The notes under the pieces are model-generated. The model searched no databases. It had not been told where the DNA came from and saw nothing but the letters and a program-made list of their open reading frames with translations. This document shows positions 1 through 64,000 of a DNA stretch of 64,000 nt, in pieces. The first letter of the stretch is position 1. Every line of letters begins with the position of its first letter. The position numbers and the translations under genes were made by a program. This DNA is from Lentibacillus sp. Marseille-P4043 (GTDB taxonomy: Bacteria; Bacillota; Bacilli; Bacillales; Amphibacillaceae), in the NCBI RefSeq assembly GCF_900258515.1, contig NZ_LT984884.1, positions 395,002 through 459,001 on the forward strand, read 5' to 3'.

Positions 1-592
1 ATACGGGAATCCTGAAGATGTAATCGAACGTGCCAAGTCCGTATCCCTTAATAGCCAGATGGATAGGAAGCTACAAGATCTTACCAAGATTATCGACGTT
101 CTAAAATTATATGAGGTAGAAAGATTTATCTCGCTTGACTTAGGTTTGATTAACCATATGAATTATTACTCCGATATTATTTTTCAAGGATTTGTTGAAA
201 ATTTTGGTAAACCAGTTTTGATGGGTGGAAGATACGATCACCTTGCCGAGCAATTCAGCAAGGTAATGCCTGCAATTGGATTTGCTTGTGACGTTGATTC
301 TATTTTTTCAGTTTTAGAACAGCAATCCCTGATTTCAGGTGAAGAATCACATATAGACGTCCTTATTTATTACACAACTAGTAAACAAAAAGAAGCCTTA
401 TCAACTGCATCTACGTTACGTAATCAAGGATTTCGTGTACTAATTAGCCCTATTGATAGCGTAAGAGATTTTCCTTCATCATCCAGCATTGTCTATTATG
501 AAGAAAATCAAAATTTGGTTAACAATCAACATTCTATGCAATCATTCTCAACGACAAAGAAATTACTAGAGTTACTTGGGGGAGGTCTTTGA
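1..592 (+). CDS. hisZ: ATP phosphoribosyltransferase regulatory subunit HisZ (3' part)
   Basis: This is the C-terminal part of HisZ, a class II histidyl-tRNA-synthetase-like protein without aminoacylation activity that activates the short form of HisG in the first step of histidine synthesis. The frame is open from base 2 to the TGA at 590-592, so the gene begins upstream of the window. The HisRS-like core is visible as MNYYSDIIFQGF followed by GGRYDHLAEQF and IGFACDVD. The gene sits directly against hisG, whose Shine-Dalgarno lies inside the last hisZ codons; short HisG plus HisZ is the expected pairing. Identity is well supported by sequence and context. Confidence 0.93.
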   Translation, partial: YGNPEDVIERAKSVSLNSQMDRKLQDLTKIIDVLKLYEVERFISLDLGLINHMNYYSDIIFQGFVENFGKPVLMGGRYDHLAEQFSKVMPAIGFACDVDSIFSVLEQQSLISGEESHIDVLIYYTTSKQKEALSTASTLRNQGFRVLISPIDSVRDFPSSSSIVYYEENQNLVNNQHSMQSFSTTKKLLELLGGGL

Positions 593-1219
593 TTGGATTA
601 CCTAACATTGGCGATGGCAAAAGGTCGAACCGCTGAACAAACCATTGCCCTATTAAACAAGGCTGATATTCATTTTCCAGCATTCCACGAAAAGTCTAGA
701 AAGCTAATTTTCTATGATGACAATAAACGGATTAAACTAATATATGTCAAAGCAATTGATGTACCTACTTACGTTGAAAAAGGTGCCGCGGATATCGGGA
801 TTGTTGGCAAGGATAATATCACTGAAGCACAAGCTGACGTGTATGACATGATGGATCTCGATTTTGGAAACTGTCAATTTGTTCTGGCTGGAGTTTCAGA
901 TAAAACAGAGGAAAACGCACAAAAGCTAACCGTAGCCTCTAAATATCCAACCGTTACAAAAACATATTTTCAAGCACGTGGCATTCCAATTGAAACGATC
1001 AAACTAAATGGATCCGTAGAATTGGCACCATTAATTGGTCTAGCTGATGTTATTGTCGATATTGTTGAAACAGGGACAACGCTAAAGGAAAACGGATTAA
1101 AAGTAATTGATACCATTGAAGCTATTAGCACGAGATTAATTGTGAACAAAGCTAGTTTTGCCACAAGGTCAACTGCTGTACACCAGTTTATGAAGCAACT
1201 TAATAAGGCTTTGGAGTGA
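593..1219 (+). CDS. hisG: ATP phosphoribosyltransferase, short-form catalytic subunit HisG
   Basis: HisG condenses ATP with PRPP to open histidine biosynthesis. The product is 208 residues, the short form that lacks the C-terminal regulatory domain and needs HisZ, which is encoded immediately upstream. The start is a TTG at 593 directly after the hisZ stop, preceded by a GGGGGAGG ribosome binding site at about 577-584. Typical features are the N-terminal AMAKGR motif, GAADIGIVGKD, and the PRPP-binding segment ADVIVDIVETGTTLKENGL. It is translationally coupled to hisZ and followed by hisD after six bases. Confidence 0.96.
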   Translation: MDYLTLAMAKGRTAEQTIALLNKADIHFPAFHEKSRKLIFYDDNKRIKLIYVKAIDVPTYVEKGAADIGIVGKDNITEAQADVYDMMDLDFGNCQFVLAGVSDKTEENAQKLTVASKYPTVTKTYFQARGIPIETIKLNGSVELAPLIGLADVIVDIVETGTTLKENGLKVIDTIEAISTRLIVNKASFATRSTAVHQFMKQLNKALE

Positions 1220-1225
1220 TACCCG

Positions 1226-2509
1226 ATGAAAATAGTAACACATGAAGCGTATATAGCGTCAGACTCAAATAGAACAGACACTTTTTCAGACGAAACACGT
1301 GATCAAATTGTTTTAGAAATCATTAACCAGGTAAGAAAAAATGGCGATGCGGCACTGCTCCATTATACGGAGAAATTTGACCAAGTGCAGCTTGATACAA
1401 TTACTGTTTCCGATGCTGAAATGAAAGAGGCTAGAAACCAAGTAAAGCAGAATTTTATAAGTGCACTGCAACAAGCAAAAGAAAATATTTTACGGTTTCA
1501 TGAAGCTCAAAAGGAACGATCTTGGTACATGAGCGATGAGAATGGAAATGTAATTGGGCAGAAAGTTACCGCCCTCGATAAAGTCGGTGTCTATGTCCCT
1601 GGTGGTAAAGCTGCCTATCCATCTACCGTCTTGATGAATGTTATCCCAGCAAAACTGGCAGGGGTAAATTCAATAAGCCTAGTAACGCCACCACAGCCGG
1701 ATGGGAAGATAAATCCTTATGTATTGGTAGCAGCATCTGAAGCAGGTGTCGATCAGATTTTTAAAGTTGGCGGTGCACAGGCAATAGCTGCACTCGCATA
1801 TGGGACTTCAACGATTGAAAGGGTCGACAAAATCGTTGGTCCAGGTAATGCTTATGTCGCCCGGGCAAAGAAATGGGTGTTTGGGGATGTAGCGATTGAC
1901 ATGATTGCTGGACCTAGTGAAATTTGTGTTGTTGCAGATGAATCTGCAAACCCGGCTTTTGTTGCAGCAGATTTACTTTCCCAGGCAGAACATGATGAAC
2001 AGGCAACAGCCATCTGTATAACTACAAGCAAAAAGCAGGCGCAGGCGATACAGAGCGAAATAGAAAAGCAGATTACTCTACTATCTCGTCAGGCTATTAT
2101 CCAAAAGTCGTTAAATCAAAACGGAAAGATTATTCTAGTTAACGATTTAAACAATGCCTTTGAATTGGTAAATAAACTGGCCCCAGAACATTTACAGCTG
2201 ATGACCGAACAACCATCCGAACATGTGCATTTCGTTAAACACGCAGGAGCTATTTTTTTAGGCCCAAATTCACCTGAACCATTAGGCGACTACTTTGCCG
2301 GACCAAATCATACGCTGCCAACGAATGGAACGGCGGCATTTTCTTCTCCACTGGGCGTATATGACTTTGTTAAAAAATCGAGCATTATTCAATACACAAA
2401 GTCTTCCCTCCTGCAAGCTTCTGAGGCGATCATAACCTTAGCAGAAGTAGAGGGTCTAACCGCACATGCTAATGCGATTCAAATAAGAAAGGATGCTGAC
2501 AATGCGTAG
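1226..2509 (+). CDS. hisD: Histidinol dehydrogenase HisD
   Basis: HisD is the zinc-dependent NAD enzyme that oxidises L-histidinol to L-histidine in the last two steps of the pathway. The 427-residue product has the usual length and shows the family blocks VGVYVPGGKAAYPSTVLMN, VGGAQAIAALAYGT, VGPGNAYVARAKK and DMIAGPSE. The C-terminal segment PLGDYFAGPNHTLPTNGTA carries the catalytic region. The ATG at 1226 is followed without ambiguity. The 3' end overlaps the start of hisB by eight bases, so the two are translationally coupled. Confidence 0.96.
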   Translation: MKIVTHEAYIASDSNRTDTFSDETRDQIVLEIINQVRKNGDAALLHYTEKFDQVQLDTITVSDAEMKEARNQVKQNFISALQQAKENILRFHEAQKERSWYMSDENGNVIGQKVTALDKVGVYVPGGKAAYPSTVLMNVIPAKLAGVNSISLVTPPQPDGKINPYVLVAASEAGVDQIFKVGGAQAIAALAYGTSTIERVDKIVGPGNAYVARAKKWVFGDVAIDMIAGPSEICVVADESANPAFVAADLLSQAEHDEQATAICITTSKKQAQAIQSEIEKQITLLSRQAIIQKSLNQNGKIILVNDLNNAFELVNKLAPEHLQLMTEQPSEHVHFVKHAGAIFLGPNSPEPLGDYFAGPNHTLPTNGTAAFSSPLGVYDFVKKSSIIQYTKSSLLQASEAIITLAEVEGLTAHANAIQIRKDADNA

Positions 2510-3086
2510 CAGCTCTATTCAACGAAACACTGCTGAAACTGCGATTGAATTAACTTTTAATATTGACGGTGTTGGTGAAGCCCGTATAGATACAGGGATT
2601 GGTTTTTTCAATCATATGCTGACATTGATGACGAAGCATGGATTATTCGATTTAGCCATCACATGTAATGGTGATCTGGATGTCGATCAACACCATTCCA
2701 TTGAGGATATCGGCATCGTGCTTGGGCAAGCCTTCCATGAATCTTTAGGGAGGAAAGAAGGAATCAACCGGTATGCAACGATAACAACCCCAATGGATGA
2801 GGCTTTATCTACACTCTCATTGGATATAAGTGGACGTCCACACCTTGTTTACCACGTTGAAGGGCTAAAGGATAAAATTGGTGTATTTGATACCGAGCTG
2901 GTTGAAGAGTTTTTCCGAGCATTTGTTAATCATGCAAAGGTAACCCTGCATGTCAATCTACTATATGGAAAAAATAGCCATCATATCGTTGAATCTATTT
3001 TCAAAGGATTTGGACGTGTACTTGATGAAGCTACCATGGAGAACCCGCGTATCAAAGGTATTCCGTCAACAAAGGGGTCCTTGTGA
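2502..3086 (+). CDS. hisB: Imidazoleglycerol-phosphate dehydratase HisB
   Basis: HisB dehydrates imidazole glycerol phosphate to imidazole acetol phosphate. The 194-residue product is the single-domain form with no fused histidinol-phosphatase, as in other Firmicutes. The manganese-binding histidine motifs DQHHSIEDIG and SHHIVESIFKG are present. I place the start at the ATG at 2502, not at the upstream in-frame ATG at 2493, because the AGAAAGGA ribosome binding site ends at 2492 and leaves proper spacing only for 2502. The gene overlaps hisD by eight bases. Confidence 0.95.
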   Translation: MRSSSIQRNTAETAIELTFNIDGVGEARIDTGIGFFNHMLTLMTKHGLFDLAITCNGDLDVDQHHSIEDIGIVLGQAFHESLGRKEGINRYATITTPMDEALSTLSLDISGRPHLVYHVEGLKDKIGVFDTELVEEFFRAFVNHAKVTLHVNLLYGKNSHHIVESIFKGFGRVLDEATMENPRIKGIPSTKGSL

Positions 3087-3105
3087 CAAGAAGGAGATAT
3101 AATAA

Positions 3106-3708
3106 ATGATTGCAATTATAGATTACGGTGCAGGGAATATTAAAAGTTTACAATCTGCGTTAACCAAACTAAATTTGGAATCTTGCTTAACCAACGATAA
3201 ACAAACCATTACAAACAGTAAAGCTATTATTCTACCAGGAGTCGGTGCTTTTAAAGATGCAATCGATGCACTGAATCAATATGGATTGGTAGAAATACTG
3301 CAACAGCAAGCCAAGATAGGAAAGCCTATTCTTGGTATCTGCCTTGGCATGCAATTACTTTATGAAAAAAGCCTGGAGAACGGCGAATGGGATGGTTTGA
3401 ACATTCTTGAGGGCATCATAAAACGAATGGATGACTCGGTCAAGGTGCCGCATATGGGTTGGAACACACTCGCTAAACAAAAGCAGTGCTCCCTATTAAC
3501 CAATATCGATGACCAGGCATTTGTCTATTTTGTCCACTCCTACTATGTTGACAAAATGCCGGCTGATCAGCTTGTAAGCAGTTGCCACTATGGTGTAGAA
3601 ATCCCTGCGATTGTACAAAAAAACAACATATTTGGGATGCAATTTCATCCAGAGAAGAGCGGAAAGAACGGACTAATGCTATTGAAAAATTTCGGGGAGA
3701 TGATTTGA
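3106..3708 (+). CDS. hisH: Imidazole glycerol phosphate synthase, glutamine amidotransferase subunit HisH
   Basis: HisH hydrolyses glutamine and passes ammonia to HisF. The 200-residue class I amidotransferase shows IIDYGAGN at the N-terminus, the nucleophile Cys79 in LGICLGMQ, and the His/Glu pair in QFHPEKSG near the C-terminus, so the triad is intact. A strong AAGGAGATA ribosome binding site precedes the ATG at 3106. Its stop codon overlaps the hisA start (TGATG), giving coupled translation. Together with hisF (4421) it forms the IGP synthase complex. Confidence 0.96.
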   Translation: MIAIIDYGAGNIKSLQSALTKLNLESCLTNDKQTITNSKAIILPGVGAFKDAIDALNQYGLVEILQQQAKIGKPILGICLGMQLLYEKSLENGEWDGLNILEGIIKRMDDSVKVPHMGWNTLAKQKQCSLLTNIDDQAFVYFVHSYYVDKMPADQLVSSCHYGVEIPAIVQKNNIFGMQFHPEKSGKNGLMLLKNFGEMI

Positions 3709-4421
3709 TGATCCTTTTTCCAGCAATCGATATTCGTAATGGAAAATGTGTACGTTTGATTCAAGGCGACTACGCAAAAGAAAAAGTCTATAGTGATTCT
3801 CCAACAAATATAGCCCTTCAATGGGAAAAACAACAAGCAGAATATCTTCATATTGTTGATCTTGATGGCGCAAAAACTGGCGATCCGATGAACAGCGCCA
3901 CAATCCAATCGATCGTAAATAATACAGTTATCCCGATTCAGATCGGGGGCGGCATTCGTTCCATGGATATTATCGAAACGTATTTATCCCTAGGTGTCAA
4001 TCGAGTCATTATCGGAACAGCAGCCATAAACGATAAAGTATTCTTACAGAGAGCAGTTGAAAAATACAAGGATAAAATCGCTGTCTCCATTGATGCTCGA
4101 AATGGCTATGTTGCTACAAATGGCTGGGTGGAAATGAGTAACGTAAAAGCGATAGATCTTGTAAAGGAACTAGAACAATTCGGCATTGGTACTGTTATTT
4201 ATACAGATATTCTGAAAGATGGGATGGTATCTGGGCCGAATTTTTCCGAACTACGAGCAATGAACGAAGCGACCTCGATTAACATCATCGCATCTGGTGG
4301 CGTGTCAAGTAAAGACGATATTGAGCGATTAAGATCATTGGACTTATATGGTGCTATTATCGGAAAGGCATTATATGATGGTTCATTGTCATTCCAATCG
4401 CTAATGGAGGGACAGTATTAA
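3708..4421 (+). CDS. hisA: ProFAR isomerase HisA
   Basis: HisA is the (beta/alpha)8-barrel isomerase that converts ProFAR to PRFAR. The start is the ATG at 3708 that overlaps the hisH stop; an upstream extension of the frame to 3582 is a reading of hisH in another frame and has no ribosome binding site. The 237-residue product starts with the family pattern LFPAIDIRNGKCVRL and has phosphate-binding turns IGGGIRS and IASGGVSS plus the catalytic aspartate in VIYTDILKDGM. The TAA overlaps the ATG of hisF by one base. Confidence 0.95.
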   Translation: MILFPAIDIRNGKCVRLIQGDYAKEKVYSDSPTNIALQWEKQQAEYLHIVDLDGAKTGDPMNSATIQSIVNNTVIPIQIGGGIRSMDIIETYLSLGVNRVIIGTAAINDKVFLQRAVEKYKDKIAVSIDARNGYVATNGWVEMSNVKAIDLVKELEQFGIGTVIYTDILKDGMVSGPNFSELRAMNEATSINIIASGGVSSKDDIERLRSLDLYGAIIGKALYDGSLSFQSLMEGQY

Positions 4422-5191
4422 TGCTCGCGAAAAGAATCATCCCCTGTCTTGATGTTGATCAAGGCAGAGTAGTCAAAGGAAAAAGATTTCAGGAAATTCG
4501 TGACGTAGCAGACCCTGTTGAATTAGCTGAGCAATACAATGATAATGGTGCAGATGAACTCGTGTTTTATGATATTACAGCATCCAATGAAGGCCGAGAT
4601 ATTTTTGTGGACATTATCGAAAAAGTTGCTACAAAAATTAATATACCTTTCACTGTTGGAGGTGGATTGCGGACGGTTGATGATATTCACCGTGTCCTTC
4701 GTGCAGGTGCCGATAAAGTATCCGTTAACAGTGCAGCAATTAAAAACCCTACCCTCATAAAAGAAGCAGCAGCAAAATTCGGCAGTCAATGTATTGTACT
4801 ATCAATCGATGCGAAGAAGGTATCATCCGGTTGGTCTGTGTTCCTAAATGGTGGACGAATAGATACAGGAATAGATGCGATTGAATGGGCCAGGCGTGGA
4901 GAAGAACTCGGGGCAGGAGAAGTTGTGATCAACGCTATGGATGTTGATGGTGTCAAAAATGGCTACAATCTTGAACTAATAAAAGCCATTGCAAGGGTAG
5001 TAAATATTCCTATTGTAGCAAGTGGTGGTGCTGGTGAGAATGGACATTTTGCTGCTGTTTTACAGGAAGGGATAGCAGATGCAGCTCTGGCAGCCTCTGT
5101 ATTTCATTACAATGAAATTACGATACCTGATCTAAAAAGTTACTTAGCTGCGAACGGTATTTCAATGAGGAGGGAACCATCATGGAAGTAG
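4421..5191 (+). CDS. hisF: Imidazole glycerol phosphate synthase, cyclase subunit HisF
   Basis: HisF closes the imidazole ring of PRFAR using ammonia delivered by HisH, releasing IGP and AICAR. The 256-residue barrel has the catalytic aspartates in the N-terminal [15 protein letters not shown] motif (Asp11) and in [13 protein letters not shown] (near 130), and glycine-rich phosphate sites VGGGLRT and VASGGAG. It overlaps hisA by one base and hisIE by ten bases, in line with a single polycistronic message. Confidence 0.96.
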
Positions 5192-5823
5192 ATATAGAAC
5201 AGATTACGTTTGATGAGACAGGGTTGATTCCTGCGATTATCCAGGATAGTAAAACCGGTGCAATATTAACCCTTGCATACATGAATGAAACCGCACTATT
5301 GAAAACCATTGAAACAAAGGAAACATGGTTTTTCAGCCGAAAAAGACAGCAGTTATGGAATAAAGGAGAAACCTCTGGGAACAACCAACTCGTTAAACGG
5401 ATAACGTATGATTGTGATGGCGATGCGCTATTGGTACTAGTTGAGCCACAAGGTCCAGCCTGTCATACTGGAAACGAGACCTGCTTTTATCAACAGCTTT
5501 ATGAAAATAGTACACAACAATTTGATCTGATATACCAGCTTGCTAAGACAATTAAGAATCGACAAAAAAACCCTGTTGATGGATCCTATACAACGTACTT
5601 ATTTCAGGAAGGAATCGATAAAGTCTTAAAAAAGGTTGGGGAAGAAGCAAGTGAGGTCATTATTGGTGCTAAAAACCCTGGTACTGATGAACTGATATGG
5701 GAAATTGCTGATCTTGTCTATCACACACTCGTTTTAATGGAAATTCGTGATGTAACCATTGAAAATATTAGAGAAGAACTTTACAAACGGCATCTACAAA
5801 AGGCAGGAAACGAAAATGAGTAA
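5182..5823 (+). CDS. hisI: Bifunctional phosphoribosyl-AMP cyclohydrolase / phosphoribosyl-ATP pyrophosphatase HisIE
   Basis: This two-domain enzyme carries out steps two and three of histidine synthesis. Residues about 1-115 form the HisI cyclohydrolase with the WNKGETSGN motif and the metal-binding DCDGDALLV and GPACHTG segments. Residues about 120-213 form the HisE pyrophosphohydrolase with [16 protein letters not shown]. The ATG at 5182 lies inside hisF behind a GAGGAGGGA ribosome binding site. The fused arrangement is the usual one in Bacillaceae. Confidence 0.95.
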
Positions 5824-6901
5824 ATTTTGGAGTACACTGACAAAACGAACAGAGCCATATGTGCCCGGAGAGCAAATTGATAACAAAAATATTATAAAAC
5901 TAAATACAAACGAGAATCCTTACCCACCATCACCAAGAGTAATCGAAGCAATAAAATGGGAGATGGAAAATAATTTACAGCTATACCCTTCCCCAACAGC
6001 GGATCCATTGCGAGAAAAGATTGCAGATTACTATCAACTAAAGAAAGAAAATGTATTTGTTGGCAATGGATCTGATGAAATATTAGCACTGTCATTTATG
6101 GCTTTTTTTGAACCAGGTAAGACTATCCGCTTCCCGAACGTTACCTACAGCTTTTACCCGGTATATGCGAAACTGTTTGGCATTCCTTATGAAGAAGTCC
6201 CACTTAATAGGGATTTTTCCATCTTAGTTGATGCATTTTACCAATCAGATGGGGGCGTAGTTTTTCCTAATCCAAATGCACCGACTGGAATCTATCTGGA
6301 ATTGGAACATGTTGTTGATATAGTGGAAAACAATCCAAATCAAGTTGTCATTGTTGATGAAGCTTATATCGACTTTTCCGGCGGTTCCGCAGCATCGCTT
6401 GTTCATACGTACGATAATTTACTCGTTGTCCAGACAATGTCAAAATCACGATCACTTGCAGGATTACGGATAGGATTCGCGCTAGGAAACGCCAATTTAA
6501 TGGAGGCATTAACCCGTATGAAGGATTCTTTTAATTCATATACATTGGATCGTTTAGCAATTGCTGGTGCAGGAGCGGCAATTTCCGATAACCGATATTT
6601 TTTACAAACAACGGAAAAAATTATTCAAACTCGTGAATGGGTTACGGAAAAATTGAAGCGAAATGGGTTTACTGTTCTCCCGTCAGCGACAAATTTCATT
6701 TTTGCCAGTCACTATAAATGTAAGGCTAAACCGCTATATGAAAAGCTGAAAGAAAATAATGTGCTTGTCCGGCACTTTGACAAACAACCAATAGAAAATT
6801 ATTTACGGATCACAATCGGTACGGATGGGGAAATGGATAGCTTTTTCAGGAAACTGAAGCTAGTTATTGCTGAAGTTAGCCAAAGGACCATCAAAATCTA
6901 A
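5816..6901 (+). CDS. hisC: Histidinol-phosphate aminotransferase HisC
   Basis: HisC is the PLP enzyme that transaminates imidazole acetol phosphate to histidinol phosphate. From the ATG at 5816, which overlaps the hisIE stop, the product has 361 residues. Visible motifs are [29 protein letters not shown] and the PLP lysine (about residue 210) in [15 protein letters not shown]. The frame is open upstream to 5759, but that region is hisIE. In B. subtilis hisC lies in the trp-aro supraoperon; here it closes the his operon. No histidinol-phosphatase gene is present in this segment. Confidence 0.95.
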
Positions 6902-6942
6902 TTACGATGATTGATAAGTGACTTCCTCACGTTTTAAAAACC

Positions 6943-6985
6943 AGCCCCCTTCCACCGTTAATATTAATGGAAGGGGGCTTTTATT
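6943..6985 (+). terminator. Terminator of the his operon (bidirectional)
   Basis: A perfect 12-bp stem, AGCCCCCTTCCA at 6943 paired with TGGAAGGGGGCT ending at 6979, is followed by TTTTATT. It lies between convergent hisC and the minus-strand lipoprotein gene whose stop codon abuts it, so it probably ends both transcripts. Confidence 0.9.
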
Positions 6986-7694
6986 AGATCATATTCTTGA
7001 TTTCCGCATCTTCTTTTAGTTCGTTAACTTTTGCTTGTACTTTTTCATTTTCCTTTTGGGTAGTTAATTGGCTTTTGATTTGATCTTTTACCTTTTTAAG
7101 TTCTGGGACGTCTTCACTTTGCTCTTTCAACTTATCATAATAGCTCTTTATTTCCTCTTCGGTTACTTCAGTTCCTGTGATTTCCTGATCAATATACTCC
7201 CTCAACGTGAGCTCAAATGCCAATTGATCCTTATAAGACTCCTCGGTAAGATTATATTGTTCCAATACTTGAGAAAACTTATCTTTGCCCGCTGATTTCA
7301 TTTTGTCTAATTCGGATTCAACCTCTTCATCCGAAACGGTAATGCCCTGCTTGTTCGCATCCTGTTTCAGTAGCTCCTGCTGAACGAGAACATTCATTGC
7401 CTGCTCTTTTAATTTATCTTGATCACTAACATCTTCCCCATATTGATTCATTAACGTTTTTGTCTGTGCGTAAACGTCATTGTATTGATCACCTTTTACA
7501 TCCGTACCATTTATTTGAACGACAACATCATCATTATTTACCTTTTCCTTATCCGTTATCTTAACCTTCTGATTAGCTTGTTCCTCCGTATTTGTTTCAT
7601 TATCATTTTTCTTTGCTGAATCGGTATCATCACCACAGGCAGCTAATACTGTTACTATACATAATGCTATCGCAAGCATAATAAATTTCTTCAT
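6984..7694 (-). CDS. SurA_N-type foldase lipoprotein (PrsA-like, without PPIase domain)
   Basis: The 236-residue product has a lipoprotein signal peptide with lipobox LAAC (Cys20), an acidic Asn/Glu-rich linker, then a SurA N-terminal-like helical chaperone domain starting near residue 55 (VVVQINGTDVKGDQYNDVYAQTK, shown in the family as the start of the domain). It resembles the chaperone part of PrsA/SurA foldases but ends after about 180 residues of mature protein with no recognisable parvulin rotamase domain. It is likely anchored on the outer face of the membrane and assists secreted-protein folding; this role is inferred. It is a single gene read toward the his operon. Confidence 0.8.
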   Translation of the reverse strand: MKKFIMLAIALCIVTVLAACGDDTDSAKKNDNETNTEEQANQKVKITDKEKVNNDDVVVQINGTDVKGDQYNDVYAQTKTLMNQYGEDVSDQDKLKEQAMNVLVQQELLKQDANKQGITVSDEEVESELDKMKSAGKDKFSQVLEQYNLTEESYKDQLAFELTLREYIDQEITGTEVTEEEIKSYYDKLKEQSEDVPELKKVKDQIKSQLTTQKENEKVQAKVNELKEDAEIKNMI

Positions 7695-7865
7695 ATATGT
7701 TTTTCCTCATTTCCTTCGTTTGTCCCTTCATTCAAACACAACCATTGTACAAATAGCAAGTCATAGTGAACCGCTTCTATCAATGGATTACTGTCATAGC
7801 AACGCTTAACACCATAGTTAACAATTACATGACACGTTTTCCATAATTATTCCGTAGTATTATTT

Positions 7866-7896
7866 GAAGAAAAGAGACAACCTTATGGCTGCCTCT
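7866..7896 (-). terminator. Terminator of the yclNOPQ-type operon
   Basis: Read on the minus strand, AGAGGCAGCC, loop ATAA and GGTTGTCTCT form a 10-bp stem with two G-U pairs, followed by TTTTCTT. It begins about 10 bases after the yclQ stop. Confidence 0.8.
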
Positions 7897-7906
7897 TTGG
7901 TAAATA

Positions 7907-8857
7907 TTACTGTAAACTATCCGCTATTTCATTAACCATTTCTTGAACAGAGACAAGTCCGCCGCCAGAAAGGTACCAGTAATTCGGATCTAAGTATACG
8001 ATATTGTCGTTTTTATATGCATTTGTTTTTTTAACTAGTTTATTTTCAACAACTTGTTTAGCAGAAGATTCTCCACCAACAACTGCTCCACGGTCGATCA
8101 CATACAAAATATCCGGATTTTGTTCAACGACATATTCAAACGAGACATTCATTCCATGAGTCGACACTTCGATCCCTTCATCAACTGCTGGAAGACCGAA
8201 CACATCATGAATTATCCCAAATCTTGAATTCGGACCGTATGCGCTGATTTTATCATCGTTTGCCAGAATGATTAATCCACTTTTATCACTTGATTCAGCT
8301 TTTTCCTTTACATCAGCTATTGATTGCTCAAGTTCATCTAACGCTTTATTAATTTCATCTTCTTTATCAAAAATTTCACCAATCGTTGCTAGATTACTTT
8401 TAAATGATTCCATATATTTCGTTGTGTCTACACCAAGATAAATAGTCGGTGCTATTTCTTGCAATTGATCATATAAGGACGATTGTCTGCCGGAAATAAT
8501 GATCAAGTCCGGATTGATTTGTGCAAGCTTTTCAAAGTCCGGTTCCTTCAGACTACCAACATTTTCGTAATCATCACTTTCAAATTTTTCAAGGTATGTC
8601 GGCATATTCCCCTGTGGTACACCGGTTACCTCAACATCTAATTTATCCAGTGTATCTAAAGTTCCATAATCAAACACGACTACCTTCTCAGGATTTTTGG
8701 GTACTTCTGTTTCGCCCAACTCATGTGTTACATTAATTTTCTCCTGTTTTTCAGTGTTGCCATCACCATTACTGCTTTCATCTGATTCTGATGTTCCACA
8801 CGCTGTAGCAAAAACTGCTAAAGCACTAACAATAATAAATACAATAAATTTCTTCAT
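7907..8857 (-). CDS. yclQ: Siderophore-binding lipoprotein, YclQ/FatB type
   Basis: This is the extracellular solute-binding lipoprotein of the iron-siderophore ABC importer encoded by the next three genes. The start is taken at 8857 (MKKFIVF) because a GAGAGGG ribosome binding site lies nine bases upstream; an ATG six codons earlier overlaps that site. The signal peptide ends in the lipobox ATAC (Cys20). The rest is a type III periplasmic-binding fold with the FatB/CeuE pattern (VVVFDYGTLDTLDKL, PDLIIISGRQS). YclQ of B. subtilis binds petrobactin and the whole gene order is the same, so a catecholate or petrobactin-like ligand is the best guess, but the ligand cannot be read from the sequence. 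Confidence 0.85.
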   Translation of the reverse strand: MKKFIVFIIVSALAVFATACGTSESDESSNGDGNTEKQEKINVTHELGETEVPKNPEKVVVFDYGTLDTLDKLDVEVTGVPQGNMPTYLEKFESDDYENVGSLKEPDFEKLAQINPDLIIISGRQSSLYDQLQEIAPTIYLGVDTTKYMESFKSNLATIGEIFDKEDEINKALDELEQSIADVKEKAESSDKSGLIILANDDKISAYGPNSRFGIIHDVFGLPAVDEGIEVSTHGMNVSFEYVVEQNPDILYVIDRGAVVGGESSAKQVVENKLVKKTNAYKNDNIVYLDPNYWYLSGGGLVSVQEMVNEIADSLQ

Positions 8858-8912
8858 ATAATTAAACCCTCTCATGTTAATTTTTTGTTATTCTTTAATA
8901 GCAAAAGTTATG

Positions 8913-9671
8913 TTATGCAAAATACACACAAATCCGATTATCATTGATATTTTTAATATTAATATCCATATCATAAATATCTTTCAGTACACATTCATCA
9001 ATCACATCACAGGTTGGGCCTTGTTTTACAATTTTTCCATCTTTAAGTGCAACGATCTGATCAGAGTAGCACGAAGCAAAGTTGATATCATGAATGACAA
9101 TTAAAATCGTTTTTCCAAGCTCGTTTACAAGGCGCCGTAATGTTTTCATAATCTGAACTGAATGTCGCATATCCAAGTTGTTTAATGGTTCATCAAGTAA
9201 AATATATTCTGTATCTTGGGCGATAACCATCGCGATATGTGCGCGTTGTCGTTGTCCCCCACTAAGCTCATCTAAGTATTTATCCTGTATTTCTCGTAGC
9301 TCCATATAATCAATTGCTTCATCCACTTTCTCCCAATCTTCTTGCTTAAGCCTCCCTTGTGAGTATGGGAATCGTCCGAATGAAACAAGTTCCCTTATTG
9401 TTAAGCGAAGATTGATCGCATTGGATTGTTTTAGAATTGAGATTTTCTTAGCTAATTCATTGTTTTTTGCTTTCGTAATATCTTCCCCATCAATCGTAAT
9501 TTCGCCGTCATCCTTTGTAATTAACCGGCTAATCATCGAGATCAATGTACTCTTTCCAGCACCATTTGGACCAATAAATGAAGTGATTGTTCCTTTTTCA
9601 ATATTCACAGAAACATCATCAATTACTTTTTTATGGTTATATTTTTTAAAAACACCTTTAATATTTACCAT
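8913..9671 (-). CDS. yclP: Siderophore ABC transporter ATP-binding protein, YclP type
   Basis: The 252-residue ATPase powers the siderophore importer. It has Walker A GPNGAGKST, the Q-loop, signature LSGGQRQR and Walker B YILLDEP followed by the family-typical LNNLDMRHS in place of the usual TNHLD. It overlaps the upstream permease gene by seven bases and is followed by the binding-protein gene after about 55 bases. The FepC/FatE/YclP group is the closest match. Confidence 0.9.
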   Translation of the reverse strand: MVNIKGVFKKYNHKKVIDDVSVNIEKGTITSFIGPNGAGKSTLISMISRLITKDDGEITIDGEDITKAKNNELAKKISILKQSNAINLRLTIRELVSFGRFPYSQGRLKQEDWEKVDEAIDYMELREIQDKYLDELSGGQRQRAHIAMVIAQDTEYILLDEPLNNLDMRHSVQIMKTLRRLVNELGKTILIVIHDINFASCYSDQIVALKDGKIVKQGPTCDVIDECVLKDIYDMDINIKNINDNRICVYFA

Positions 9672-10615
9672 GATTTATTCTCCTTTAACAAAAGATATAT
9701 GAAGTAAATACCACCAATGAAGTTGATAATGACACTTGTTGTCGTTTGAAACGTAAATACTTCTTCGACAATAAATTGACCACCTAATAATGCAATTATA
9801 CTTATTAGGATTGAACCAATAATCAAGTAAAAATGCCGATACGTTTTTAAAAATTCATATGACACGTTGACAACTAGTAAACCCAAAAAGGTAATTGGCC
9901 CAATTAAGGCTGTTGCGACGGAAATTAAAACAGCCACAATGATAAGTAAGCGTTTAACAACATAATCATATGGAACACCTAAATTGATTGCCTCATCTTT
10001 CCCTAATGCCAGCACATCTAAATATTTATAAAATCGTATGAAATAAATGGTTACAAGTACAATTAGCGCCAATGATAAATAAACGAGATTTTCATTTACG
10101 TTGTTAACGCTAGCAAACATTCGATCCCTAGCAACCATGAATTCATTTGGATCGATTAACACTTGCATAAAGTCTGTGAAACTTCCAAAAAATGTACCTA
10201 AGATCATCCCAACTAACAATAGGAAGTAAATATTGTTCTTCTCTCCTCTAAACAAGAAGCGATAAAGAACTAGTGAAAACAGTACCATAATCCCAATCGA
10301 AACAAAATAATTGATATTGCTACTCATCATCACGAGTGATTTCGAACCAAACATAAAGATGATAAACGTTTGAATTAATAAATAGAGTGAATCAAGCCCT
10401 AATATACTTGGCGTTAAAATCCTGTTATTCGTAATGGTCATAAACACGGTTGTTGAGAATGCAATGGCTGATCCTGTTAAAATAATGGCAACTACTTTGA
10501 TAATACGTCGTGGTAGGATATAGCCAATATTCCCTCTTAAGTCATACACAATATAAAGAACTGCCAGAGCCGCTGCGATTACTGCCAGGATAATTGTCTT
10601 TTTCTTATAGCCCAT
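9665..10615 (-). CDS. yclO: Siderophore ABC transporter permease, YclO type
   Basis: This 316-residue FecCD-family permease forms one half of the membrane channel of the importer. About nine hydrophobic helices are visible, and the family block LALGKDEAINLGVPYD near residue 200 is followed by the conserved GPITFLGLLVVN segment. It overlaps yclN by 11 bases and yclP by seven bases, so the four genes are one transcription unit read leftward from about 11.64 kb. Confidence 0.9.
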   Translation of the reverse strand: MGYKKKTIILAVIAAALAVLYIVYDLRGNIGYILPRRIIKVVAIILTGSAIAFSTTVFMTITNNRILTPSILGLDSLYLLIQTFIIFMFGSKSLVMMSSNINYFVSIGIMVLFSLVLYRFLFRGEKNNIYFLLLVGMILGTFFGSFTDFMQVLIDPNEFMVARDRMFASVNNVNENLVYLSLALIVLVTIYFIRFYKYLDVLALGKDEAINLGVPYDYVVKRLLIIVAVLISVATALIGPITFLGLLVVNVSYEFLKTYRHFYLIIGSILISIIALLGGQFIVEEVFTFQTTTSVIINFIGGIYFIYLLLKENKSW

Positions 10616-11573
10616 ATTTCTTTCTCCTTAACAGTAAATAAATAAATATACCACTTCCGATAACCCCAACCGTTAAGCTAATCGGAATTTCATACGGATA
10701 AATAATTACGCGACCAATACAATCGCAAAATAGTACGAAAATAGCTCCTAGCAATGCTGTATGTAATAGGCTTTTTTTCAAATGGTCACCCTGGTAAATC
10801 GTAACAATATTCGGGATGATCAATCCTAGAAACGGAATAACCCCAACCGATAAGACGACAGATGCTGTAACTAAAGCGACGATAATCAATCCAATGTTAA
10901 CGACCTGTCGATAATTTAATCCTAAGTTTTTGGAAAAATCCTCTCCCATTCCCGCTATGGTAAATTTGTTTGCAAACAGATAAGCAATAATTAAGATTGG
11001 GATACTGACAAACATTAACTCATAATTGCCACTCATGATCATCGAAAAATCACCTTGCATCCATGAGGACATATTTTGAATGAGATCATTCTTGTAAGCA
11101 AAGAATGTTGCCAGCGAACTAATGATATTCCCAAACATCAAACCAACTAGTGGAATAAAAATGGCATCCTTGAATTTAATTTTCTCCAGTATTTTCATAA
11201 AGATGAATGTACCAATCAAGGCGAATGCAAATGATACAAGCATTTTTTGCATTGGACTGGCAGTAGTGAACACCATTAAAGCAACTAGGATACCAAGTCT
11301 TGCTGAATCAAGCGTTCCAGCGGTTGTCGGTGAAACAAATTTATTTCGACTAAGCTGCTGCATGATCAACCCACAGATGCTCATGCTCATCCCGGCAATC
11401 AAAATACTGACTAATCTCGGTAAACGGCTAATCATTAAAATTTCGACCTGTTCCTCAGATAAGCTAAAAATATCCCATGGTGTTACTTCGGATACTCCGA
11501 TGAACACCGAGCAGAATGACAAGCCGATTACCGCTATAACCAAATAACGAATTTTCATATAAATATCCTTCAC
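10605..11573 (-). CDS. yclN: Siderophore ABC transporter permease, YclN type
   Basis: First gene of the importer operon, a 322-residue FecCD-type permease that pairs with the YclO-type subunit. Conserved elements include SRLPRLVSILIAGMSMSICG near the N-terminus, PTTAGTLDSARLGI (where most relatives have a similar P-x-x-x-G segment) and VIPFLGLIIPN. Transcription starts close to a consensus promoter and Fur box at 11608-11678, so expression should rise under iron limitation. Confidence 0.9.
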   Translation of the reverse strand: MKDIYMKIRYLVIAVIGLSFCSVFIGVSEVTPWDIFSLSEEQVEILMISRLPRLVSILIAGMSMSICGLIMQQLSRNKFVSPTTAGTLDSARLGILVALMVFTTASPMQKMLVSFAFALIGTFIFMKILEKIKFKDAIFIPLVGLMFGNIISSLATFFAYKNDLIQNMSSWMQGDFSMIMSGNYELMFVSIPILIIAYLFANKFTIAGMGEDFSKNLGLNYRQVVNIGLIIVALVTASVVLSVGVIPFLGLIIPNIVTIYQGDHLKKSLLHTALLGAIFVLFCDCIGRVIIYPYEIPISLTVGVIGSGIFIYLLLRRKKYGL

Positions 11574-11607
11574 TGTAATTTAGAATTGTTATTACCTTTA
11601 AACCGAT

Positions 11608-11678
11608 CTAATTAATAATGATATTCATTATCAATTAGATTCTATATTTGATTATAACAGAATAACTAAACACGTCAA
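11608..11678 (-). promoter_or_regulatory. SigA promoter and Fur box of the siderophore operon
   Basis: On the minus strand TTGACG (11678-11673), a 16-base spacer and TATAAT (11656-11651) form the promoter. Just downstream lies a 31-bp palindrome, 11608-11638, whose core TGATAATGAATATCATTA matches the Fur box. Its position over the expected start site predicts iron-dependent repression. Confidence 0.85.
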
Positions 11679-11810
11679 TGGATTTTTTGTAACAAATATC
11701 ACATTTTTGTGAAATGGAAGGCTTCTTAAGCTGATTAGACATAAACAGTTGGATAGGAGTTATTTCTTCAATTCTTATGGGGAATCTCTAGATAACCTTT
11801 TCCGTCCATA

Positions 11811-11862
11811 AAAAAAGCTAACCCCTTGAAAGGATTGAATCCTTTCAAGGGGTTAGCTTTTC
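11811..11862 (-). terminator. Strong terminator after the FrnE-like gene
   Basis: A near-perfect long hairpin: AGCTAACCCCTTGAAAGGAT and its complement flank a short loop, with A/T tracts on both sides (T7 on the minus strand). It follows the frnE-like stop at 11873. Confidence 0.9.
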
Positions 11863-11872
11863 GTAAAGATGC

Positions 11873-12598
11873 TTAGTCCCTTTTCTCTACCTCACAGCCT
11901 TCATCCGTGCAATACGTTGTCTCAGATTTTTTTGGATTTAATGATTGCAAAGTAGGCTTTTCACTTTCTTCTTCCCAAACCTTATCCAATACCTCTGTAA
12001 AAACGTCTGTTGGCTGTGCACCTGATACAGCATATTTTTCATTAAAAACAAAGAATGGGACACCTTGTACTCCAATTTGCTTTGCCTCTTCCTCATCTGC
12101 ACGTACCTTTGCTAAATAATCATCTGATTGAAGTAAAGTATTGATAGCATCCGGATCTAACCCAATTTCACCAGCAAGTTCTTTTAATGTCTCCGGATCT
12201 CCGATATGCTTCGAATCCGTAAAATATGCTTTTAAAAGGCGTTCTGTCATTTCTTTTCCTTTCCCTTTTCTCTCAGCAAATTTAGCAACACGGTGAGCAT
12301 CTAGTGTATTGGTATGCTGCATTGTATCAAAGTTATATATCAAGCCAAGTTCAGCTGCTTGCCTTGCCATGTTATCATTCATACTTTTCACTTTTTCTAC
12401 TGTTGAACCAAATTTTTTAGCCATTAATTCATGGATTGTTTTACCAGGGTTTTTTTCCGCATTTGGATCAAGCTCATAACTTTTATATTCAATTGTAACA
12501 TCATCTTTATGCGAGAACTGTTCTAAAGCATTTTCCAACCTGCGCTTTCCCATATAGCAAAAAGGGCACACAAAATCGGACCATATTTCAATTTTCAT
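11873..12598 (-). CDS. frnE: DsbA-family thiol-disulfide oxidoreductase, FrnE type
   Basis: The 241-residue cytosolic protein has a thioredoxin fold with an inserted helical domain. The active site is the C-P-F-C motif at residues 11-14 (SDFVCPFCYMGKRRLE), and the second conserved loop VQGVPFFVFN carries the cis-proline. The C-terminal tail holds an extra Cys pair (CTDEGCEVEKR), as in FrnE-like proteins of Deinococcus and Bacillus. I start at 12598 because GAGGTG lies seven bases upstream; the in-frame ATG at 12613 overlaps that site. A role in redox stress is likely but the substrate is unknown. Confidence 0.85.
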   Translation of the reverse strand: MKIEIWSDFVCPFCYMGKRRLENALEQFSHKDDVTIEYKSYELDPNAEKNPGKTIHELMAKKFGSTVEKVKSMNDNMARQAAELGLIYNFDTMQHTNTLDAHRVAKFAERKGKGKEMTERLLKAYFTDSKHIGDPETLKELAGEIGLDPDAINTLLQSDDYLAKVRADEEEAKQIGVQGVPFFVFNEKYAVSGAQPTDVFTEVLDKVWEEESEKPTLQSLNPKKSETTYCTDEGCEVEKRD

Positions 12599-12687
12599 GT
12601 TGAAACACCTCATTTCACTAGATATTGTAGCACAAGAAAACTTTTATTTAATAATATTGTGCTTACAATTAACTAGAAAAAGGCTAT

Positions 12688-13548
12688 TTAATGCAACTTC
12701 CCGTCAGTATAACGCCCATAGTCTGGAACTGCAATCTGTTCAAAATTCTCCACAAGGTTTTGCAATCCCTTTGTTAAAGCTTCTCCTTCCATATAATGGC
12801 CATGCCCGGTAACAGCCAACTCCGGTTTTAAATCGGCTAGCTTTTTTACTGACTCCCACGCAGCATGCCAATCGGTCGTTAAATATCTTGGCGGACCATT
12901 CACTTGCTCTGTTTGCATTAACACACTATAAAAGGAATCTTGCCGAACTGTTATAAAGGCATCCCCAGCCAATAACGTACGATCTTTTTCTCGAAACAGT
13001 GATACATGTCCTGGCGCATGCCCTGGTGTGTGGATCCATTTCCAGTCATCCAATCCTGGAATCGTGTTATTTGAAGGCAATGGTTTTACAGCCTTTCCTA
13101 CATTAATCGGTTCATTCGGATAGATTGATGAAATCTTGGCAAGCAGTCCACCTTCTACAGTTGGATCTGGCTCGGGGTAACTTTTTTCTCCCGTTAAATA
13201 AGGAAGTTCCTGTTCGTGTGCATAAACGGGAACTTCTCCCCATTCATTTATCAGATCAATTAACCCTCCTACATGATCAAAATGCCCATGTGTTAACACG
13301 ACTGCCTCGGGTTTACTACCTTTCCCGAATCGATTATTAATCACAGATAAAATTTCCGGAGCAGCTTTTGGCAAGCCCGCATCTACTAAAATCCACTTCC
13401 CATCCTCCGGCAAGCCAATAAAACTAACATTCACAATCTGATCCGTATAATAATAAACATCATTGCTAACTTCCTGTCCCGTTCCACTTGTTATTGATGT
13501 CATAGGAATTGGTTTTGTGTCTTTGCTTTCATGCATATGATTATCCAT
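12688..13548 (-). CDS. MBL-fold metallo-hydrolase
   Basis: A 286-residue metallo-beta-lactamase-fold hydrolase. The zinc motif LTHGHFDHVGG, the downstream HTPGHAPGHVSLF histidine, the bridging aspartate in LAGDAFI and the terminal VTGHGHYMEG histidines are all present, so the binuclear site looks complete. The start is at 13548 (MDNHMHES) behind GGAGGG; the frame stays open upstream through an unrelated terminator. The substrate is not evident; the family includes glyoxalase II-like and lactonase-like enzymes. Confidence 0.85.
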   Translation of the reverse strand: MDNHMHESKDTKPIPMTSITSGTGQEVSNDVYYYTDQIVNVSFIGLPEDGKWILVDAGLPKAAPEILSVINNRFGKGSKPEAVVLTHGHFDHVGGLIDLINEWGEVPVYAHEQELPYLTGEKSYPEPDPTVEGGLLAKISSIYPNEPINVGKAVKPLPSNNTIPGLDDWKWIHTPGHAPGHVSLFREKDRTLLAGDAFITVRQDSFYSVLMQTEQVNGPPRYLTTDWHAAWESVKKLADLKPELAVTGHGHYMEGEALTKGLQNLVENFEQIAVPDYGRYTDGKLH

Positions 13549-13601
13549 CGCTATCCCTCCATTTTTTATTAGTATTAGAAGGATAATTGGAAAATATACG
13601 C

Positions 13602-13638
13602 AAAAAGCCGACGTAAACGATTCGTTTAAGTCAGCTTT
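13602..13638 (-). terminator. Terminator after fni
   Basis: On the minus strand AAAGCTGAC, two unpaired bases and AAACGA pair with TCGTTT and GTCGGCTTT (one G-U pair), followed by TTTTTG. It lies between the fni stop (13716) and the next gene start (13548). Confidence 0.7.
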
Positions 13639-13715
13639 GCAAATTTTTTTAATAAAATGTGTTTCTTGTATCATACCTCGCACATGTGAACCGTTAAATT
13701 CCTTCCCCTTTAATT

Positions 13716-14771
13716 TTAGCTATTTTCATCTAACAAGGATTTTCCCATAATACTAACTTGATTGGTATTCTTCAATTCATGAATTGATTGAACACCAATG
13801 CCAAACATCACCATTTTCAATTCAAACTCAATTTGTTCCATTGCCTGCACTACTTTTTCTTTCGATTCTGTTGCCCCTTGTAGTAATTGTCTAGCGAAGC
13901 CAACCATATCTGCTCCGATCGTCATTGCTTTGGCAGCATCAACACCTGTTTTCATGCCACCACTTGCGACAATTGGAATGTCAGGTAATTTACTTTTAAC
14001 CGAAACAATACAATCTTTGGTCGGATTTCCCCAACTATTGAAAGCCTCCGCGGCAGCTTTTCGCAATGGATCTTTAGAACGTAGCTTTTCAACCTGACTC
14101 CATGATGTTCCACCAGCACCGGCAACATCGACGTAAGAAACACCTGCATTATATAGTTTTTCAGCAACAGTTCCATCAATTCCAAAGCCCACTTCTTTTA
14201 CCCCAACGGGAACATCTAATGATTTACAAACTTCTTCGATCTTCGGAAGTAAGTCTTTAAAATTCAAATCCCCTTCATCTTGAACTACTTCTTGTAGGCT
14301 ATTTAGATGCAAATAGATTGAATCGGCCTCGGTTAATTCAACCAGGCGTTGACACTCTTCTACACCATAGCCATAATTTAATTGCACTGCTCCAATATTG
14401 GCGATTAACGGAACAGTTGGTGCATGTTTACGAATTAAGAAAGATTCCTTATGTGCATCACTCTCGAGAAGTGCACGGGTTGAACCTAACGCTATTGCCC
14501 AACCTCTTTCTTCAGCAGCCACAGCTAAATTGGTATTAATTTTTTCTGCAAGCTCCGAACCACCAGTCATTGAACTCACAAGCAATGGCGCCTTAACCTT
14601 CTTATGTAAAAAAGTCGAGCCCAACTGGATATCGGTAAAATTAATTTCAGGTAATGCATTATGTATGAACGAAATTCCTTCTAATCCGGTTGTTTTATTA
14701 ATTCCCTCCACATTCTCCGTTAAACACAGTCGAATATGTTCGGTTTTACGCTTATTAATTCCTATATCCAT
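13716..14771 (-). CDS. fni: Type 2 isopentenyl-diphosphate delta-isomerase
   Basis: This FMN- and NADPH-dependent enzyme interconverts IPP and DMAPP for isoprenoid synthesis. The 351-residue product is of normal length with the hallmark segments LVSSMTGG, IANIGAVQLNYG, HLNSLQEVVQ, GVKEVGFG, AGAGGTSW and ASGGMKTG, all part of the flavin/substrate site in an alpha/beta barrel. A GGAGG site lies upstream of the ATG. It stands alone; a tandem repeat array of about 480 bp occupies its upstream region. Confidence 0.95.
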   Translation of the reverse strand: MDIGINKRKTEHIRLCLTENVEGINKTTGLEGISFIHNALPEINFTDIQLGSTFLHKKVKAPLLVSSMTGGSELAEKINTNLAVAAEERGWAIALGSTRALLESDAHKESFLIRKHAPTVPLIANIGAVQLNYGYGVEECQRLVELTEADSIYLHLNSLQEVVQDEGDLNFKDLLPKIEEVCKSLDVPVGVKEVGFGIDGTVAEKLYNAGVSYVDVAGAGGTSWSQVEKLRSKDPLRKAAAEAFNSWGNPTKDCIVSVKSKLPDIPIVASGGMKTGVDAAKAMTIGADMVGFARQLLQGATESKEKVVQAMEQIEFELKMVMFGIGVQSIHELKNTNQVSIMGKSLLDENS

Positions 14772-14860
14772 TACAATATATCCTCCAATTCTATATTCGA
14801 AACACTATCCCTTTTCAGTCCAGTTTACTTGTTTTCAGCCTATTTTGGAAGGAAAGTGAA

Positions 14861-15345
14861 TGTTGATGTTTTCGTTCTCGGGCTGATGTTTTCTTTCTCG
14901 GGACGATGTTTTCGTTCTCGGGACGATGTTTTCTTTCTCGGGCTGATGTTTTCGTTCTCGGGCTGATGTTTTCTTTCTCGGGACGATGTTTTCTTTCTCG
15001 GGACGATGTTTTCTTTCTCGGGACGATGTTTTCTTTCTCGGGACGATGTTTTCTTTCTCGGGACGATGTTTTCTTTCTCGGGACGATGTTTTCTTTCTCG
15101 GGATGATGTTTGTCTTGTATACATCTTTCCGTTTCTCGGGACGATGTTTTCTTTCTCGGGACGATGTTTTCTTTCTCGGGATGATGTTTTCTTTCTCGGG
15201 ACGATGTTTTCTTTCTCGGGACGATGTTTTCTTTCTCGGGACGATGTTTTCTTTCTCGGGACGATGTTTTCTTTCTCGGGCTGATGTTTTCGTTCTCGGG
15301 CTGATGTTTTCGTTCTCGGGCTGATGTTTTCGTTCTCGGGACGAT
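14861..15345. repeat. 20-bp tandem repeat array, about 23 copies
   Basis: Units of exactly 20 bp with consensus GATGTTTTCTTTCTCGGGAC repeat from 14861 to 15340. Twelve regular units are followed by a degenerate stretch at 15101-15132 and ten more units. Variation is almost confined to two positions: K in TTTTCKTTCTC and AC/CT at the unit end. The unit is not a multiple of three, so reading frames rotate; open frames across it are stop-free by composition and I do not call them genes. The array lies between the rsgA stop and the fni promoter region. Confidence 0.97.
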
Positions 15346-15346
15346 T

Positions 15347-15379
15347 GAACAGCTTCCCCAACAAGTGGGGAAGCTGTTC
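15347..15379. terminator. Perfect hairpin at the end of the array (possible terminator)
   Basis: GAACAGCTTCCCCA at 15347 pairs perfectly with TGGGGAAGCTGTTC ending at 15379 around a five-base loop. It follows the minus-strand rsgA stop at 15391 by 11 bases. No U-tract follows on either strand, so termination is likely but not certain. Confidence 0.6.
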
Positions 15380-15390
15380 ACATTCCTAGA

Positions 15391-16440
15391 TTATTTATAC
15401 TTCCTTTTCAATTCCTTAGAAACTTTCTTCCATTTATTTTTTTCCTCTAACTGGGCTTTTTGATCTTGTTTTCGTTTTTCAAAAGCCAGTTCACGCTGCA
15501 GCTTCACATAACTTTGAAATCGTTCATCAGCTAACTCCCCAGATTTCAACGCTTCCTTCACGCGGCACCCAGGCTCTGTATCATGTTGACAATCCGTAAA
15601 CCGACATTCCAATGCCAGTGCCTCAACATCTTGGAATGTCGTATCAATTGCTGAATCTCCTTCCCACAATTGCAGTTCACGCATTCCAGGTGTATCGATT
15701 AATAATGCACCATTTGGCAGAATAAACATTTCCCGATGTGTTGTTGTATGACGTCCTTTGCTATCGGCTTCCCGGATATCGTTGGTTTCCTGCACAATCT
15801 CGCCAAATAATTTGTTTACCAATGTGGATTTCCCAACACCGGATGACCCTAGCAACGCAACTGTTTTCTGCGCTGGCAAATAATCCATTAATTCCTCCAT
15901 GCCTTCTCCGCTTATACTGCTTATTGCAATAATCGGAACGCCAATCGCCACCTCTTCCACTTGGGCAGTTATCTGTATCACTTCTTCTGGCGCGGATTCA
16001 TCTAATTTTGTAAGCACCACAACAGGGGAAGCCCCGCTTTCATAAGTTGCCAAAATGTACCGTTCCATTCTACGTAAATTTAAATCATGATTAAGTGAAT
16101 TCACAATAAAAACCAAATCCATATTCGCGGAAACAATTTGTCCCTCAGTTTTCAGTCCGGCAGCCTGTCTGACAAACTGACTTTTACGGGGCAGAACACG
16201 GTGAATAACTGCCTTTCGTTCGTCCACTAATTTCTGTGCCTCAACCCAATCACCCACTGCAGGTAAATCGATCGAGTTAGTTGCCAGGTTTAAAAATTTC
16301 CCGCTTAAATGGGCAAAGAATTCCACTTCTCCATCAGAAATACGATAGCTGTTTTTCTGCACAGCTATTACGCGTGCTAATTTGTCTTTTTCCGCATCTT
16401 GAATGGAGACGTCCCATCCAAGTCCTTCAATACTATTCAA
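15391..16440 (-). CDS. rsgA: RsgA-family ribosome small subunit-dependent GTPase
   Basis: A circularly permuted GTPase that matures the 30S subunit. The G4 motif TKLD comes before G1 (GSSGVGKST) and G3 (DTPGM), as in RsgA/YloQ. An OB-fold precedes the GTPase and a zinc knuckle follows (ECRFTDCQHDTEPGC). The 349-residue length exceeds the roughly 300-residue YloQ and fits the longer second RsgA type found in Bacillaceae, so this may be a paralogue and not the primary copy, which normally sits next to prpC-prkC. The start is TTG at 16440, with GGAGG nine bases upstream. Confidence 0.87.
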   Translation of the reverse strand: MNSIEGLGWDVSIQDAEKDKLARVIAVQKNSYRISDGEVEFFAHLSGKFLNLATNSIDLPAVGDWVEAQKLVDERKAVIHRVLPRKSQFVRQAAGLKTEGQIVSANMDLVFIVNSLNHDLNLRRMERYILATYESGASPVVVLTKLDESAPEEVIQITAQVEEVAIGVPIIAISSISGEGMEELMDYLPAQKTVALLGSSGVGKSTLVNKLFGEIVQETNDIREADSKGRHTTTHREMFILPNGALLIDTPGMRELQLWEGDSAIDTTFQDVEALALECRFTDCQHDTEPGCRVKEALKSGELADERFQSYVKLQRELAFEKRKQDQKAQLEEKNKWKKVSKELKRKYK

Positions 16441-16582
16441 ATTCGTTTTCCTCCTTAATGGTTGGAGGAAAAGTTCTGGTTACGCTGACCGTTCCTCCAT
16501 TTTGATCTGTGTGTTCAAGTTTCTAAAAATACGATAAGTTAAAATCATAAAACACCACTCCTTTCAAAATAGATTCGTATAT

Positions 16583-17461
16583 TTACATTTCCCTAACAAA
16601 AAAATGTAATTCATGCTCCAAGCGAAATCCAACTGATTGATATAAACCGATTGCCTGTTTATTATTGGCTGCTACACATAATTGTATTTCATTAATGGAA
16701 TCAAATGTAAAAAGCCATTGAACAGCTGTTGCTAATAAGCTTTTCCCATAACTATTCCCTCGATACATTGAGTCAACTCCAATAAATTCAATTGACCCTT
16801 CTCCATACTCGGGATTCGCTTCAACATAGACATATCCAGCTAATCGCTCCTCACTTTTTATCACAAATACTTTTTGTGTGGCAGTTAACCGATCGATAAT
16901 TTCATGGCCGTTAAAATATGTATCTGGAAAAATATTATCATGTAAGTCTATGAATGAGCCGTAACCTTGTTGCATTAATTCCAGGGCCCAATGCTTTGGC
17001 AATTCGCCTAATTTACCTCTTTCAAATAGCAGAACAATTTGATCCGTCTTTTGTTCGAAATTTAGCCTTTCAGCAAATTCCGTCGCGAGACTATTTTCGA
17101 TATTGGAAAAGATACTAACATGCTTTATTTCTAGTGGTATGATGCGTAATAGCTCATCCCACAACCAAATGGCAATATTCGCATCATATCCCGGATCAAC
17201 AAACGGCCCCCATAATTCTGCCTGTGCGTCCTCCAAATCGGCATCAAACCCAAGCAAACCAATCATTTTCCCATTATCAACTACACCTAAAAAACTATTT
17301 TCATAGGGAACGTCGGTTAAATCAGTAGCCAAATAGTCAACTATCTCCCCAGCGGTAGTTCCGCAATACCCAATGTGATGGACATCTTGTTGATTCCACT
17401 GTGCTATAAAATTAGCTGCTTCCTTCATTGGAATGTCATTTCCATTAATTAACTTGTACAT
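16583..17461 (-). CDS. GNAT-family N-acetyltransferase with two GNAT-like domains
   Basis: The 292-residue product has a degenerate N-terminal GNAT half (residues about 1-140, LLGFDADLEDAQAELWGPFVDPGY) and a C-terminal catalytic-looking half with GVDSMYRGNSYGKSLL, the acetyl-CoA loop, and LCVAANNKQAIGLYQSVGF. The start at 17461 (MYKLING) has GGAGAG at the right distance; upstream codons are in frame but lack a binding site. The acceptor substrate is unknown. Confidence 0.78.
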   Translation of the reverse strand: MYKLINGNDIPMKEAANFIAQWNQQDVHHIGYCGTTAGEIVDYLATDLTDVPYENSFLGVVDNGKMIGLLGFDADLEDAQAELWGPFVDPGYDANIAIWLWDELLRIIPLEIKHVSIFSNIENSLATEFAERLNFEQKTDQIVLLFERGKLGELPKHWALELMQQGYGSFIDLHDNIFPDTYFNGHEIIDRLTATQKVFVIKSEERLAGYVYVEANPEYGEGSIEFIGVDSMYRGNSYGKSLLATAVQWLFTFDSINEIQLCVAANNKQAIGLYQSVGFRLEHELHFFVREM

Positions 17462-17534
17462 TAGTATCTCTCCATTAAAGTATGAAACATCTACTACTAT
17501 ATTCGCCATTAATCCAATTAATCCTTCTTAACTA

Positions 17535-17570
17535 GAAAAAAACAGATGTGCCTACCCACATCTGTTTTCC
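17535..17570 (-). terminator. Terminator after aldo/keto reductase 1
   Basis: AAAACAGATGTG and CACATCTGTTTT form a 12-bp stem around a six-base loop, with T7 on the minus strand. It directly follows the stop at 17575. Confidence 0.88.
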
Positions 17571-17574
17571 TATT

Positions 17575-18399
17575 CTATCGTTTATTCATTTCATTAGGAA
17601 CCGAGTTATGACGAAGGTTCTGATCTAACCCAGCAATTTTCTCCATATCCGCTTTGCTAAGTTTAAAATCAAATACGTTTAAATTTTCTTCCATGCGAGA
17701 AGGTGTTACTGTTTTTGGAATAACAACGACATCTGATTGTAAATGCCAGCGAAGAATAATTTGTGCTGGTGTTTTTCCATACTGATTGGCCAGTTCTTGG
17801 ATAACACTATCCTGCAGAACATCCGTACCATTCATTAAAGGACTGTATGCCTCCAACCGAATACCATGCTTCTTACAAAATTCCTTTAGTTCCTTTTGCT
17901 GTAGATATGGATGACACTCTACTTGGTTTACTGCCGGGATTACATCACATTCATCCATAATCCGCTGCAAATGTTCAATATCAAAATTACAAACGCCAAT
18001 CGCCTTCGTACGTCCATCTTTATACAGCTTTTCTAATGCCTTATATGTTTCAACGTACTCATCATATTTTGGTGTTGGCCAATGAATTAAATAAAGATCC
18101 ACATAATCCAGACCAAGTTTCTCAAGACTTTCATCAAATGCCTTTAGCGTATTTTCATAGCCTTGATCACTATTCCACACTTTTGTCGTAATGAAAAGAT
18201 CTTCTCGCGACACACGGCTATTTGCCAACGCTTCCCCAACACCACGTTCATTCCCATAGATTTTTGCAGTATCAATCAGACGATAGCCTGTTTCTAACGC
18301 TTTCTCCACTGAAGGTGTTGCTTCTTCATTTGGAACCTTCCATACACCATAGCCAAGTTGCGGTATGCGGATATCATTGTTAAGCATAATGTATTCCAT
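17575..18399 (-). CDS. Aldo/keto reductase (copy 1)
   Basis: A 274-residue NADPH-dependent aldo/keto reductase of the AKR5 type, similar to B. subtilis YvgN/YtbE. The catalytic tetrad can be placed: Asp in LIDTAKIYGNE, Tyr in the same block, Lys in FITTKVWNSD and His in DLYLIHWPTP. The C-terminal NADPH-binding segment VVIPKTVTPSRMEENL is present. It is very similar along its whole length to the gene at 19535-20359, pointing to a local duplication. Likely substrates are reactive aldehydes and methylglyoxal. Confidence 0.92.
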   Translation of the reverse strand: MEYIMLNNDIRIPQLGYGVWKVPNEEATPSVEKALETGYRLIDTAKIYGNERGVGEALANSRVSREDLFITTKVWNSDQGYENTLKAFDESLEKLGLDYVDLYLIHWPTPKYDEYVETYKALEKLYKDGRTKAIGVCNFDIEHLQRIMDECDVIPAVNQVECHPYLQQKELKEFCKKHGIRLEAYSPLMNGTDVLQDSVIQELANQYGKTPAQIILRWHLQSDVVVIPKTVTPSRMEENLNVFDFKLSKADMEKIAGLDQNLRHNSVPNEMNKR

Positions 18400-18524
18400 G
18401 ATTTCGCTCCCTTTCTTTTCTAATTATTCTTTAAGTTTATCGTTAAAAAAGTTCACCTTCAAGAAATTAAATTACTGCATAAATTAAAAAATGTAACGTT
18501 CTCACACCGTATTTTTTGCCTCAT

Positions 18525-18869
18525 TCACACAGTAAAATCCCCAAACACTGCATCAGTCACCCTCTGCAAATCGCTCGGGGTCAGCTCCACTTGCATTCCT
18601 CTTTTTCCAGCAGAAACAATAATTGTGTCCATTGATTCAGCCTGTACTGCCACATAAGTTGGAAAATGCTTTTTCATTCCAATAGGTGAACAGCCTCCGC
18701 GAATATAGCCTGTTGTGTCTTCTAATTCTTTCATCGGTAGCATTTCAACCTTTTTATTGCCACTTATCTTAGCAAATTCTTTCAAATCCAGTTCTTTTTC
18801 AGCTGGGATGCAAGCAACTGTAATACCTGTTTTATCCCCGGATGTCACCAATGTCTTGAAAATCTTCTC
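18525..18869 (-). pseudogene. 5'-truncated ybaK-like Cys-tRNA(Pro) deacylase
   Basis: The frame encodes the C-terminal two thirds of a YbaK/EbsC-family aminoacyl-tRNA deacylase: EKIFKTLVTSGDKTG, YIRGGCSPIGMKK and IIVSAGKRGMQVELTPSDLQ. Full-length relatives have roughly 40-45 more N-terminal residues before the KTLV segment. Here the match stops at about 18869 and the DNA beyond it belongs to another gene on the opposite strand. No start codon with a ribosome binding site is evident. It is most simply a remnant left by a deletion. Confidence 0.8.
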
Positions 18870-18870
18870 A

Positions 18871-19116
18871 TGTGGTATTGAAACAAAAACTCCTAGAGAA
18901 GCGTTAAAACAAGCTTACAAAATTGATTGGCTTGACAATGAACATGCATGGTTACAGATGCTTCGTGACAGAAATGAAACATCCCAAATATATGATGAAG
19001 AAAAGGCAAGAAGTATTCATAAAAATATTATTAGTTACTTTCCGGAAATGAAGAAGACCTATACGTACTTAAAGGCTAAATTTCATGAAAGCAGGAGTGA
19101 ATCCTTTGATGATTAA
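18871..19116 (+). pseudogene. 5'-truncated HI0074-family nucleotidyltransferase substrate-binding (HEPN-like) protein
   Basis: The frame from about 18871 (GIETKTPREALKQAYK) through WLQMLRDRNETSQIYDE to the TAA at 19114-19116 matches the C-terminal two thirds of HI0074-family proteins, the helical partner of minimal nucleotidyltransferases. The first 45 or so residues, which hold the first helices, are missing; the sequence to the left is the ybaK fragment in antisense. The 3' end overlaps the nucleotidyltransferase gene by eight bases, the normal arrangement of this pair. Confidence 0.78.
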
Positions 19117-19405
19117 CCAAAGACTCAAAGACCAATTATATACAACTGGTCAAAGTATGAATGCAATTAATAAAATTATTCTATTTGGTTCTAGAGCAGT
19201 TGGGGATAATACTGAGAAATCTGATATTGATTTAGCCTTCATTGCTCCTACCATGTCTGAAAAGGAATGGAATGAATTTAGCTTTGATTTGGAAGAGAAA
19301 TTAGACACATTGCTTTTAGTAGATTTAATCAAGTTTGAAAATGCTCCCACCGAATTAAAAAATGAAATTATGAAATTCGGGAAAACACTTTACTCAGCAG
19401 ACTAA
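19109..19405 (+). CDS. Minimal nucleotidyltransferase (MNT/HI0073 type)
   Basis: A small nucleotidyltransferase-fold protein with the family motif ILFGSRAVGDNTEKSDIDLAF, in which the GS and D-x-D metal ligands are intact. I start at the ATG at 19109 (MINQRLKDQ), with AGGAG upstream; an in-frame ATG at 19085 is possible. With its partner it would form a MNT-HEPN pair, a class that includes toxin-antitoxin modules in which MNT AMPylates the HEPN protein. Because the partner is truncated, the system here is probably inactive as a pair. Confidence 0.8.
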   Translation: MINQRLKDQLYTTGQSMNAINKIILFGSRAVGDNTEKSDIDLAFIAPTMSEKEWNEFSFDLEEKLDTLLLVDLIKFENAPTELKNEIMKFGKTLYSAD

Positions 19406-19491
19406 CTTTTTAATTGAGGATTCCCTAAAAACGGTAGCTATTTTTCCCGTTTCACTCTTTTTCTAGTTCTTGAGATACAATTTGCAAACAT

Positions 19492-19527
19492 TAAAACAGG
19501 CGTGAGATTCGTCTCACGCCTGTTTTT
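19492..19527 (-). terminator. Terminator between the MNT gene and aldo/keto reductase 2
   Basis: AAACAGGCGTGAGA and TCTCACGCCTGTTT form a long stem with A/T tracts on both sides, so it can stop the convergent transcripts on both strands. Confidence 0.88.
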
Positions 19528-19534
19528 CTACTCT

Positions 19535-20359
19535 CTATCGTGCATTCATTTCACTTGGCTCAGGCCCTTTGCGCTGATTACGATCAAGCTCGGCCATTTT
19601 CTGCATATCCTCATCACTCAATTCGAAGTCAAACACATCAAAGTTTTCCTCAATACGTGATGGTGTAACAGATTTTGGAATCACAATGTTATTATACTGT
19701 AAGTGCCAACGAATAATAACTTGTGCTGGTGTTTTGCCGTATTGATCTGCAATTGCTTTTACTTCTGTACTATTTAAAACATCCCCACCGCTCATTAGTG
19801 GACTCCATGCTTCTAAGTAAATATCATGCTTTTTACAGAAATCTTTCAGTTCTTTTTGCTGTAAGAATGGGTGACATTCAACCTGATTTACAGCTGGTAC
19901 CACTTCACACTCATCCAACAAGCGCTGTAAATGTTCAATATTGAAGTTACAAACACCAATTGCTTTCACACGACCATCTTTATATAGCTTTTCCATTGCC
20001 TTATATGTCTCTACATATTCATCATATTCAGGTGTTGGCCAATGAATCAAATAGAGATCCACATAATCCAATCCTAGTTTTTCTAGACTTGTATCAAATG
20101 CCTTTAATGTATTTTCATATCCTTGATCACTATTCCAAACCTTTGTTGTAATAAAAAGTTCTTCACGCGGTACATCACTTTTCGCTAATGCACGCCCAAC
20201 CCCAAGCTCGTTTTCATATACCTTTGCTGTATCAATGGAACGAAATCCAACTTCTAGTGCTTTGGATACGGAAGGTGTTGCTTCTTCATCTGGTACTTGC
20301 CATACACCGAAGCCCAGTTGCGGCATTGTTAAGCCATTGTTTAGTGTAATGTATTGCAT
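19535..20359 (-). CDS. Aldo/keto reductase (copy 2)
   Basis: A 274-residue aldo/keto reductase, a close paralogue of the gene at 17575-18399 with the same catalytic blocks (SIDTAKVYENE, FITTKVWNSD, DLYLIHWPTP) and the same ending pattern. The start at 20359 (MQYITLNNG) follows GGAAG; a longer frame to 20443 has no binding site. The two copies lie in the same orientation about 1.1 kb apart and flank the broken ybaK/MNT locus. Confidence 0.92.
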   Translation of the reverse strand: MQYITLNNGLTMPQLGFGVWQVPDEEATPSVSKALEVGFRSIDTAKVYENELGVGRALAKSDVPREELFITTKVWNSDQGYENTLKAFDTSLEKLGLDYVDLYLIHWPTPEYDEYVETYKAMEKLYKDGRVKAIGVCNFNIEHLQRLLDECEVVPAVNQVECHPFLQQKELKDFCKKHDIYLEAWSPLMSGGDVLNSTEVKAIADQYGKTPAQVIIRWHLQYNNIVIPKSVTPSRIEENFDVFDFELSDEDMQKMAELDRNQRKGPEPSEMNAR

Positions 20360-20509
20360 TTCATCGACTTCCTTTCTTGCTGTAGTGTAGTTTAGTTTAC
20401 CATAACCCTTTATTGGAAAAAAGCATTCAAAAACAAGAAGCACATCTTAATTAGGAAGTTGAAAATGAAAACATTAATGAAAACAATCACTAACATACAT
20501 AGTTCCAAT

Positions 20510-22042
20510 CTAGTTATTGCGTTTTTCCCTTGCAAACGTATAGCTTCCTTCGTATCTAGTCATTTTTTTATCAGCCAGCCAATAAGTAATCGGAAACAAT
20601 TGATTCAAAAAATAGCGATCATGGGAAACAGCAATGATGGTTCCGGTAAATTGCATAAGCGCCTCCTCCAGCACTTCTTTTGATTCAATATCCAAGTGGT
20701 TAGTCGGTTCATCCAGGATAAGCAGATTGTGATTCTGATGAACTAATTGCGCTAACCGTAACCGCATTTGTTCCCCACCGCTCAAACTTTTAACCTTTTG
20801 AAATACTGTTTTTCCATAAAAGAGGAATTTGGCTAGTATCCCGCGAGCTTCTTCTTCCGCTACATGGACCTGATCCCGGAATTCGTCCAATATTGACCGC
20901 TCACCATTCAACTCAAGCATATGCTGGGAGAGGAATCCAATTGATAAATTGCTGCCTGATTCTATCATCCCCTCATCAACCTTCTCCATTCCTAAAGCCA
21001 TCTTCAGTATAGTTGACTTTCCGCTTCCATTCTCACCTACAATCGCAATCCGTTCCTGAAAACGCACATGCATATTAACTCCGGAAAACAGTTCCTTTCC
21101 ACCGAACTCCTTCAATACATTTTCCATAATAAACACATCTTTCCCACTACGTTTATCCATCTGAAAATCAAGATCAATTTTTTTCTGTTCTAATATTGGT
21201 CTTTTCATGATTTCCATTCGGGCGAGCGCTTTCTCCATGCTTTTTGCCCGGCGATGAAGTCCATCATTAGGTGGATTTGCTTGATTGGCCCACTCTTTTA
21301 CATAATCTGTGTAGTTGGTCGAATAACGAATTAGCTCGCCTTGATCCATTTCGAAAATGGATGTTACGTTCTCATCTAAGAAATATCGGTCATGCGAGAC
21401 GATCATGACAGTTCCCGTATATTGCTTGATAAAATCCGTCAGCCATTCAATCGCTGGTAGATCCAAATGATTGGTTGGTTCATCAAGTAGGAGTAAATCG
21501 GGCTCTGTTAATAACAGTTTGGCTAGCCCAACCTTTGTACGTTCACCGCCACTTAATTGCTGCCATTCCTTTTCAGCTAAATCGGTTAGTTGCAACCCAC
21601 TCATGATCCGTCTTATCCGAGAATCAATTTCATACCCTCCATCTTCTTGGAACTTCTCCTGCATAATTCCATATTTTTCAACCATACGTGTTAGTTTATC
21701 TGGGTCTGTTTCGTGTGACATGGATTGTTCTAAATTCGTCATTTTCTTTTTTACTTCATTAATAGATGAAAACACATCATATAATAGAGCTTCGACTTTC
21801 CGTCCAAGATCTACATCTGGGGATTGCTCTAGAAGGCCAACCGTTAATCCTTTCTTCCATGTAACAGTCCCTACTGCCGGTTCGGTTTTTCGTGCCAGCA
21901 AATCGAGTAATGTTGTTTTGCCTTCACCATTTCTTCCAATTAAACCGATTCTATCTCCATGGTTTATTTCACATGTTAAGTCACTAAAAATCGTATTCGC
22001 ACCAAAAGTTTGGGTTACTTTTTGTAAACTTGAAACAATCAT
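20510..22042 (-). CDS. ABC-F family ATPase (ribosome protection type)
   Basis: A 510-residue protein with two ABC domains and no membrane segments. The first half has Walker A GRNGEGKTT and LSGGERTKVGLA; the second has GENGSGKST and LSGGEQMRLRLA; both have the LLDEPTNHLD/LILDEPTNHLD Walker B typical of ABC-F. The interdomain linker is near residues 250-300. ABC-F proteins act on the ribosome, and the antibiotic-resistance members displace drugs from the peptidyl-transferase centre. The long leader with a 44-codon ORF and a terminator (22110-22335) fits drug-induced attenuation. Which antibiotics are involved cannot be told. Confidence 0.88.
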   Translation of the reverse strand: MIVSSLQKVTQTFGANTIFSDLTCEINHGDRIGLIGRNGEGKTTLLDLLARKTEPAVGTVTWKKGLTVGLLEQSPDVDLGRKVEALLYDVFSSINEVKKKMTNLEQSMSHETDPDKLTRMVEKYGIMQEKFQEDGGYEIDSRIRRIMSGLQLTDLAEKEWQQLSGGERTKVGLAKLLLTEPDLLLLDEPTNHLDLPAIEWLTDFIKQYTGTVMIVSHDRYFLDENVTSIFEMDQGELIRYSTNYTDYVKEWANQANPPNDGLHRRAKSMEKALARMEIMKRPILEQKKIDLDFQMDKRSGKDVFIMENVLKEFGGKELFSGVNMHVRFQERIAIVGENGSGKSTILKMALGMEKVDEGMIESGSNLSIGFLSQHMLELNGERSILDEFRDQVHVAEEEARGILAKFLFYGKTVFQKVKSLSGGEQMRLRLAQLVHQNHNLLILDEPTNHLDIESKEVLEEALMQFTGTIIAVSHDRYFLNQLFPITYWLADKKMTRYEGSYTFAREKRNN

Positions 22043-22109
22043 CTTCTCTTCCTCCGTATTGAAGAGACCTCATCCATTTGTAGAAGAAACTTATACTTGA
22101 TTCAAGTAC

Positions 22110-22144
22110 AAAAAAAGACGACAGAGCAAACACTCCACCGTCTT
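22110..22144 (-). terminator. Attenuator terminator upstream of the first ABC-F gene
   Basis: On the minus strand AAGACGGTGGAG (22144-22133) pairs with CTCTGTCGTCTT (22126-22115), 12 pairs with three G-U, followed by T7. It stands inside the leader, about 70 bases before the ABC-F start and after the leader ORF, so it must be read through for expression. A competing pairing is described in the findings. Confidence 0.82.
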
Positions 22145-22176
22145 TATCTAATAATTCCGTTGTGGATAGATGTCCC

Positions 22177-22311
22177 TTACTGGTATTTTTTCCATATATT
22201 TTTATTAAAAAAGTGCATACTTGTCCCTTGCACAGAAATATTGGAAAAAATTGCATAACGCATCCAAAGGTATTCTTTGAACTTAGATATGCCACTGCCA
22301 GTACGAATCAT
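22177..22311 (-). CDS. Leader peptide ORF of the first ABC-F gene (44 codons)
   Basis: An ORF from ATG at 22311 to TAA at 22177 with an excellent AAAGGAGGT ribosome binding site. It encodes 44 residues, MIRTGSGISKFKEYLWMR and so on, ending NKNIWKKYQ, rich in aromatic and basic residues, with no resemblance to a known family. Its start region GTGGATTAGATG (22320-22309) can pair with CATCTATCCAC (22172-22162) just after its stop. I read it as a regulatory leader peptide whose translation controls the terminator at 22110-22144. Confidence 0.68.
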   Translation of the reverse strand: MIRTGSGISKFKEYLWMRYAIFSNISVQGTSMHFFNKNIWKKYQ

Positions 22312-22341
22312 CTAATCCACCTCCTTTGATAAGTTGTTTTT

Positions 22342-22370
22342 AGTTTATTGGAAAAATTACTGGAAGTCAA
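22342..22370 (-). promoter_or_regulatory. Promoter of the leader-ABC-F transcript
   Basis: On the minus strand TTGACT (22370-22365), a 17-base spacer and TAAACT (22347-22342). The expected start lies near 22335, about 15 bases before the leader-ORF ribosome binding site. Confidence 0.65.
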
Positions 22371-22512
22371 CTATGAAAATTAGTGGATATGGCGTCTATT
22401 CATCAATTTCAATACAGTGAATAATTATATTTTCCTATTATGAAGGAAAAACGCCGTCATAATTAGAATATATCTATATAGTGAATTAATTTTTATTTTC
22501 GGAGGAGAAACT

Positions 22513-23955
22513 ATGTCATTCCAATTCATACTAAGCGAAGCCACAATCAATGACATGCAACAGGCTCTAAAATCTGGCGAGCTAACATCGAAGCAACTAA
22601 CAATAATGTACCTAGAGCAAATCGCCAAATACAATAATACCGGCCCAAAAATAAATGCTGTTCTTGAACTAAACCCTGACGCATTGCATATCGCGGAAGC
22701 ACTTGATTCGGAAAGAGAAAAAGGCAGTATTCGTGGGCCACTTCATGGAATCCCGATTTTGTTAAAAGACAATATCAATACAGCCGATAAAACGCATACT
22801 ACTGCGGGATCCCTTGCGCTTTCAAACCATTATGCCAGTAAGGATTCCTTTATCACTACAAGGATCCGAGAAGCTGGTGCTGTACTATTAGGGAAAACCA
22901 ATTTAACCGAATGGGCAAATTTCATGGCGGAAAACATGCCTAACGGATACAGCTCCATGGGTGGGCAAGTGTTAAATCCTTATGGTCCAGGAAAATTTGA
23001 TGTGGGTGGATCCAGCTCCGGGTCTGGTGCTGCAATCGCTGCAAACTTTGCTGCTGGTGCAATCGGTACGGAGACAAGCGGATCAATTCTAAGTCCAGCA
23101 AGTAGTAATTCATTGGTTGGAATTAAACCAACAGTCGGGTTAGTTAGCCGCACTGGTATCATTCCGATTGCAAACAGCCAAGACACGGCTGGGCCAATGA
23201 CACGAACAGTAGAAGATGCAGCCATTCTGTTAAGTGCACTAACAGGAGTTGATGCAAACGATCCAGCAACAGCAATAAATAGGGAGATCATTACGGATTA
23301 CACACCGTTTCTAAATGAGGGTGGATTAAAAGCCAAACGAATTGGTGTATCACAGCAGCATCTGAAGTACTTTACCGACGATGAGATAGACATTCTCAAC
23401 AAAGCTTTAGAAGATATGGAAAAATTAGGCGCAATCATCGATGATTCAATTGAGCTTCCTATTGATCTGCCAAAGTCAAGTGTCATGTTCCATGAATTTA
23501 AAAATGGCTTAAATGCGTATTTAGCGGATCTGCCGTCAAGTGTTCCCGTTCATTCTTTGACAGACGTAATTCATTATAACCACACACATCCTAAGGAAGC
23601 ACTGAAATACGGGCAGACCGTATTGCTAGAATCCGAGGCAAAAAGCGGATTGCTGATAGAGGGAGAGTATATTACAGATAGGTTAACAGATCTTAGACTA
23701 TCCCAGGATGAAGGAATCGATAACGTCATAACGGAGCATAATTTGGATGCATTGCTCTTCATCAATTACGGAGGGTGTGATATTGCAGCAAGAGCAGGCT
23801 ACCCTTCCATTACCGTTCCTGCTGGTTATACAACAGGTGGACGGCCAGTCGGAATAACGTTCACGGGGCTCGGGTTTAGTGAACCACAATTGATAGAATT
23901 AGCCTATGCGTATGAACAAGCAACGAAACATAGGAAAGCACCTAGGTTAAAGTGA
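22513..23955 (+). CDS. Amidase signature family hydrolase
   Basis: A 480-residue amidase-signature enzyme. The Ser-cisSer-Lys triad is placed at Lys85 (ILLKDNI), Ser167 (VGGSSSGSG) and Ser191 ([10 protein letters not shown]). It is not GatA: it lies alone, with no gatC/gatB neighbours, and resembles YerM-like and other stand-alone bacillary amidases. A GGAGGAG ribosome binding site precedes the ATG. There is no signal peptide, so it is cytosolic. The natural amide substrate is unknown. Confidence 0.87.
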
Positions 23956-23976
23956 TAAACTTAAGGCCCTGTTTGT

Positions 23977-24373
23977 TGCTTTTTAATTTCGCAGTTGATA
24001 TAAAATACGACACAGTGAAAATTCCTGTTGTAATGTTTTCTTTCACTTTAATGTGGGCTGAGTGGTTGAACCCAGCCGAGGCAACATCAACCCGAAATAT
24101 CGGCGCGAGGGGAAAATATCGGCTCGAGAGCGAGAACATCGGCCCGAAACACGAAAACATCAACCCGAATCGTGAAACATCGACCCGAGAACGAGAACAT
24201 CGGCCCGAAACGTGAAAACATCGACCCGAGAACGAGAACATCGGCCCGATCAAGAGTCCGGCGGAGAGCAATTCTATAGTTACGTCCCAGTTTATAGCTT
24301 ATGTGTCATAAATAACAAATGTTTTCGGTGGGGCGAGTAATCGCAGTCCCAATCTTTTAGAAAACAGCCAAAC
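23977..24373. repeat. Dispersed repeat element A containing a short 20-bp repeat array
   Basis: The left edge (TTTTTAATTTCGCAGTTGATAT) resembles the left edge of the element at 41294, and the right part from about 24267 (AGTTACGTCCCAG to GGGGCGAGTAATCGCAGTC, then CAATCTTTTAGAAAACAGCC) recurs in reverse at 60062-60150 and, diverged, at 52730-52815. In between, 24077-24250 holds about eight imperfect 20-21 bp units such as GACCCGAGAACGAGAACATC, the reverse complement of the 14.9-kb array unit. No gene is supported here. Confidence 0.8.
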
Positions 24374-24378
24374 TTAAA

Positions 24379-24418
24379 AGGTGTGGCCTCATTTGATCTA
24401 TTAAAATGGACCACACCT
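24379..24418. terminator. Hairpin upstream of the IS (possible terminator)
   Basis: AGGTGTGG at 24379-24386 pairs with CCACACCT at 24411-24418 around a long AT-rich loop. No clear U-tract. It may be an old terminator of the amidase transcript; weak evidence. Confidence 0.35.
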
Positions 24419-24446
24419 CTTACGTTTTGTAACTTACACTTAATTG

Positions 24447-25866
24447 CACTAGCGTTGCATTAATTATATCTAATAATAAAAAATATTGGTAATGTTCAAT
24501 TTTTGACTGTATAGACAACAAAAAATCCTTTATAATGAATAGGTCAGGTGGTTTTCCTGTCCAAATCCAATATAAAGGACCAACAACATGGACAAGAATA
24601 CACCAAAATCAGCATTTGGTAAATGGATTGCACCTATAAATACTAAAAAACTTTTTAATCAAGTTAAAAACTTAAATCAAGATAGCTATACCAAAAAACT
24701 TACGACTGAAGCCTACATTAAACTGATGCTCTATGCACAAGTACACGAAACGGAAGGGCTCCAAGCATTAAGTGACGCTTTATTGGATGCAGATTTTCAG
24801 AAAGCTGTTGGTTTTGAATCGATTAGTGCATCACAGCTTTCCCGAAAGAATAAAGAAATTGATCCATCCATACTAGCGACCCTGTTTTCCGATCTTGTGC
24901 AGCAGATACGTGGATATCACAATAAGGCCTACAAGAATTTGCCATTAAAAATTATCGATTCTAGCACCTTGCCTCTTAACCTAACCAATTATAAGTGGGC
25001 AAAGTTCCGTAAAACAAAGGCTGGTGTGAAACTACATTTACGACTCGTTTTCATGGATAAAGATACAGTCTATCCTGAGAAAGCTGAGATCACAGTGGCG
25101 AAAGAACATGATCGTAATCAGCTTGAAGTTCTCGTTGATGACAAGGAAGCCATGTACGTCTTTGATCGCGGCTATGTGGATTACGAACGATTTGACAGGA
25201 TGACAGACGAAGGATACTTCTTTGCATCCAGAATAAAGAAAAATGCCGTCATTCGTGAAGTATGTTCCTTTTCCGTTCCAGCTGAATCATCGGTTCTATC
25301 TGACAGAATGGTTTACATAGGATCCACACAAAATCGGTGCGAAAACGTATTTCGTCTTCTTGAAGTGATGGATACGAAGGGAAACATCCTTCGATTAATC
25401 ACGAATCGATTTGACTTGGAACCACAAGAAATTAGTGATATTTATCGATCACGCTGGGCAATCGAATTATTTTTCAAATGGTTAAAGCAGCACGTGGAAA
25501 TCAAACATTTTTACGGAATGAGTGAAACAGCGTTACAAAATCAAATCTATATTGCGCTCATCACCTATTGTTTGCATGTGCTCATCCAACTAGAAAGGAA
25601 AAGCAAAAAATCACTGCTTCGAATTACTCGTTGGTTAAAGGCCGCGTTATGGAAACCAGCTTACATTTGGCTACATAGGTTTGAAAATAAGACAGTACCG
25701 TAATAAATGATATTGTCGTAGGTTGTATTAATTTGTATTAATTTGTATTAATTGTATAATTTTACCAGATGGACAGAGCCACCTTTAATTGGACTTTGAC
25801 TTTTTGGCAAAAATTACAGAAATAATGTTTACAGAACATTCCGACTAGTTTTATGCAACGCTAGTG
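24447..25866 (+). mobile_element. IS4-family insertion sequence, complete, 1420 bp
   Basis: Terminal inverted repeats CACTAGCGTTGCAT (24447-24460) and its complement ATGCAACGCTAGTG (25853-25866) bound the element. The 9-bp sequence ACTTAATTG occurs immediately outside both ends (24438-24446 and 25867-25875), a clean target duplication. A single intact transposase gene fills the inside. The preserved duplication and open frame point to a recent insertion. It landed between the amidase region and a GNAT gene without breaking a recognisable gene. Confidence 0.93.
24588..25703 (+). CDS. IS4-family transposase
   Basis: A 371-residue DDE transposase. Catalytic blocks: first Asp in KIIDSSTLPL, second Asp in YVFDRGYVDYERF, and the Glu in the IS4 signature YRSRWAIELFFKWLK, which fits Y-(2)-R-(3)-E-(6)-K exactly. 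The N-terminal region carries the DUF4372-like segment common in this group. No frameshift or internal stop is visible, so the element should be capable of transposition. Confidence 0.94.
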   Translation: MDKNTPKSAFGKWIAPINTKKLFNQVKNLNQDSYTKKLTTEAYIKLMLYAQVHETEGLQALSDALLDADFQKAVGFESISASQLSRKNKEIDPSILATLFSDLVQQIRGYHNKAYKNLPLKIIDSSTLPLNLTNYKWAKFRKTKAGVKLHLRLVFMDKDTVYPEKAEITVAKEHDRNQLEVLVDDKEAMYVFDRGYVDYERFDRMTDEGYFFASRIKKNAVIREVCSFSVPAESSVLSDRMVYIGSTQNRCENVFRLLEVMDTKGNILRLITNRFDLEPQEISDIYRSRWAIELFFKWLKQHVEIKHFYGMSETALQNQIYIALITYCLHVLIQLERKSKKSLLRITRWLKAALWKPAYIWLHRFENKTVP

Positions 25867-25980
25867 ACTTAATTGTATAAATAGAAAAATAACAGTAGCG
25901 GAACGGAAAAGAATTACCTGTTTTAACGAAAGCGAATTCGTTATTCCAAGTGGAACGGCTAACCTCTCCCCATGTCCCAG

Positions 25981-26490
25981 TTATCCGTTCCAAATAATTG
26001 CGCCGTGTTGTTCGTCGTGATTAATTTGCACGTCAAAATTATGCTTACTGTAGAAATACTCAAGGCGATGAACATGGTCGAAGTCCCGTTCCACAATGTC
26101 CCCTGTTATATATTGGACATTTTCATCACGCGCCATCTCTTTAAGATGCTTCATCAGAACAGATCCATAGCCCTTATTTTGTTCCCCTTTTATATCCGCA
26201 ATATGCAGCGTATCATCACCTTTGAACTCAACCTGGATTGCCGAATGCCATTTACCACGATATGAGGAATTACAATCGTGCAACATTAATTGAAAAGTAT
26301 CTTCCTTTTTATCTGCATAAATCACGACCAATTGCTCATCTCGAGCACGATCAATGCTAATAACCTCTGACTTTTTAGCAATTTGTTTCATATTATTTTG
26401 CATCCTTGCTAATTGAATTTCCAACGTATCCAATTCTTCTTTTATTTCCATTTTATCTTTTTCTTTTTCCAAAAAAGCCGAATAAGTCAT
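25981..26490 (-). CDS. GNAT-like acetyltransferase with N-terminal coiled coil
   Basis: A 169-residue protein. Residues about 10-45 (KEKDKMEIKEELDTLEIQL) are a charged coiled coil. The C-terminal part has the GNAT acetyl-CoA loop in NKGYGSVLMKHLKEMA and a terminal segment RLEYFYSKHNFDV, the usual beta-alpha ending of GNAT proteins. The start is the ATG at 26490 behind CAGGTGAG. The right end of the IS target site lies about 105 bases beyond its stop. Acceptor unknown. Confidence 0.72.
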   Translation of the reverse strand: MTYSAFLEKEKDKMEIKEELDTLEIQLARMQNNMKQIAKKSEVISIDRARDEQLVVIYADKKEDTFQLMLHDCNSSYRGKWHSAIQVEFKGDDTLHIADIKGEQNKGYGSVLMKHLKEMARDENVQYITGDIVERDFDHVHRLEYFYSKHNFDVQINHDEQHGAIIWNG

Positions 26491-26611
26491 TTGTCTCACC
26501 TGCCAACCAAAATTTATTCCGTTTCAATGCACACAATTTGCTATTCTACTAGAATAATTGTTTTGGTTTCAAGTGTTAGAAAATTATGTTTCGGAAAATA
26601 AAAATAGTACT

Positions 26612-26638
26612 TAATACTTAGACGAAGTATGCCGATAT
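26612..26638 (+). promoter_or_regulatory. SigD-type (motility) promoter
   Basis: TAAT at 26612-26615, a 15-base spacer and GCCGATAT at 26631-26638 match the SigD consensus TAAA-N15-GCCGATAT with one mismatch, just upstream of the chemotaxis receptor gene. Confidence 0.85.
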
Positions 26639-26668
26639 AATAAAAAAATGCGTTTTTGGGGGGATTGT

Positions 26669-28420
26669 ATGAAGAAAAACAAAATAAAGAAACCAAAGTC
26701 AAACAAAAAAACTGAAAAGGTGCGTAATTGGCATAATATGAAGATCGGTAAGAAATATGTGACTGTTTTTATGCTGACAGCGATCCTATTTTTAATTGCT
26801 GGTGGTATCGTATATTTGCAGTTATATAAGGGACAGCAGGATATTGATGCCGTAGATAGAAGAAGTGCACGCACGAATGATATGTCTAAAATGGCTGAAC
26901 TGATTCAAGCAAAAGATGTACAAATTGCAGATTTTATTATTACCGGTAATGAGAAATACGTTGATGAATTCAAAAAGTATCAAGAGCAATTTAATACGCT
27001 AGAGAGTAAGATAGAGCCAAAAATGGATACGGACAAACAAAAAGCACTGTTTTCTGAGATCCAAAAGGCGGATCAAAAGATTAATGATATGTTCCTAAAC
27101 GATTTGACTGCAGCCATTAATTCAGGTCAAAATTACATGACACAATCACTTAGGGATCAATCAAGCACGTTGCGGATGAAGAACACAGAACGAATGAGCG
27201 AATTAATGCAAATTGTGAACCAGTCACAAACCAAGGCTGTTCAAAGTGCAAAATCCAATATGACTTACAGCATTGTAACACTTGCCGTAGCTATCGTTTT
27301 AGCAATAGGAGCTGGGGTTCTATTAATGATTGTGATCAGTAGAAGGATAACAGGAAATTTAAAGAAGGTTGTCGGCATCACTTCACAAGTTGCAGATGGG
27401 AATTTGTTAATTGAATCAATGGACTATCATGGTAAAGATGAAATTGGGCAATTATCCAATGCAGTGAATCAGATGAAAGATAACATCCGTAATATTCTAA
27501 TCAAAGTATCTTCCGCTTCTGAATCTGTTTCATCTAGAAGCGAAGAATTGACCCAATCATCCAACGAAGTAAAAGAAGGAAACGAACAAATTGCTACAAC
27601 GATGCAAGAAATATCAGCCGGTGCAGAAACACAAGCAAACAGTGCATCGAATCTGTCTGAGAACATGAATGACTTTGTACAGAAAGTGCGTATTTCGGAA
27701 CAAAACGGCCAAGAGATTGCTACTAATTCAGACAATGTTCTTGCACTAACAACTGAAGGTGCGAACATGATGAAAAAATCTGTTGATCAAATGAAACGAA
27801 TAGATACGATTGTTACGGAAGCAGTTGATAAAGTACAGGGATTGGACAAACAATCCGATCAAATTTCTAAGTTGGTCCTTGTTATTAAAGATATTGCAGA
27901 CCAAACGAATCTCTTATCATTAAATGCAGCTATCGAAGCTGCTAGAGCAGGTGAACACGGGAAAGGATTCGCAGTTGTTGCCGATGAAGTAAGAAAACTT
28001 GCCGAGCAGGTAACTGATTCCGTTACAGAAATCACAGGGATTGTCACGAATATCCAAACGGAAACAAATAACGTTGTCAATTCTTTAAACACAGGATATA
28101 ACGAGGTTAAAGAAGGAACAGGCCAAATTGAGGCCACAGGTAAAAGTTTTGACACAATTAATGAATCCGTGTCCGACATGGTTCATAAAATCTCTGAAAT
28201 TTCTACCAACCTTAAAGATATTGCCGAAAATAGTAACGACATGAACAATCTAATCGGTGATATTGCTTCTGTTTCAGAGGAATCAGCAGCTGGCGTTGAA
28301 CAAGCAGCAGCTTCAGCACAACAAACATCCAGTTCAATGGAAGAAGTATCTAGCAGCGCTAATGAATTAGCTAAATTAGCAGAACAGCTTCATGATGAAT
28401 TGAGAGTATTTAAATTGTAA
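26669..28420 (+). CDS. Methyl-accepting chemotaxis protein
   Basis: A 583-residue transmembrane chemoreceptor. A basic N-terminal tail (residues 1-28) precedes TM1 (about 30-50), then an extracellular four-helix-bundle sensor (about 50-195, with the [14 protein letters not shown] motif of CHASE3/4HB-type domains), TM2 (about 197-222), HAMP (about 223-280) and the cytoplasmic signalling hairpin whose tip [19 protein letters not shown] lies near residues 415-435. Start at 26669 (MKKNKIKK) behind GGGGGGA. It has its own SigD promoter. The ligand is unknown. Confidence 0.92.
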
Positions 28421-28423
28421 ATT

Positions 28424-28640
28424 GAAGGCTGTTTTATAAAAGATTGTTATTCCTGAAGAAATATCTAAGCATATATTTCCTCCCGCTAGCAGCCCGTATA
28501 CACGTAGACTCCTGGGGGAAGAGAGGGATAGGTGAGACCCCGCAGTGCGCTAGCACGAGGAGGCTCCCAGCCACCCCCGGAAAGCGGAGTGTATACGGGC
28601 TGCGGGGGCATAAAACAACAAACAATATGATAACTGTAAT
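28424..28640. repeat. Dispersed palindromic repeat element B
   Basis: Outer arms GCAGCCCGTATACAC (28489-28503) and GTGTATACGGGCTGC (28589-28603) pair perfectly over 15 bp. The 85-bp interior carries the conserved core: GACTCCTGGGGGA, GGTGAGACCCCGCAGTG, AGCACGAGGAGGCTC and CCCCCGGAAAGCG. The left flank GGCTGTTTTATAAAAGATTG recurs as a border motif at other copies. It sits downstream of the chemoreceptor gene. No gene is supported. Confidence 0.85.
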
Positions 28641-28642
28641 CT

Positions 28643-28677
28643 GAAAACAGCTACTTCCTATCGAAGTAGCTGTTTCC
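28643..28677 (-). terminator. Hairpin terminator after tag
   Basis: AAACAGCTACTTC (28645-28657) pairs with GAAGTAGCTGTTT (28663-28675) around five bases, with TTTT following on the minus strand. It abuts the tag stop codon. Confidence 0.7.
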
Positions 28678-29244
28678 CTATTTATTCTTTCCATGATACA
28701 AAAAGCAATCCATCGTATGATCATTCACCATTCCAGTAGCCTGCATGAACGCATAACAAATGGTTGGTCCAACAAATTTAAATCCACGCTTTTTTAAATC
28801 CTTGCTCATTTGTTCTGATTCCTTCGTCGCAGCAGGAACTTCAGCATGTGTCGCCCAGTCATTTAAAACAGGCTCCCCACCAATAAATTGCCAGATATAA
28901 GAATCAAACGTACCAAACGCTTCCTGTACCTGCAAAAAAGCTTGTGCATTTGTTATAACGGAATGGATTTTCCGTTTGTTGCGGATAATTCCTTCATTCT
29001 GGAGTAACTCATTTATTTTACTTTCATCATATGCACTTACTAGTTTTGGATCAAAATTATCAAAAGCTGCCCGGTAATTTTCCCGTCTCTTTAAAATTGT
29101 AATCCAGCTTAATCCTGCCTGTGCTCCTTCTAAACAAAGCATTTCAAATAATTCCCGATCATCATGTGTTGGTCTCCCCCATTCATCATCGTGATAATCG
29201 ATATAAATTTGATCTGATGTTGCCCATTCACAGCGCCTCGTCAT
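28678..29244 (-). CDS. tag: DNA-3-methyladenine glycosylase I
   Basis: Tag excises 3-methyladenine from alkylated DNA in base excision repair. The 188-residue product has all the family marks: RCEWATSDQIYIDYHDDEWG with zinc ligands Cys5 and His, ELFEMLCLEGAQAGLSW, and the C-terminal zinc ligands in VNDHTMDCFLYH. It is the last of three closely spaced minus-strand genes (GNAT, sulfurtransferase, tag), with 23 bases to its upstream neighbour. Confidence 0.95.
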   Translation of the reverse strand: MTRRCEWATSDQIYIDYHDDEWGRPTHDDRELFEMLCLEGAQAGLSWITILKRRENYRAAFDNFDPKLVSAYDESKINELLQNEGIIRNKRKIHSVITNAQAFLQVQEAFGTFDSYIWQFIGGEPVLNDWATHAEVPAATKESEQMSKDLKKRGFKFVGPTICYAFMQATGMVNDHTMDCFLYHGKNK

Positions 29245-29267
29245 TATTTGTATTCCCCATTCTATGT

Positions 29268-30110
29268 TTACTCAGCATCCTTCTCTACTTCGTTTTCCTC
29301 ATAGGATATCCAATCACTGAAACTTCCCGGATATAGTTTCACATTTTCATAACCAGCCATTTTTAACGCTAACACGTTAGGACAGGCTGACACACCAGAC
29401 CCACAAGAGACAATGATCTCATCATCTTTGGAAAGTGCCGCAAAATGAGATGCTAGCTCTTTATCATTCTTCCACAATCCATTTTCAGCAAGTACATCTT
29501 TCCAAAAATAGTTTTTAGCCCCGGGTATGTGACCAGCCATTGTATACAATGGCTCCGTCTTACCAAGGTAACGATCTTTTGCACGCGAATCTAGCAATAC
29601 AGCTGACCCATTTTCTAGCTTTTCCTTCACACTTTCAATATGAATAGCTTCATCTGCACGTACAGCTGGCTTGAATTGTTTCACAGATTGTACTGGGATT
29701 TTATTCGTCGTTACATGGCCATCCCGTATCCAACCTGTTAAGCCACCGTCTAAAATATGTGTCTGGTCATGACCTGCATAATTTAACAGCCACCAAAGTC
29801 TCGCCGCAAACATATCATTATCCTGATCGTAAATAACAACAGTCGTTTCATTGTCAATGCCGATTTCCCCTAATTTTTCAGCAAAATCATTCATATCAGG
29901 TAATGGATGATTGCCCCCATGCTCTTTCACAGGACCTGATAGATTTTTGTTCAAATCCAAATAAACCGCACCAGGAATATGCGTTTTTTCATATGCTGTT
30001 CTCCCCGCTTCCGGATCAGTCAAGGAAAACCGGACATCAACAACTATTGTACTTTCCGGATGATTCTTCAAGCGTTTCTCCAACCAATCAGATGATACCA
30101 AAACTGACAT
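29268..30110 (-). CDS. Sulfurtransferase with two rhodanese domains (TST/MST type)
   Basis: A 280-residue tandem rhodanese protein. The first domain (about 1-130) is structural; the second (about 150-280) holds the active-site Cys236 in CGSGVSAC. A CGSGVxA loop is closer to 3-mercaptopyruvate sulfurtransferase than to thiosulfate-specific enzymes (CRxGxT), so the mercaptopyruvate activity is the better guess. Start at 30110 (MSVLVSSDW) behind GGAGGG; a longer frame to 30140 overlaps the GNAT gene stop. Confidence 0.9.
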   Translation of the reverse strand: MSVLVSSDWLEKRLKNHPESTIVVDVRFSLTDPEAGRTAYEKTHIPGAVYLDLNKNLSGPVKEHGGNHPLPDMNDFAEKLGEIGIDNETTVVIYDQDNDMFAARLWWLLNYAGHDQTHILDGGLTGWIRDGHVTTNKIPVQSVKQFKPAVRADEAIHIESVKEKLENGSAVLLDSRAKDRYLGKTEPLYTMAGHIPGAKNYFWKDVLAENGLWKNDKELASHFAALSKDDEIIVSCGSGVSACPNVLALKMAGYENVKLYPGSFSDWISYEENEVEKDAE

Positions 30111-30136
30111 GCAAATCCCTCCATTTCTTATTTCCA

Positions 30137-30631
30137 TCATAACAATTTCGCCATGTAATATTCATCCTTAAAAGTTCCCTCTATACATAAGGAATGTTTT
30201 TTCACACCTTCTATTACAAACCCAGCTTTTTTATATAAACCAACCGCTGCTTCATTTTCGATAACAGCCGTTAGCTCTAGACGATGTAGGCCATGCTCCC
30301 ATGCCCATTTTTCGGCCTTTGTAAAAAAGGCTGTACCAATCCCTGTCCCACGATGTTCCCTAAGAATTCCGATAACCAAATAAGCACTATGTCTTGTACG
30401 ATTCACTTTTCCGCCAACTGCTAAAAAGTAGCCAGCCAATTGACCGTCCTCTTCCGCAACCAAAATGATTGAATTATGCTCTTTTGCAAAAGTAGTGATC
30501 ATTTTCCTCAGCGATTCCACCGTAGTTGTTCGCTCATTCGGATCATGCAGCATATACGCGCTCTCACTATCCACCTGTTTGATCAATTGTAGTAATGCTT
30601 CTGCGTCATGTTCCTTAACTTCTCTGATCAT
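30137..30631 (-). CDS. GNAT-family N-acetyltransferase
   Basis: A 164-residue single-domain GNAT protein with ILREHRGTGIGTAFFTKAEKWA (acetyl-CoA loop) and LTAVIENEAAVGLYKKAGF, similar to ribosomal-protein and phosphinothricin-type acetyltransferases of bacilli. The start is at 30631 (MIREVKEHD) behind GGGGGGAAGG. It begins the GNAT-sulfurtransferase-tag transcription unit. Acceptor unknown. Confidence 0.85.
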   Translation of the reverse strand: MIREVKEHDAEALLQLIKQVDSESAYMLHDPNERTTTVESLRKMITTFAKEHNSIILVAEEDGQLAGYFLAVGGKVNRTRHSAYLVIGILREHRGTGIGTAFFTKAEKWAWEHGLHRLELTAVIENEAAVGLYKKAGFVIEGVKKHSLCIEGTFKDEYYMAKLL

Positions 30632-30757
30632 CGCCTTCCCCCCACTCTTCTTTCTCATCTAAAAACAGTTCGACAAACGTGGTGCCGATACCTTTTCATT
30701 ACGAAAAATAATTGGTGTTGTGATATGCTTATTTTAAGAAAAAGGAGATGACTGAAA

Positions 30758-31984
30758 ATGAAAGACGAACTAATCAAACGGTTCACTACATATGTCAAAG
30801 TGGATACACAGTCAAACGAGGACAGTGAAACAACCCCATCAACCCCTGGCCAGTGGGATCTTTTAAACATGCTTGTCGATGAATTGAAGCAAATTGGTAT
30901 GTCCGATGTAACGATCGATGATAATGGGTACTTGATGGCAACGCTACCTGCCAATTCGGAAAAAGATATTCCATCAATTGGATTCCTTGCCCATGTAGAC
31001 ACCGCAACAGACTTCACTGGAAAAAATGTCAATCCGCAAATTGTTGAAAACTTCGATGGAAACGATATCGCACTTAACAAGGTTGTTACGTTATCAGCTA
31101 AAGATTTCCCCGAATTGCCTAGTTATAAAGGGCATACATTGATTACAACTGATGGAACAACATTACTTGGTGCGGATGACAAAGCTGGTGTCACCGAAAT
31201 TATGACAGCAATGGCGTACTTGATTAACCATCCGGAAATAAAACATGGGAAAATCCGTGTTGCTTTTACACCAGATGAAGAAATCGGCCGCGGACCACAT
31301 AAATTTGATGTGGACCGATTCAATGCTGCTTTTGCCTATACAATGGACGGCGGGCCTCTTGGTGAACTGCAATATGAAAGCTTTAATGCCGCTGCAGCGA
31401 AGGTTACTTTTAAAGGAAACAGCGTACATCCTGGAACAGCAAAAAATAAAATGATTAACGCAGGACGTATGGCAGCTGAATTTATCACCAAATTCCCTGA
31501 AACAGAAACACCAGAGCAAACCGAAAAATATGAAGGGTTTTACCATTTAATTTCGGTAAATGGTGACGTGGAAAATACCAATGTTTCCTATATTATTCGC
31601 GATTTTGACAAAGACAATTTTGCAAAACGAAAAGAAACAATGGAAGCGAATGTACAAGCAATGAAGGACAAATATGGAGAAGATACAGTGGAATTGGCCA
31701 TGAAAGATCAATATTACAATATGGGCGAGAAAATTAAACCGGTAAAAGAAATTGTTGATATCGCATATCAGGCAATGGAAAATCTAGATATCAAACCAAT
31801 CGTGCAACCGATTCGCGGTGGCACGGACGGATCTCAGCTATCCTACAAAGGACTACCGACGCCTAACATTTTCGCTGCTGGTGAAAACTTCCATGGTAAA
31901 TTTGAATATGTCTCCGTTGACAATATGGAAAAAGCGACAAATGTAATTGTGGAGATTTGCAGGTTGTTTGAAGAACGAGGTTAA
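30758..31984 (+). CDS. pepT: Peptidase T (tripeptide aminopeptidase)
   Basis: A cytosolic dizinc M20-family peptidase that removes the N-terminal residue from tripeptides. The 408-residue length is typical. Metal ligands and catalytic residues are in GFLAHVDT (His79, Asp81), LLGADDKAG (Asp140), FTPDEEIG (Glu174/Glu175), YTMDGG (Asp197) and the late His in [10 protein letters not shown]. The gene is preceded by AAAAGGAGATG and stands alone, divergent from the GNAT operon. Confidence 0.95.
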
Positions 31985-31990
31985 TATTCG

Positions 31991-32051
31991 GTGTCAGGCC
32001 CTCCTATCCTATTCACAGGATTTGAATGAAGTGGGGTCTGGCACTTTTTTT
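31991..32051 (+). terminator. Terminator after pepT
   Basis: GTGTCAGGCCC at 31991 and GGGGTCTGGCAC ending at 32044 form a stem with G-U pairs, followed by T7. Stems with the GTGYCAGGC arm are frequent terminators in Bacillaceae. Confidence 0.78.
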
Positions 32052-32138
32052 GTGAAAAATTACTCATAACGTTCTCTCCATCCTCGTGCTATAATAGTAG
32101 ACGGTAAATTTAGCACGTAAAAGGGAGATTTTATTCAG

Positions 32139-33140
32139 ATGGTTAAAAAGTCGCTGCCCGTCATCATCATGGTGATCATGGGTATTTTCATTCTAACAGC
32201 ATGTACAAATGAACAACAATCAGATCAGAGTGAAAAAAAGGATAACGACGGCACAAGAAACTCGGAATTAGTACTGCCAGATCCTCAACTAAAAGAAGGT
32301 TCAAAGGATGAGGATGTAAAACAATTAAACAGCATACTCGCTAAAATTGGCTACACAATCACTGACAAAAACACATTCAACTCTGATACAAAACTAGCAA
32401 TCAAAGACTTTCAATCACAGCAAGTTAAACTCGCTGCAACTGGCATTTATGATCAAGACACCAAAAAATGGCTAAAGAAAACATTGGATGGAACATTTAA
32501 AATAGAACCCGGGAATGGATTCGCAAAAGAAGATGTAACAGCCAGCAAAGCTGAAACCATTACGGTAACAAATCCGAAAGATACGCTTGTCCTGGTAAAT
32601 AAACATCACGCATTACCCACTGGCTTTGAACCAGATGATCTTGTTATTCCAGATGTCCGTTTTCCATTCACCGAAGATATACCAAAGAAATACATGCGAA
32701 AAGAAGCAGCTGATGCACTTGAGAAAATGTTTGCTGCTGGTGATAAAGCTGGAATAGACCTATTTGCGCAATCAGGCTACCGCTCATATGACAGACAGCA
32801 GAACTTGTTTGATGCCTACGCTGCGAAAGATGGCATGGAAGCTGCAAATAAATATAGTGCACGACCTGGTGAAAGTGAGCATCAATCCGGACTGACAATG
32901 GACATTACAAGCCCAGACATAGACTATCAGTTGACGATTGAGTTTAGCGACACTGATGAAGGAAAATGGATCAAAGAAAACGCGCATAACTACGGGTTTA
33001 TCATTCGATACCCAGAAGACAAAGAAGCAATCACTGAATATCAATATGAACCATGGCATTTACGCTACGTAGGAAAAGACGCTGCAACAGTTATTTATGA
33101 AAAACAGATCACGCTTGAGGAATACTTAGGCGCGGTTTAG
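32139..33140 (+). CDS. D-alanyl-D-alanine carboxypeptidase lipoprotein, VanY type with peptidoglycan-binding domain
   Basis: A 333-residue surface lipoprotein. The signal peptide ends with lipobox LTAC (Cys22). A peptidoglycan-binding_1 domain follows (about 50-115, LKEGSKDEDVKQLNSILAKI). The C-terminal half is an M15B/VanY peptidase with the zinc motifs SEHQSGLTMDI and EPWHLRYVG plus the SGYRSYDRQ segment. It probably trims stem peptides in the wall. It stands alone with its own terminator; there is no vanA/vanH or two-component system nearby, so a glycopeptide-resistance role is not suggested. Confidence 0.9.
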   Translation: MVKKSLPVIIMVIMGIFILTACTNEQQSDQSEKKDNDGTRNSELVLPDPQLKEGSKDEDVKQLNSILAKIGYTITDKNTFNSDTKLAIKDFQSQQVKLAATGIYDQDTKKWLKKTLDGTFKIEPGNGFAKEDVTASKAETITVTNPKDTLVLVNKHHALPTGFEPDDLVIPDVRFPFTEDIPKKYMRKEAADALEKMFAAGDKAGIDLFAQSGYRSYDRQQNLFDAYAAKDGMEAANKYSARPGESEHQSGLTMDITSPDIDYQLTIEFSDTDEGKWIKENAHNYGFIIRYPEDKEAITEYQYEPWHLRYVGKDAATVIYEKQITLEEYLGAV

Positions 33141-33153
33141 AAAAAAGAAAAAT

Positions 33154-33198
33154 AAAAAGGTTCCTGCATCCATTTGGGTGCAGGAACCTTTTTATTTT
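33154..33198 (+). terminator. Terminator after the VanY-like gene
   Basis: AAAAAGGTTCCTGCA and TGCAGGAACCTTTTT form a 15-bp stem with a T-rich tail. Confidence 0.92.
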
Positions 33199-33254
33199 AT
33201 CAGGTGGAAACCGGAGTAATTTAAGCGTAATTCTATGATCGATTTTGAATGATG

Positions 33255-33297
33255 TTGGTTGTTTTTGGTTGTTATATGCAAACGTTTCCCTTATAAT
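33255..33297 (+). promoter_or_regulatory. fru promoter with cre-like site and tandem 10-bp repeats
   Basis: TTGTTA (33269-33274), a 17-base spacer and TATAAT (33292-33297) form the promoter. TGCAAACGTTTCCC (33277-33290) inside the spacer matches the CcpA cre consensus at 12 of 14 positions. Immediately upstream TTGGTTGTTT and TTGGTTGTTA (33255-33274) are tandem 10-bp repeats overlapping the -35 box, a plausible operator for the DeoR-type regulator encoded next. Confidence 0.72.
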
Positions 33298-33330
33298 AAA
33301 GTTAATAAAGGAAAAAAGGATGCTGCATAA

Positions 33331-34077
33331 ATGCTCACGACAGAACGATATGAAATGATTTTACAATTACTAAAAGAAAAACAGACTATAACACTTCAAG
33401 ATATTATTGATGCTACATCTGCTTCCGAATCAACCATAAGACGGGACCTGACAGAACTTGAAAGCCAACAAAAATTAGAGCGTATCCATGGTGGAGCAAC
33501 ACTAACAGAACGTAAATTGCAGGAATACAGCATTTCTGAAAAATCATCCAAAAACATTCAAGATAAAATTACAATTGCAACTTATGCAGCCGGACTTGTA
33601 GAAGAAGATGATTGTATTTTCCTTGATGCTGGGACTACAACATTACAAATTATCCCTTTTCTACAAAACAAAGATGCTGTTGTCGTTACCAACGGACCAA
33701 CTCATCTAGATTCACTCATCGAACACGGGATTACCACCTATTTAACTGGTGGATTTGTCAAATCAAAAACAAGTGCACTAATCGGACAACAGGCAGTACA
33801 GTCCCTACAGAATTATCGTTTTGACAAATGCTTCCTTGGTGTTAATGGCTTTCATGCGGAATATGGATACACAACGCCCGACCCCGAAGAAGCTCAAGTG
33901 AAACAAATTGCCAGTTCTCTAGCTAAGGAAGTTTATGTTTTAGCAGACTATACGAAGCTAAATAAAGTAAGTTTTGCCAAAATAATCGACTTAAATGCAG
34001 CGGAACTGCTTACAAATAATATCGAACAACAGGATCTATTCGCACTATCTCAAACGACAAAGGTGGTAACAACATGA
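33331..34077 (+). CDS. fruR: DeoR-family transcriptional regulator FruR
   Basis: A 248-residue DeoR-family repressor that likely senses fructose 1-phosphate and controls its own operon. The N-terminal winged helix carries SASESTIRRDLTELESQQKLERIHGGA, shown here as the DeoR signature (written in part: STIRRDLTELE). The C-terminal sugar-phosphate domain has DAGTTTLQI and ADYTKLNKVSF. It overlaps fruK by four bases (ATGA), so all three fru genes form one unit. Confidence 0.9.
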   Translation: MLTTERYEMILQLLKEKQTITLQDIIDATSASESTIRRDLTELESQQKLERIHGGATLTERKLQEYSISEKSSKNIQDKITIATYAAGLVEEDDCIFLDAGTTTLQIIPFLQNKDAVVVTNGPTHLDSLIEHGITTYLTGGFVKSKTSALIGQQAVQSLQNYRFDKCFLGVNGFHAEYGYTTPDPEEAQVKQIASSLAKEVYVLADYTKLNKVSFAKIIDLNAAELLTNNIEQQDLFALSQTTKVVTT

Positions 34078-34991
34078 TTTATACATGCACAATAACCCCA
34101 TCAATTGATTACACCGTTTATTTACCGGAGTTTCATACTGGTGAGTTAAACCGAAGCAAAGACGTGTACTATTATCCGGGCGGTAAAGGAATTAATGTTT
34201 CCCGAGTGCTGAAAAGGCTCGGTAAAAACAGTACCGCTCTGGGATTCTCCGGTGGTTTTACTGGTGGATATATTACAGACTTTTTAGAACAAGAAGGAAT
34301 TCAAACCAATTTCGTAACCACCTCAGAAATCACACGTATTAATGTCAAAATTAAGGCAGATAAAGAGTCAGAATTAAATGGGCCGGGGCCTGTAATTACA
34401 CCGGAACAGCAAGAAGCACTACTAGCTAAAGTTAAGTCATTGCGTGAAGGGGATTGGTTTATTTTAGCTGGCAGTTTACCTGACTCCATTGCCCAGTCTT
34501 TTTATCAGGAAATAGCGGATATATGTAAACATAATAACGTGCATTTCGTCCTTGATACATCGGGTTCAGCACTGAAAAATTTAATCAATACAAAACCATT
34601 TTTAATCAAACCCAATCAACAGGAACTTGGTGAATTATTCGATACAGAAGTCACAAGTATTGCTAAAGCAGTCCAGCTTGCAAAACAACTTGTGGAAAAC
34701 GGCATACAGCATGTGATTGTCTCGATGGGTGGCGATGGGGCTATTCTAGCAGCAAAGGACCATGTTTTCGTTGCAAAGGCCCCAAAAGGTACTATCGTCA
34801 ATACGGTAGGTGCCGGAGACTCATTGGTTTCAGGTTTTATTGCTTCCTATTTAAATGATGATGATCCCATCAAGGCATTTCGTTATGGTGTAGCAAGCGG
34901 CAGTGCAACAGCATTTCGGACGGATTTATGCCAAAAGGAAGATGTAACAAAACTTTTGGATAGCGTTGAAGTTATTCCATTCCAAGATTAG
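34074..34991 (+). CDS. fruK: 1-phosphofructokinase
   Basis: FruK phosphorylates fructose 1-phosphate, the product of the FruA transporter, to fructose 1,6-bisphosphate. The 305-residue PfkB-family kinase has PGGKGINVSRVLKRLG near the N-terminus and the ATP-site signature VGAGDSLVSGFIA with the catalytic aspartate. It starts at the ATG at 34074 that overlaps the fruR stop and is followed 12 bases later by fruA. Confidence 0.94.
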   Translation: MIYTCTITPSIDYTVYLPEFHTGELNRSKDVYYYPGGKGINVSRVLKRLGKNSTALGFSGGFTGGYITDFLEQEGIQTNFVTTSEITRINVKIKADKESELNGPGPVITPEQQEALLAKVKSLREGDWFILAGSLPDSIAQSFYQEIADICKHNNVHFVLDTSGSALKNLINTKPFLIKPNQQELGELFDTEVTSIAKAVQLAKQLVENGIQHVIVSMGGDGAILAAKDHVFVAKAPKGTIVNTVGAGDSLVSGFIASYLNDDDPIKAFRYGVASGSATAFRTDLCQKEDVTKLLDSVEVIPFQD

Positions 34992-35003
34992 GATGTGATA
35001 CAA

Positions 35004-36899
35004 ATGAAAATTACTGACTTATTAAAAGAAGATACAATTAAACTGGATTTAAAAGCTACTTCTAAATCCGCGGTATTGTCCGAATTGGCTGACCAGCTTA
35101 ACAGCGCTGACAGGCTTAACGATAAAGACGCATTTCTTAAAAACATTTTTGAACGTGAAGAACAAAGCACTACCGGTGTTGGTGAAGGGATTGCCATTCC
35201 CCACGCTAAAACGGCAGCAGTAAAAACACCAGCCATTGCGTTTGGTCGCTCTTCTGACGGGATAGATTATGATTCATTAGATGGTCAACCCGCCCACCTA
35301 TTCTTTATGATTGCGGCAAGTGAAGGAGCAAACAACGCCCATTTAGAAGCACTATCACGATTGTCAACTTTTTTAATGGATCCAAAATTTCAAGATAAAA
35401 TGTACCAGGCTACGACGAAAGCGCAAATTTTAGAGGCGGTAAATGCCAAAGAAACAGAATTAGATGGCCCTGAAGAAACAGAGGAAATCACCAGTAACAT
35501 TTTAGCCGTAACAGCTTGTCCAACTGGGATCGCCCATACGTACATGGCTGCAGAAAAGTTATCCGAAACTGCAAAAGAAATGGGAATTACCATTAAAGTT
35601 GAAACGAATGGATCAAGTGGTGTAAAAAATCGCTTAACAGATCAGGAGATTGCTGATGCTGATGCAATCATCGTCGCTGCCGACACGAAGGTAGAAATGG
35701 AGAGATTCAGCGGAAAACCAGTTATCGAAACAGGCGTTGGAAAAGCCATCCATGAAGCGAACGACTTATTAAATCGAGCTATAAATCAAGACGCACCAAT
35801 ATATCAAGGGGAAGGAACAAAGGTGAAGTCAACTGACAAAGAACAGAAAAGCGGCTTTTATAAACATTTAATGAACGGTGTTTCAAACATGCTGCCATTT
35901 GTCGTTGGTGGCGGGATTTTAATTGCCTTATCCTTTTTCTGGGGAATTAACTCTGCTGATCCGAACAGTTCGGAATACAATGCATTTGCTTATATGCTGA
36001 ATACAATTGGCGGCGGAAAAGCCTTCTTCCTGATGGTTCCTGTACTTGCCGGCTTTATTGCTTCTAGTATTGCCGATCGTCCAGGTTTTGCACCAGGTAT
36101 GGTTGGTGGGTTAATCGCCACCACTGTTACGGGAGCAGAAGGTGCTGCGGGTGGTTCTGGATTTCTCGGTGGGCTGATCGCAGGTTTCCTCGCCGGTTAT
36201 GTCACATTGCTTGTCAAAAAGGCATTCGAGAAATTACCAGATTCATTGGAAGGATTAAAACCGGTCCTATTCTTCCCATTGTTCAGTATTGCAATTACTG
36301 GATTAATCATGATGATGATCAATCCACCATTAACGAAAATTTACACAGGCCTAACAGCATTTTTAGAAGGCATGGGTGGCACAAACCAAGTACTGCTTGG
36401 AATTATTTTAGGTGCGATGATGGCCCTCGACATGGGTGGTCCCGTCAACAAAGCCGCCTACACATTCGGCATTGCCATGTTAGATGCACATAACTATACT
36501 TTTATCGCAACAGTAATGGCCGCTGGGATGGTACCACCACTCGGTATGGCACTTGCTACAACATTATTTAAAAAACGTTTTACCAAACAAGAACGAGAGG
36601 CCGGAAAAACATCTTACGCACTTGGTGCTTGTTTTATTACAGAAGGCGTTATTCCATTTGCCGCAGCTGACCCAGCTAGGGTAATTCCATCTGCTATGGT
36701 TGGTGCTGCTGTTACAGGCGGACTATCAATGTTATTTGATATCGGACTCCGCGCACCACACGGCGGCATTTTCGTAATCGGATTAGTCGATGGCGGCCTT
36801 GGAAAAGCGTTACTATATTTATTAGCAATCATTATCGGATCTATTGTCACAGCCCTGCTTGTTGGGTTATTGAAAAAGAACATCGAAAAAACAGCATAA
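35004..36899 (+). CDS. fruA: PTS fructose transporter subunit EIIABC
   Basis: A 631-residue fused fructose permease. EIIA (about 1-150) has the phosphorylated His67 in IAIPHAKT; EIIB (about 165-265) has the phosphocysteine Cys172 in TACPTGIAHTYMAAEKL; EIIC (about 285-630) is the membrane channel with nine or so hydrophobic segments. I start at the ATG at 35004; an in-frame GTG at 34995 lies too close to the ribosome binding site. It imports fructose as fructose 1-phosphate, the substrate of FruK. Confidence 0.95.
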   Translation: MKITDLLKEDTIKLDLKATSKSAVLSELADQLNSADRLNDKDAFLKNIFEREEQSTTGVGEGIAIPHAKTAAVKTPAIAFGRSSDGIDYDSLDGQPAHLFFMIAASEGANNAHLEALSRLSTFLMDPKFQDKMYQATTKAQILEAVNAKETELDGPEETEEITSNILAVTACPTGIAHTYMAAEKLSETAKEMGITIKVETNGSSGVKNRLTDQEIADADAIIVAADTKVEMERFSGKPVIETGVGKAIHEANDLLNRAINQDAPIYQGEGTKVKSTDKEQKSGFYKHLMNGVSNMLPFVVGGGILIALSFFWGINSADPNSSEYNAFAYMLNTIGGGKAFFLMVPVLAGFIASSIADRPGFAPGMVGGLIATTVTGAEGAAGGSGFLGGLIAGFLAGYVTLLVKKAFEKLPDSLEGLKPVLFFPLFSIAITGLIMMMINPPLTKIYTGLTAFLEGMGGTNQVLLGIILGAMMALDMGGPVNKAAYTFGIAMLDAHNYTFIATVMAAGMVPPLGMALATTLFKKRFTKQEREAGKTSYALGACFITEGVIPFAAADPARVIPSAMVGAAVTGGLSMLFDIGLRAPHGGIFVIGLVDGGLGKALLYLLAIIIGSIVTALLVGLLKKNIEKTA

Positions 36900-36900
36900 A

Positions 36901-36938
36901 AAAATCGAGCACCATCAAGTATGGTGCTCGATTTTTTG
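36901..36938 (+). terminator. Terminator of the fru operon
   Basis: AAAATCGAGCACCAT and ATGGTGCTCGATTTT form a 15-bp stem around five bases with a T6 tail right after the fruA stop. Confidence 0.93.
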
Positions 36939-37209
36939 TTTTGTCCGGGGGCTTTGCTCGTTCGTCCGGCGACTTTGCTCGTTCGTCCGGTGACTTTCCG
37001 CGTTCATTCGGCGACTTTGCACGTTCGTCCGGCGACTTTCTCCGTTTGTCCGGCGACTTTCCGCGTTCGTCCGGCGACTTTCTCCGTTTGTCCGGCGACT
37101 TTGCACGTTCATTCGGAGACTTTCTACGTTTGTCCGGCGACTTTCCGCGTTCGTCCGGCGACTTTCCGCGTTCGTCCGGCGACTTTCTCCGTTTGTCCGG
37201 CGACTTTAC
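36939..37209. repeat. 21-bp tandem repeat array, about 13 copies
   Basis: Units of 21 bp such as CGTTCGTCCGGCGACTTTC run from a degenerate first copy at 36939 to 37208. Two positions vary within a small set (GCT/CCG/GCA/CTC before CGTT, and GTCC or ATTC). Because 21 is divisible by three, all frames translate into 7-residue repeats without stops; these are compositional and lack a start with a binding site, so I do not call a gene. The array separates the fru terminator from the DUF2269 gene. Confidence 0.95.
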
Positions 37210-37231
37210 CGGTTTCATAACGTGAACAGCC

Positions 37232-37684
37232 CTAAAACGGTTTGGTGATCATCAACGCAATCACGATTAAAAAAATAACATTCTCTATTCGTTCATAAAA
37301 AAATAACTTCTTCGATAAGACATAGTACTCATCTGGAATGTCATCACCAGCATAATTCTTCAAAAGTGCTTTGACCGGCTTCGACCTTGGCGACAAAACA
37401 GTTGGTCCAAAACCGAGTGCGATTAAGAAAAGGATTAAACTTGTTACATACCAACCAGCATGGAATAGATACGGGTTTAAAGCTCCCATCCATAACCCGG
37501 TTACGAGTAGCAACGTTCCTCCAACCATCACAAAAATGTGCAGCCGGTTTCGTATTACATAAGCGTGGCGTAATTCTGTCATCGTGGTTGCTTTTGTTAC
37601 GATATAAATCATAACAAAACCAGGCCCCATTCCTAATATTGCAGAAAAAATATGTATAAAGACTAGAAACATATAGAATGTCAC
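37232..37684 (-). CDS. DUF2269-like integral membrane protein
   Basis: A 150-residue protein with four predicted membrane helices (about 3-28, 48-66, 76-95 and 130-148) and the family-typical opening FLVFIHIFSAILGMGPGF with a conserved His. The start is GTG at 37684, with GGAGGT nine bases upstream. Function unknown; the family is common in Bacillaceae. Confidence 0.8.
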   Translation of the reverse strand: MTFYMFLVFIHIFSAILGMGPGFVMIYIVTKATTMTELRHAYVIRNRLHIFVMVGGTLLLVTGLWMGALNPYLFHAGWYVTSLILFLIALGFGPTVLSPRSKPVKALLKNYAGDDIPDEYYVLSKKLFFYERIENVIFLIVIALMITKPF

Positions 37685-37823
37685 GGGTTACTTACCTCCA
37701 ACTAACAAATTCTACCTATATTATTATCATACACTAATTGGTACCATGTAGCGCTGTGACATTCGCCACTTTACGTAACTTTTTTGTCACAGCTTTGTGT
37801 CTGTTATGACGGCAGCTTTATCA

Positions 37824-37852
37824 GGCGGGTAACATTTTTCTTGATACCCGCC
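37824..37852 (-). terminator. Hairpin after the second ABC-F gene
   Basis: GGCGGGTA and TACCCGCC (37824-37831 and 37845-37852) pair around an AT-rich loop about 24 bases beyond the ABC-F stop. No U-tract, so weak as an intrinsic terminator. Confidence 0.45.
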
Positions 37853-37875
37853 TTTACCACTTGATTTCAGTGAGT

Positions 37876-39675
37876 CTACTGTTTCAATTCATCAAGTTTT
37901 TCTCTAACCTCCTTTATTTCTTCAAGTGTTTGCCTTCGCTTTGTTTCATCATCCATTGTCACTAATTGTGTTAGTTTAAGTTCTAACTCGCGGATTTCAT
38001 TTTCTTTATTCACATCCTGCATTCTCATCATTTTATGCTCTAGAAAAGCATTATAATCCCCATGATAGTCAACAATGTCACCATTACCAAGTTCAATAAT
38101 TCGGTTTGCTACTCTTTTTATTAAATATCGATCATGAGAAACAAGCATAATAGCCCCAGGGTAGGAAGCTAATACTTCCTCCATAATTTCTTTTGTATCC
38201 ACATCTAAAAAATTTGTTGGCTCATCTAAGACAAGAAGGTTTGCTTCACTGAAATACAAGTGAAGAAATGCGACACGGCACTTTTCTCCCATGCTTAGAT
38301 CGTTGACTTTTTTGTATACTGTTTCTCGTGAAAATAAAAAACACCCAAGTATGGTACGTGCTTCTGATTGTGTCATATCCGGCAATTCCAGCATACTATC
38401 AAGAATTGTTTTCTCACCATCTAAATTGTCCAGTTCTTGGGCAAAGTAGCCAATTTTTGTTTGTGGGTTATATGTCACCGTCCCTTGCGTTGGTTGTTGT
38501 TTGCCAATAGCAAGTTTTAGCAGTGTTGATTTACCAGAACCGTTTGGACCTACAACAGCAAGACGATCTCCTCTATTTACGGATGTTGTAAAGTCGGTAA
38601 AAAGTGTTTCTTTGTCAGGATAAGAAAACGTAATATTGTCGATATGCAAAAGTCGCCTTGCCGAAAATCCACTCCCTTCCAAGTTTAACTGCAACTGCTT
38701 ATCGGATTGCGGTTTTGCTACTCGATTTGCTTCCAGCCGATCCAATTCTTTTTCCTTAGCTTTAAACCGGGACACATTCTTTTTCGCTTTTGACCGTGCA
38801 AAATCGTTTTGTCCGGCAGCCTTATGTGCTTGTTGAAACCACTGCTGATACCGCTGAATAGTTTGCAACAGTTCTTCTCGTTTTTGCCTCTGTTTCCGAT
38901 AAAGAGTTTCCTGGGTTTGCAGTTCTATATCCTTTTGTCTACGGTAGTCTGTATACCCACCGGCATATCGCCTGCATTCATCAAATGTAAGTTCATAGAT
39001 TTGATGGGCTGTTTTGTCTAAAAAGTACCGGTCATGTGAGACAAATAATACTGCTCCAGTAAAGTTTTGTAGCCACTCTTCCAGCCATTCAATTGTCTCC
39101 TTATCCAGATGATTTGTCGGCTCATCCATCAAAATGCATGCCGGATTCTGCATCATTAGACAGGCTAACTGTACTCGTGTCTTCTGCCCACCACTTAACT
39201 GCTGAAAGGAATTTTCCCATGTTAACTCATCTAGGTTAACCTCTTGTAGGCACCTTTCTGCTTCACTTTCAAGGTTATATCCGTCCAATGTTAAAAACTG
39301 ATTATAAATCGTATTATATTCATCTAGTAATTCGGTATTAGAATTGCCTAATTTTACTTGAATTTGTTCGAGTTCTTTTTTTAAGTAATAGCGATTTTCT
39401 GCAGCTGATTGAACATAATCAATTACCGTAATGGATGGATCAACATTCGGGTTTTGCTCAAGCATTCCCCATTGCTCAAGCGGAACAAACCGTGTTATGT
39501 CCCCATCCTCAAATTGTAACCGTTCGAGCAATCCATTTAATAATGTCGTTTTCCCTGAACCATTCCGTCCATATAATGCAACATGCTCCCCCTTTTTAAG
39601 TTCTAGATCGATATCATTAAATAATGCTTTTCCGTTCCATTCCTTCCGAAGCCCCTTTGCTTTAAAAATAAACAT
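37876..39675 (-). CDS. ABC-F family ATPase (second copy)
   Basis: A 599-residue soluble protein with two ABC domains: Walker A GRNGSGKTT and LSGGQKTRVQLA in the first, GPNGSGKST and LSMGEKCRVAFL in the second, each with a DEPTN Walker B; the second signature has Met in place of the second Gly of SGG. The linker is long and basic and there is a charged C-terminal coiled coil (about 560-599). The start is at 39675 (MFIFKAKG), seven bases after GGGGG. The leader contains a competing hairpin arrangement (39703-39951), which suggests antibiotic-responsive attenuation. The protein is probably a ribosome-associated resistance or translation factor. Confidence 0.87.
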   Translation of the reverse strand: MFIFKAKGLRKEWNGKALFNDIDLELKKGEHVALYGRNGSGKTTLLNGLLERLQFEDGDITRFVPLEQWGMLEQNPNVDPSITVIDYVQSAAENRYYLKKELEQIQVKLGNSNTELLDEYNTIYNQFLTLDGYNLESEAERCLQEVNLDELTWENSFQQLSGGQKTRVQLACLMMQNPACILMDEPTNHLDKETIEWLEEWLQNFTGAVLFVSHDRYFLDKTAHQIYELTFDECRRYAGGYTDYRRQKDIELQTQETLYRKQRQKREELLQTIQRYQQWFQQAHKAAGQNDFARSKAKKNVSRFKAKEKELDRLEANRVAKPQSDKQLQLNLEGSGFSARRLLHIDNITFSYPDKETLFTDFTTSVNRGDRLAVVGPNGSGKSTLLKLAIGKQQPTQGTVTYNPQTKIGYFAQELDNLDGEKTILDSMLELPDMTQSEARTILGCFLFSRETVYKKVNDLSMGEKCRVAFLHLYFSEANLLVLDEPTNFLDVDTKEIMEEVLASYPGAIMLVSHDRYLIKRVANRIIELGNGDIVDYHGDYNAFLEHKMMRMQDVNKENEIRELELKLTQLVTMDDETKRRQTLEEIKEVREKLDELKQ

Positions 39676-39702
39676 ATCCATACCCCCACTCATTTTTTTC
39701 AT

Positions 39703-39728
39703 AAAAAAACACAGGATTCTGTCCTGCG
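39703..39728 (-). terminator. Attenuator terminator upstream of the second ABC-F gene
   Basis: On the minus strand CGCAGGA (39728-39722), loop CAGAA and TCCTGTG (39716-39710) form a 7-bp stem followed by T7. It ends about 28 bases before the ABC-F start codon. Confidence 0.78.
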
Positions 39729-39832
39729 AATGAATGCAATGGAGATATGGATATACCAAAATAAAAGCGGTAGATAAAACAGCCGAGTGGTCAGTCAAAA
39801 CACATTTTGGCTATTAAACTTCCGTAAAGTAC

Positions 39833-39956
39833 GGTTATCCTGCAAAAGTACACACGTATCCCATTTGTTTCATTCACAGAAACGTTATCTTGATACTATT
39901 CTCAAGATTAATTGGAATAAACATGGGTTTACTTCATTGCAGGATAGAACCTCCTT
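39833..39956 (-). promoter_or_regulatory. Leader with mini-ORF and competing pairings, second ABC-F gene
   Basis: On the minus strand AAGGAGG (39956-39950) precedes ATG-AAG-TAA at 39937-39929, a possible two-codon leader ORF; a second ORF MFIPINLENSIKITFL follows without a good binding site. GGTTCTATCCTGCAA (39951-39937), which includes the start region, is complementary apart from a two-base bulge to TTGCAGGATAACC (39845-39833). The latter can instead pair with TCCTG of the terminator. This is the layout of ribosome-controlled attenuation. Confidence 0.65.
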
Positions 39957-39973
39957 CATATATTATTGTTTTT

Positions 39974-40002
39974 ATCATACCGGTGTGAATTGTTACTGTC
40001 AA
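39974..40002 (-). promoter_or_regulatory. Consensus promoter of the second ABC-F transcript
   Basis: On the minus strand TTGACA (40002-39997), 17-base spacer and TATGAT (39979-39974). The expected start is near 39967, about ten bases before the leader ribosome binding site. Confidence 0.85.
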
Positions 40003-40015
40003 TAGTTTCTAGAAG

Positions 40016-40471
40016 TTATGATTGTTTCTTCCAAATTTTCATCGGATCCTTTTGCCCGTCACTTAGCGGCATTTGTTCCATCTTTATTGACCGCTCTTCC
40101 TTTGTCTTTTGCAAGTCATCATAGATTTCCTTCGACTTTCCTAGTCCCGCATCAACTGCATCATCGACTGAATTACAATAATAAACCTGATCGATTCCGG
40201 CAAAGCTCATGGCAGTTAAACACATTGGGCACGGTTCACCGCTTGCATACATGGTATACCCTTCCAAAACGGTTGTATGCATCTTTTTCTGTGCACGTCT
40301 TATTGCTAGCATTTCCGCATGGGCACTTACATCAAAACGCTTATGTAATTCGTTCACCCCTTCTGCCACAAGATGGCCATTTTTGACTAATACAGCCCCA
40401 AACGGCTGACCGCCTTCCTGCACGTTTTCTGTTGCCAATTCAATAGCACGCTCCATGAATTTATCCATCAT
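40016..40471 (-). CDS. guaD: Nucleoside/guanine deaminase-like protein
   Basis: A 151-residue CDA-fold zinc deaminase. The zinc motif is HAEMLAIRRA (His and catalytic Glu) plus EPCPMCLTAM. The C-terminal part (VDAGLGKSKEIYDDLQ) and overall length resemble B. subtilis GuaD, which converts guanine to xanthine; GuaD relatives with other substrates exist, so the substrate assignment is tentative. Two ATGs in a row (40471 and 40468) follow GGAGG; the second has better spacing. Confidence 0.85.
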   Translation of the reverse strand: MMDKFMERAIELATENVQEGGQPFGAVLVKNGHLVAEGVNELHKRFDVSAHAEMLAIRRAQKKMHTTVLEGYTMYASGEPCPMCLTAMSFAGIDQVYYCNSVDDAVDAGLGKSKEIYDDLQKTKEERSIKMEQMPLSDGQKDPMKIWKKQS

Positions 40472-40537
40472 GCATCCTCCTTCACTTTTTGGCTTGCCTG
40501 CATTATATCATTTCATAATGAGTTTTACGTGTCTTTG

Positions 40538-40577
40538 AAAAAATGCAGCTATTCCGTTAGGATAACTGCATTTTTCA
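40538..40577 (-). terminator. Terminator after the DUF2249 gene
   Basis: AAATGCAGTTAT and ATAGCTGCATTT pair with one bulge on the minus strand and are followed by T-rich DNA, directly after the stop at 40579. Confidence 0.8.
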
Positions 40578-40578
40578 C

Positions 40579-40842
40579 CTAAATTTCATCCAGTTTCACC
40601 GTTACCATCCGAAAATGACCCAATTCAGGCTGATCGACTACCACATTTAAGCCAAACCTTTCTAACCCACCAATCAACGGTGGGGCTTGATGTGGCAAAT
40701 GGATTTCGAATATCGTTCCTACTGGAGCTTGCTTCACATAATCAAAAATTTCATTTCGCGGATGCTCCCCCTTGAGAATCCGCTCACGAACATCAATAAC
40801 AGCTCGCTTCCCTTCCAACTGCACATCTAGCAATTTATTCAC
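40579..40842 (-). CDS. DUF2249 domain protein
   Basis: An 87-residue single-domain protein of the DUF2249 family, a small alpha/beta fold related to TusA-like proteins. Recognisable by VIDVRERILKGEHPRNEIFD, followed by FEIHLPHQAPPLI. In many bacteria such genes sit in denitrification or anaerobic respiration clusters. Here it follows a cupin gene by 27 bases in a unit that starts at an Fnr-type promoter. Molecular function unknown. Confidence 0.85.
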   Translation of the reverse strand: MNKLLDVQLEGKRAVIDVRERILKGEHPRNEIFDYVKQAPVGTIFEIHLPHQAPPLIGGLERFGLNVVVDQPELGHFRMVTVKLDEI

Positions 40843-40869
40843 CTCGATCGACCATAGAAGTTTGGTTAA

Positions 40870-41160
40870 CTAACATTTCATAACAAGAATGGAAACATCG
40901 CTTAACGCTTTTAGTGCATGTCTTTCTTTTGGATCCATATGCAAAATGGTTTCTGCATTAATGGTGTGTGTTTCATTATTAACTGTAAATTCCACACTAC
41001 CGCTTTTCACAAAAATAAACACGTGCTTAGGTGAATCATGTTCTTTTACTACTTCACCTTCCATAAGCTTGATATGCATAATTTCCCGTTCCTCATCGCG
41101 GAAAACTCTTTTAGCTTCCACTGGCTTCGTTAGTTCATGTGAAACAGAAATAAGTTCCAT
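40870..41160 (-). CDS. Small cupin-domain protein
   Basis: A 96-residue single cupin. The two cupin motifs are degenerate: HDSPKHVFIFVKSGSVEF and ILHMDPKERHALKALSD, with His residues that could bind a metal. It opens a two-gene unit with DUF2249. The ATG at 41160 has a GGAGGG-type site upstream. A promoter with an Fnr-like box lies 50-95 bases upstream, so the pair is probably induced when oxygen is low. Confidence 0.82.
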   Translation of the reverse strand: MELISVSHELTKPVEAKRVFRDEEREIMHIKLMEGEVVKEHDSPKHVFIFVKSGSVEFTVNNETHTINAETILHMDPKERHALKALSDVSILVMKC

Positions 41161-41211
41161 TTAAGTCACTACCCCTCCAACAATTTTATAGTTCCTAGTT
41201 TAATCACCCAT

Positions 41212-41254
41212 AGTATATCTGAAACATCCATCAAATAACGTGATGACCATCACA
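41212..41254 (-). promoter_or_regulatory. Fnr-type site and promoter of the cupin-DUF2249 unit
   Basis: On the minus strand TGTGATGGTCATCACG (41254-41239) fits TGTGA-N6-TCACA with one mismatch. A -10 box TATACT lies at 41217-41212. If transcription starts at about 41205, the site centre falls at -41.5, the classical position of class II activation by Fnr/Crp proteins. No good -35 box is present, as expected for an activated promoter. Confidence 0.7.
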
Positions 41255-41293
41255 CTTAATATATATTTACGAGTCTCTTTTTCGAAATATTTA

Positions 41294-41470
41294 TTGCCTT
41301 TTAATTTCGTAGTAGATATATAATGCGCAGTAACTGCTGGGCTCTTTTCCATAGGTACGCTCATTTCCCGCCCCCGGAAAGCGAAGTGTATTTCCGTAGC
41401 GGTGATTATTGCGCATTATATATCCACTGTGCAGAAAACAACAATCTTTTATAAGCTAGCTATTTTCAAA
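41294..41470. repeat. Dispersed palindromic repeat element C
   Basis: GATATATAATGCGCA (41315-41329) and TGCGCATTATATATC (41410-41424) are perfect 15-bp inverted arms. Between them lies a shortened core with GCCCCCGGAAAGCGAAGTG, the same motif as in elements B, D and E. The right border CAACAATCTTTTATAAGC matches the border motif of the family. No gene. Confidence 0.8.
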
Positions 41471-41493
41471 AAGTGGAGAAAAACTAATCTTCT

Positions 41494-41546
41494 TTGATTT
41501 AAATCACCTTTTCGGTTACACTTACTTTAATTGATAATAATTATCA
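41494..41546 (+). promoter_or_regulatory. Promoter and perfect Fur box of the nitroreductase gene
   Basis: TGATAATAATTATCA (41532-41546) is a perfect 7-1-7 Fur box. A promoter TTGATT (41494-41499), 17-base spacer, TACACT (41517-41522) would start near 41530, so Fur would sit over the start site and repress in iron-rich cells. Confidence 0.82.
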
Positions 41547-41580
41547 TTTATGCGTCGGTATTACAAAGGAGATGATTTTA

Positions 41581-42141
41581 GTGGAAGAAGTAAAAGAGCA
41601 AACTACAATTGCAGAAGTTATCCGCGAACGACGATCCGTAAAAAAAGGCTACAATAATAAACCTGTAACAAAAGAAGCCGTGTTGGAACTATTAGAAGAT
41701 GCAATTTGGGCACCAACCCATGGGCTACGACAACCATGGCGCTTTATTTTTATCGAACCAGAGCAAAAACAAAGCTTTGCCAAACAAGTTGCTGCAACCT
41801 ATCCAGAAGAAAGGCAAGAAAACCGCGAAGAATATCTAAATGAACCAAATGCATTCCTCGCTATCATTATGCAAGTTCCCGAAACGGAAAAACAATACGA
41901 TGAAAACTTCGGTGCCACTGCAAGTATGATCCAAAACTTTTGGCTATTAGCATGGGAAAAACAGCTTGGTGTTGTATGGAAAACAAACCCCCACATATAC
42001 GACCCGAAAATGAAGGAAATCTTAAATGTAGGCGAAGATGAAAAAATTGTTGGCCTTCTACATCTTGGCTATTTTGATAAAGGGCCAGTCAAAAAAGATA
42101 GAATTTCGGTTGTTGAGAAGTTTTCGACGTTTAAAGGATAA
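41581..42141 (+). CDS. Nitroreductase-family protein
   Basis: A 186-residue FMN-dependent nitroreductase-fold enzyme: RRSVKKGYNNKPV at the N-terminus (FMN phosphate contacts), APTHGLRQPWRFIFI, and KIVGLLHLGYFD near the C-terminus. The start is GTG at 41581, nine bases after AAAGGAG; the ATG at 41572 overlaps that site. The perfect Fur box in front links it to iron limitation, so a ferric-siderophore or flavin reductase role is possible but not shown. Confidence 0.87.
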   Translation: MEEVKEQTTIAEVIRERRSVKKGYNNKPVTKEAVLELLEDAIWAPTHGLRQPWRFIFIEPEQKQSFAKQVAATYPEERQENREEYLNEPNAFLAIIMQVPETEKQYDENFGATASMIQNFWLLAWEKQLGVVWKTNPHIYDPKMKEILNVGEDEKIVGLLHLGYFDKGPVKKDRISVVEKFSTFKG

Positions 42142-42148
42142 CGTAAGT

Positions 42149-42188
42149 AAAAAGACATCAAAGGTTTTTATAACCTATGATGTCTTTT
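42149..42188. terminator. Bidirectional terminator between nitroreductase and ddl genes
   Basis: AAAAGACATCA, one mismatch and AGGTT pair with AACCT and TGATGTCTTTT, with A/T tracts on both sides, between convergent genes. Confidence 0.9.
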
Positions 42189-42200
42189 AATATTTATCAC

Positions 42201-43307
42201 TTATTCCTCATCCCAAACAGCACTTTTCAGCTTTCTATCATTTTCATGTCGCTCTATTGCTAGCTCAATCAACTTATCAATCAATTCCGGATAGGAAATA
42301 CCACTTACTTCCCACAATTTTGGATACATACTAATTCTGGTGAAGCCCGGTAACGTGTTCACCTCATTCACGTAAATGTCACCTGAATCGGTTAGGAAGA
42401 AATCAACACGAGCAAGTCCTTCACACTGAAGTGTTGTGAATGCATCTACCGCAACTTGTTGAACTTTTTTAACCATTTCCTCAGGCAACTCAGCCGGTAT
42501 TGCTAATTCCGCGCCTTTCTCATCAATATACTTCGATTCATATGAGTAAAACTCTGTATTTGGTAGAATTTCACCTGGTAAAGATGAAGTAGGCTCTTCA
42601 TTGCCAAGTACGGCACATTCAATTTCACGGCCGACAACATTTTCTTCAATGATTACTTTATGATCATATTGAAATGCAGCTGCAATCCCCTTTTCAAACT
42701 CTTCCTTAGTGGAAACCTTGCTGACGCCAACTGATGACCCTTGATTTGCTGGTTTAATGAACATTGGCTTTCCTAAATGCGCGACAATATCTTCATAAAC
42801 AATTTTGTCTTTCTTGGCTCGTGTAAATGCAAAACCTTTGGCAACGTTTATACCTGATGCCTCCAAAAGGCGTTTAGCAATTTCCTTATCCATACAGATC
42901 GATGAGCCCAACACACTTGGTCCGACAAACGGGAGATTTGCGATGCGTAACATCCCTTGCAAACTTCCATCTTCCCCTAGCGTCCCGTGCACTATTGGAA
43001 ATACCACATCCAGTTGATCAAGACTTACAGCACTTGCTGCATTAATCAGTTGATTTCCGTTCTCACCAGGAACAATTGCCACATTTTCATTCGATTTATT
43101 TAACTGAATTAGTTTCGGGTTTTCTGCATTTAATAAATAAGAAGATTGGTCATTCAAATGCCATTTTCCTTGTTTATCAATGCCTATTAATACAACATCA
43201 TATTTATCTTTATCAATTGCTTCCACAATATTTTTCGCCGACTGTAGGGATACTTCATGTTCTGCGGATTTACCGCCAAAAATAATTCCCACTTTTTTCT
43301 TTGTCAT
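42201..43307 (-). CDS. ddl: D-alanine--D-alanine ligase
   Basis: Ddl makes the D-Ala-D-Ala dipeptide for peptidoglycan precursors. The 368-residue ATP-grasp protein has FGGKSAEHEVSLQSA, PIVHGTLGEDGS, FIKPANQGSSVGVSKV and the C-terminal YVNEVNTLPGFT. The omega-loop segment FYSYESKYI contains the tyrosine that goes with D-Ala and not D-lactate specificity. The ATG at 43307 follows GGGAG by eight bases. MurF is not adjacent here. Confidence 0.95.
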   Translation of the reverse strand: MTKKKVGIIFGGKSAEHEVSLQSAKNIVEAIDKDKYDVVLIGIDKQGKWHLNDQSSYLLNAENPKLIQLNKSNENVAIVPGENGNQLINAASAVSLDQLDVVFPIVHGTLGEDGSLQGMLRIANLPFVGPSVLGSSICMDKEIAKRLLEASGINVAKGFAFTRAKKDKIVYEDIVAHLGKPMFIKPANQGSSVGVSKVSTKEEFEKGIAAAFQYDHKVIIEENVVGREIECAVLGNEEPTSSLPGEILPNTEFYSYESKYIDEKGAELAIPAELPEEMVKKVQQVAVDAFTTLQCEGLARVDFFLTDSGDIYVNEVNTLPGFTRISMYPKLWEVSGISYPELIDKLIELAIERHENDRKLKSAVWDEE

Positions 43308-43443
43308 CACCAGAACTCCCTTTTTCTTATACTTTAACCCTATAAGATCTAATACCTTAAAATAAATAAAATTCTCATGTATTTAAAATAGCATAAAATA
43401 GCTTGTTTGCGACAGCATAAACCTGAAATCAGGAAAACGAGTC

Positions 43444-43474
43444 AAGCGCACTGCCTGTAATGGGCAGTGCGCTT
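43444..43474. terminator. Hairpin between ddl and the nucleotidyltransferase pair
   Basis: AAGCGCACTGCC (43444-43455) and GGCAGTGCGCTT (43463-43474) pair perfectly. The T-rich flank is on the plus strand, but the only nearby upstream gene end is on the minus strand (43521). Confidence 0.55.
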
Positions 43475-43520
43475 TATTTCGGCGAAAACAATTAACTCCA
43501 AGAGAGTGCGACCCTATTTT

Positions 43521-43898
43521 TCAAACCCTTTCAATTCCGCTCAAATCATAATAGACATTTTTTGCCCTAAAGGGAGATGGATTTGTATACTGTAGCTTTA
43601 GTTTCTCAAAATCACTTATTCGTTTGGGGAAATAATAAGGTTTATCAAACTTTAATTTCTCATCTCTAAGCCAATTTGGGACCTCTATACCCTGAATTTG
43701 CAAATAATAATCTATTAATGGTGACACCTTCGTTAAGTATTTCAATTCTGCTTCATTGCATAAATTTATTTCCACCGGTGTACCCAGGCTTTTAATAAAT
43801 TGTTCGTCTTTTGACTTTATCAGTTCCAATAATTGGTTTAATGCCGTATCTTCATCTGAATACGCAAATAAGGATTGCAAATGCTTATTCCCAATCAT
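43521..43898 (-). CDS. Uncharacterised partner protein of a DUF6036-type nucleotidyltransferase
   Basis: A 125-residue soluble protein that I do not recognise as a named family. The C-terminal segment LQYTNPSPFRAKNVYYDLSGIERV resembles the C-terminal block seen in small proteins encoded beside DUF6036 nucleotidyltransferases. It starts at 43898, inside the last codons of the nucleotidyltransferase gene (14-bp overlap), so the two are translationally coupled and probably work together. Confidence 0.65.
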   Translation of the reverse strand: MIGNKHLQSLFAYSDEDTALNQLLELIKSKDEQFIKSLGTPVEINLCNEAELKYLTKVSPLIDYYLQIQGIEVPNWLRDEKLKFDKPYYFPKRISDFEKLKLQYTNPSPFRAKNVYYDLSGIERV

Positions 43899-44451
43899 AA
43901 CCTAAATCCTCTCCTAAATATTTTATGAACATCATTTGTCTTTCCCCAATTAGAGTTAATGGTATATAATTACTAAAAACATTTAGAAGTTCCTCTTTTG
44001 TTGTAATATTTAAATCTTTACATAGTATATACGCATCTACAAAATCTTTGGCAGGTTCAGGTCTGGCGGCTAATAGTTTCATCGCCAGCAGTTGTTCTGC
44101 TTGAGGTTTCAGTATTTTTAGGTTTGAGTATATTTTATAAGTCTCTTTATCTTCTTTAAGAATGGATTTCAGCGGTTCTTTAATCTCCTCATTTATCCAT
44201 CCATCAGAAAGATTAAAAGTGAATTTGGTAAGGGTTAATATGTTTTCTAACAATTTTGCATTTGTTTCGCTAAATACACAATCAATATCTTTAGTGGCTG
44301 GTCTATTGTCATACACCATTGTCATAATGGAACCGCCATAAATAGTTAGCTCAAGCTGAAGCTGGTTTTCTTTCAGTCGTTCGTTTAGATAATCAAATAT
44401 GTTTAACAGTTTATCTTTATCCATTAATCCAATATTATTAGATTCCGTCAT
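43885..44451 (-). CDS. DUF6036-type nucleotidyltransferase-fold protein
   Basis: A 188-residue protein with the nucleotidyltransferase signature LTIYGGSIMTMVYDNRPATKD, followed by the D-x-D aspartates (KDIDCVF). Members are related to AbiEii-like and other toxin-type nucleotidyltransferases. A GGGGGGAG site precedes the ATG at 44451. With the overlapping downstream gene it forms a compact two-gene accessory module, possibly a toxin-antitoxin or defence unit; this role is inferred from the fold and arrangement only. Confidence 0.7.
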   Translation of the reverse strand: MTESNNIGLMDKDKLLNIFDYLNERLKENQLQLELTIYGGSIMTMVYDNRPATKDIDCVFSETNAKLLENILTLTKFTFNLSDGWINEEIKEPLKSILKEDKETYKIYSNLKILKPQAEQLLAMKLLAARPEPAKDFVDAYILCKDLNITTKEELLNVFSNYIPLTLIGERQMMFIKYLGEDLGYDWE

Positions 44452-44702
44452 ACTACTCCCCCCTGAATTGCAGAATTTCTGTACATATTAATTATACCAT
44501 TTCTGATACGATTTATAATCTGTTCTTATATAGTCACTGGACCATAGTCAGATACTTACCACAAAAATAAAAACTATTTCTAAAAGATTGTTGTTTTTGA
44601 AGTTGTGTCTAATTAATATTTTTTCACAAGCAACAAACAATGCAAAAACAGACAAACTAAAAAATGATTAAGAAAAAAATCTTGCAAAAATTCATTTTTC
44701 CC

Positions 44703-44731
44703 TTGACATCTAAAAGTAATTGCCCTATTAT
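44703..44731 (+). promoter_or_regulatory. Promoter of the trp operon
   Basis: TTGACA (44703-44708), 17-base spacer and TATTAT (44726-44731), with the first T-box beginning about 25 bases later. The expected start is near 44738. Confidence 0.85.
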
Positions 44732-44756
44732 TAATCTCAATAATTAAATTCACGAA

Positions 44757-45017
44757 CAGTGATGACGAAGAATAGTACTCTATCCAAGTACTTTTAGAGA
44801 GCTGGTGGTTGGTGTAAACTAGCAGTATTGGTTAGACGAATGGACTTCTGAACTTCCAAACCGAACCATAATTGCAGTAGGCTTTGGCGAACGTCTCATC
44901 GTTACAAGAGACAAATATTAAGTAATGATACTTGATATTACCAAAGTGAGCTGTTTTTTAGCTAATAAAGGTGGTACCACGGGTTCCTCGTCCTTTTGGG
45001 ATTGGGGGACCTTTTTG
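44757..45017 (+). ncRNA. T-box leader 1 (tryptophan specifier)
   Basis: The leader has the AGAGAGCTGGTGG stem I bulge, a specifier loop GAATGGA with TGG (Trp codon) at 44841-44843, and the T-box sequence AAAGGTGGTACCACGG at 44967-44982. The following GTCCTTT and GGGGGAC form a terminator stem with G-U pairs before CTTTTT (ends about 45017). Uncharged tRNA-Trp should pair with TGG and TGGT of the T-box and prevent termination. Confidence 0.9.
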
Positions 45018-45049
45018 TGTACCCAGAATACGTAACTGCATATATAAAA

Positions 45050-45388
45050 ATCGCTGAGTAAGAAGAGTAAGCTTTTCCTGAAGCGTTACAGAGAGCCGGT
45101 GGTGGTGTAATTCCGGCACGTGGATAAAAGCTGAATGGCCTTACGAGAGGTTTCTTGAACAAAAGTAGGGAAACACGGAGCTCCGCCGTTATACGGATAG
45201 GATATAAGGAAAAGCGGAAACAACCGTATAGCGGCGTATGCGCTAGACATAGCTGTAGAAGAACAGCTTAATCCCGTATCCGAACAAGATGAAAGCCAGC
45301 ATTAGCCGGTTTTCAACAGAGGTGGCACCGCGGTCATAATCGTCCTCTATAAACACATCCACATGTGTTTATAGAGGACTTTTTTATT
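45050..45388 (+). ncRNA. T-box leader 2 (tryptophan specifier)
   Basis: A second complete T-box in tandem: AGAGAGCCGGTGG bulge region at 45089-45101, specifier GAATGGC with TGG at 45136-45138, T-box sequence AGAGGTGGCACCGCGG at 45318-45333, and a strong terminator in which GTCCTCTATAAACACAT (from 45342) pairs with its complement, followed by T6. trpE starts about 30 bases later. Both T-boxes must be satisfied for full expression. Confidence 0.95.
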
Positions 45389-45416
45389 TCATCAAAAACG
45401 AAAGGGGTTTTAACAT

Positions 45417-46814
45417 ATGACAACTCTCCCATATAAAGTAATCAAGCAAAATGCCGATACACTAACACCAATCACGATCTTTAGCCGATTAACCGGTAAG
45501 AAAAAATTCCTGTTAGAGAGTTCATTCCAACATGAACAGAAAGGAAAATTTTCATTTATTGGAGCAAATCCATATCAAGAAATTATTGGCGAAGGGGGCA
45601 CTACAAGGATTTTGCACCATGGCAGTGGCGAGCAGAAGAATTTATCCGAAGAGGCATTACAGTACGTCCGAAAAAATTTACCAAAAATAGAAACCAACCT
45701 CCCCTTCCCCTTTTACGGCGGAGCTATTGGCTATATTGGCTATGACGCCATTCGGCAATTCGAGGACATTGGCGAAGCTTTGCCGGATGAGCAAAACATG
45801 CCTGACATTCATCTGATGCTTTATCAAGATGTCATTGTTTTTGAGCACCGGACCGAAACTGTTTATTTGGTTGCAATGAACCTTGACGGCCGGCCAGAAA
45901 AAGTACTTGATGAGCGTCTGGAACGTTTACAGGATGTACTAAATAGCAATCAAAAACAACTTGACACTGATGAAATTGAGCCTGTTCACTTTCAACCGGA
46001 AATCACGGAAGAAGCATTCAAAGAAAAAGTTAAGACTGCTAAAGAGCGGGTTCAGCGAGGAGACATCTTTCAAGTTGTATTATCGCAACGGATGAAAGCA
46101 AGATTTTCCGGCAATCCCTTTTCTTTTTATCGAAAGCTAAGAAAGGCAAATGCTTCTCCTTATATGTTTTATATCGATTTTGACGAATATCTCGTATTAG
46201 GTGCCTCACCAGAAAGTTTAATTCAAACGTCAGGTAATACAGTTATCACCAATCCAATCGCAGGAACACGAGCACGCGGACAGACAGAGGAAGAAGAAGC
46301 GATGCTGGAAAAAGAGCTTCTCACAGACGAAAAAGAACTTGCGGAACATCGGATGTTGGTCGATTTAAGCAGAAATGATCTTGGCCGTGTATGTGAGGTT
46401 GGCAGTATTACGATTCCAACCTATATGAAAATAGAAAAATATCAGCATGTGATGCACATTGTCTCCGAAGTTCATGGAAAGTTAAAAGCAGGGATGTCAA
46501 GCTTGGAAGCACTGAGCGCATGCCTCCCGGCGGGTACTGTGTCTGGAGCGCCGAAAATTCGCGCAATGCAAATCATTAATGAATTGGAAGAAACGAAACG
46601 CGGCGTCTATGCTGGTGGGATCGGTTATATCAACTTCAATCACGATCTTAACATTGCACTTGCAATTCGTTCCCTTGTCATAAAAGAAGAAATCGCCTAC
46701 TTACAGGCTGGTGCTGGAATTGTGTATGACTCGAATCCGGAAAAGGAATTTCAAGAGACATTACACAAAGCGAAATCATTAATGGAGGTGGCCCAATATG
46801 ATCTTACTCATTGA
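45417..46814 (+). CDS. trpE: Anthranilate synthase component I
   Basis: TrpE converts chorismate to anthranilate with ammonia from TrpG. The 465-residue product has the feedback-inhibition element KKFLLESS near residue 30 and the chorismate-binding blocks FQVVLSQRM, LGASPESL, NPIAGTRARG, VDLSRNDLGRVC and PAGTVSGAPKIRAM. The family length is normal. It overlaps trpG by 17 bases. Expression is gated by the two upstream T-boxes, and the LLESS element indicates that the enzyme is also inhibited by tryptophan. Confidence 0.96.
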   Translation: MTTLPYKVIKQNADTLTPITIFSRLTGKKKFLLESSFQHEQKGKFSFIGANPYQEIIGEGGTTRILHHGSGEQKNLSEEALQYVRKNLPKIETNLPFPFYGGAIGYIGYDAIRQFEDIGEALPDEQNMPDIHLMLYQDVIVFEHRTETVYLVAMNLDGRPEKVLDERLERLQDVLNSNQKQLDTDEIEPVHFQPEITEEAFKEKVKTAKERVQRGDIFQVVLSQRMKARFSGNPFSFYRKLRKANASPYMFYIDFDEYLVLGASPESLIQTSGNTVITNPIAGTRARGQTEEEEAMLEKELLTDEKELAEHRMLVDLSRNDLGRVCEVGSITIPTYMKIEKYQHVMHIVSEVHGKLKAGMSSLEALSACLPAGTVSGAPKIRAMQIINELEETKRGVYAGGIGYINFNHDLNIALAIRSLVIKEEIAYLQAGAGIVYDSNPEKEFQETLHKAKSLMEVAQYDLTH

Positions 46815-47397
46815 TAACTATGATTCATTCACGTATAACCTGTATCAATATTTTTCTGAGGAAAACGAACAGGTAAATGTTGTCCGCAATGATGAAATTA
46901 GTCTAAAGGAAATAGAAACTTTAAATCCGGATGCGATCGTTATTTCTCCTGGACCCGGATTACCAGATCAAGCAGGTATTTGTATCGAAATGGTCAATAC
47001 CTTTTATAAAAAAATACCCATTTTAGGTGTTTGTTTAGGCCATCAAGTTATTGCGGCTGCGTTAGGGGCGAAGATCAAGCAGGCCGATACGATCAAACAT
47101 GGAAAGACATCAAGAATTACCCATAACGGGCTAGGTTTATTCAGTTACCTACCCCAGCCGCTAGAGGTGATGCGATACCATTCACAAATCGTTGATCGGG
47201 CGGACTTCCCAATGGAGCTTGAAATCACCGCTAGCTCTATGGATGACAATGAAATCATGGCCATCAAACATCGGGGGTATCCAGTGTATGGTGTACAATT
47301 TCACCCCGAATCAATCGGAACTGATACAGGCCAGAAAATCATTAGAAACTTTTTAGCAGAGATGAGAGAGGAGACTAGGTATGAGAAATTTTCTTGA
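46798..47397 (+). CDS. trpG: Anthranilate synthase component II (glutamine amidotransferase)
   Basis: A 199-residue class I glutamine amidotransferase with LIDNYDSFTYNL, the oxyanion/nucleophile segment GVCLGHQ and the terminal VQFHPES with His and Glu. Its place inside the trp operon, unlike B. subtilis where the shared trpG/pabA lies in the folate operon, suggests dedicated service to TrpE, though a dual TrpG/PabA role cannot be excluded. The ATG follows GGAGGTGG inside trpE. Confidence 0.94.
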   Translation: MILLIDNYDSFTYNLYQYFSEENEQVNVVRNDEISLKEIETLNPDAIVISPGPGLPDQAGICIEMVNTFYKKIPILGVCLGHQVIAAALGAKIKQADTIKHGKTSRITHNGLGLFSYLPQPLEVMRYHSQIVDRADFPMELEITASSMDDNEIMAIKHRGYPVYGVQFHPESIGTDTGQKIIRNFLAEMREETRYEKFS

Positions 47398-48406
47398 AAA
47401 ATTGGCAAATAAACAAGATTTATCATTAAACGAGGTGAAAGAAGCAGCTTCTCAATGCTTCACAGACCAAATTTCAGACAGCGAAATTGGTGCATTTCTG
47501 ATTGCATTGCGCGCAAAAGGTGAAACAGCGGAGGAAATTGCTGGGCTTGTTCAGATTATCCGCGAACATTCATTACAAACAACAAACAGCTTCCCAAATG
47601 CGATGGATAACTGCGGAACTGGCGGTGATGGTTCCAATAGTTTCAACATTAGTACTACCGCTGCATTTGTCATCGCAGGCGCTGGCATAACTGTTGCGAA
47701 ACATGGCAACCGCAGTATTTCAAGTAAAACTGGCAGTGCGGATGTTCTGGAACAATTGGGTATTTCATTGGCGTTATCAAAAGAACAAGTAGAAGAGATT
47801 TTAAACGAAAATAAAATTGCTTTTCTATTTGCACCAAATGTCCATCCAAAAATTAAACGTTTCATGAAGGTCAGAATGGATTTGCGGATTCCGACGATCT
47901 TCAATTTAATTGGACCACTAACAAATCCTGTTGAACTGAACACACAATTACTCGGGGTAAATCGGCGTGATGTATTGCCAATGATGGCAGAAACGTTAAA
48001 CAAACTTGGGCGTGAGCGTGCGATCGTTATTAATGGTGCGGGGTACATGGATGAAGCATCACTTGCTGGCGATAACCACATTACATTGCTTGATAAAGGA
48101 AACGTGAAATCGTTCACCCTTCACCCTTCAGAAGTGAATTTACCTGTTTACGATAACGATCAAATCCGTGGTGGAGATGCCAAGAAAAACGCCGAAATTT
48201 TACGTAACGTTTTAAAAGGAAACCCAGGTCCTCATCTAGACACTGTCCTATTAAACGCTGGACTTGGCTTATATGCGAATGGTGCCGCAACAACGATCAA
48301 AGAAGGCGTTGCAATGGCCAAAGAAAGCATCATGTCAGGTGCTGCAATGGAGAAATTGCAAAACTTAATTTCATACAGTAAAAAAATTCATAGTGAGGCG
48401 ATATAA
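47381..48406 (+). CDS. trpD: Anthranilate phosphoribosyltransferase
   Basis: TrpD couples anthranilate with PRPP. The 341-residue product has the PRPP-binding motif CGTGGDGSNSFNIST, KHGNRSISSKTGSADVLE and RIPTIFNLIGPLTNP. It overlaps trpG by 17 bases and ends directly in front of the trpC ATG. Confidence 0.96.
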   Translation: MRNFLEKLANKQDLSLNEVKEAASQCFTDQISDSEIGAFLIALRAKGETAEEIAGLVQIIREHSLQTTNSFPNAMDNCGTGGDGSNSFNISTTAAFVIAGAGITVAKHGNRSISSKTGSADVLEQLGISLALSKEQVEEILNENKIAFLFAPNVHPKIKRFMKVRMDLRIPTIFNLIGPLTNPVELNTQLLGVNRRDVLPMMAETLNKLGRERAIVINGAGYMDEASLAGDNHITLLDKGNVKSFTLHPSEVNLPVYDNDQIRGGDAKKNAEILRNVLKGNPGPHLDTVLLNAGLGLYANGAATTIKEGVAMAKESIMSGAAMEKLQNLISYSKKIHSEAI

Positions 48407-49207
48407 ATGACGATTTTAGATGAAATTTTACAGCAGAAACAAAGAGAAATAGCACAATTAAAAGCAAACGAAGGTGAGTTTACCCATGCATCCAAACAAA
48501 CAATCCCTTCCATTAGAAAGACGTTTGCGGAATCACAAAATATGAACGTCATTGCCGAGATTAAGCGAGCATCACCATCTAAAGGTGCCATCCAAATGGA
48601 GGTAGATCCAGTCGAACAAGCGAAGCAATACGCAGCACTGGGCGCAGGGGCCATTTCCGTATTAACCGATGAAACATTTTTTCACGGATCAATGGATGAT
48701 TTAAGAGCGATACGGGAAGCAGTAGACATTCCCTTACTATGCAAAGACTTTATGATTGATGGGATCCAGATTGATCAGGCAAAAGCAGCTGGGGCGAATA
48801 TTATTCTACTTATCGTTGCCGCATTGGAAAGGGATCAATTGCAGAAACTTTACAACTACGCTAAAAGTTCACACCTCGATGTACTCTGTGAGGTGCACAA
48901 TGAGGAAGAAATGGAGATTGCTGTAGAACTTGATGCCGACATCATTGGGATCAACAATCGTAATTTAAAAACATTTGAAGTTGACCTGTATGTGACGGAA
49001 AAACTTACGCCAATGGTCAAAAATTCATCAGCACTACTGATTGGAGAAAGTGGGGTCAAATCGCGTGCTGATGTGGAGCGATTGGAGAATGTTGGAGTAA
49101 AGGGTGTATTAGTCGGCGAAACATTGATGCGATCTGATAACCTTACCAAAACATTTCAAGATTTGCGGGTTCCGCTTTCGAAGGGACAGATCCCACATGC
49201 TCGTTAA
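48407..49207 (+). CDS. trpC: Indole-3-glycerol phosphate synthase
   Basis: A 266-residue (beta/alpha)8-barrel enzyme that closes the indole ring. Catalytic residues sit in IAEIKRASPSKG (Glu, Lys), LLCKDFMID (Lys), ANIILLIVAAL, and INNRNLKTF plus IGESGVKS. It is the monofunctional form; TrpF is separate and overlaps it by 11 bases. Confidence 0.96.
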   Translation: MTILDEILQQKQREIAQLKANEGEFTHASKQTIPSIRKTFAESQNMNVIAEIKRASPSKGAIQMEVDPVEQAKQYAALGAGAISVLTDETFFHGSMDDLRAIREAVDIPLLCKDFMIDGIQIDQAKAAGANIILLIVAALERDQLQKLYNYAKSSHLDVLCEVHNEEEMEIAVELDADIIGINNRNLKTFEVDLYVTEKLTPMVKNSSALLIGESGVKSRADVERLENVGVKGVLVGETLMRSDNLTKTFQDLRVPLSKGQIPHAR

Positions 49208-49829
49208 AATCTGTGGGATTACAACGCAGGAAACGGCAGATATAGCAGTTCAGGCAGGGGCGGATTTTATTGGGTTTGTATTTGCCCCAAGCAAGCGGCA
49301 AATAACACCCGCTAAAGCTGCAGAGTTAGCGGCCACCCTTCCTTCGACAGTTAAAAAGGTTGGTGTTTTCGTTAATGAGCCATCACAGAAAGTAAGAAGC
49401 ATTGCCAAGCAGGTTGGTCTCGATTTTATTCAATTACACGGAGATGAAACACCAGAATATGCGGAATCGCTAGGTACTCCAGTTATAAAAGCTTTCTCCA
49501 TGAAGCCGGAAAATTTCACGGCAATGGAAACATTCCCGTGTGACTATTATTTGCTAGACAGTCCAAAAGGTGCAAATCGTGGTGGAAACGGCACAACATT
49601 TGATTGGGATTTGCTCAAAGAGGTAAATCTAGATCCAGATAAAATTATCCTTGCCGGCGGTCTTCAGCCAGAAAATGTACAGGATGCAATCGCGTCTGCC
49701 CGCCCCTCCGGTGTTGATGTTTCAAGCGGTGTGGAAACAGATGGCCATAAAGACGTCAACAAAATAAAACAATTTATCATAAACGCAAAACGAAAGGATG
49801 AGCAAATTGACAACATACACAATGCCTGA
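49197..49829 (+). CDS. trpF: Phosphoribosylanthranilate isomerase
   Basis: A 210-residue barrel isomerase that converts PRA to CdRP. It starts at the ATG at 49197 with VKICGITT (catalytic Cys), then [17 protein letters not shown], and [10 protein letters not shown] with [10 protein letters not shown] near the C-terminus (catalytic Asp). It overlaps trpC and trpB, so translation is coupled through the operon. Confidence 0.95.
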
Positions 49830-51012
49830 TAAACAAGGACGTTACGGGAAATTTGGTGGCAGGTTTGTTCCGGAACTACTAATGCCTGCTTTGCTAGAAT
49901 TAGAGGAAGCATATGAAATAGCAATGAAAGATCCTGATTTCACCGAAGAACTAGACTATTATTTAAAGCAATATGTTGGACGAGAAACGCCATTATATTA
50001 TGCCGAAAATATCACCAACCAACTTGGTGGGCCAAAAATCTACTTAAAACGAGAGGACTTAAATCATACTGGTGCACACAAAATCAATAATACCGTTGGG
50101 CAGGCGTTACTAACCAAACGAATGGGTAAACGAAAAGTTGTCGCGGAAACAGGTGCTGGACAACATGGCGTCGCAACAGCCACTGTTTGTGCACTGCTTG
50201 ATCTAGAATGTGTCGTATTTATGGGAGAAGAAGATATCCGCCGGCAAAAGCTAAATGTTTTTCGGATGGAATTATTAGGAGCCAAGGTTGAAAGTGTTTC
50301 ACAAGGTAGCGGTACATTAAAAGACGCCGTAAACGAAGCATTGCGCTACTGGGTCAGTCATGTGGAAGATACCCATTATATTTTAGGATCTGTTGTCGGT
50401 CCACATCCTTTTCCCAAAATTGTTCGTGATCTGCAATCCGTCATCGGCGCGGAAACGAGAAAACAAATACAAGATCAAACTGGGAATCTACCAGATGCTG
50501 TTGTCGCATGTGTTGGAGGCGGCAGTAACGCAATGGGCATGTTTTATCCGTTTATCCAAGATCAAACTGTAAAATTGTATGGTGTTGAGGCTGGCGGTGC
50601 CGGAATCGCATCAAACAAACACGCGGCAACATTAACCGCGGGGGATATTGGTGTACTACATGGAACGATGACACATCTATTACAAGATACGCACGGGCAA
50701 ATACAAGAGGCATTCTCGATTTCAGCAGGCCTTGATTATCCTGGTGTTGGCCCGGAACACAGCCATCTAAGCGATACATCACGCGTGACCTACACATCGA
50801 TTACCGATGATGAAGCATTAGAGGCATTCCAGTATTTATCCAAAACGGAGGGAATTATTCCAGCATTGGAAAGTGCCCATGCAGTCGCATATGCGATAAA
50901 GCTGGCAAAAGAAATGGACCCGGACCAATCGCTAGTCATTTGTCTATCAGGCCGTGGTGATAAAGATGTCGAACAAGTAAAAGCTGCATTGGAGGGAAAC
51001 AAAAATGGGTAA
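49798..51012 (+). CDS. trpB: Tryptophan synthase beta chain
   Basis: TrpB condenses indole with serine using PLP. The 404-residue product has [13 protein letters not shown], the PLP lysine in [28 protein letters not shown] and LSGRGDKD. I give the ATG at 49798, but an AAAGG site directly abuts it; the TTG at 49807, nine bases after that site, is a credible alternative start. This is the standard TrpB1 type that pairs with TrpA, encoded next with an eight-base overlap. Confidence 0.96.
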
Positions 51013-51808
51013 ACAGCATATTCAGGAAGTTTTTCAGAAAAAATTAGTCACTGGGCAGAAGTTATTTGTCCCTTATATAATGGCTGGTGATGGTGGATTA
51101 GATTGTTTAGAAGAGCGTTTATTATTTTTGCAGGAATGTGGTGCTTCTGCAGTAGAGCTTGGCATCCCCTTTTCTGATCCAGTAGCAGACGGCCCAACTA
51201 TTCAAGAGGCAGGTATTCGAGCACTGGATAACGGGACAACGCTCGCTTCTGTTTTTAGGACATTAGAAGGCTTTAGGGATAAGCTTAGTATGCCAATCAT
51301 ATTTATGGCCTATTTGAATCCAATCTACCAATATGGTATCGAAAAGTTTGCAGCGGATTGTGAGCAGGCAGGCGTGGACGGTGTTATTATTCCTGATTTA
51401 CCACTTGAAGAAGAAGCACTCGTGGTCGACCATTTACATGAAAAGTCAATCGCATTGATTCGCTTGGCTTCTTTAACTAGCCCAAGGGAACGTCTCCAAG
51501 AAATAGCCAAGCGGACAGAAGGCTTTTTATACGCTGTTTCGGTTAAAGGAACAACCGGAGCTCGAGCTGCCCATCAGACGAATATAAAGGAATACTTGCA
51601 AGGATTAACAGAAATGACTGACGTTCCTGTTTTAGCAGGGTTTGGTGTATCGAACCCAAAACAGGCAAAGGAACTAGGATCTGCTTGTAATGGGGTTATT
51701 GTTGGAAGTAAAATCGTGGAATTGTTGCATCAGGGTAAATTGGCTGAGATTAAGGAGCTAATCCAGAAAAGCATCCATAATACCAGTGTTAGCTCTGGTA
51801 CACGCTAA
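51005..51808 (+). CDS. trpA: Tryptophan synthase alpha chain
   Basis: TrpA cleaves indole-3-glycerol phosphate and channels indole to TrpB. The 267-residue barrel has the catalytic Glu and Asp in [19 protein letters not shown] and the phosphate loop segments near [10 protein letters not shown] and GVIVGSKIV. It starts inside trpB (GGAGGG upstream) and closes the trpEGDCFBA operon. Confidence 0.96.
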
Positions 51809-51819
51809 TTATTGAATAA

Positions 51820-51863
51820 AAAAGTGCATCTGCATGCTGTTGCTGACAGCAGCCGGTGCACTT
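51820..51863 (-). terminator. Hairpin terminator between trpA and the SHOCT gene
   Basis: AAGTGCA with inner GCTG/CAGC arms pairs with TGCACTT. The U-tract (T6) is on the minus strand, after the small SHOCT gene; it may also attenuate readthrough from trpA. Confidence 0.7.
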
Positions 51864-51880
51864 ACTTCATGCTAAACCAA

Positions 51881-52078
51881 TCATTTTCCCTGCCTTCTCT
51901 TTGCTTCATCATAATCCTCCCGTGAAATCTCCCCTTTTTCCAATCTTTCTTTCATCATAGCAAGTGAACCTTTCTCCGTGTTTTTGCCAGTTCGAAATCG
52001 ATAGATAATAAACAGCAAAATGATTAATATAATAATTGAGAATACTAATCGAGAAGAAAATGAATCGAATGTGAACAT
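51881..52078 (-). CDS. Small membrane protein with SHOCT domain
   Basis: A 65-residue protein with one membrane helix (about 10-27, LVFSIIILIILLFIIY) and a short C-terminal SHOCT-type helical hairpin (MMKERLEKGEISREDYDEAKR). SHOCT is an oligomerisation motif in small bacterial proteins. An AGAGGT site is 12 bases upstream. Role unknown. Confidence 0.75.
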   Translation of the reverse strand: MFTFDSFSSRLVFSIIILIILLFIIYRFRTGKNTEKGSLAMMKERLEKGEISREDYDEAKRRQGK

Positions 52079-52246
52079 AACTTTATTATCACCTCTAATT
52101 ATCTTTTACCTTTTTTGTCTTATCCTAATCATTGTTTAATTTATCCCCCAAAAGGGCAAAATAGTAACTCAACTTTCGCAGCGTGAAATAGACAAATAAG
52201 CCTTGATAAAATGAGGAAGGATGGAGATTCATTGCTCAAGTTGACT

Positions 52247-52815
52247 TTGGATTAATCGCATTTAAACAAACTGCGACTGCTGGGCTCTTTTCTATAAATA
52301 CGCGCATTTCCCGCCGTCCGGGATCGTTCCGGGTGGATGCTTTCCGCGGGCACGGCCTCAGCCTCCTCGAGAAAACCACTCTGCGGGGTCTTCGGACACG
52401 TGCTGGGGCTGCGCTAACTCGCCCCACCGAAAACCATTGTTCCCGCAGGACAAGGAAGGCTACGCCAGCGATACATCGCACGAAGAAAAAGTGCTTTTCT
52501 TTTTCGAGGAGTCACCACTCTCCACTCACCCGGGCTAGTGAAGCGGTAGAATGTGGCTTGGTAGAACACATACTACTACAGTTAATGGTAGTAAATGCAA
52601 TACCAGTGGAGGAAATACGCGGAGACTCCTGGGGGAGGAAAGGCCTAGGTGAGACCCCGCAGTGCGTTAGCACGAGGAGGCTCAGCAGCCGCCCCCGGAA
52701 AGCGTAGTGTATTTCCGGAACGGCGAGGGAGCAATTTCTTAGTTACTTCGCATTTTGTATATAAATCAGCAAATGTTCTCAATAGGGCGAGTAATCGCAG
52801 TCTCAATCTTAACAG
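52247..52815. repeat. Dispersed palindromic repeat element D (two cores)
   Basis: An 870-bp gene-free stretch between the SHOCT gene and the lipoprotein gene is mostly repeat DNA. The first core (52300-52460) runs in reverse: TTTCCGCGGGCACGGCCTC, CTCTGCGGGGTCTTC and GCGCTAACTCGCCCCACCG. The second core (52611-52716) has outer arms GGAAATACGC and GTGTATTTCC around GACTCCTGGGGGA, GTGAGACCCCGCAGTG and CCCCCGGAAAGCG. The tail 52730-52815 (GGGCGAGTAATCGCAGTC) matches element A. ORFs across it are GC-rich artefacts of the palindromes. Confidence 0.85.
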
Positions 52816-52950
52816 TCTTTATGTTTAACAGAGTTGTCAAGGCGATTATTAGAGACGTTCAAAATTTGCCTCAGCCAACTGTTTGATCTTACTTTATCGG
52901 TGCGAAAGTTGAGTAGTAATATATAATGGTTGTAATTGGAGGAATTTGAA

Positions 52951-53457
52951 TTGAAACGATTCATACATATTATCCTCGCATTGTCACTATTCATACTATT
53001 AACTGCATGTGGAAGTCAACAAAATGACAGCAGTGCCCCTAGTGATGACGGTGCCAATTCGAATGTGCAGAACCAAGATAGTAATGCGAATAGTAATGGT
53101 GAAAACAAAACAGACATGGCCGAGATGATGGGAGAACTGGATTATGCTGATTTCGAATTGGAAGTTAGCTATAATAATGATAAGGAGTACGAGGTAGAAA
53201 TTGAACGGGAATACAACACCGAATTCGCTGATGCAAAAATAGAAGACTCAGTAAATGATGTCTATAAGAAGGGTGAGGAAGCCTTTCATGATCTCTACCC
53301 TAAAGTCAAAAAACTTTCCATTACCCAGGATACAAAAAAGGCAGAAATTGTAGAACAAGTTTTAAAAGCATTTGACTTACCAGATGATTATACAAAATTT
53401 GAAGTGGAGATTACTTTTAAGGATAAGACAAAGCTTGAATACGAGGACAGAAAATAA
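52951..53457 (+). CDS. YusW-like lipoprotein
   Basis: A 168-residue lipoprotein: signal peptide with lipobox LTAC (Cys20), then a Ser/Asn/Asp-rich linker (about 21-55) and a C-terminal domain (about 65-165, YADFELEVSYNNDKEYEVEIE) resembling the YusW family, which has two repeat-like beta-rich halves. The start is TTG at 52951 with GGAGG eight bases upstream; the earlier in-frame TTG at 52936 precedes that site. A TATAAT at 52922-52927 is very close to the start. Function unknown. Confidence 0.78.
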   Translation: MKRFIHIILALSLFILLTACGSQQNDSSAPSDDGANSNVQNQDSNANSNGENKTDMAEMMGELDYADFELEVSYNNDKEYEVEIEREYNTEFADAKIEDSVNDVYKKGEEAFHDLYPKVKKLSITQDTKKAEIVEQVLKAFDLPDDYTKFEVEITFKDKTKLEYEDRK

Positions 53458-53460
53458 TAC

Positions 53461-53492
53461 AAGGCCTTCTATTTATGATTAGAGGCCTTTTT
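53461..53492. terminator. Terminator between the YusW-like and YlmA-like genes
   Basis: AAGGCCT and AGGCCTT arms around an AT-rich loop with T5 on the plus strand and A/T on the other side, between convergent genes. Confidence 0.75.
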
Positions 53493-53498
53493 CCGTAA

Positions 53499-54275
53499 CT
53501 AAAGCGTCATCCATGCTCGATCATTACTCCAGTCAATTTGAACAGGTAAATCAAAAAAGCACGATAAATATTCTTTCGTTAACATCTCCTCTCGTTTTCC
53601 CCTACCATAAACCGTTCCCAGCTTTAGCAAGAGTGTATGTGTAAAAATAGGCATGATTTCTTCTATGTGATGGGTTACAAACAGGATCGTTGGTGCATTT
53701 TTCTGTATAGCTAATTGGTTAATAGTATTCATTAATTCCTCACGGGAAATAAAATCAAGGCCGTTTGTTGGTTCATCTAATATAAGTAAATCCGGTGATC
53801 CCATCAAACCTCGTGTGATAAGGATCTTTTGCTTCTCCCCCTGAGAACAAGTTTGATAGGCTCTTCCCCATAAATGACTGCAGTGAAGTAGTTCCAAAAG
53901 TTGATAGGCCTTTGCAAAATCAGCTTCTGTTGGATTTTCATACAACCCGATCGACGCAAATTTTCCACTGACGACAATATTCTCGACGCGCTCTGTCCCC
54001 TTCATTCTTTCTTGAAGGGATGAGCTGACCCAGCCAATTGATTTTCGCAACTCCCGGATATCCGTTTGGCCAAATGGCTTCTCTAGTATGTTGACCCTGC
54101 CCTTCGTTGGCCAAATATAGCCGTTTATCATGTTCAATAAAGTTGTTTTGCCTGACCCATTTAGTCCAAGAATTGCCCAATGTTCTCCATTTACAACCTT
54201 CCAATCGATATCTGATAAGATCGTTTTTCCTTGCCTTTTCCACGAAACTTGCTGCATATCTACTATTTTATTCAA
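53499..54275 (-). CDS. ylmA: ABC transporter ATP-binding protein, YlmA type
   Basis: A 258-residue stand-alone ABC ATPase with Walker A GLNGSGKTT, a signature degenerated to CSQGEKQK, and Walker B LLILDEPTNGLD. It resembles YlmA of B. subtilis. No permease gene is adjacent, as is usual for this type. The start is TTG at 54275, seven bases after GGAGG; the upstream in-frame TTG at 54299 precedes that site. It is divergent from the TPP-riboswitch transcript. Confidence 0.82.
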   Translation of the reverse strand: MNKIVDMQQVSWKRQGKTILSDIDWKVVNGEHWAILGLNGSGKTTLLNMINGYIWPTKGRVNILEKPFGQTDIRELRKSIGWVSSSLQERMKGTERVENIVVSGKFASIGLYENPTEADFAKAYQLLELLHCSHLWGRAYQTCSQGEKQKILITRGLMGSPDLLILDEPTNGLDFISREELMNTINQLAIQKNAPTILFVTHHIEEIMPIFTHTLLLKLGTVYGRGKREEMLTKEYLSCFFDLPVQIDWSNDRAWMTL

Positions 54276-54414
54276 TCCTATTCCTCCCCGCTCTAACAAA
54301 TGAATCTATTAATCCCATTTATTACGAATTTTATTATATATTACAGATGGTTAATTACAAAAACAACCTATTTGAGCAGGAAAATTCCCGAAACAGATAA
54401 AATTTCCAATTCGC

Positions 54415-54443
54415 TTTACAATTTACATCTATCCCTTTACTAT
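54415..54443 (+). promoter_or_regulatory. Promoter of the TPP riboswitch-lipM-lipA transcript
   Basis: TTTACA (54415-54420), a 17-base spacer and TACTAT (54438-54443), about 25 bases before the riboswitch. Confidence 0.75.
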
Positions 54444-54469
54444 AGAAATTGTTAAATAAAATAAAAAAA

Positions 54470-54557
54470 TCACTAGGGGAGCTTTCATGAGCTGAGAAGA
54501 ACATCTTCGTTCTGACCCTTCGCACCCGATCTAGGTAATACCAGCGTGGGGAAGTGT
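54470..54557 (+). ncRNA. TPP riboswitch (thi-box)
   Basis: The aptamer is complete on the plus strand: CACTAGGGGAGC opens P1/P2, GCTGAGAAG is the CUGAGA pyrimidine-binding motif, GACCCTTCGCACCCGATCT joins to the pyrophosphate helix, and GGTAATACCAGCGTGGGGAAGTG closes it. All invariant blocks of the family are present. It is followed by an intrinsic terminator (54579) and then by lipM, so TPP binding should switch the lipM-lipA message off by termination. Confidence 0.96.
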
Positions 54558-54578
54558 AGTCGCATGTATCATACATAC

Positions 54579-54618
54579 AAACGGGCTGCACTCCACTGGG
54601 TGCAGCCCGTTATTTTTC
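54579..54618 (+). terminator. Riboswitch-controlled terminator
   Basis: ACGGGCTGCAC (54581-54591) pairs with GTGCAGCCCGT (54600-54610), followed by TATTTTT. It lies 23 bases after the aptamer and 44 bases before the lipM start. Confidence 0.9.
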
Positions 54619-54661
54619 AGGTTACTAACAGTACCAACATCAACATAAGGAGGCGATTCAT

Positions 54662-55495
54662 GTGCGTGATGAATGGGGATTTATCGACACTGGGATATGT
54701 GATGCAGCAGTTAATATGGCACTCGATGAGATGCTATTGCAATGGCATAGTGAGGGGAAAATACCACCAATTTTACGTTTCTATCAGTGGTCTACGCCAA
54801 GCCTTTCCTTAGGTTATTTTCAGGATGTTGATAAGGCAATTGAACTGGAGGCATTAGACCGCTATCAAATACCCCTTGTTCGCCGTCTAACAGGTGGAAG
54901 CGCTGTTTTACACGATGATGAACTGACCTACAGCATTATCATTGCAGAAGATAAACCTTATATCCCTGCATCGGTCGGAGAAGCTTATTACATACTTTCA
55001 AAAGGCATTTTTGCAGGGTATACCAAGTTAGGTATCACGGCAAATTATGCGGAAACAAACAAAACAGACAAGAGCCGCTCCGCCGTGTGCTTTGAAAAAC
55101 CCGCCTTGTATGAGCTAATGGCAGGCGGGAAGAAAATATCGGGAAACGCCCAGACACGTCAAAAAGGGATACTGCTGCAACATGGATCAATACCACGGTC
55201 CATTGATAAAACAATGCTTTTTGATTTGTTCTGCTTTCCAAGTGAGGAAATCCGGGAAAGGAAACGAAAGGCATTTGGTCAAAAAGCAACAACAATCAAT
55301 CAAGAAACAAAACAACATGTATCTATGGACACCATGAAAAACGCGTTTAAAACAGGGTTCGAAACAGGGGTAGACATTGGGCTATTCCCATTTGAACTAA
55401 CCACTGAACAATGGAATGAAGTGTACCAGCTTGCTGAAGCAAAATATAGCAATAACGATTGGAACTTCAAACATAATCTAAGGAGCGTGTACTAA
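54662..55495 (+). CDS. lipM: Octanoyl-transferase LipM
   Basis: LipM transfers octanoyl from ACP to GcvH, the first step of lipoyl assembly in bacilli. The 277-residue product belongs to the BPL/LplA/LipB fold: RRLTGGSAVLHDDELTYS, the catalytic Cys143 in SAVCFEKPALYELM and Lys158 in GGKKISGNAQTR. LipM has this Cys where LplA ligases do not, so I favour octanoyltransferase. The start is GTG at 54662 with AAGGAGG eight bases upstream; an ATG at 54660 is out of frame. lipA follows directly. Confidence 0.92.
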   Translation: MRDEWGFIDTGICDAAVNMALDEMLLQWHSEGKIPPILRFYQWSTPSLSLGYFQDVDKAIELEALDRYQIPLVRRLTGGSAVLHDDELTYSIIIAEDKPYIPASVGEAYYILSKGIFAGYTKLGITANYAETNKTDKSRSAVCFEKPALYELMAGGKKISGNAQTRQKGILLQHGSIPRSIDKTMLFDLFCFPSEEIRERKRKAFGQKATTINQETKQHVSMDTMKNAFKTGFETGVDIGLFPFELTTEQWNEVYQLAEAKYSNNDWNFKHNLRSVY

Positions 55496-56458
55496 ATGGC
55501 TAAACAAGAAGAATACATACGAAAACCAGACTGGCTAAAAACCAAAATCAACACGAATCAATCATACAGAGGGCTTAAGAAATTAATGCGGGATAAGAAA
55601 TTAAATACGGTTTGTGAGGAAGCCCGCTGTCCAAATATCCACGAATGCTGGAGTGAACGAAAAACGGCAACATTTATGATTTTAGGGGATACCTGTACTC
55701 GTGGTTGCCGTTTTTGTGCAGTAAAAACTGGACTACCAAACGAATTGGATTGGGGAGAGCCCGCTCGTGTTGCTGAATCTGTAGCTATCATGGGCTTGAA
55801 ACACGTCGTTGTTACAGCCGTAGCACGGGATGATCTAAATGACGGTGGTGCGGCCGTATTTGCGGAAACCGTTCGGGCAATCCGTCGGGCAAACCCTGGT
55901 TGCACGATTGAAATCTTACCATCTGACATGAAAGGTGATTATGAAAGCCTGCATACTTTAATGGACAGTGAGCCAGATATTTTTAACCATAACATCGAAA
56001 CAGTGCGCCGGTTAACCAAACGTGTTCGCGCAAGAGCAATGTACGATCGTTCGCTACAATTGCTCCAGCGGGTAAAAGAAATTGCCCCAAAAACACCAAC
56101 AAAATCCAGTATTATGGTTGGATTAGGCGAAGAAAAAGAAGAAATTATTCAAGCAATGGATGATTTATTAGCGCATGATGTGGACATTATGACAATCGGA
56201 CAATATTTACAGCCTACGAAAAAGCACTTGAATGTAGAACGCTATTATCATCCGGATGAATTTGCCGAGCTAAAGGAAATTGCTCTGGAAAAAGGATTCC
56301 GCCACTGTGAATCAGGTCCACTTGTACGTTCTTCGTATCATGCAGATGAGCAAGTAACACAAGCATCAGCACAAAGAAGAATTAACTATATGAAGGGCGT
56401 TGAAGAACAAGAAGCTAAAGCAGTAGATTTCAAATCTTGGTTTTTTAATCAGAACTAG
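55496..56458 (+). CDS. lipA: Lipoyl synthase
   Basis: LipA is the radical SAM enzyme that inserts two sulfurs into octanoyl-GcvH or E2 domains. The 320-residue product has the auxiliary-cluster cysteines Cys40, Cys45 and Cys51 ([12 protein letters not shown]), the SAM-cluster motif CTRGCRFC (Cys67, Cys71, Cys74) and the C-terminal RSSYHADEQ segment with the auxiliary-cluster serine. It starts at the base after the lipM stop, so the two genes form one message under the TPP riboswitch. Confidence 0.97.
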
Positions 56459-56492
56459 AATGGAACTGGAAGCCCCTACAATGGGAAAGAAT

Positions 56493-56527
56493 AACCGTGC
56501 GGCCGCAAAAATTATGGCTGCACGGTT
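56493..56527 (+). terminator. Hairpin after lipA
   Basis: AACCGTGCGGCC and GGCTGCACGGTT pair (one G-U) around 11 bases, 35 bases after the lipA stop. No U-tract, so possibly a weak terminator. Confidence 0.5.
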
Positions 56528-56598
56528 GCATATTAGTTGAAGAAAATGCGAAAATGTATTATCATTTTCTTTGTGATTTTAAATGATTATTATTTAAT

Positions 56599-56674
56599 GC
56601 TGGTGTAGCACAGTTGGTAGTGCACTTCACTCGTAATGAAGGGGTCGGGGGTTCAAATCCTCTCACCAGCACCA
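56599..56674 (+). tRNA. tRNA-Thr (anticodon CGT)
   Basis: Acceptor arms GCTGGTG and CACCAGC pair, D-stem GCAC/GTGC, anticodon stem CTTCA/TGAAG with loop CTCGTAA (CGT at 56632-56634), T-loop TTCAAAT. The 3' end ACCA is encoded. It reads the ACG codon. Confidence 0.95.
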
Positions 56675-56684
56675 CTTTTCCCTT

Positions 56685-56775
56685 GGAGAAATACCCAAGT
56701 CCGGCTGAAGGGGACGCACTCGAAATGCGTTAGGGCGCATTACGCGTCGCGTGGGTTCGAATCCCACTTTCTCCT
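56685..56775 (+). tRNA. tRNA-Ser (anticodon CGA)
   Basis: Acceptor arms GGAGAAA and TTTCTCC, anticodon stem ACGCA/TGCGT with loop CTCGAAA (CGA at 56721-56723), a long variable arm typical of serine tRNA and T-loop TTCGAAT. The 3' CCA is not encoded and the discriminator base appears to be T, unlike the usual G of serine tRNAs. T5 follows immediately. It reads the UCG codon. Confidence 0.92.
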
Positions 56776-56801
56776 TTTTACTACATAATCAGCCTCGCTC
56801 A

Positions 56802-57011
56802 TTACTTATAAAATCCAATCGAATGAAGAAAAAACACTCCAACAATCGAAAAGATAAATCCAGTTAGCAATATCAGAATTGGTGTTTTAAAGTTTTTCTT
56901 ATCCTCAAACCAAGCAATAATTGCAACTCCAAGAATTAATAACATACTCAAGAACACTGCTGCAAAAGGATTCGTCGGTGTTATCCAATCATACCAATGT
57001 ACAAAATTCAT
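56802..57011 (-). CDS. Small two-helix membrane protein
   Basis: A 69-residue protein with two membrane helices (about 16-34 and 44-63) joined by a charged loop (WFEDKKNFKTP). I do not recognise a family. An AGGGGCG site precedes the ATG. It lies between the tRNA genes and helD, read in the same direction as helD but with about 45 bases between them. Confidence 0.65.
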   Translation of the reverse strand: MNFVHWYDWITPTNPFAAVFLSMLLILGVAIIAWFEDKKNFKTPILILLTGFIFSIVGVFFLHSIGFYK

Positions 57012-57056
57012 ACCAATCGCCCCTTTTTAGTTTGTCATTAATGTAAAAAAATCAAA

Positions 57057-59375
57057 CTAAACAACATTGTATTTGTCTTGCGGAGCCTCCATGATAAATA
57101 GGGATTTTTCTCCAACTGCTAGCATCATAGTTAATTCATGCATCGCCCGTGTACAGGCCGTATAAAAAAGTGTTCGATCTGATTCCAAAGCATATTTCTG
57201 ATCGGATGCATCTGGAATGATGACAGCATCAAATTCAATGCCTTTTGCCAAATAAACCGGAAGAACCAATATCCCCTTTTCAAAAGTACGCGATGCTTCA
57301 TTTAGCTGTTTCACAGGCAACTCAGGTTTTAACATTGCAAAAGTGGCTTCACTTTCTTGTTGCGTTTTACAGATAACCGCAATCGTCTCATGCCCCTTCC
57401 CCTTTAATTCCTCTATTTTTATTTGCAACGTTTTATTGATATCTACCTTATCGTTAACTTCCACAAGATCCGGCTTAGTTCCTTCCCGATTAAACGGTTC
57501 AATTATGTCTCCGGCAGGGGCAAAATACTTTGTGAACTCAACAATTTGTTTTGTCGAACGATAACTTTTTGTGAGCACAATTCGTTCATGATTTTCTTGT
57601 GAGTTTTCTGGAATAAGTGGACTTCCTTCAACGGCATGCGTATATATCGCTTGATTAATATCACCTAACAACGTCATTTTCGTATAAGGAAATACGCTTT
57701 TTATATAAGCAAATTGGAATGGTGAGTAATCTTGCGCCTCATCAATAAACAAATGGCGGACCGACCGATCAGCACTGTCCCCCAATATTTGGCCTTGAAA
57801 ATACGCATATGGCACAGCATCTTCCCATGATAGAAAATTCCGGGAGAGCTCTGAAACAGTTTGTTCACTAATACGATTCCAATGTTCCGGCACTTCTTTT
57901 GGACTCCATTCTTTAAAAAACTTTCGGTACGTTGCAAACACATTAACAAATTCAAATTGCTTTATTCGCTTTTTCAACACGGAAAAGACCTTTTTTACAA
58001 CTACCTTTCGTAAAAATTCCTCTTCCGAACCAGATGCATATAATTCCTCCATCTGATCCTGTTTTTGTGTGTGCTTATATGCTTCTAAATAATCCTCTTT
58101 ATCTAGTAATTCAATTTGCTCCATAACCCAGTCTTTATTTTGCTCTTCCCGCTGTTGTTTTCGTATTTCTGCAAGCAGCCATTTTGTCACAAGCTCCATT
58201 TTATTTGGTATTGCAATAGCTGGATCTAAGGAATAAAAATAATCTTGAATTTGTTCTTTTGAAACAAGAACTTGCTTACGAAATGAAATAGTTTTGAAAA
58301 GCAACCCCTCATTCGCTAAATAAGCAACAAATTCATCCACATGTTGTTTAAATTTCAAACTTGATTTGTAGTCAATACTCTCCATTTTTGTACGATATTG
58401 GTCATCCCGTACTCCGGCTAACTTATATTCCATATACTGAAATGGCGATTCTATTGATAGTTGTTCACCAACTTTTGCTTCTAAATATTCATGGAATGTT
58501 GTTTGTTTCACATTCGCTTCACCCAATTCGGGAAGTACATTGGAGACATAACTGCTAAACAAAGGATTTGGTGAAAACAGGACAACATTTTCAGGAGTTA
58601 ACGTTTCACGATATCGATACATTAAGTAAGCAATTCGTTGTAGTGCTGCGGATGTCTTTCCGCTTCCAGCAACACCTTGAACAATTAGTAATTTATTTCT
58701 TTCATCGCGAATAATTTTATTTTGCTCTTTTTGAATAGTAGCTACGATGCTTTTCATTGTCGTACTCGCATTATTGCCCAGCGCTTGTTGTAAAAGTTGA
58801 TCACCAATTGTTACACCGGTATCAAACATTCCATTTATTATGCCATCACGAATAATAAATTGTCTTTTTAGCGTAATTTCACCGTTAATTGTTTCATCAA
58901 CTGTTTTATATTTAGCTTCACCCGGAGAGTAATCGTAATAAAGGCTCGAAATCGGCGCTCGCCAATCATAAACCAAAAAATCCTCGTCCTCATTATCCAT
59001 TAATGAGGAAATTCCAATATAGATTGGTTCACTCTCGGGTTCTCTTTCTTCCCAAAAATCAATCCGTCCAAAATACGGGGAATTTTTAAGTTTTTTTAAT
59101 GTCTTTAACTCTTCTCCTATTTTGCCATGAAACCTTTCTCTTTCTGATAATAGCTCTGCCTGCTGTTTAATACTTGCCTGGGTTTCTATCACATCGTCAG
59201 GTTCATCCAGATTAACCGTTACATCGTCCCAAAAGTTTTTTCGAAGGTCGATGACACTTTCTTTTAATCCAGTAGCTTTTGCATACAATTTCACTTCTTT
59301 TTGGTTAATCTCATCAATAACCTTATCAACCCGACGCTGTTCCGCTTCACGACTTTCATTTTTACTACGCATCAT
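57057..59375 (-). CDS. helD: RNA polymerase recycling helicase HelD
   Basis: A 772-residue superfamily 1 helicase-like ATPase. The N-terminal arm (about 1-90) is a charged coiled coil that in HelD enters the RNA polymerase secondary channel; Walker A is GVAGSGKTSAALQR, motif II is LFIDEAQDYSPFQ, and later motifs include TKSYRSTKQIVEF and FYTACTRAMHEL. Length and order fit HelD (YvgS), which releases stalled RNA polymerase from DNA. Two successive ATGs at the start (59375 and 59372) follow GGAG. Confidence 0.92.
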   Translation of the reverse strand: MMRSKNESREAEQRRVDKVIDEINQKEVKLYAKATGLKESVIDLRKNFWDDVTVNLDEPDDVIETQASIKQQAELLSERERFHGKIGEELKTLKKLKNSPYFGRIDFWEEREPESEPIYIGISSLMDNEDEDFLVYDWRAPISSLYYDYSPGEAKYKTVDETINGEITLKRQFIIRDGIINGMFDTGVTIGDQLLQQALGNNASTTMKSIVATIQKEQNKIIRDERNKLLIVQGVAGSGKTSAALQRIAYLMYRYRETLTPENVVLFSPNPLFSSYVSNVLPELGEANVKQTTFHEYLEAKVGEQLSIESPFQYMEYKLAGVRDDQYRTKMESIDYKSSLKFKQHVDEFVAYLANEGLLFKTISFRKQVLVSKEQIQDYFYSLDPAIAIPNKMELVTKWLLAEIRKQQREEQNKDWVMEQIELLDKEDYLEAYKHTQKQDQMEELYASGSEEEFLRKVVVKKVFSVLKKRIKQFEFVNVFATYRKFFKEWSPKEVPEHWNRISEQTVSELSRNFLSWEDAVPYAYFQGQILGDSADRSVRHLFIDEAQDYSPFQFAYIKSVFPYTKMTLLGDINQAIYTHAVEGSPLIPENSQENHERIVLTKSYRSTKQIVEFTKYFAPAGDIIEPFNREGTKPDLVEVNDKVDINKTLQIKIEELKGKGHETIAVICKTQQESEATFAMLKPELPVKQLNEASRTFEKGILVLPVYLAKGIEFDAVIIPDASDQKYALESDRTLFYTACTRAMHELTMMLAVGEKSLFIMEAPQDKYNVV

Positions 59376-59538
59376 ATCGTCTCCGTTTCACCCCTGTAAT
59401 TTATTCTTTGACTTCCAAATACAAATGTGGTATGATAATATTGGATAATTTTTATTAGATTTATTTAAGTCAATCACATATAAATATATTACTACTTTTT
59501 CAACTTCAATGCAACCGTAGAATTGGAGGGTTTTTTAA

Positions 59539-59877
59539 TTGGGAGATTTTGAAGAATTAACCTCGATTGAAATGCTAAAAAACTTCATAAACAACAATCC
59601 ATTAACCTTTCTGTTTATTTCCCAACCTAATTGCAGTGTCTGTCATGGCTTATTTCCCCAAGTGAATGAATTAATGACTCATTATCCAAAAATCAAACTA
59701 GGTCATGTTAATGCTGAACAAGTAAAGGAAGTAGCCAGTCTGTTTTCTGTCTTCACCGTACCAGTGCTTTTATTTTTCGTTGATGGAAAAGAATATATAC
59801 GGGAAGCAAGGATTGTTCATCTTGATCAATTAGATGAAAAGATTAATAAAATATATAAAAATGTAGCTGAGTCATGA
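59539..59877 (+). CDS. Thioredoxin-like protein
   Basis: A 112-residue thioredoxin-fold protein with the active site C-S-V-C (Cys32 and Cys35) in a QPNCSVCHG context and the cis-Pro loop FTVPVLLFFVDG. The motif differs from the WCGPC of true thioredoxin, so it is closer to YdbP/YtpP-like proteins. The start is TTG at 59539 behind GGAGGG. It is divergent from helD. Probably cytosolic; partners unknown. Confidence 0.85.
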   Translation: MGDFEELTSIEMLKNFINNNPLTFLFISQPNCSVCHGLFPQVNELMTHYPKIKLGHVNAEQVKEVASLFSVFTVPVLLFFVDGKEYIREARIVHLDQLDEKINKIYKNVAES

Positions 59878-59896
59878 CCCAGCTACATTTTTAATT
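59860..59896 (+). terminator. Terminator overlapping the end of the thioredoxin-like gene
   Basis: AATGTAGCTG and CAGCTACATT pair around a short loop containing the stop codon, followed by TTTAATTTT. The 160 bases beyond are AT-rich with no feature I can support. Confidence 0.88.
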
Positions 59897-60061
59897 TTCT
59901 TCCCCATATTTACATCCCCTAAAGGCAAGCATAAGTTTCGTTTTTTAACATACATTTATCTACAGATGTGATTCATTTTGTAACTTTTCCATTATTAATA
60001 TTCACTTGATTTGTACAATAAATCAAAAGAACAAAAATAGTTTCATTCACAATTATAATGA

Positions 60062-60640
60062 AAGGCTGTCTTCTAAAGGATTGGGACTGCGATTACTCGC
60101 CCCACCGAAAACACTTGTTGTTTATGACACATAAGCTATATAATGCGCAGTAACTTTTATGTGACTTCCTCTCATTCTTTACAAGATGAGTGGAAATCGC
60201 GGCTTGGGGGAAATACTCGCTTTCCGTGGGGAACGCTTCAGCCTCCTCGCGAGCAAAAACCGCTCACTGCGGGGTCTTCAGACAGTTCCTTTCCCACAGG
60301 AGTCTCGCATTTCCCCCAAGCCTAAGTCTGATTTTCTGTTCGTGGGAGAAGAAAGCCACTTAATATTAAAATCATTAACAACTACTCACAATCCAGAAAA
60401 TTCTTATCAGCGGAGACAGAATACGAAGACTCCTGCGGGAACAATGGTTTTCGGTGGGGCGAGTTAGCGCAGCCCCAGCACGAGCTGAAGACCCCGCAGA
60501 GTGGTTTGAAAAGGAGGGTCGACTAAAACCGTCCTTTGCGGACAACGTCGACATACCCCTCGCCGGGGCAAGGAGGCTGAAGCCGTGCCCGCGGAAAGCG
60601 AAGTATTCTGGTGGAGCGTATTCAAGCACCTCTGTTAATT
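60062..60640. repeat. Dispersed palindromic repeat element E (two cores)
   Basis: The left border (GGCTGTCTTCTAAAGGATTG, then GCGATTACTCGCCCCACCG) is the reverse of the element A tail. The first core has outer arms GGCTTGGGGGAAAT (60201-60214) and ATTTCCCCCAAGCC (60309-60322), in reverse orientation. The second core has arms CAGAATAC (60417-60424) and GTATTCTG (60603-60610) around GACTCCTGCGGGA, GCTGAAGACCCCGCAG and GTGCCCGCGGAAAGCG. No gene is supported in 59900-60750; ORFs here are repeat artefacts. Confidence 0.87.
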
Positions 60641-60751
60641 AGTACAATTGAAGTCCTTGTAATATTCACTATTGCACATAATCCTTCATATACGAAGTTA
60701 AAAAGCAACAAAGTTTACGAAAACAGCCTAATGAAAAGAGGTATAAAACAT

Positions 60752-61351
60752 ATGAAAATACTTATTGTTGGTGCTAGTGGCACAATTGGAAAAGAAATCA
60801 CAAAAAAATTGGCGGGTGATCATGAAGTCGTCCGTGCTGGGCGAAATGGCGCAGATGTTCAGGTTGATCTCACTTCCGTAGACAGCATTAAGAATATGTA
60901 CGAGAATGTTGGCAATGTCGATGCAGTAGTAAATGCTTCAGGTGGCGCTAATTTTGCCACTGTCACGGAATTAACACCCGAACTAAATGAAAAGGGAATT
61001 GAAAGCAAACTGAAAGGTCAAATTAACTTGGTATTATTAGGCTTAAACAATGTTCGTGACAATGGAAGCTTCACCTTAACAACTGGTATCATGATGGACG
61101 ATCCAATACGACAAGGAGCCTCAGCAGCAATGGCTAATGGCGGTGTGAAAGCATTCGTAAAATCAGCCGCAATTGAGATGCCTAGAGGAGTTAGGATCAA
61201 TAGCGTGAGTCCGAATGCCGTTCAGGAATCATGGGAAAGGTTAGAAAAATTCTTCCAAGGATTCGACCCTGTCCCTGCCAGTCGCGTTGCATTAGCTTAC
61301 AAGAAAAGCGTCCTAGGCGCACAAACCGGACAAAATTATGAGGTTTACTAA
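60752..61351 (+). CDS. Atypical short-chain dehydrogenase (SDR) lacking the catalytic Tyr
   Basis: A 199-residue Rossmann protein with GASGTIGKEITKKL (NADP-binding glycine motif), DVQVDLTS and VNASGG. Where classical SDRs have Y-x-x-x-K, this one has N-G-G-V-K (ANGGVKAFVKSAA), so the lysine is kept but the tyrosine is not. The same pattern occurs in a group of short atypical SDRs. The start at 60752 follows AGAGGT; the frame is open further upstream only across repeat DNA. Substrate unknown. Confidence 0.85.
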   Translation: MKILIVGASGTIGKEITKKLAGDHEVVRAGRNGADVQVDLTSVDSIKNMYENVGNVDAVVNASGGANFATVTELTPELNEKGIESKLKGQINLVLLGLNNVRDNGSFTLTTGIMMDDPIRQGASAAMANGGVKAFVKSAAIEMPRGVRINSVSPNAVQESWERLEKFFQGFDPVPASRVALAYKKSVLGAQTGQNYEVY

Positions 61352-61490
61352 TCAAGGCCCTTTCGTATTCTGACGGAGTGGATCCTAGCACTCAGTCAAC
61401 ATTATAACCAGGTAAAACGTTGTAACTGTGTTGCATTTTCTATCTTATGTGTAACAAAACAAAGTCTTTTAGGTACTGACCTTGATCAAA

Positions 61491-61530
61491 AAAACTAGCT
61501 TATGATTAATTTCATAAGCTAGTTTTTTCT
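61491..61530. terminator. Bidirectional terminator
   Basis: AAACTAGCTTATG and CATAAGCTAGTTT form a 13-bp stem with A7 before and T6 after, between the convergent SDR and the next minus-strand gene. Confidence 0.92.
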
Positions 61531-61531
61531 T

Positions 61532-62740
61532 CTACTGAATCACCACATTAGACAAAAATAATTCATACTCATCATTTCCAGCGGCTGGGTCCTTCTTGAT
61601 TATTTCCCCTTTATACAAGGTTTCACCTGATTTAAGGTCTGCTACTACCAAATTAGCTGTTGTCTTTAAATTGGTAAGGTGTTGCAGTGCATATAATTTG
61701 CCATCTCTAATTTCAAAGGATGGTTTTACATCATTTGAAACAGATAATTGCATCGAGATTTCCTCATCAATTATTTGTTTCTTGATATTATACGGTGTGA
61801 TCACTATCCCATCCTGATTCATTTCAACACCATAGACCGATGTTCCATCAAACGAATGAAACTCCTGCCCCTGAATTTTTTCGGGTAATTTAATTGTTTC
61901 TTTCTTACCTGTTTTATAATTATAAGCAATCAGCCCATTACTTTTTTCTTTTGATGTATACGTCCCATCCTCAAGTTGCACCTGTTCACCTTCAATTTTG
62001 CTTAAAATAGCATACTCATGGGCATTCATAACATTTGTTTCATTTAGTAAAGAAACATCTGTATATGTTTTTCTAGTTCCTGATTGTCCTGCCGCTGATA
62101 TAATCGTATCATCATCCGTCAACCCATTCGTATCCACATTAAATTCGTAAACATGAAACTCGGAGTTGTTGTAATCTTGCAATGTATTATGTGTAAGCAC
62201 CTTTAATTTATCATTCACCATTTGTACATCTAAGACCTGGATATAATTGATGTCCCCGCTGTTTGGAACACCTAAAGTAAATGTAGTTGTTTTATCACTC
62301 TTTTTATCCAAAATGGAAATCTCAAAGTCATAATCTCTTGGCCGTAGTGAACTAATTTGATAGGATACATCCCCATAGGCAAGAAAATCTTCATTTTCAA
62401 AATAAGCAGCAGGATTAAACCCTTTCCCACGCATAAAACTACGATATTCTTTTCGCAGTTGTCCAATAAAAAGCTGCGTTCCCTGTATTCGGTCAAAAAA
62501 TGAACGTTCACCATCATATAGCGACCCATCCGCTGTTATTTCCAAATTTTCGTAAGTTGAACCAACTTGGTAGCTACCACTTACATTTAGCCCTTCTATT
62601 TCCTTTTCATCGCCACTTTGCTTTTTAATAACAAATTCCGGATATTGGCTTGCTGACACAATGGAATGGATATAATACGTTCCAATAGATAGTACGATTA
62701 CTATCAAAATAGCAATGGCCTTCCAATATTTTTTCATCAT
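61532..62740 (-). CDS. Membrane-anchored protein of an ABC-2 export operon, function unknown
   Basis: A 402-residue protein with one N-terminal membrane anchor (about 8-25) and a large extracytoplasmic domain built of repeated beta-strands, with recurring YxxxTGKKETIKLPEKI-like strands that suggest a beta-propeller-like fold. I do not recognise a named family. The GAGGAGGGA site overlaps the end of the permease gene region (12 bases between genes). Its context makes it an accessory subunit or sensor of the transporter encoded upstream. Confidence 0.65.
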   Translation of the reverse strand: MMKKYWKAIAILIVIVLSIGTYYIHSIVSASQYPEFVIKKQSGDEKEIEGLNVSGSYQVGSTYENLEITADGSLYDGERSFFDRIQGTQLFIGQLRKEYRSFMRGKGFNPAAYFENEDFLAYGDVSYQISSLRPRDYDFEISILDKKSDKTTTFTLGVPNSGDINYIQVLDVQMVNDKLKVLTHNTLQDYNNSEFHVYEFNVDTNGLTDDDTIISAAGQSGTRKTYTDVSLLNETNVMNAHEYAILSKIEGEQVQLEDGTYTSKEKSNGLIAYNYKTGKKETIKLPEKIQGQEFHSFDGTSVYGVEMNQDGIVITPYNIKKQIIDEEISMQLSVSNDVKPSFEIRDGKLYALQHLTNLKTTANLVVADLKSGETLYKGEIIKKDPAAGNDEYELFLSNVVIQ

Positions 62741-62752
62741 GATATTCCCTCC

Positions 62753-63586
62753 TCACACTCTGATTCTTTTATTTAATAAAAATCCACTCATCCAAATGGA
62801 ACTTGCAAGAACGATTAGCCCCATAACCGTCTCCAGTGCCAGCATTTCCAGCGGATAGAAATAGTTTATTTGTAAAAATTTTTCGATCAGAATAGGGGCA
62901 AGGAAAACAGCAACAGCCACAACACCGTATATGATTCCCATAAAAACCCCCTTCAAACGATAGCTCCGTTCAAAAAGTATTGCCGTAAACAGGACAGCAA
63001 CCGCCATCAAGCCGGCACCATAATAAAGAATAAACTCGATAAAACTTTGCGGAATAATAAGGGTCAACTCGGGCATATTGCCAATGATATCCTTTATACC
63101 CATATCCATGCGAAACTCTTTTGGCACCATCCATTTTAAAACAGTACTTTCAATTGGCAATAAAATTAATTGAACTGCGACAAAACCAAATGTAGTTATT
63201 AAGATTGTGGTGATTTTGGCAAAGAACACATTTAATCTTGCAGTTGGCAACATCAGTAGTCGATAGATAAACGTGTTTTTCCCAAACCAATCACGATACC
63301 AAATGAAAAAGATGTAAAATGCTATCGCTGCAATACACAATGCAATTGGTCCAAGGAACCATACACTTCTAACAACTTGCGGCAAACTCATCGGCCCCGT
63401 CTCCGATAGAAATTGCGCTTTTGGTATCATATCTTCATTAATAGCTTCATTTGCTTCTGCTAAGTAACCTCTCGATTTGACAATTACGCCAGCGATCTGA
63501 GCAATAATCGTGATTGCCAACAGGACCACGTAAATTTTTACAAACCGATTGAACTCGAAATTAACCAGTTTCATATATCGCTTCAT
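62753..63586 (-). CDS. ABC-2 type transporter permease
   Basis: A 277-residue membrane protein with six predicted helices: near residues 17-35, 75-93, 120-140, 175-205, 215-235 and 245-270. The arrangement, a long first extracellular loop and no ATPase domain, fits ABC-2 type export permeases of the YtrC/BcrB kind. The ATG overlaps the ATPase gene stop by four bases. Substrate unknown; relatives export antimicrobial peptides or lipids. Confidence 0.75.
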   Translation of the reverse strand: MKRYMKLVNFEFNRFVKIYVVLLAITIIAQIAGVIVKSRGYLAEANEAINEDMIPKAQFLSETGPMSLPQVVRSVWFLGPIALCIAAIAFYIFFIWYRDWFGKNTFIYRLLMLPTARLNVFFAKITTILITTFGFVAVQLILLPIESTVLKWMVPKEFRMDMGIKDIIGNMPELTLIIPQSFIEFILYYGAGLMAVAVLFTAILFERSYRLKGVFMGIIYGVVAVAVFLAPILIEKFLQINYFYPLEMLALETVMGLIVLASSIWMSGFLLNKRIRV

Positions 63587-64000
63587 CCTTGAAACACCTC
63601 TCTCATGACATCAACTACGGATTTTCCTTCCTCTTCACGGACCTCTTCTGCATTAAATTGCTTCAATACACTTCCATTATCTAACAACACTACCTTATCG
63701 ATTAAGTGTTCAATGTCGTTAATTTCATGGGTCGTGATGATTACCCCTCGATCTTCAATTAAATGACTAGTAAATACGTCAGCAATTTGTTCCCTGCTAA
63801 ACATATCAATCCCAGAAAATGGTTCATCCATTAATATGAAATCAACATCCATTGCTAAGCCGAGTAATAGATTCACTTTTGCTGTGTTACCTTTCGATAG
63901 ATCAGAAATTCGGTCGGTTTCTTTTAACTTGAAAAATCCGAGTAATTCTACTGCACGTTCCTGATTCCAGCAGTCGTAAAAATCATTCATAAAGTCCATT
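63583..64000 (-). CDS. ABC transporter ATP-binding protein (C-terminal part, cut by the window edge)
   Basis: The 3' portion of an ABC ATPase, with the signature degenerated to LSKGNTAKVNLLLGLA, Walker B FILMDEPFSGID and the H-loop VIITTHEINDIEHL. Walker A lies beyond the window. The SKGNTAKVNLL pattern and MDEPFSG are typical of the YtrB/EcsA-like exporter ATPases. It heads, as far as visible, an operon ATPase-permease-anchored protein read leftward. Confidence 0.87.
   Translation of the reverse strand, partial: MDFMNDFYDCWNQERAVELLGFFKLKETDRISDLSKGNTAKVNLLLGLAMDVDFILMDEPFSGIDMFSREQIADVFTSHLIEDRGVIITTHEINDIEHLIDKVVLLDNGSVLKQFNAEEVREEEGKSVVDVMREVFQG

Follow-up and report, generated by a model that had tools for sequence, protein, structure and literature searches.

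Why should an RNA switch for thiamine pyrophosphate (TPP) stand directly before the genes for lipoate assembly? Few RNA switches are known as well as TPP riboswitches, whose role is taken to lie in thiamine supply. In the main text of a survey covering 564 TPP sites in 249 genomes, the regulon categories are thiamin biosynthesis and the transporters of thiamin and its precursors; lipoate, lipA and lplA are absent from that main text (PMC3766115). The window analysed here, i.e., the whole stretch of 64,000 nucleotides from Lentibacillus sp. Marseille-P4043, carries such an element upstream of lipM and lipA.

The leader of lipM-lipA and its predicted switching

The following features, all on the forward strand, make up the locus.

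54415..54443 (+), putative sigma-A promoter, TTTACA - 17 nt - TACTAT, from a consensus scan
54465..54569 (+), TPP riboswitch aptamer (THI element), Rfam RF00059
54553..54561 (+), 5' strand of the predicted antiterminator, AGTGTAGTC, with its AGTG common to the 3' strand of P1
54580..54618 (+), intrinsic terminator, stem 54580-54611 (14 pairs, 9 of them G-C) followed by a U-rich tail
54662..55495 (+), lipM, predicted octanoyltransferase of 277 aa with GTG start, open reading frame with a Pfam LplA-B_cat match of 151 bits
55496..56458 (+), lipA, lipoyl synthase of 320 aa, open reading frame with a TIGR00510 match of 403 bits

The original prediction had placed a complete thi-box aptamer at 54470-54557, and this was borne out, that stretch being the core of an RF00059 match at 54465-54569 (74.2 bits vs the gathering score of 54.3, E 9.5e-13). 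The match spans the full model, positions 1-105 of 105, with a few non-standard pairs marked, and helix P1 is formed by CACT (54471-54474) and AGTG (54553-54556). The terminator claimed alongside it was likewise recovered as a 14-bp stem at 54580-54611, followed by the U-rich tail ATTTTTCAGG, with an energy of -25.7 kcal/mol. In agreement with the same prediction, lipM and lipA follow the switch with no thi gene between the aptamer and lipM in the list of open reading frames of at least 60 aa. The sole other forward-strand frame of at least 60 aa in that interval (54546-54812, 88 aa) extends into lipM in a different reading frame. The usual trait of RF00059, control of a thiamine gene, is thus absent in the window, where lipM-lipA lies directly downstream, although this trait does not define the family. 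As for the promoter, sites in the window region were no more numerous than in shuffled sequences. Among the 39 aptamer-bearing leaders of the family described below, a best site with at least 9 of 12 matches within 70 bases 5' of the aptamer was found in 25, compared with 23% of shuffles, and TTTACA is the first hexamer of the best promoter-like site in 25 of the 39.

The identity of the two genes was assessed from domains and conserved residues. LipM carries the Pfam LplA-B_cat domain, while the ligase C-terminal domain PF10437 is found in this genome solely at an lplJ-like locus. Two residues, Cys143 and Lys158, show no variation among the 99 orthologues, the Cys being presumably the catalytic residue known from B. 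subtilis LipM. Four NCBIfam models match the window protein, all below their own cut-offs and with no LipM equivalog among them; from the domain layout and the invariant Cys and Lys, it is predicted to be a LipM octanoyltransferase. LipA exceeds the TIGR00510 cut-off (403 vs 310.25 bits), and the motifs CxxxCxxC, CxxxxCxxxxxC and RSSY, which we take to mark the lipoyl synthase type, are present in 99 of 99. The genome holds a single LipM and a single LipA. It also encodes an LplJ-like ligase and a LipL-like protein, and four of its proteins contain an E3-binding domain of the kind seen in E2 subunits. For the LipL-like protein, the best NCBIfam models are GcvH-dependent transferases, with scores below the cut-offs. 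This gene set resembles the LipM-LipA-LipL pathway of Firmicutes, with the LplJ-like ligase in addition. The words riboswitch and thiamin are absent from the main texts of PMC10332631 and PMC5049849.

The genome contains five TPP riboswitches in all, the other four preceding thiW, tenA-thiD, an NMT1/THI5 gene with a thiamine-binding gene, and thiT. On contig C1 of this genome, short and imperfectly repeated units (about ACATCAACCCGAA...) also form long arrays at two of the loci inspected, L004 ~2560-2970 and L215 ~433-1461, and give open frames with many HRPESGN-like words; one array lies upstream of the riboswitch of the NMT1/THI5 gene and one adjoins the LipL-like gene. Elsewhere in the window, tandem T-box leaders precede trp genes (44753-44998, 133.5 bits; 45045-45350, 122.6 bits), an arrangement on Bacillota trp genes that is already listed in PMC12452182. 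Furthermore, a 52-base sequence at 52399-52450 recurs 8 kb away as a perfect inverted copy (60431-60482), with a third, diverged copy at 60082-60119, and looks like a dispersed intergenic repeat.

The switching of the leader was examined by comparing its alternative pairings. In the minimum-energy fold of a transcript ending at 54597, positions 54553-54561 pair with 54584-54592 over 9 bp, and this antiterminator duplex is stronger than in 200 of 200 shuffles. In general form, the aptamer end AGTGYAGTC can pair with the terminator 5' arm GACTGCAY. Across 41 leaders (39 of the window's own family and 2 of another), the antiterminator beats at least 95% of shuffles in 34, with a mean z of -3.0; the seven that do not are L013, L014, L015, L026, L034, L035 and L048, the first three belonging to close relatives. 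In L123, both strands deviate from the common form yet still pair, GTGTGGTC with GACCACAT. When the window leader is folded at full length, the structure with P1 forced (-50.4) is favoured over that with the antiterminator forced (-45.6), as would be expected for a terminator that has to be forestalled during transcription. In addition, a terminator-like hairpin of -9 kcal/mol or lower lies 3' of the aptamer in 38 of the 39 family leaders, compared with 6 of 60 lipM loci lacking an aptamer (p 7e-20, with kinship ignored), and at -6 kcal/mol the counts are 39 of 39 and 9 of 60. The control windows comprised 180 bases before lipM and the leaders 100-122, so that the longer controls count against the result. 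The weakest terminator among the leaders, that of L028 (G077), has -8.0 kcal/mol.

The aptamer, the terminator, the alternative pairing and the conservation of these elements are established computationally. Because P1 and the antiterminator share AGTG, the two pairings are mutually exclusive, and TPP should favour P1 and with it termination, making this an OFF switch. In the absence of TPP, AGTGYAGTC would pair with the terminator 5' arm, and the resulting antiterminator would allow RNA polymerase to read through; with TPP bound, P1 would take AGTG, the terminator would form and transcription of lipM-lipA would stop. The same shared AGTG makes an ON switch unlikely. By analogy with the RF00059 family as regards binding and switching, the leader is very probably a transcription-terminating TPP OFF switch on lipM-lipA, having in common with the riboswitches of thiamine synthesis and transport the ligand-binding core and the logic of switching off by termination.

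Distribution and conservation among relatives

A set of 159 genomes of the window's own family was searched for LipM at a threshold of E 1e-40. LipM was found in 99 genomes and LipA in 99, with lipA directly after lipM in all 99 cases, which makes the two genome sets identical. The Rfam search of relatives that the original prediction had proposed gave a TPP aptamer (RF00059, gathering score) upstream of lipM on the same strand at 39 of the 99 loci, spread over 15 of 32 genera. The prediction had also named the same lipM-lipA order without the aptamer as evidence against it, and such loci do occur, numbering 60 of 99; TPP control is consequently not essential for these genes. In the LipM tree, one clade of 53 rows holds 38 aptamers and the other 46 rows hold one (G075), so that 45 of the aptamer-less loci fall in the latter clade and 15 in the former. 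The LipM trees were built quickly and many of their forks are weak, so that the numbers of gains given below are estimates. The nearest named relative fetched, Lentibacillus populi, has a LipM 84% identical to that of the window and carries the aptamer.

Between aptamer and lipM, no substantial gene was found in 37 of the 39 cases, the intervening genes being ykoF (PF07615) in G060 and a short-chain dehydrogenase (SDR) gene in G075. A search for hidden small genes in the aptamer-lipM gaps of the 38 leaders from other genomes returned only the ykoF frame (L049) and the SDR frame (L064) as substantial; outside these two gaps the forward-strand frames reach at most 85 aa, and no common one was noticed. 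G073 has a Bacillaceae-1 RNA (RF01690) in the gap separating its TPP aptamer from lipM, at L051 2085-2152.

In an order-wide search, LipM was detected at 1e-70 in 372 of 397 genomes. Among the best-scoring 29 loci of other families, which are no random sample and were scanned with model R1 (all 29) and Rfam (20), an aptamer was present in two (G469, G507) and a degenerate one in a third (G488). One match of model R1, in L050 (14.7 bits), was dropped as it lies inside lipM. Degenerate aptamers still preceding lipM were found in G083 of the own family (32 bits) and in G488 (22 bits); these elements, at L155 8802-8902 (32 bits) and L206 4895-4978 (22 bits), look like decayed switches. Outside the own family, the LipM nearest to that of the window's genus is found in G233, one of the 29 loci (77% identical to the LipM of the window), which has no aptamer. 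That this genome (L121) is filed in another family may reflect horizontal transfer or a matter of filing.

The aptamer itself is strongly conserved. Its 39 sequences share 31 invariant and 16 nearly invariant columns, although LipM identity to the window protein falls to 51% among the genomes compared, and CTGAGA is present in all 39. CUGAGA binds the pyrimidine part of the ligand. Furthermore, 12 of the 24 consensus pairs of the aptamer have changed on both sides in at least one sequence with pairing kept.

Relationship to the ykoFEDC leader and probable separate gains

The source of the leader was sought by comparing aptamers. Mean identity is 72% between lipM aptamers, 70% between lipM and ykoF aptamers, and 58% between lipM aptamers and those of six other thi leaders. 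A model built from the 39 leaders was run on 30 loci elsewhere in the family; of the 28 aptamers that it found near ykoF, 27 scored 82.6-96.5 bits and one 47 bits. The aptamers of ykoF genes adjoining lipM reached 100-110 bits, that of G060 being one of the 39. With the same model, the other four aptamers of the window's genome reached 53.6-72.6 bits. In addition, the ykoF leaders of G147, G155 and G104 carry the same GACTGCATTCC terminator arm as the lipM leaders. The ykoFEDC riboswitch (RF00059) thus shares with the lipM leader both the aptamer sub-type and the terminator-antiterminator layout, whereas it controls the uptake of thiamine precursors and the lipM leader precedes lipoate assembly genes.

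Gene order points in the same direction. The order TPP-ykoFEDC-TPP-lipM-lipA occurs in G147 and G155, TPP-ykoFEDC-lipM-lipA without a second aptamer in G104, and TPP-ykoF-lipM-lipA in G060. In G147, the products of ykoE, ykoD and ykoC match the ABC_cobalt, ECF ATPase and CbiQ models, as expected for YkoEDC. In G147 and G155 (L153, L159), ykoFEDC and lipM each have a TPP riboswitch of their own, the second one lying downstream of ykoC, and both belong to the same sub-type. It is likely that the lipM leader descends from that of ykoFEDC, the operon for a transporter of thiamine precursors. That leader could have come to drive lipM-lipA by operon capture followed by loss, or by duplication. Since ykoF is still present somewhere in 27 of the 39 aptamer-bearing genomes, simple loss of ykoFEDC is insufficient, and duplication is also needed. 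In the window's genome and two genus mates, a search for ykoF found none, so that in this genus the leader seems to have survived the loss of its original gene.

These observations bear on an alternative raised in the original prediction, namely that a thiamine gene was lost from between the riboswitch and lipM. As an account of origin it fits: the leader is of the ykoF type, no ykoF was found in the three genomes of the genus, and ykoF or ykoFEDC stands between the two in two relatives. It does not extend to a decaying relic: the 39 leaders all retain the aptamer core, all or nearly all of them have a terminator, and most have the antiterminator. In other gene orders, moreover, lipM-lipA seems to have come under TPP control separately.

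Three genomes illustrate the last point. In G047, the aptamer is followed by thiW, thiD, three further forward-strand frames, tenA and lipM-lipA; the roughly 460 bases that precede tenA could hold another promoter. In G075, the order is TPP-SDR-lipM, and this lipM belongs to the other LipM clade; the riboswitch (L202, 5813-5918, minus strand) lies before the short-chain dehydrogenase gene, followed by lipM-lipA. The leader of G018 is unlike the others, having 59% mean identity to lipM leaders and 71% to its nearest match, a thi leader. TPP control was likely gained separately in these three genomes, and one main origin with two to three further gains is the likely course. When G104 and G047 are included, 41 of the 99 loci are under likely TPP control, which is a lower bound with co-transcription inferred. 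As much as 9 kb upstream was covered for 59 loci (52 of the 53-row clade, the window's own apart, together with G075 and six of other families), while the other 45 loci were scanned mostly over 2 to 3 kb, a range in which control from farther up an operon could be missed.

Possible reasons for TPP control of lipoate assembly

The original prediction had called the direction of control, off at high TPP, puzzling. It becomes less so, by inference, when the loss of ThiC and the salvage of lipoate are considered. ThiC was found in 14 of the 159 family genomes and not in that of the window, and most family members, having no detectable ThiC, would depend on external thiamine or its pyrimidine part. 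LipM and LipA are both absent in 60 of 159 genomes at the cut-offs used, and the ligase domain PF10437 is present in 158 of 159. Thiamine and lipoate would thus often be taken from outside in this family, and the TPP level could stand for vitamin supply. High TPP would then report vitamin-rich surroundings, where lipoate could be scavenged by LplJ and its costly synthesis shut down. In S. aureus, LipM serves de novo lipoate synthesis only and salvage enters downstream of it, according to PMC5049849; salvage should therefore still be possible when lipM-lipA is shut off. Among the members of the LipM clade, 2 of the 40 genomes with TPP control and 4 of the 13 without it have ThiC (p 0.027, uncorrected), which is the direction predicted by this rationale, whereas with kinship considered the 5 independent pairs gave no support (median p 1). 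Tentatively, the switch may have been kept because the TPP level signals vitamin-rich surroundings in which lipoate can be scavenged. Taken as a whole, the explanation combining an OFF switch, descent from ykoFEDC and vitamin richness as the reason is probable.

The same RNA mechanism is equally compatible with a different reason, in which TPP reports demand. The apo-E1 components of 2-oxoacid dehydrogenases would soak up free TPP, so that low TPP would indicate E2 awaiting lipoyl groups and turn lipM-lipA on. This would account for the direction of control without any environmental assumption, and the genome does contain the four E3-binding-domain proteins and one lipM-lipA pair. It is nonetheless unlikely, given that 60 of the 99 lipM loci do without the aptamer, though presumably with the same complexes, and that it leaves unexplained why control is common in a ThiC-poor family.

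A further alternative holds that the leader was inherited upon loss of ykoFEDC and that TPP control is a tolerated, useless by-product. The ykoF-type leader in a genus whose three genomes lack ykoF would fit such a relic, as would the decayed leaders of G083 (32 bits) and G488 (22 bits) and the 15 of 53 clade members without an aptamer at the cut-off. The invariance of so many aptamer columns while LipM diverges to 51% identity, the retained terminators and the gene orders of G047, G075 and G018, which seem to place lipM under TPP control separately, speak against it and make it improbable. That LipM or LipA of this clade takes a direct part in thiamine metabolism, as the adjacency of ykoFEDC and tenA to lipM in some relatives might suggest, is highly improbable, because the lipoate-type residues and motifs examined are kept in 99 of 99, the pair is the only one in the genome, and aptamer-less LipM loci have the same lipA neighbour. 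Finally, nothing was found in favour of a chance match or dead element, which can practically be dismissed, a chance match being already excluded at the sequence level by the score (74.2 vs 54.3 bits) and by conservation, with terminators, at 39 of 99 loci.

As the original prediction had supposed, no standard case of a TPP riboswitch on lipoate genes emerged: the literature search, which covered the main texts of openly readable papers, found no link between the two. In the portions of PMC2848557, PMC9495176 and PMC12452182 covered, TPP riboswitch and lipoate terms occur in unrelated places only, and the portion of PMC2211319 covered mentions TPP riboswitches upstream of genes with no assigned function and contains no word beginning with lipo. 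Such a link may already be recorded in databases like RegPrecise. The nearest parallel is provided by glycine riboswitches, which precede lipoyl-dependent glycine cleavage genes (gcvH, gcvT; PMC12452182). Their ligand is a substrate of the pathway, whereas the predicted ligand of the lipM leader is another cofactor.

Altogether, about two fifths of the lipM-lipA genomes of this family (39 of 99) have a TPP riboswitch upstream of genes that make a different cofactor, and the intermediate gene orders show a possible route of rewiring. The finding also serves as a warning that a TPP riboswitch alone is insufficient for calling a gene a thiamine gene. It may be that TPP acts as a general signal of external vitamins and that, in this family in which ThiC is rare, a vitamin B1 riboswitch has been taken over, probably several times, for the choice between making and scavenging lipoate, which would amount to a cross-vitamin circuit. 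If the leader switches as predicted, it would offer a testable case in which the level of one vitamin steers the make-or-scavenge choice for another.
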